A stretch of DNA of 11,712 nt from Verrucomicrobiota bacterium (GTDB taxonomy: Bacteria; Verrucomicrobiota; Verrucomicrobiia; Chthoniobacterales; UBA6821): the NCBI GenBank assembly GCA_016871655.1, contig VHCR01000026.1:1-11712 (forward strand), given 5' to 3'. The notes below the pieces were generated by a model. That model was not told the origin of the DNA. It did no database searches and worked only from the letters and a program-made list of their open reading frames with translations. Both the position numbers and the translations under genes were made by a program. Shown one piece after another: positions 1 through 11,712 of this stretch. Within the stretch, counting starts at the first letter, position 1. Every line of letters starts with the position of its first letter.

Positions 1-330
1 GCTCATACGGGAGATCATTTTATCTACGTTGATTGCCGCGAAGAGTTTTTAAACTCCATGAACGATGCCTTGCGTGAAGGAACCGACACACGAGTTGAAA
101 TTCTCCGGCCTTTTGTCGCCATGAACAAAGGAGAGATCGTGCGACGAGGCATGGAACTTGGAGTTGATTACTCCAAAACGTGGTCGTGCTATAAAGGAGG
201 AGAGCTACACTGCGGTCTTTGCGGTACGTGCGTTGAGCGGAAAGAGGCTTTTGAGCTTGCGGGCATCGCGGATCCAACAGAATATGAAAAAATTTACAGG
301 GATGAAAGGGATGGGAAAAAATTAATTTAA
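1..330 (+). CDS. queC: 7-cyano-7-deazaguanine synthase QueC, 3' part (5' end outside window)
   Basis: The last 109 residues of QueC are present; the frame is open from base 1 and stops at TAA 328-330. QueC is an ATP-dependent cytosolic enzyme that converts 7-carboxy-7-deazaguanine with ammonia to preQ0, the precursor of queuosine and related 7-deazaguanines. Diagnostic features are the opening AHTGDHFIY-DCR stretch and the C-terminal zinc site, four cysteines within SCYKGGELHCGLCGTC followed by VERKEAF. Many homologues end soon after the DPTEY stretch. Here about 14 extra residues (EKIYRDERDGKKLI) follow, and their DNA (from about 288) is the left arm of an inverted repeat, so the tail is probably repeat-derived. 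queE follows after a 167-bp gap, consistent with one pathway locus. The nucleotide-binding N-terminal part is outside the window. Confidence 0.95.
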   Translation, partial: AHTGDHFIYVDCREEFLNSMNDALREGTDTRVEILRPFVAMNKGEIVRRGMELGVDYSKTWSCYKGGELHCGLCGTCVERKEAFELAGIADPTEYEKIYRDERDGKKLI

Positions 331-492
331 AAAACAAACCACGGAATACGCGAACTAACACGAAAATAAAATGAGAGCAGACTCTGTTCCTGCCTTCGCG
401 GAAACAAGTTTTTATTTTAGCGCTTTTTAGCGAATTTCACGGTTAATCTTTTTGCCTTTATCCCTTTCATCGCTTCCATCCCTGTAAATTTC
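288..492. repeat. Nested imperfect inverted repeat between queC and queE
   Basis: The outer arms are 290-312 (AAATTTACAGGGATGAAAGG and the next three bases) and 460-491, which is its reverse complement with a 9-base insertion. Inner, more diverged arms are 339-369 (ACCACGGAATACGCGAACTA and onward) and about 409-444. The arrangement could form a long hairpin. The left arm covers the queC stop codon and the right arm ends 6 bases before the queE start. No gene is visible in the gap. It may work as a processing or termination hairpin, but there is no clean U-tract. Confidence 0.7.
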
Positions 493-497
493 TTCTG

Positions 498-1187
498 ATG
501 TTTGTTTCTGAAATTTTCCACTCTCTCCAAGGCGAAGGTTTGATGATCGGTGTTCCTTCGATCTTTATTCGCACTTCTGGATGCAATCTTCGTTGTCGCT
601 GGTGTGATACTCCTTATGCTTCGTGGAAGCCAGAGGGAATAAACCTCAGCATTGATGAAATCATGGAAAAAATAAAATCGTTTCCTTCACGTCACGTCGT
701 ACTGACTGGTGGTGAGCCGATGATCGCGCCTCAACTCCCTGCATTAGCTGCTTGCTTGCGAAACGAAGGCTACCACATTACGATTGAAACTGCTGGAACG
801 GTTCTGCCAAGCGGCATCGAGTGTGACCTCGCTTCCCTCAGCCCCAAATTAAAAAATTCTACACCTGACTTTTCTGTCGCTGGACCATGGAAAGAAAAAC
901 ATGAAACAACCCGCTATCAGCCAGAAGTGTTTCGCTCTTGGATTCAAAATTACAACGTCCAACTCAAATTTGTTGTTGCTTCAGAGGATGATCTTCCGGA
1001 AATTGAAGCCCTTCTCAAAAAACTTCCCGCCATTCCATGCGATCGCATCTTATTCATGCCAGAGGGAACTGATGTTGTAGCCTTGCGGACGCGTGCTCTG
1101 ATTGTTGAAAAAATTTGCCGCGAACGAGGGTTTCGATTTGCCCCTCGATTGCAAATTGAGCTTTATGGAAATAAACGAGGTACGTAA
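498..1187 (+). CDS. queE: 7-carboxy-7-deazaguanine synthase QueE (radical SAM)
   Basis: QueE is a radical SAM enzyme that rearranges 6-carboxy-5,6,7,8-tetrahydropterin to 7-carboxy-7-deazaguanine, the substrate of QueC. The 229-residue protein begins with the family signature EIFHSLQGEG (residues 5-14). The [4Fe-4S] cluster motif follows as C29-NLR-C33-RW-C36, with the standard CxxxCxxC spacing. The SAM-binding glycine stretch LTGGEP is at residues 69-74. The length is normal for the longer QueE forms. The start at 498 is the only methionine before the conserved FVSEIF. No clear Shine-Dalgarno sequence precedes it. It lies downstream of queC and 8 bases upstream of the glycosyltransferase start, so those two genes are probably co-transcribed even though their functions are unrelated. 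Confidence 0.95.
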   Translation: MFVSEIFHSLQGEGLMIGVPSIFIRTSGCNLRCRWCDTPYASWKPEGINLSIDEIMEKIKSFPSRHVVLTGGEPMIAPQLPALAACLRNEGYHITIETAGTVLPSGIECDLASLSPKLKNSTPDFSVAGPWKEKHETTRYQPEVFRSWIQNYNVQLKFVVASEDDLPEIEALLKKLPAIPCDRILFMPEGTDVVALRTRALIVEKICRERGFRFAPRLQIELYGNKRGT

Positions 1188-1195
1188 AAACAACT

Positions 1196-2233
1196 ATGGA
1201 AAAACCAAAAAACATTCTCGTGATTCGCCGCGATAACATCGGCGATCTGATCTGCACAACGCCACTCCTGCGTGCGTTGCGAGAACATTTTCCGAATGCC
1301 TCGATTTCTATTCTTGTGAGCAGTTACAATGTCGAAGTCCTCCAAGGCAATCAAGACATCGATGAGACATTTGTTTTTCTGAAACGTCGTCATGATAATC
1401 ATGGCTATCATCCTATCTCCGTCATCTGGAAACGCTGGCAATTAAAGCGATTTCTTCGAAAACAGAATTTTGATTACATCATTCTTGCTAATGGCGGATG
1501 GCGTTATGCGCGAAAGCTTGATGGAAAAGTAACGATTGGTTTTAAAGAAAAGCATCTCCCAAATTCAAACCAGCCTGATATCACCATTCCACGAGAAGGA
1601 TCAGGTCCTGTTGAGGAGCACGAAGTTTCTAAACTCTCGCGGTTAGGCACTCTTCTCGGAATCTCTCTCGAAAAATCCCTAGGTCCTACTTATCTTTTTC
1701 CTGACAAAAAACTTGTTGAGCAAGAACGTCAGCGCCTGATAGCAAGAGGGTGGGATCCAAATCAGAAAACAATTGGTGTTCATATTAGCGCACGCCATTC
1801 AGTAAACAGATGGCCAGAAAATCATTTTTTTACTCTGCTCAAAAAAATAGCTGCTGCTGATCGAGTTCAATTTATTTTGCTCTGGTCTCCAGGACTTCAA
1901 AATAATCCAACACATCCAGGTGATGACGAAAAGGCTGAACGCCTCCTTCGTATGCTGTCAGGCCTTTCTATTTTTGGAGCTCCTACAACCACGATTTCAA
2001 AACTCATTGCTACCACCTCTCTCATCGATGACCTAATTTGTAGTGACGGAGGAGCCATGCATGTAGCGGCAGCTCTTCAAAAACCGATTCTCTCTTTTTT
2101 TGGAATGGGAAGTATTGAATCATGGCATCCTTGGAAAACTCCTCACATCGCTCTGCGAGCCCCTTCCTGTGAAGTAAAAGACATTTCTGTCGAGGAGGCT
2201 TTTTCTGGTTTTTTGAGACTGCAGAAAAAATAA
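1196..2233 (+). CDS. Glycosyltransferase family 9 (heptosyltransferase-like)
   Basis: This 345-residue protein resembles ADP-heptose:LPS heptosyltransferases (GT9, GT-B fold), which extend lipopolysaccharide core or other surface glycans on the cytoplasmic face of the inner membrane. The N-terminal acceptor-side motif is ILVIRRDNIGDLICTTPLL (from residue 7). Two further family stretches are GVHISARHSVNRWP in the middle and SDGGAMHVAAAL (residues 283-294), followed by KPILSFFG in the donor-binding half. Most members have D-(S/T)-GPMH where this one has DGGAMH. The acceptor and sugar cannot be read from the sequence, so no symbol is given. The start lies 8 bases after queE, and the stop (2231-2233) directly abuts an ATG at 2234 of the next gene. 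Confidence 0.88.
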   Translation: MEKPKNILVIRRDNIGDLICTTPLLRALREHFPNASISILVSSYNVEVLQGNQDIDETFVFLKRRHDNHGYHPISVIWKRWQLKRFLRKQNFDYIILANGGWRYARKLDGKVTIGFKEKHLPNSNQPDITIPREGSGPVEEHEVSKLSRLGTLLGISLEKSLGPTYLFPDKKLVEQERQRLIARGWDPNQKTIGVHISARHSVNRWPENHFFTLLKKIAAADRVQFILLWSPGLQNNPTHPGDDEKAERLLRMLSGLSIFGAPTTTISKLIATTSLIDDLICSDGGAMHVAAALQKPILSFFGMGSIESWHPWKTPHIALRAPSCEVKDISVEEAFSGFLRLQKK

Positions 2234-3382
2234 ATGATCGACCCACTCTTGATTTTATTTAGAATTTTTCTCATGAAAACTTCCTATCGCGCTCTAGCCC
2301 GCAAATTTCATACTGATTCTGCTACGGCTTGCGAAACCCTGATGGATACAGAGTCAGGCTCGGATTGCTCCTCGGGCGGTATGGAGCATACAGCCGTCGT
2401 CGCAACCCATCGCCTTCCTTGTCTGCATCAGGATTCGCGGCGCCTCGCGACGAATCAGTATGAAATTTGCAGGCTAGCTGTTTTTATTTTCTTATTTCTG
2501 TTTAGCCTCTCTAAAGTAACAGCCTCTCACTTTATTATCATCGATAATGAAACGGGATGTATTTTGCGCGAACAAGGAGCCAACGACAAATTTCCTGTTG
2601 GCAGTCTTTCTAAAATCGCCGTGGCCATCACGCTGCTGGATTGGGCTAAACTGAATGGTAATAGTTTGGATACTGTAGCCGAGGTCCCTGCCCCAACCGC
2701 TCCACAAGGCGAAGGAAACCCTTTAGGCCTCCAAGCTGGCGATCGAATCACCCTTCGTGATCTGCTCTATTTGACACTCCTTCCTTCCGATAGCGAAGCT
2801 TCTTTAACAATTGCTAATTATGTAGGATTAAAACTACCGAATCCTCAAAACCTCGATGGCGTCAGTAATTTTGTGGCCAACATGAATGCGTTGGCTCGTG
2901 AATTAGGAATGAAAAATACGCTTTTCCTCAATTCTGATGGGCTTCCGCCAACCGGTGGGGGATTGCAACCTTACTCCACTGCTGCTGACCTTGCTCGCCT
3001 CACACGCTATGGCTATTCAAAGCCTGGTCTTGCTTTTTATGTTGCTCAAAAATCACGTGAGATTCATATCCAACGTGGCAATAAAATGCTAGGAGCAACA
3101 ATTAACAACACCAACAATTTATTGGGTGTTAATGGGATTGATGGTGTTAAGACAGCGCGCCTAGCCTCTGTAGGAGAATCGATTGTCCTCACCAGCGCTC
3201 GTGATCCCGAAGTGAGAAAAGAAGGGAACACTGTCTACACAACACCACGCCGCATTATTGTTGTTCTTCTTGGAGCTAGTAACCGTGCCGACGAAGGACT
3301 GAAATTGGATCAACAAGGTTGGGAGCTTTATTCTGCCTGGGCTGGTCGTGGACGTCCGACGCGTTCGAGTAGATTTTTGTAA
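2234..3382 (+). CDS. D-alanyl-D-alanine carboxypeptidase-like serine hydrolase (peptidase S11) with in-frame palindromic insertion
   Basis: This is an exported penicillin-binding-type hydrolase, expected to trim peptidoglycan stem peptides in the periplasm. Starting from ATG 2234 (382 residues), the nucleophile motif SxxK is S124-LS-K127. The position of SxN reads S185-D-S187, and the KTG position reads K306-TA. The last two differ from the canonical triad, so full activity is uncertain. The hydrophobic signal core AVFIFLFLFSLSKVTAS is at residues 82-98. Residues 22-81 are encoded by a 180-bp palindromic element. Without it the N-terminus would be MKTSYRAL joined to AVFIFLF, an ordinary signal peptide starting at ATG 2273, which I think is the ancestral start; the protein would then have 309 residues. 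ATG 2381, inside the element, is a third possible start. No separate C-terminal PBP5-like domain is evident. GT9 lies immediately upstream. Confidence 0.85.
   Translation: MIDPLLILFRIFLMKTSYRALARKFHTDSATACETLMDTESGSDCSSGGMEHTAVVATHRLPCLHQDSRRLATNQYEICRLAVFIFLFLFSLSKVTASHFIIIDNETGCILREQGANDKFPVGSLSKIAVAITLLDWAKLNGNSLDTVAEVPAPTAPQGEGNPLGLQAGDRITLRDLLYLTLLPSDSEASLTIANYVGLKLPNPQNLDGVSNFVANMNALARELGMKNTLFLNSDGLPPTGGGLQPYSTAADLARLTRYGYSKPGLAFYVAQKSREIHIQRGNKMLGATINNTNNLLGVNGIDGVKTARLASVGESIVLTSARDPEVRKEGNTVYTTPRRIIVVLLGASNRADEGLKLDQQGWELYSAWAGRGRPTRSSRFL
2295..2476 (+). mobile_element. Palindromic MITE-like element, copy 1, inserted in frame in the hydrolase gene
   Basis: The element runs from TA (2295-2296) to TA (2475-2476). 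Its ends are TAGCCCGCAAATTTCATACT plus GATTC on the left, and on the right the reverse complement with one mismatch. The 25-bp terminal repeats continue as weaker symmetry towards the centre TATGGAGCATA (2380-2390), which is the midpoint of the element, so the whole unit is an imperfect palindrome. It encodes no transposase. Removing 2297-2476 (180 bp, 60 codons) leaves CTC-TA-GCT and restores an uninterrupted signal peptide, so TA is the likely target-site duplication, as for IS630/mariner-type transposition. The frame read by the host gene has no stop within the element. A 97% identical inverted copy lies at 11562-11712. Confidence 0.88.
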
Positions 3383-3402
3383 TTTCCAGCAGCTACCCCA
3401 CT

Positions 3403-3710
3403 TTAAAAAAAAATTTACCACAAAGAGCATAAATGCCGCTTTCAGCAGCAACGCAGAGAACACAAAAAGAATTTTTCTATAGAACATACATGCGGCGTGG
3501 CAGCCGCTGGATCGACTGCCGAAGGCAGCCCCGCAGGGGCGAGCCTCGCGGGGGCGAGCCTCGCGGGAGCGAGCGAGTTGCAATTCTAAGGATTTAAAAC
3601 AAAGTGTTGTTGCAATTTTTTACTTTAAAATTTTTTATGAAAAATTTTATTTTGTGTTCTTTGTGTGCGTCTTTAGCCGCTTTGTGATCTTTGTGGTGAA
3701 TTTGTTCCTA
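3403..3710. repeat. Long inverted repeat with GC-rich tandem core, between hydrolase and PFK genes
   Basis: The 379-bp gap 3383-3761 has no convincing gene. Its outer arms are about 3411-3481 (with TTACCACAAAGAGCATAAAT) and about 3635-3706, whose reverse complement has TTCACCACAAAGATCACAAA. They match imperfectly over roughly 70 bp. Between them lie a small hairpin CTGCC-GAA-GGCAG near 3518-3530 and a tandem 15-mer, GCGAGCCTCGCGGGG then GCGAGCCTCGCGGGA, then a partial GCGAGCGAG (about 3539-3577). The GC-rich core contrasts with the AT-rich arms. A related string, CTCGCGAGAGCAAGCAAGTT, occurs at about 4949-4968. It may terminate transcription of the upstream operon. No promoter for the downstream gene could be assigned with confidence. 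Confidence 0.7.
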
Positions 3711-3761
3711 CTTAGGCTATATTGGTAGTTATGTTTTTCGATTAAACTCCTGAACTTTTAT

Positions 3762-4841
3762 ATGAACAAAAAGAAAATCGGTGTCCTCACTAGTGGCGGA
3801 GATTGTCCGGGCCTCAATGCCGTTTTGCGAGCTATTGTTTGTGCTGCGACAGAACTTGATTGGGAAGTCATTGGCTTTCGAGATGGGTTTGAAGGAATGC
3901 TCCCACCTGGAGATTGCTGTACTTTAACCGAAGCTAATACGTCCGGTATCATGCAAGTAGGGGGTACGATTTTGGGAACCACTAATCGTGGTCACTTCAC
4001 AGCTAAAGTGGACGCGGGAAAAAAGAAAAAAATCCCTCCCACGATTATTGAACAAGCTCTGGAAACATGCCGAAAACTTGACTTGTACGCCGTCGTTGTT
4101 ATTGGGGGAGATGGCTCGATGAATACAGCTTTACAGCTTTACCAAGCTGGACTCCCCGTCATTGGCGTCCCCAAAACCATTGATAACGATCTCGAGGCAA
4201 CGGCAATGACATTCGGATTTGATTCCGCTGTCACATGCGCCACTGATGCACTTGATCGCCTTCACACGACAGCAGCGAGCCACAAACGCGTTATGATTCT
4301 TCAAGTCATGGGGCGTCATGCCGGCTGGATTGCGCTCTGGAGCGGTTTGGCAGGCGGCGCTAACATTGTTCTCATTCCTGAAATTCCTTTTAATTTAGAA
4401 AAAATCATCGCAACAATTCGTCAACGCGATCAAGCAGGTTATAAAAGCACCATGATCGTTGTCGCAGAAGGAGCCAAAACAGCTAATGGACATCAGTGGC
4501 ATCATGTCAATCCTCAAGGAGAATGGCGCCTCGGTGGTGTTGGCGAAATGCTTTGTCAGGAAATTGAAAAACACACCGGAAAAGAAACTCGGACTTGCGT
4601 CTTAGGTCATTTGCAACGCGGAGGCGATCCTACAAATCTCGATCGCATTTTGGGAATGCGTTTTGGTGTTAAAGCGGTTCAATTGATTGCTCAAAAAAAA
4701 TTCGGAATGATGGTGAGTTATCAAAACTATGACGTCCAGGACGTACCAATTGCGCAAGCTGTTCATCATCTAAAAAAAGTTTCACCTGATGGACAAATGG
4801 TGGAGACGGCGAGGGCCCTCGGCATTTTATTTGGGGACTAG
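3762..4841 (+). CDS. pfkA: 6-phosphofructokinase (probably ATP-dependent, group III type)
   Basis: The enzyme phosphorylates fructose 6-phosphate to fructose 1,6-bisphosphate, the committed step of glycolysis, in the cytosol. The 359-residue sequence carries the N-terminal phosphoryl-donor loop LTSGGDCPGLNA (residues 9-20), IGGDGS (114-119), the catalytic PKTIDND (137-143, with D141 as the expected base), MGRHAGWIAL, the PEIPF and VAEGA stretches, and LGHLQRGGDPTNLDR near the C-terminus. Donor choice is read from two positions: glycine at 118 (Gly104 of the E. coli enzyme, typical of ATP use) and lysine at 138 (E. coli position 124, typical of PPi enzymes). The G-plus-K pair occurs in atypical ATP-dependent enzymes, so ATP is more likely, but PPi use is not excluded. 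The gene stands alone between two inverted-repeat gaps. Confidence 0.93.
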   Translation: MNKKKIGVLTSGGDCPGLNAVLRAIVCAATELDWEVIGFRDGFEGMLPPGDCCTLTEANTSGIMQVGGTILGTTNRGHFTAKVDAGKKKKIPPTIIEQALETCRKLDLYAVVVIGGDGSMNTALQLYQAGLPVIGVPKTIDNDLEATAMTFGFDSAVTCATDALDRLHTTAASHKRVMILQVMGRHAGWIALWSGLAGGANIVLIPEIPFNLEKIIATIRQRDQAGYKSTMIVVAEGAKTANGHQWHHVNPQGEWRLGGVGEMLCQEIEKHTGKETRTCVLGHLQRGGDPTNLDRILGMRFGVKAVQLIAQKKFGMMVSYQNYDVQDVPIAQAVHHLKKVSPDGQMVETARALGILFGD

Positions 4842-4846
4842 TAAAC

Positions 4847-5060
4847 AGGCTGTAGGCTATAGGCTGTAGACTGTAGGTTAAGACAAGCCAACATCGAGCT
4901 TCAGGTTACAGGAAATCAGATGCTATGAATAGTCGAGCAAGAATGAATCTCGCGAGAGCAAGCAAGTTACATAAATATCCTAATGGAATTGATGTGTTAT
5001 AATTTAATTTGCCGTAGGTCTTGCATCGGCCTACAGCCTATAGCCTACAGCCTATAGCCT
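4847..5060. repeat. Heptamer inverted repeat (TAGGCTR type) in the convergent pfkA/DUF2017 gap
   Basis: The left arm (4847-4889) is a run of TAGGCTG/TAGGCTA heptamers with variants TAGACTG and TAGGTTA. The right arm (about 5011-5060) is the complement. The two genes converge here, so the structure could act as a bidirectional terminator or RNA-stabilising hairpin. The right arm contains the stop codon of the DUF2017 gene (5052-5054). Between the arms I see no gene, only a CTCGCGAGAGC string near 4949 and an isolated TGTTATAAT (4995-5003). Confidence 0.8.
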
Positions 5061-5555
5061 CTCAACTTCCATCTCCACTAACACTTGCTGCAACAACGAA
5101 AACAATTGCAGTTGCAAGAGAACTCTTCCACGTTCAGCGTTGAGATCAGGAGCCTGAGTCCCGCTAATTTCTTCTTCCGTCAATCGATGGCGTGCTGCGA
5201 ATGAGAGCCGAGCAACATTGAGAATTCTTAACCATGCCTCACGATGAGCCGCAGGAATGAGAAGTTTGGCGGAACTCTTATCGGGATTTTTGAGCTGCTC
5301 CCGCTTCATGTTTTCTAAATCGATCAAGACATGAGCGTGACACGATTGCAACAGCGTTAACAATCCAGGCTGAACATACTCTTTCCAATCTTGAGAAAAA
5401 AGAGGATCGGCAGCGAGAGGCGTTGCTAAAAAAGATTCGGCAACGCAATTCCATTCTCCTTCCTCTTGTCGTATCCCCTCCACCATTAAAAAAACTAAGA
5501 GAGGATCCATCTCGGAAACTTCTAGGTCTCTATTCTCGTGCTGATGGAATCTCAT
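5052..5555 (-). CDS. DUF2017-like protein encoded directly after clpS
   Basis: This is a 167-residue protein with no catalytic motif that I recognise. I assign it to the DUF2017 family from two clues. It directly follows clpS, as DUF2017 genes do in actinobacteria, and its C-terminal half reads REAWLRILNVARLSFAARHR followed by an acidic stretch, resembling the conserved W-x-x-x-LN-x-x-RL region of that family. The start at 5555 is chosen because its ATG overlaps the clpS stop as ATGA (5552-5555), the usual coupling signal. A longer in-frame ORF to 5636 would run back into clpS. The protein is largely helical and leucine-rich, with no membrane segment. The final residues RL and the stop lie in a heptamer repeat arm. 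A mycobacterial DUF2017 protein has been described as an oxidative-stress regulator (AosR). Whether that role applies here is unknown. Confidence 0.68.
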   Translation of the reverse strand: MRFHQHENRDLEVSEMDPLLVFLMVEGIRQEEGEWNCVAESFLATPLAADPLFSQDWKEYVQPGLLTLLQSCHAHVLIDLENMKREQLKNPDKSSAKLLIPAAHREAWLRILNVARLSFAARHRLTEEEISGTQAPDLNAERGRVLLQLQLFSLLQQVLVEMEVERL

Positions 5556-5848
5556 ACTTGCTCCAACGTTGCTAGGATCAAAAAACCATGCAGCTGCTCC
5601 ACATAAAATTCGGCTTCCTCGCGCAATCCAACCCAAACGATGGATCGCCCTTGTGTATGAACTTCCATCATATGTTTTTCTGCGATCGCTTTTTTAAATC
5701 CAAAAACTTTTTGAAATACCATCGTCACATAACTCATTAAATTAACAGGGTCATTGTGTACGATCACTTGCCAAGACGAGGCCAAGAGCCTCTCTTCATT
5801 CACTGCCGGTTTTTCTAAAAGTTTGGTTGCAGAAAAAATATCAGGCAT
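5552..5848 (-). CDS. clpS: ATP-dependent Clp protease adaptor ClpS
   Basis: ClpS binds proteins with N-degron residues and delivers them to a ClpA/ClpC-type AAA+ unfoldase for degradation by ClpP. The 98-residue length is typical. After a flexible N-terminal extension (residues 1-24), the adaptor core begins WQVIVHNDPVNLMSYV. N32 and D33 match the conserved residues that contact the substrate's free amino group, and H64 in HMMEVHTQG matches the other binding residue. The HNDPVN form is the one I associate with actinobacterial-type ClpS rather than the HNDDYT form of proteobacteria. The start overlaps the ybeY stop by 8 bases (5841-5848), and its own stop overlaps the next start by 4, so the three minus-strand genes are probably translationally coupled. 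Confidence 0.93.
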   Translation of the reverse strand: MPDIFSATKLLEKPAVNEERLLASSWQVIVHNDPVNLMSYVTMVFQKVFGFKKAIAEKHMMEVHTQGRSIVWVGLREEAEFYVEQLHGFLILATLEQV

Positions 5849-6284
5849 GTTTTATGGCATGTTGAAGTAATAAATCCTGCTCTCGATGCATGAGCAGACG
5901 CTCTTGTTCCTCAATATCATCATAGTCGAGCAAATGAAGCAAACCGTGAATAACACAAAGCGCTATTTCATGGTTTAGAGGGTGCTCAAATTTTTTGGCG
6001 TGCCGCGCTATCGTGGGAATCCCAAGAAGAATTTCTCCCAACTCCTCACTGTGCCTAAAGGTGATGACATCAGTCGGAGAAGCATCATTGCAAAAATCAG
6101 CGTGCACTTTAGAAATGACACGATCATTTAAAAATGAAATTTCAACCATGGTTGGCAACGAGCTCGTTTGATAACGTTTTTTTGTCAAACAAAGCGTCAG
6201 TGCTGGTTGGACGAGCGCCTCGATCTTTTTTTGATCTATTTTTATTGAACGCTGATGTGAAAACCAAAAAAGTTGAGGAAGCAT
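5841..6284 (-). CDS. ybeY: Endoribonuclease YbeY (rRNA maturation factor)
   Basis: YbeY is a metal-dependent ribonuclease needed for 16S rRNA 3'-end maturation and ribosome quality control. From ATG 6284 the protein has 147 residues, the family's usual size. It shows the conserved TDVITF (71-76), a GEILLG strand (83-88) and the metal site region H113-GLL-H117-LLDYD-D123. The usual third histidine ligand (HxxxHxGYDH) is aspartate here. GYDD variants exist as far as I remember, so this need not mean loss of function. The reading frame stays open upstream to 6476, but that extension translates an inverted repeat (CNLQPVTCNL, YRLQVTG), so I reject it as a start. A terminator-like hairpin (6291-6319) sits 6 bases upstream of the chosen ATG. 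This is the first gene of ybeY-clpS-DUF2017. Confidence 0.92.
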   Translation of the reverse strand: MLPQLFWFSHQRSIKIDQKKIEALVQPALTLCLTKKRYQTSSLPTMVEISFLNDRVISKVHADFCNDASPTDVITFRHSEELGEILLGIPTIARHAKKFEHPLNHEIALCVIHGLLHLLDYDDIEEQERLLMHREQDLLLQHAIKHA

Positions 6285-6290
6285 AAGAAA

Positions 6291-6319
6291 GCCTGCCAAA
6301 AATGAATTTTTGGACAGGC
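6291..6319 (-). promoter_or_regulatory. Hairpin with short T-rich tail immediately upstream of the ybeY start (possible attenuator)
   Basis: On the minus strand GCCTG(T)CCAAAAAT pairs with ATTTTTGGCAGGC across a GA turn, giving a 13-bp stem with one bulged base. TTTCTT and then ATG follow. The layout resembles a rho-independent terminator or attenuator, or a structure that hides the ribosome-binding region (GGCAGG lies within the stem). Function is inferred from symmetry only. Confidence 0.5.
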
Positions 6320-6321
6320 TA

Positions 6322-6460
6322 AGGTTACAGGTTACAGGTTGCAGGTTACAGGTTAAAATTACTTCAAGTTGAGAAATCGTTTTGAACAGTAATGATATTT
6401 TTTTATTGCTGTCGCGAGAAAGAATTTTTCCTGTAACCTGCAACCTGTAACCTGTAACCT
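6322..6460. repeat. Perfect 31-bp inverted repeat of AGGTTAC heptamers between divergent ybeY and methyltransferase genes
   Basis: The left arm 6322-6352 consists of AGGTTAC, AGGTTAC, AGGTTGC, AGGTTAC and AGG. The right arm 6430-6460 is its exact reverse complement, including the single GC variant. The spacer is 77 bp (6353-6429). Both flanking genes start outward from this region, so their promoters should lie in or beside the repeat. I could not identify a confident -35/-10 pair. Confidence 0.9.
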
Positions 6461-6484
6461 GTTTTGACATTCTCATGTCAAAAC
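6461..6484. promoter_or_regulatory. Perfect 10-bp palindrome across the methyltransferase start codon
   Basis: GTTTTGACAT (6461-6470), TCTC, then ATGTCAAAAC (6475-6484) form a perfect inverted repeat whose right half begins with the ATG start. It could be an operator or a translation-blocking hairpin. Each half contains TTGACA, but no fitting -10 box is seen. Function unproven. Confidence 0.45.
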
Positions 6485-7086
6485 ACCATTCCCATCACTC
6501 TCTTCGAGCGAAACTTCATTTTTTAAGTCGCTTTCTCATGAAGCCTCATGCTGTCGGTTCGATCTGTCCAAGCTCTCAGTATCTTGCTAAAGCGATGATC
6601 AAAGATATCGATTTTAAACCAGGCGATGTTGTTATTGAATATGGGCCAGGTACAGGCCCTTTCACTCATCTGCTGCGCCAACATTTGCCCCAAGGCATTC
6701 ACTATCTTGGCATCGAATATGATCTTCATTTGTGCAAAGCACTCCATCGTCGGTTTCCTGAAATGCTTTTTCATCATGGTTCCGCAGAAGAGGTAGAAAA
6801 ACTTTTAAAAGAGTATGGCCTTGGTCCAGCTCGCCTCATCATTTCAGGCCTCCCCTTTGCCAACATGCCAGCTTCTTTGCAAGAACGAATCTTAACCGCA
6901 ACACAAGAAGCGCTGCGTCCGGATGGACTTTTTCGCACGTTCACTTATCTCTGTTCGAGCATCAGCCCGCGCGCACGACATTTCAAAAAAAGAGCCTCTC
7001 TCCATTTTCAAGAAGAAGAAAATCATTGCATCGTCCTCCGCAACCTTCCACCAGCGCGAGTGTTGAGTTATAGTGTATTAAATTGA
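6475..7086 (+). CDS. SAM-dependent methyltransferase, PmtA-like (phospholipid N-methyltransferase family)
   Basis: This 203-residue class I methyltransferase resembles the COG3963 group, whose PmtA members methylate phosphatidylethanolamine at the membrane surface. Family-like features are the N-terminal FLMKPHAVGSICPSSQYLAKAM, where GSI-PSS is the typical lead-in, and SAM motif I VIEYGPGTGPF (residues 53-63). The acidic ribose-binding GIEYD follows, then ISGLPFANMP at the position of the catalytic-loop motif IV. rRNA dimethyltransferases (KsgA) share part of this pattern but have NLPY instead of GLPF, so I prefer PmtA-like. The substrate is not proven. The N-terminus is His-rich (MSKHHSHH). 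No transmembrane helix is seen. It is transcribed alone, divergently from ybeY and convergently with nuoG. The ATG lies within a perfect palindrome. Confidence 0.82.
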   Translation: MSKHHSHHSLRAKLHFLSRFLMKPHAVGSICPSSQYLAKAMIKDIDFKPGDVVIEYGPGTGPFTHLLRQHLPQGIHYLGIEYDLHLCKALHRRFPEMLFHHGSAEEVEKLLKEYGLGPARLIISGLPFANMPASLQERILTATQEALRPDGLFRTFTYLCSSISPRARHFKKRASLHFQEEENHCIVLRNLPPARVLSYSVLN

Positions 7087-7087
7087 C

Positions 7088-7149
7088 GTTGAAGTTTTGT
7101 GCGCTTCGCGAATAAAAAAACTTTTTACTTCAACTTCAACTTTTAACTT
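7088..7149. repeat. Hairpin and AACTTC-rich repeat in the convergent methyltransferase/nuoG gap (possible bidirectional terminator)
   Basis: GTTGAAGT (7088-7095) pairs with ACTTCAAC (7127-7134) around a smaller GCG-CTT-CGC stem (7101-7109) and an A-run followed by a T-run (7113-7126). The 23 bases at 7127-7149, starting ACTTCAACTTCAACTTTTAA, recur exactly at 9111-9133. The position between convergent genes favours termination for both strands. Confidence 0.6.
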
Positions 7150-7152
7150 ACA

Positions 7153-8793
7153 TTATCCGTTCAGCAGAACGGATACTCCCAGGTCTCCAATTTTTCCAAG
7201 GCTCATTCCTGATAACGCGGGAACTTCTGCAGCCATTTCGCTAAAGAGCCCTTCGATCATTGCTGGGCCTGGACTTCCAGTTGTGAGGCGCAAGAGCTCA
7301 CTTAAAATTTCCCAATCATCGCGCGCAGAGCCTGGCGGTTGCAAGGCTTGGTGAAGGCGCTGCAAGCGCCCCTTGACGTTGATCATCGATCCTCGCTTCT
7401 CCGCTGCAGCAGAACCTGGAAACAGAACCGTAGCGAGTTGCGTGGTTGCATTCGGAAGAATATCGAGAACGATTAAGTTTTGTAACGAAGCCAATAAAGC
7501 ATCTGAGATACCACAAGCTACGGCATTTTCATGAAGACAAATCAACGATGTAATTTTTCCGGAAGCGATCCCCGCTTCAATCGCTGCAAGTCGTGATCCT
7601 GGTTCTGCGCTTGTGACCCCCAAGAGCTGAGCGCCACGCGTGTTCGGATTACCATCGTTGGAAACCAAGAATCCATCACCCTGTTGAGGGCGAGGACGAA
7701 TATCGAAAAGCTCAATCGAAAGCGCTTTCAAGAGGCGACGCGTTAAGAAAAGCTCTTCGTTCGTCATGCGACCGGAAGCAATCAAGGCAATCGATCCTGG
7801 CATCGCCTCACGAAGATTAGCCGCAGCCTCTTCCAATGACTCATGCCAGGTAGCAGGGCTAATATGATTTTGTTTTTTCCAATGAGGTTGGGCTAGTCGA
7901 TCTTCACGCTCGATGTATTTGTAATTGAGACGATGAGAGTCAGGCATCCAATAAGAATTGACCTCTTCATTTTGGCGCGGCGTGATGCGATGAATTTTAT
8001 TTTCGCGGCTACCGATAAGAATATTGGATCCAGTGCCGCAGCTGACATCGATTGTTTTAGTTTCTTTCAAAAACCAAACACGCATCTTAAAACGAAAATC
8101 TTTCGAGGTGAGCGCACCAACCGGGCAAATGTCAACGGTGTTGAGCGAGTAATTGTTGTCGAGGCGCTTTCCTGGATGGACGGTCAAGGTCGAGTGGCCA
8201 CCGCGATTCACAAAACCAAGGACATCTTCATGTGCAACCTCCTGCATAAAACGAATGCAGCGAGAACAAAGAATGCAGCGCTCATCATCAAGAACAATAT
8301 TTTTGCCGATATCAACATGCTTCGGCTTTTTGACTTTTTCTTCCTCAAAGCGAGAGCCACCGTGTCCATACTCTACAGAAAATTCTTGCAATCGACATTC
8401 TCCTGCTTTGTCACAAATCGGACAATCAAGCGGGTGGTTGATGAGCAAAAATTCCATAACGCCTTTGCGACACTCTTCAACAAGTGGAGAGTTGGTACGG
8501 ACAGCCATTCCTTCGGAAACTTCAAGAGCACAGGAAATGGCTGGACGAGGGCTCCAAGCAATGATCGGATGCCCATCGGGACCGAGCTCAGGCTTGCGAT
8601 CAGGAGTCATTTTAGGAGAACCTGTTTCCACCAAACACATCCGACAATTGCCAGGCACACTCAACTTCGGATGATAGCAATAATGCGGAATGTGCTCGCC
8701 GCTTTGCATACACGCTTCAATCAAACGCGTTCCTTTAGGAAATTGTTTCCATGTCCCATTAATTTGGACGTTGATCAGTGTTGTGGAATTCAT
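7153..8793 (-). CDS. nuoG: NADH-quinone oxidoreductase subunit G (NuoG, complex I)
   Basis: NuoG is the large iron-sulfur subunit of the peripheral arm of respiratory complex I and passes electrons from NADH towards quinone. The N-terminal ferredoxin-like domain has [2Fe-2S] ligands C39, C50, C53 and C88. The next domain has the His-ligated [4Fe-4S] set H120, C124, C127 and C133. A further [4Fe-4S] set is C173, C176, C179 and C223. The molybdopterin-oxidoreductase-like remainder (from about 240) starts DVSCGTGSNILIG without a CxxC cluster motif, so the optional N7 cluster is absent. At 546 residues it is shorter than most NuoG proteins (roughly 650-900 in well-known cases), mainly in this domain. 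It stands alone here: the upstream neighbour is a tRNA on the other strand and the downstream gene converges, so other nuo genes are not next to it. No Shine-Dalgarno is visible. Confidence 0.95.
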   Translation of the reverse strand: MNSTTLINVQINGTWKQFPKGTRLIEACMQSGEHIPHYCYHPKLSVPGNCRMCLVETGSPKMTPDRKPELGPDGHPIIAWSPRPAISCALEVSEGMAVRTNSPLVEECRKGVMEFLLINHPLDCPICDKAGECRLQEFSVEYGHGGSRFEEEKVKKPKHVDIGKNIVLDDERCILCSRCIRFMQEVAHEDVLGFVNRGGHSTLTVHPGKRLDNNYSLNTVDICPVGALTSKDFRFKMRVWFLKETKTIDVSCGTGSNILIGSRENKIHRITPRQNEEVNSYWMPDSHRLNYKYIEREDRLAQPHWKKQNHISPATWHESLEEAAANLREAMPGSIALIASGRMTNEELFLTRRLLKALSIELFDIRPRPQQGDGFLVSNDGNPNTRGAQLLGVTSAEPGSRLAAIEAGIASGKITSLICLHENAVACGISDALLASLQNLIVLDILPNATTQLATVLFPGSAAAEKRGSMINVKGRLQRLHQALQPPGSARDDWEILSELLRLTTGSPGPAMIEGLFSEMAAEVPALSGMSLGKIGDLGVSVLLNG

Positions 8794-8797
8794 GAAT

Positions 8798-8959
8798 TAG
8801 GCTATAAACTGTAGGCTCTAAGCTATAGGAATGTAAATCTGAAGTAAAAGCAGTAAAAGAAAAATTTTTAATTTTTAATGAAAGATTGAAATCTATTACG
8901 ATTTTTTTTAGATTTCACTGCTTGCAACCTACAGCCTATAGCTTACAGTCTATAGGCTA
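8798..8959. repeat. Heptamer inverted repeat (TAGGCTR type) between nuoG and tRNA-Ser
   Basis: The left arm 8798-8829 begins TAGGCTATAAACTGTAGGCT. The right arm 8924-8959 is its imperfect complement, containing CCTACAGCCTATAGC. A second nested pair, AAGCAGT (8849-8855) and ACTGCTT (8917-8923), and a third, GAAATCTA (8888-8895) and TAGATTTC (8909-8916), continue the symmetry, so nearly the whole gap could fold. The right arm ends 4 bases before the tRNA. No confident promoter was found. Confidence 0.8.
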
Positions 8960-8963
8960 TTCA

Positions 8964-9050
8964 GGATGGGTGGCAGAGTGGTCGATTGCGCACGCTTGGA
9001 AAGCGTGTGTACCTTCATCGGTACCGAGAGTTCGAATCTCTCCCCATCCG
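8964..9050 (+). tRNA. tRNA-Ser (anticodon GGA)
   Basis: This is an 87-nt class II tRNA. The acceptor stem GGATGGG (8964-8970) pairs with CCCATCC (9043-9049), and the discriminator is G9050. The anticodon stem CACGC/GCGTG encloses the loop TTGGAAA with anticodon GGA, reading UCC and UCU serine codons. The long variable arm contains the stem GTACC/GGTAC, as expected for serine tRNAs. The T arm is GAGAG-TTCGAAT-CTCTC. The 3' CCA is not encoded; GGGCTA follows. Confidence 0.97.
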
Positions 9051-9051
9051 G

Positions 9052-9070
9052 GCTATTGCTTCGCAATAGC
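9052..9070 (+). terminator. Hairpin directly after tRNA-Ser (possible terminator or processing signal)
   Basis: GCTATTGC-TTC-GCAATAGC is a perfect 8-bp stem with a 3-nt loop, starting two bases after the tRNA. No T-run follows, so classical rho-independent termination is doubtful. It may mark 3'-end processing. Confidence 0.45.
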
Positions 9071-9076
9071 AGTGAA

Positions 9077-9133
9077 AGTTATTAGTGGAAAGTTGAAGTC
9101 GTGAGTGCTAACTTCAACTTCAACTTTTAACTT
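9077..9133. repeat. AACTTC-rich imperfect inverted repeat upstream of the cfa-like gene
   Basis: The left part 9077-9100 (AAGTTATTAGTGGAAAGTTG and onward) is an imperfect complement of 9110-9133. The 23 bases 9111-9133 are identical to 7127-7149 in the same orientation, so nuoG and the tRNA lie between direct repeats. Confidence 0.65.
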
Positions 9134-9137
9134 CATC

Positions 9138-9154
9138 TTGCTGCGAAGCAGCAA
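9138..9154. repeat. Small perfect hairpin just upstream of the cfa-like start codon
   Basis: TTGCTGC-GAA-GCAGCAA is a 7-bp perfect stem ending 6 bases before ATG 9161. An A-run (to 9158) follows on the plus strand. It occupies the place where a ribosome-binding site would be and could limit translation, or it could be a minus-strand hairpin remnant. Function is not shown. Confidence 0.45.
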
Positions 9155-9160
9155 AAAACC

Positions 9161-10411
9161 ATGTTTGCAGATTTTCTCTCGAAATTTTATCGTCAGCTTG
9201 TTCTCGATGCTTTCAGCAGAGGAAAATATGGCAAGTTGAAAATAATGATGCCAGGAGGTGCTTCGCGCCTCTTTGGCGGCTTAGGCAAGGAATTAGAAGC
9301 AAAGATTACGATTAAGAATGAAAATTTTTATCGCCGCTGCGTTTTTTATGGGGCTCTCGGTTTTGCAGAATCTTATCTTGATCAAGAATGGGAAACCGAT
9401 GATCTCACTCATGCTCTAGCATGGTGCTTTCTTAATCGAGAAGTTTTTTCTACCGTCGCAACACAAAAGCATCAAAGCCGAAAGATTGATTTTTTTAAGT
9501 GCTTCACTGAATGGAAATATCATTCCCGAGTGAACAACAAAAAGAAAAACCGCGAACAGTTGCACGATCTGTATCAGTTCGGTTCTCCATTTTTTCAGGC
9601 TTGGTTAGGCCCCTCAATGGCTCATTCGACGGCTTATTTCACGTCTCCCGAACAAAAGCTAGAAGCCGCACAGGAGGCCAAATGGGAAGACCTTTGTCAA
9701 AAACTACGATTGAAATCGCATGATTATCTTTTAGACTTAGGGTGTGGTTGGGGAGAATTTGCAATCTATGCTGCTAAAAAGTACCAGTGCCGTGTTCAAG
9801 CCGTGACAATTTCTGAGGAGCAATTCCGAGAAACCGGCTTGCGTGTCGAGCAGGCTGGAGTTGCTGATTTAGTGGAAGTCAATTTTTGTGACTACCGTGA
9901 TTTGAATGGACGGTTCGATAAAATTGCTGTGATTGAAATGCTGCAGCATGTCGGAGATCGGTATGTGGAAACTTTCTTTTCAACAATTGAAGAATTGTTA
10001 GCCCCGCGTGGATTAATGGTGATCCAAGCATCTCTTTATAACGATAACGAATATCCGTTATGCCGAGACAGTGTGAATTTTATTCAGCAACATATTTTAC
10101 CTGGTTCACAAGTTCTATCGTTGCGTCGCATCACAGAAGCCATCGATGCCACTACCAACTTGCACCTTTTAGGAGCAGAAGATAGAACTGCCTCTGCTGC
10201 CCTGACCTATCGCATTTGGCACGAAAAATTAGAAAAAGCCATCCCCTCCTTGCAGCAGCAAGGACACGATCCGTTACTTCTTAGAAAATGGTTTTACTAT
10301 CTCTGCTATCAAGAAGCACTCTTTGCGACGTATCATTTGTCCATGACACAGCTTTTCTACACACGACCTCATAACTATTTGGAGTTAGCATCACCCATTT
10401 ATTCTCTATGA
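9161..10411 (+). CDS. Cyclopropane-fatty-acyl-phospholipid synthase family methyltransferase
   Basis: Enzymes of this family transfer a methylene or methyl group from SAM to a double bond of phospholipid acyl chains, altering membrane fluidity and stress tolerance. They work on the bilayer from the cytosol. The 416-residue sequence has the family's N-terminal lipid-binding half, including FYRRCVFYGALGFAESYLDQ-EW, then the central SMAHSTAYF stretch. The SAM motif LLDLGCGWGEFAIYAA starts at residue 190 with the GCGWG core at 194-198. VIEMLQHVG contains E259, matching the conserved EMFEHVG active-site segment. QQHILPGS matches the IFPGG-like loop. Because sequence alone does not separate cyclopropanation from methylation or other modification, no symbol is given. 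Its stop overlaps the next start by 4 bases (ATGA, 10408-10411), which implies coupled expression with the glycolipid glycosyltransferase. Confidence 0.88.
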   Translation: MFADFLSKFYRQLVLDAFSRGKYGKLKIMMPGGASRLFGGLGKELEAKITIKNENFYRRCVFYGALGFAESYLDQEWETDDLTHALAWCFLNREVFSTVATQKHQSRKIDFFKCFTEWKYHSRVNNKKKNREQLHDLYQFGSPFFQAWLGPSMAHSTAYFTSPEQKLEAAQEAKWEDLCQKLRLKSHDYLLDLGCGWGEFAIYAAKKYQCRVQAVTISEEQFRETGLRVEQAGVADLVEVNFCDYRDLNGRFDKIAVIEMLQHVGDRYVETFFSTIEELLAPRGLMVIQASLYNDNEYPLCRDSVNFIQQHILPGSQVLSLRRITEAIDATTNLHLLGAEDRTASAALTYRIWHEKLEKAIPSLQQQGHDPLLLRKWFYYLCYQEALFATYHLSMTQLFYTRPHNYLELASPIYSL

Positions 10412-11505
10412 AAAAAATTCTCATTCTCACCGCAGGATTTGGAGAGGGACATAACACAGCGGCACGTAATATTTGCGAAGCCTTGCAAGAACGCCGTGAT
10501 GTCATGGCCAAGGTTGTTGATATTTATACCGTGACCCACCCAAGAGCCAACAAGATCCTACAAAAGGGTTATGTTTTCGTCATTAACAAGCTTCCTTTTT
10601 TTTGGGAACTCTTTTTCAATTTTATCAATCGCCCCGGCAGCATCGAGAAGACTATGTTCATGGCGCGTCATCTCAAACGAACCCTCGGCAAGCTTGTTGG
10701 AGAATTTGAACCAGACGTTTTGATTTCGACCTATCCTTTCTACCCTTTTTTAGTTCATGAACTGCGACAAGATTGTCATCCTGCATGTCGCGTTCCCGTC
10801 GTAACTGTCATTACGGATTCTACGGTTGTCAATACCTCATGGTATCGTTGCCCGGCTAATGATTTTTTTATTGTTACCGATGAAGAGACTGCGGCAATCG
10901 TAAAACACGATCATATCACGCCTGAAAAAATAAAAATCTTGGGGTTTCCGGTAGCTCCACGCCTGGCAACATTAGCAATGCAGCCGCGGCCAGCGGCCCC
11001 ACCATGGAAAATTTTGTATCTTCCATCGTCAAAACTTGATTACACATTGGAACTCCTTCAAGAATTACGTCAAATGCCCAACGTTGAAGTGACGGTCGTG
11101 ACAGGTCGATTGGAAATACTACATGCTGCTTTAGAAAAATCTCCTCTCATTAATGGGGAAAAAATCAAACTATTAGGATGGACCGATCAGATGCCGGAGT
11201 TATTAACGTCGCATCATCTTTACATTGGAAAGGCAGGAGGAGCCATCGTTCATGAAGCCATGGCCGCTCAATGCCCCGTTTTAATCAGTCACGTGGTTCC
11301 CGGGCAAGAAGAGGGAAACATCGAACTCATCGAGCGCCTTGATATTGGCCGCTTGGCGGTCCATTACCCTGTAAATCTGGCGGCCTCTGTCAGAGAAATT
11401 TTTGCACACGATGCCGCGATGTGGCACCGTTGGAAAGGGCATTTGAGCAAGTTGGCTCAGCCAGCCGCTAGTCAACATATTGCAGAGTTTGTTTTAGATT
11501 TATAA
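10408..11505 (+). CDS. GT28 diacylglycerol glycosyltransferase (MGDG synthase / UgtP-like)
   Basis: This 365-residue GT-B enzyme resembles monogalactosyldiacylglycerol synthases and UgtP-type processive glucosyltransferases, which add a sugar from a UDP donor to diacylglycerol on the inner leaflet of the cytoplasmic membrane. The N-terminal glycine-rich acceptor loop is LTAGFGEGHNTAARNI (residues 7-22). The middle shows VDIYTVTHP and DVLISTYPFYPFLV, and the VVTVITDSTVV region follows. The donor-binding part has LLGWTDQMPELL, then GKAGGAIVHEAM (274-285) and PGQEEGN. The sugar and acceptor are not readable. MurG shares the fold but is less similar in the N-terminal loop. The pairing with a cfa-like gene points to membrane-lipid remodelling. 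It is the last gene before the second palindromic element. Confidence 0.85.
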   Translation: MKKILILTAGFGEGHNTAARNICEALQERRDVMAKVVDIYTVTHPRANKILQKGYVFVINKLPFFWELFFNFINRPGSIEKTMFMARHLKRTLGKLVGEFEPDVLISTYPFYPFLVHELRQDCHPACRVPVVTVITDSTVVNTSWYRCPANDFFIVTDEETAAIVKHDHITPEKIKILGFPVAPRLATLAMQPRPAAPPWKILYLPSSKLDYTLELLQELRQMPNVEVTVVTGRLEILHAALEKSPLINGEKIKLLGWTDQMPELLTSHHLYIGKAGGAIVHEAMAAQCPVLISHVVPGQEEGNIELIERLDIGRLAVHYPVNLAASVREIFAHDAAMWHRWKGHLSKLAQPAASQHIAEFVLDL

Positions 11506-11561
11506 ACAAAACGAAAAAGCAAATATCACCATGCTTTCTTGCATTCTGTAGTCGCTTTCTT

Positions 11562-11712
11562 TAGCCCGCAAATTTCATACTGATTCGTCGTGAGGCGCCG
11601 CGAATCCTTATGCAGACAAGGAAGGCGATGGGTTGCGACGACGGCTGTATGCTCCATACCGCCCGAGGAGCAATCCGAGCCTGACGCTGTATCCATCAGG
11701 GTTTCGCAAGCC
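11562..11712 (-). mobile_element. Palindromic MITE-like element, copy 2 (cut by window end)
   Basis: The first 151 bases match the reverse complement of copy 1 (2326-2476) with only four substitutions and no gaps, about 97% identity. The left end TAGCCCGCAAATTTCATACT follows CTTTCTT, so TA is again the outermost dinucleotide. About 31 bases, including the far terminal repeat, should lie beyond the window. This copy is intergenic, 56 bases after the GT28 stop codon. Confidence 0.88.

Follow-up and report, generated by a model that had tools for sequence, protein, structure and literature searches.

A probable MITE family with YTAR target duplication, found in frame within unrelated genes of Chthoniobacterales genomes

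The closest described systems are the Rickettsia palindromic elements (RPE) and the Wolbachia palindromic repeats, which, according to the accessible text of two papers, are short palindromes with inverted ends that form a hairpin and lie both between genes and in frame within conserved genes (PMC2229807, PMC10969869). The RPE measure 105-146 bp, are present in frame in 19 Rickettsia genes and have their target duplication listed as "?". For the copy in gmk, the host protein is translated and active (both from the available portion of PMC2229807), and the frequency of RPE fusions is called unusual in the accessible part of a 2024 review (PMC10969869). A second group comprises ERIC, YPAL/RU-2, Correia/NEMIS and QMITE, which are bacterial MITEs of 100-400 bp, with some frames fused to hosts. 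As far as the available text describes them, these have other ends and duplications than the family reported here and fewer fusions, mostly to hypothetical proteins or at gene ends (PMC2229807, PMC5896051).

Here, we describe a family from Verrucomicrobiota that very probably is a translated, in-frame MITE, mobilised in trans by a DDE-type transposase, with out-of-frame genic insertions purged and about half of the in-frame ones persisting. It appears to act like RPE while being an unrelated family in another phylum, RPE being known to us by description and not by sequence. With that same limit on the comparison, and set against the parts of the RPE literature available, it differs in adding 180 nt, in having a resolved 4-bp YTAR, in using both strands as coding register and in having hundreds of ends in each of two Verrucomicrobiota genomes. 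The tests made agree with the independent family proposed in a sequence-only reading of this DNA. NCBIfam contains RPE models, and no RPE family was among the NCBIfam models for nine host proteins. Our literature search, which reached few subscription papers, found no MITE or palindrome paper on such a family in Verrucomicrobia or Chthoniobacterales.

The window is a stretch of 11,712 nt, contig 26 of genome G000 (1,797,839 bases in 350 contigs, 86.7% complete), and its features are collected in Table 1. The arms of the first element are 26 nt long and 96% complementary when the target copies are included (2294-2319 and 2452-2477), which matches the 25-bp terminal repeats with one mismatch recognised from the letters alone. 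The net gain is 180 nt and the host frame is free of stops, also as read before. The symmetry claimed for the element holds for the arms and for the hairpin formed by the whole element, and is imperfect in the part between the arms (82/182 in an ungapped mirror match). There is no transposase gene within the element, and the modal length of the family is 182-184, with 25-bp inverted ends.

Table 1. Features of the window and the evidence for each
Feature	Position	Strand	Evidence
YTAR MITE, full length, 176-bp core and two CTAG target copies	2294..2477	+	arms, alignment to copies, fold
CTAG, left target-duplication copy	2294..2297	.	single CTAG in orthologue L052 (G005)
CTAG, right target-duplication copy	2474..2477	.	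single CTAG in orthologue L052 (G005)
Left terminal inverted repeat without target	2298..2319	+	arm match, terminal-repeat matches elsewhere
Right terminal inverted repeat without target, one mismatch	2452..2473	-	arm match, terminal-repeat matches elsewhere
S11 D-Ala-D-Ala carboxypeptidase-like gene, 369 aa including insert, start shared with orthologues	2273..3382	+	Peptidase_S11 match, orthologue alignment
Second element copy, intergenic, 151/182 bases, stops at contig end	11562..11712	-	alignment to first copy

The window also carries a separate repeat type of its genome: intergenic arrays of 7-bp units at 4847-4877 / 5029-5060 and 6314-6355 / 6430-6462 (units AGGCTGT/GCCTACA and ACAGGTT/CCTGTAA), with the first two arrays opposing each other in inverted orientation at a spacing of 67-161 nt. 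The intergenic array at 8798-8829 has a 14-bp unit. In addition, a 28-nt inverted repeat, 89% complementary (286-313 / 468-495), lies between the end of one gene and a QueE-like gene.

Orthologues of the S11 gene in G004 and G005 are 85% and 83% identical to it and both lack the 60 residues, as a check on homologues had been expected to find. They read MKTSYRA/S and then directly LAI, the junction being MKTSYRALAILFLLL in G004 and MKTSYRSLAIFFLLL in G005. In the window gene, taking out the element joins MKTSYRAL to AVFIFLFLF, as predicted. The empty site in the G005 orthologue is one CTAG at the exact position; in G004 it is CTCG. The same alignment places the conserved start codon at ATG 2273 and not, as first read, at ATG 2234. 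In a protein search of 22 genomes, matches to the S11 gene in other genomes begin at query residue 62 to 99, and the genus matches to query residues 9-103 are other element copies. The insert would stretch the n-region of the signal peptide from ~8 to ~68 residues; as the sequence-only reading proposed, this may alter export, or a start at the internal ATG 2381 may bypass the insert.

Further copies are numerous. G000 holds 15 copies aligning over all or nearly all of the length with 89-100% identity, three more that run into contig ends, and several that are degenerate or of variant length. Terminal-repeat matches with three mismatches or fewer number 38 in this genome, against 0 for the reversed control. 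The palindromic mobile element, in frame within its host, is therefore borne out by the arms, the homologues without insert and the additional copies. The two outcomes that the sequence-only reading had named as telling against it were looked for, and the opposite was found: orthologues without the insert, and more copies with the same ends in the genome. Relatives with these ends are metagenome genomes of Chthoniobacterales / Spartobacteria, in the lineage Verrucomicrobiota. Counted with an end pattern of 19 bases, one mismatch being allowed (reversed control 0 in every listed genome), the ends number 197+223 (420) in G002, 257+235 (492) in G003, 13+16 in G000, 10+10 in G005, 3+5 in G004 and 1+1 in G001. 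In the rest of the order Chthoniobacterales, 1 to 3 end-pattern matches were obtained in 10 of 191 genomes, and some of these matches are the ends of elements with other interiors. Elements or ends of the YTAR-CCCGNATA type with unrelated interiors were seen in the order at L197 (G001) 1501-1770 and at L186, L189, L192, L193 and L201. One exact pattern gave 0 matches in viral contigs.

The target was resolved from the flanks. Among the 167 end-bounded elements of the loci retrieved, 97 have the same 4-mer on both flanks (TTAA 47, CTAG 34, CTAA 13, TTAG 3), and in one examined set of elements the flank identity never reaches the fifth base. Among the full-length copies, 76/123 have identical 4-mers and 103/123 have YTAR on both sides; in 47/123 the flanking 4-mers differ, which counts against the explanation favoured here. 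Of the asymmetric targets in these copies, 11 are repeated directly (CTAA/CTAA 9, TTAG/TTAG 2) and a single one is inverted, so the outer bases do not belong to the palindrome. The TA in the middle of YTAR does not vary. This is pertinent to the proposal, made from the sequence, of a TA duplication and IS630/mariner mobilisation. The ends do start and finish with TA, and IS630-type genes (PF13358) are present in three of six genus genomes, as an IS630/Tc1-mariner-type MITE would have it. Against this, the direct duplication is a 4-bp YTAR in which the outer bases match (CTAG at the window's element), PF13358 has no match in G002 and G003, where most copies sit, and the repeats around the PF13358 genes examined are TATAGTCAATTAA, which differ from the element ends. 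Neither the TA duplication nor the IS630 assignment was upheld, and we regard the latter as very unlikely.

The features looked for in a MITE were found as follows: the element is short, transposase-free, and has terminal inverted repeats and a YTAR duplication; an autonomous partner with these ends was not found via PF01609, PF13358, PF13701, PF13359 or NF033540 in six genus genomes, nor via PF03050 in 16 genomes, and the repeats flanking the transposase genes that these searches did find differ in sequence. As partners are often lost, this lowers the MITE claim only a little. Several derivations were considered and set aside. IS1380/piggyBac-like elements are characterised by a 4-bp TTAA-type target and ends starting CC; the six genus genomes gave only one match to PF13701, below cut-off. 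A palindrome of the REP / RAYT type, with no target duplication and a tyrosine transposase, was rejected, as a 4-bp duplication is present here. The YTAR duplication reported for the IS5 family in the accessible text of PMC10359306 fits, but PF13359 has no match in the six genomes of the genus and the PF01609 genes there have other ends; no IS5-type transposase or ends were found in these genomes. The IS701 family shares a 4-bp target duplication, but its end consensus in the available part of PMC2266710 is ---YACT-Y--YR, not CCCGNATATTTCAT, and NF033540 has no match over cut-off in the genus. A PF01609 fragment abutting an element end in G002 (L150) was taken for a truncated transposase next to part of an element. 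On G082 contig 194 (L191/L207, 1-308, at the contig end), the C-terminus of an IS66-type transposase, with one stop, lies ~40 bp from the end of a YTAR element; IS66 was not accepted as the partner, since IS66 jumping into an element explains the adjacency equally well.

How the copies relate to genes was examined in a sample of 123 full-length copies among the matches listed, 17 from G000 and 106 from elsewhere, chiefly G002 and G003. For each of them the empty site was reconstructed, and a copy was called genic when the ORF was at least 490 nt long with at least 75 nt beyond the site. The 490-nt threshold was picked after viewing the list, and 300, 600 and 900 nt were run as alternatives. 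At 490 nt, 29/123 copies are genic, compared with 1526/2194 random YTAR sites in the same loci. All 29 lie in the register in which YTA is a Leu codon followed by R, which is the register of 839/1526 random sites (687 fall in the other one). The stop-free host frame, whose scoring inside ORFs had been suggested earlier, is found in 27/29 genic copies, against 412/1526 simulated cases (27% expected) with a random family member placed at the site. The alternatives give 31/39 vs 435/1642 (300 nt), 24/25 vs 404/1430 (600 nt) and 13/14 vs 287/1088 (900 nt). Because the copies share descent, the significance of these excesses is overstated. The ORF is broken by 2/29 genic copies, including one in the AsnB-like gene of L118. 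ORFs of 300-489 nt hold 10 further copies, of which 6 break the ORF, and where a copy in the other register lies close to a gene end, the last codons of the gene are lost. The earlier idea that the insert is tolerated because it occupies the n-region of a signal peptide agrees with 16/29 genic copies lying within the first 45 codons, but other in-frame copies lie mid-gene, for example in PheT, Dxr and GlnD.

The whole element folds as one hairpin (-88.6 kcal/mol, z -7.46; 0/200 shuffles as good), and a strong hairpin is formed by 28/28 diverged copies (z -3.1 to -13.7). The byp elements of yeast mitochondria are skipped by the ribosome, and the insert might likewise be skipped, or be removed from the RNA, with the hairpin joining the ends and the host protein being normal. 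The folding of all diverged copies is in keeping with this, but neither process needs a register or an open frame, yet 29/29 genic copies are in register and 27/29 are free of stops; moreover, conservation of the consensus fold is limited to the outer 20 bp plus a pair of small inner helices. Removal or skipping is thus highly improbable. RNA structure as the selected feature was rejected on the same consensus, with two-sided changes at the ends explained by the duplicated target.

An insertion process that ignores genes, followed by selection, can be put into numbers. On that assumption, ~215 insertions into genes would be expected from the 94 non-genic copies, and 58 of these would be in frame with an open reading; 27/58 such insertions persist (~47%), compared with 2/157 of the others (~1.3%). 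Selection after insertion suffices, and a preference of the transposase is not needed. As for the element's own frame, the forward register is open in 23 of the 28 diverged copies, the reverse in 19 and both in 15, where a column-sampling null gives 54%, 54% and 28%; for copies that share descent, this is only suggestive of selection on that frame. It is possible, though doubtful, that the family is adapted to genes, and that selection acting on the element itself maintains its 3n length, its Leu-accepting ends and frames free of stops on both strands as a coding camouflage. If so, an insertion could be survived at every YTA codon and in both orientations, and the niche of the transposon would be the protein interior, with N-terminal leaders and linkers favoured.

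The hosts are diverse. Pfam matches over the curated cut-off were obtained for 19/26 scanned genic ORFs (none in 7): GlnD, an FtsX-type permease, PheT, two PMT-type transferases, FGE-sulfatase, OprB, Dxr, FUSC_2, BPD_transp_2, a TMEM260-like protein, two N_methyl pseudopilins, a TsaD-like protein, prephenate dehydratase (PheA), LipB, LMWPc, an AsnB-type amidotransferase and the S11 gene. NCBIfam names TsaB, LipB, Dxr, PheT and GlnD. In Dxr the insert divides the N-terminal domain, and the shorter ORF of RnpA is also split by the element. A search of 5.8 billion proteins with the insert only gave 12, 8 and 18 matches, to 36 distinct proteins. These include IspD, squalene/phytoene synthase, FolC (partial, beginning inside the element), NAD synthetase, 5-FTHF cyclo-ligase, an HflX-type GTPase, shikimate kinase, TrmD, and a pseudouridine synthase and PanC, both with the element at the C-terminus. 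Tandem in-frame pairs are seen in prephenate dehydratase (L032), in L146, and in the database NAD synthetase P0021 and cyclo-ligase P0022; the tandem copies in L032 and L146 have one target between them in common. In the pseudopilin-like genes L109 5754-6770 and L143 3057-3980, the insert precedes the prepilin methylation motif and opposite strands of the element are read, so these insertions into leader regions are probably independent.

In G002 the only PheT found bears the insert, and PheT without it was recovered from 8/10 other genomes (7 of 8 in the alignment); in G000 and G004 the PheT search returned element matches only. The sole PheT match of G004, which is 96% complete, is an element copy. 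Two strains have the PheT insertion at the same site, with 725/788 residues identical outside the insert (92%) and 61/61 inside; their Dxr proteins are identical at 367/395 residues outside and 49/61 inside. As both inserts are shared by the two strains, they outlive strain divergence. The perfect identity of the PheT insert is what an adaptive peptide, useful to its hosts instead of tolerated, might show, but the Dxr insert is less conserved than its host, the hosts are unrelated, the two strands give different peptides and genes are strongly depleted in copies, which leaves this reading with very little probability. Least credible is that the assembly or binning of repeat-rich metagenome genomes produced the element as an artefact: all named holders are metagenome assemblies and three G000 contigs end in copies, but an artefact is at odds with the register and frame excess, with the exact single-CTAG empty site, and with insert-bearing proteins that recur on several contigs (P0001 2, P0003 3, P0013 2) and in more than one source.

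A translated, trans-mobilised MITE would work as follows. The element would be a non-autonomous DNA transposon with a 176-bp core and 25-bp inverted ends, whose insertion duplicates a 4-bp YTAR and so adds 180 nt. Whichever strand is read, its ends leave a single codon register open (YTA-RCC-CG.., in which the target supplies the Leu codon), and many copies are stop-free in that register. A transposase supplied in trans, probably of the DDE type because of the target duplication, would insert it at YTAR sites within and between genes. Insertion into a gene in the wrong register would halt translation and be purged by selection; in register, it would be translated as ~60 extra residues, and about half of such inserts would persist. 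Persisting inserts appear to sit in termini, linkers and some domain interiors, including those of single-copy essential enzymes, and the host proteins presumably retain their function.

In the parts of the literature available, in-frame palindromic elements are described mainly from Rickettsiales (Rickettsia and relatives). The occurrence in Verrucomicrobiota of a family unrelated to these, with close relatives that have empty sites, means that the process recurs and becomes measurable. Each copy serves as a natural insertion scan, 60 residues long, of an enzyme, and the enzymes include the essential PheT, Dxr and NAD synthetase. For annotators, it is a warning that homologous 60-residue segments in unrelated proteins may be a transposon and not a domain.
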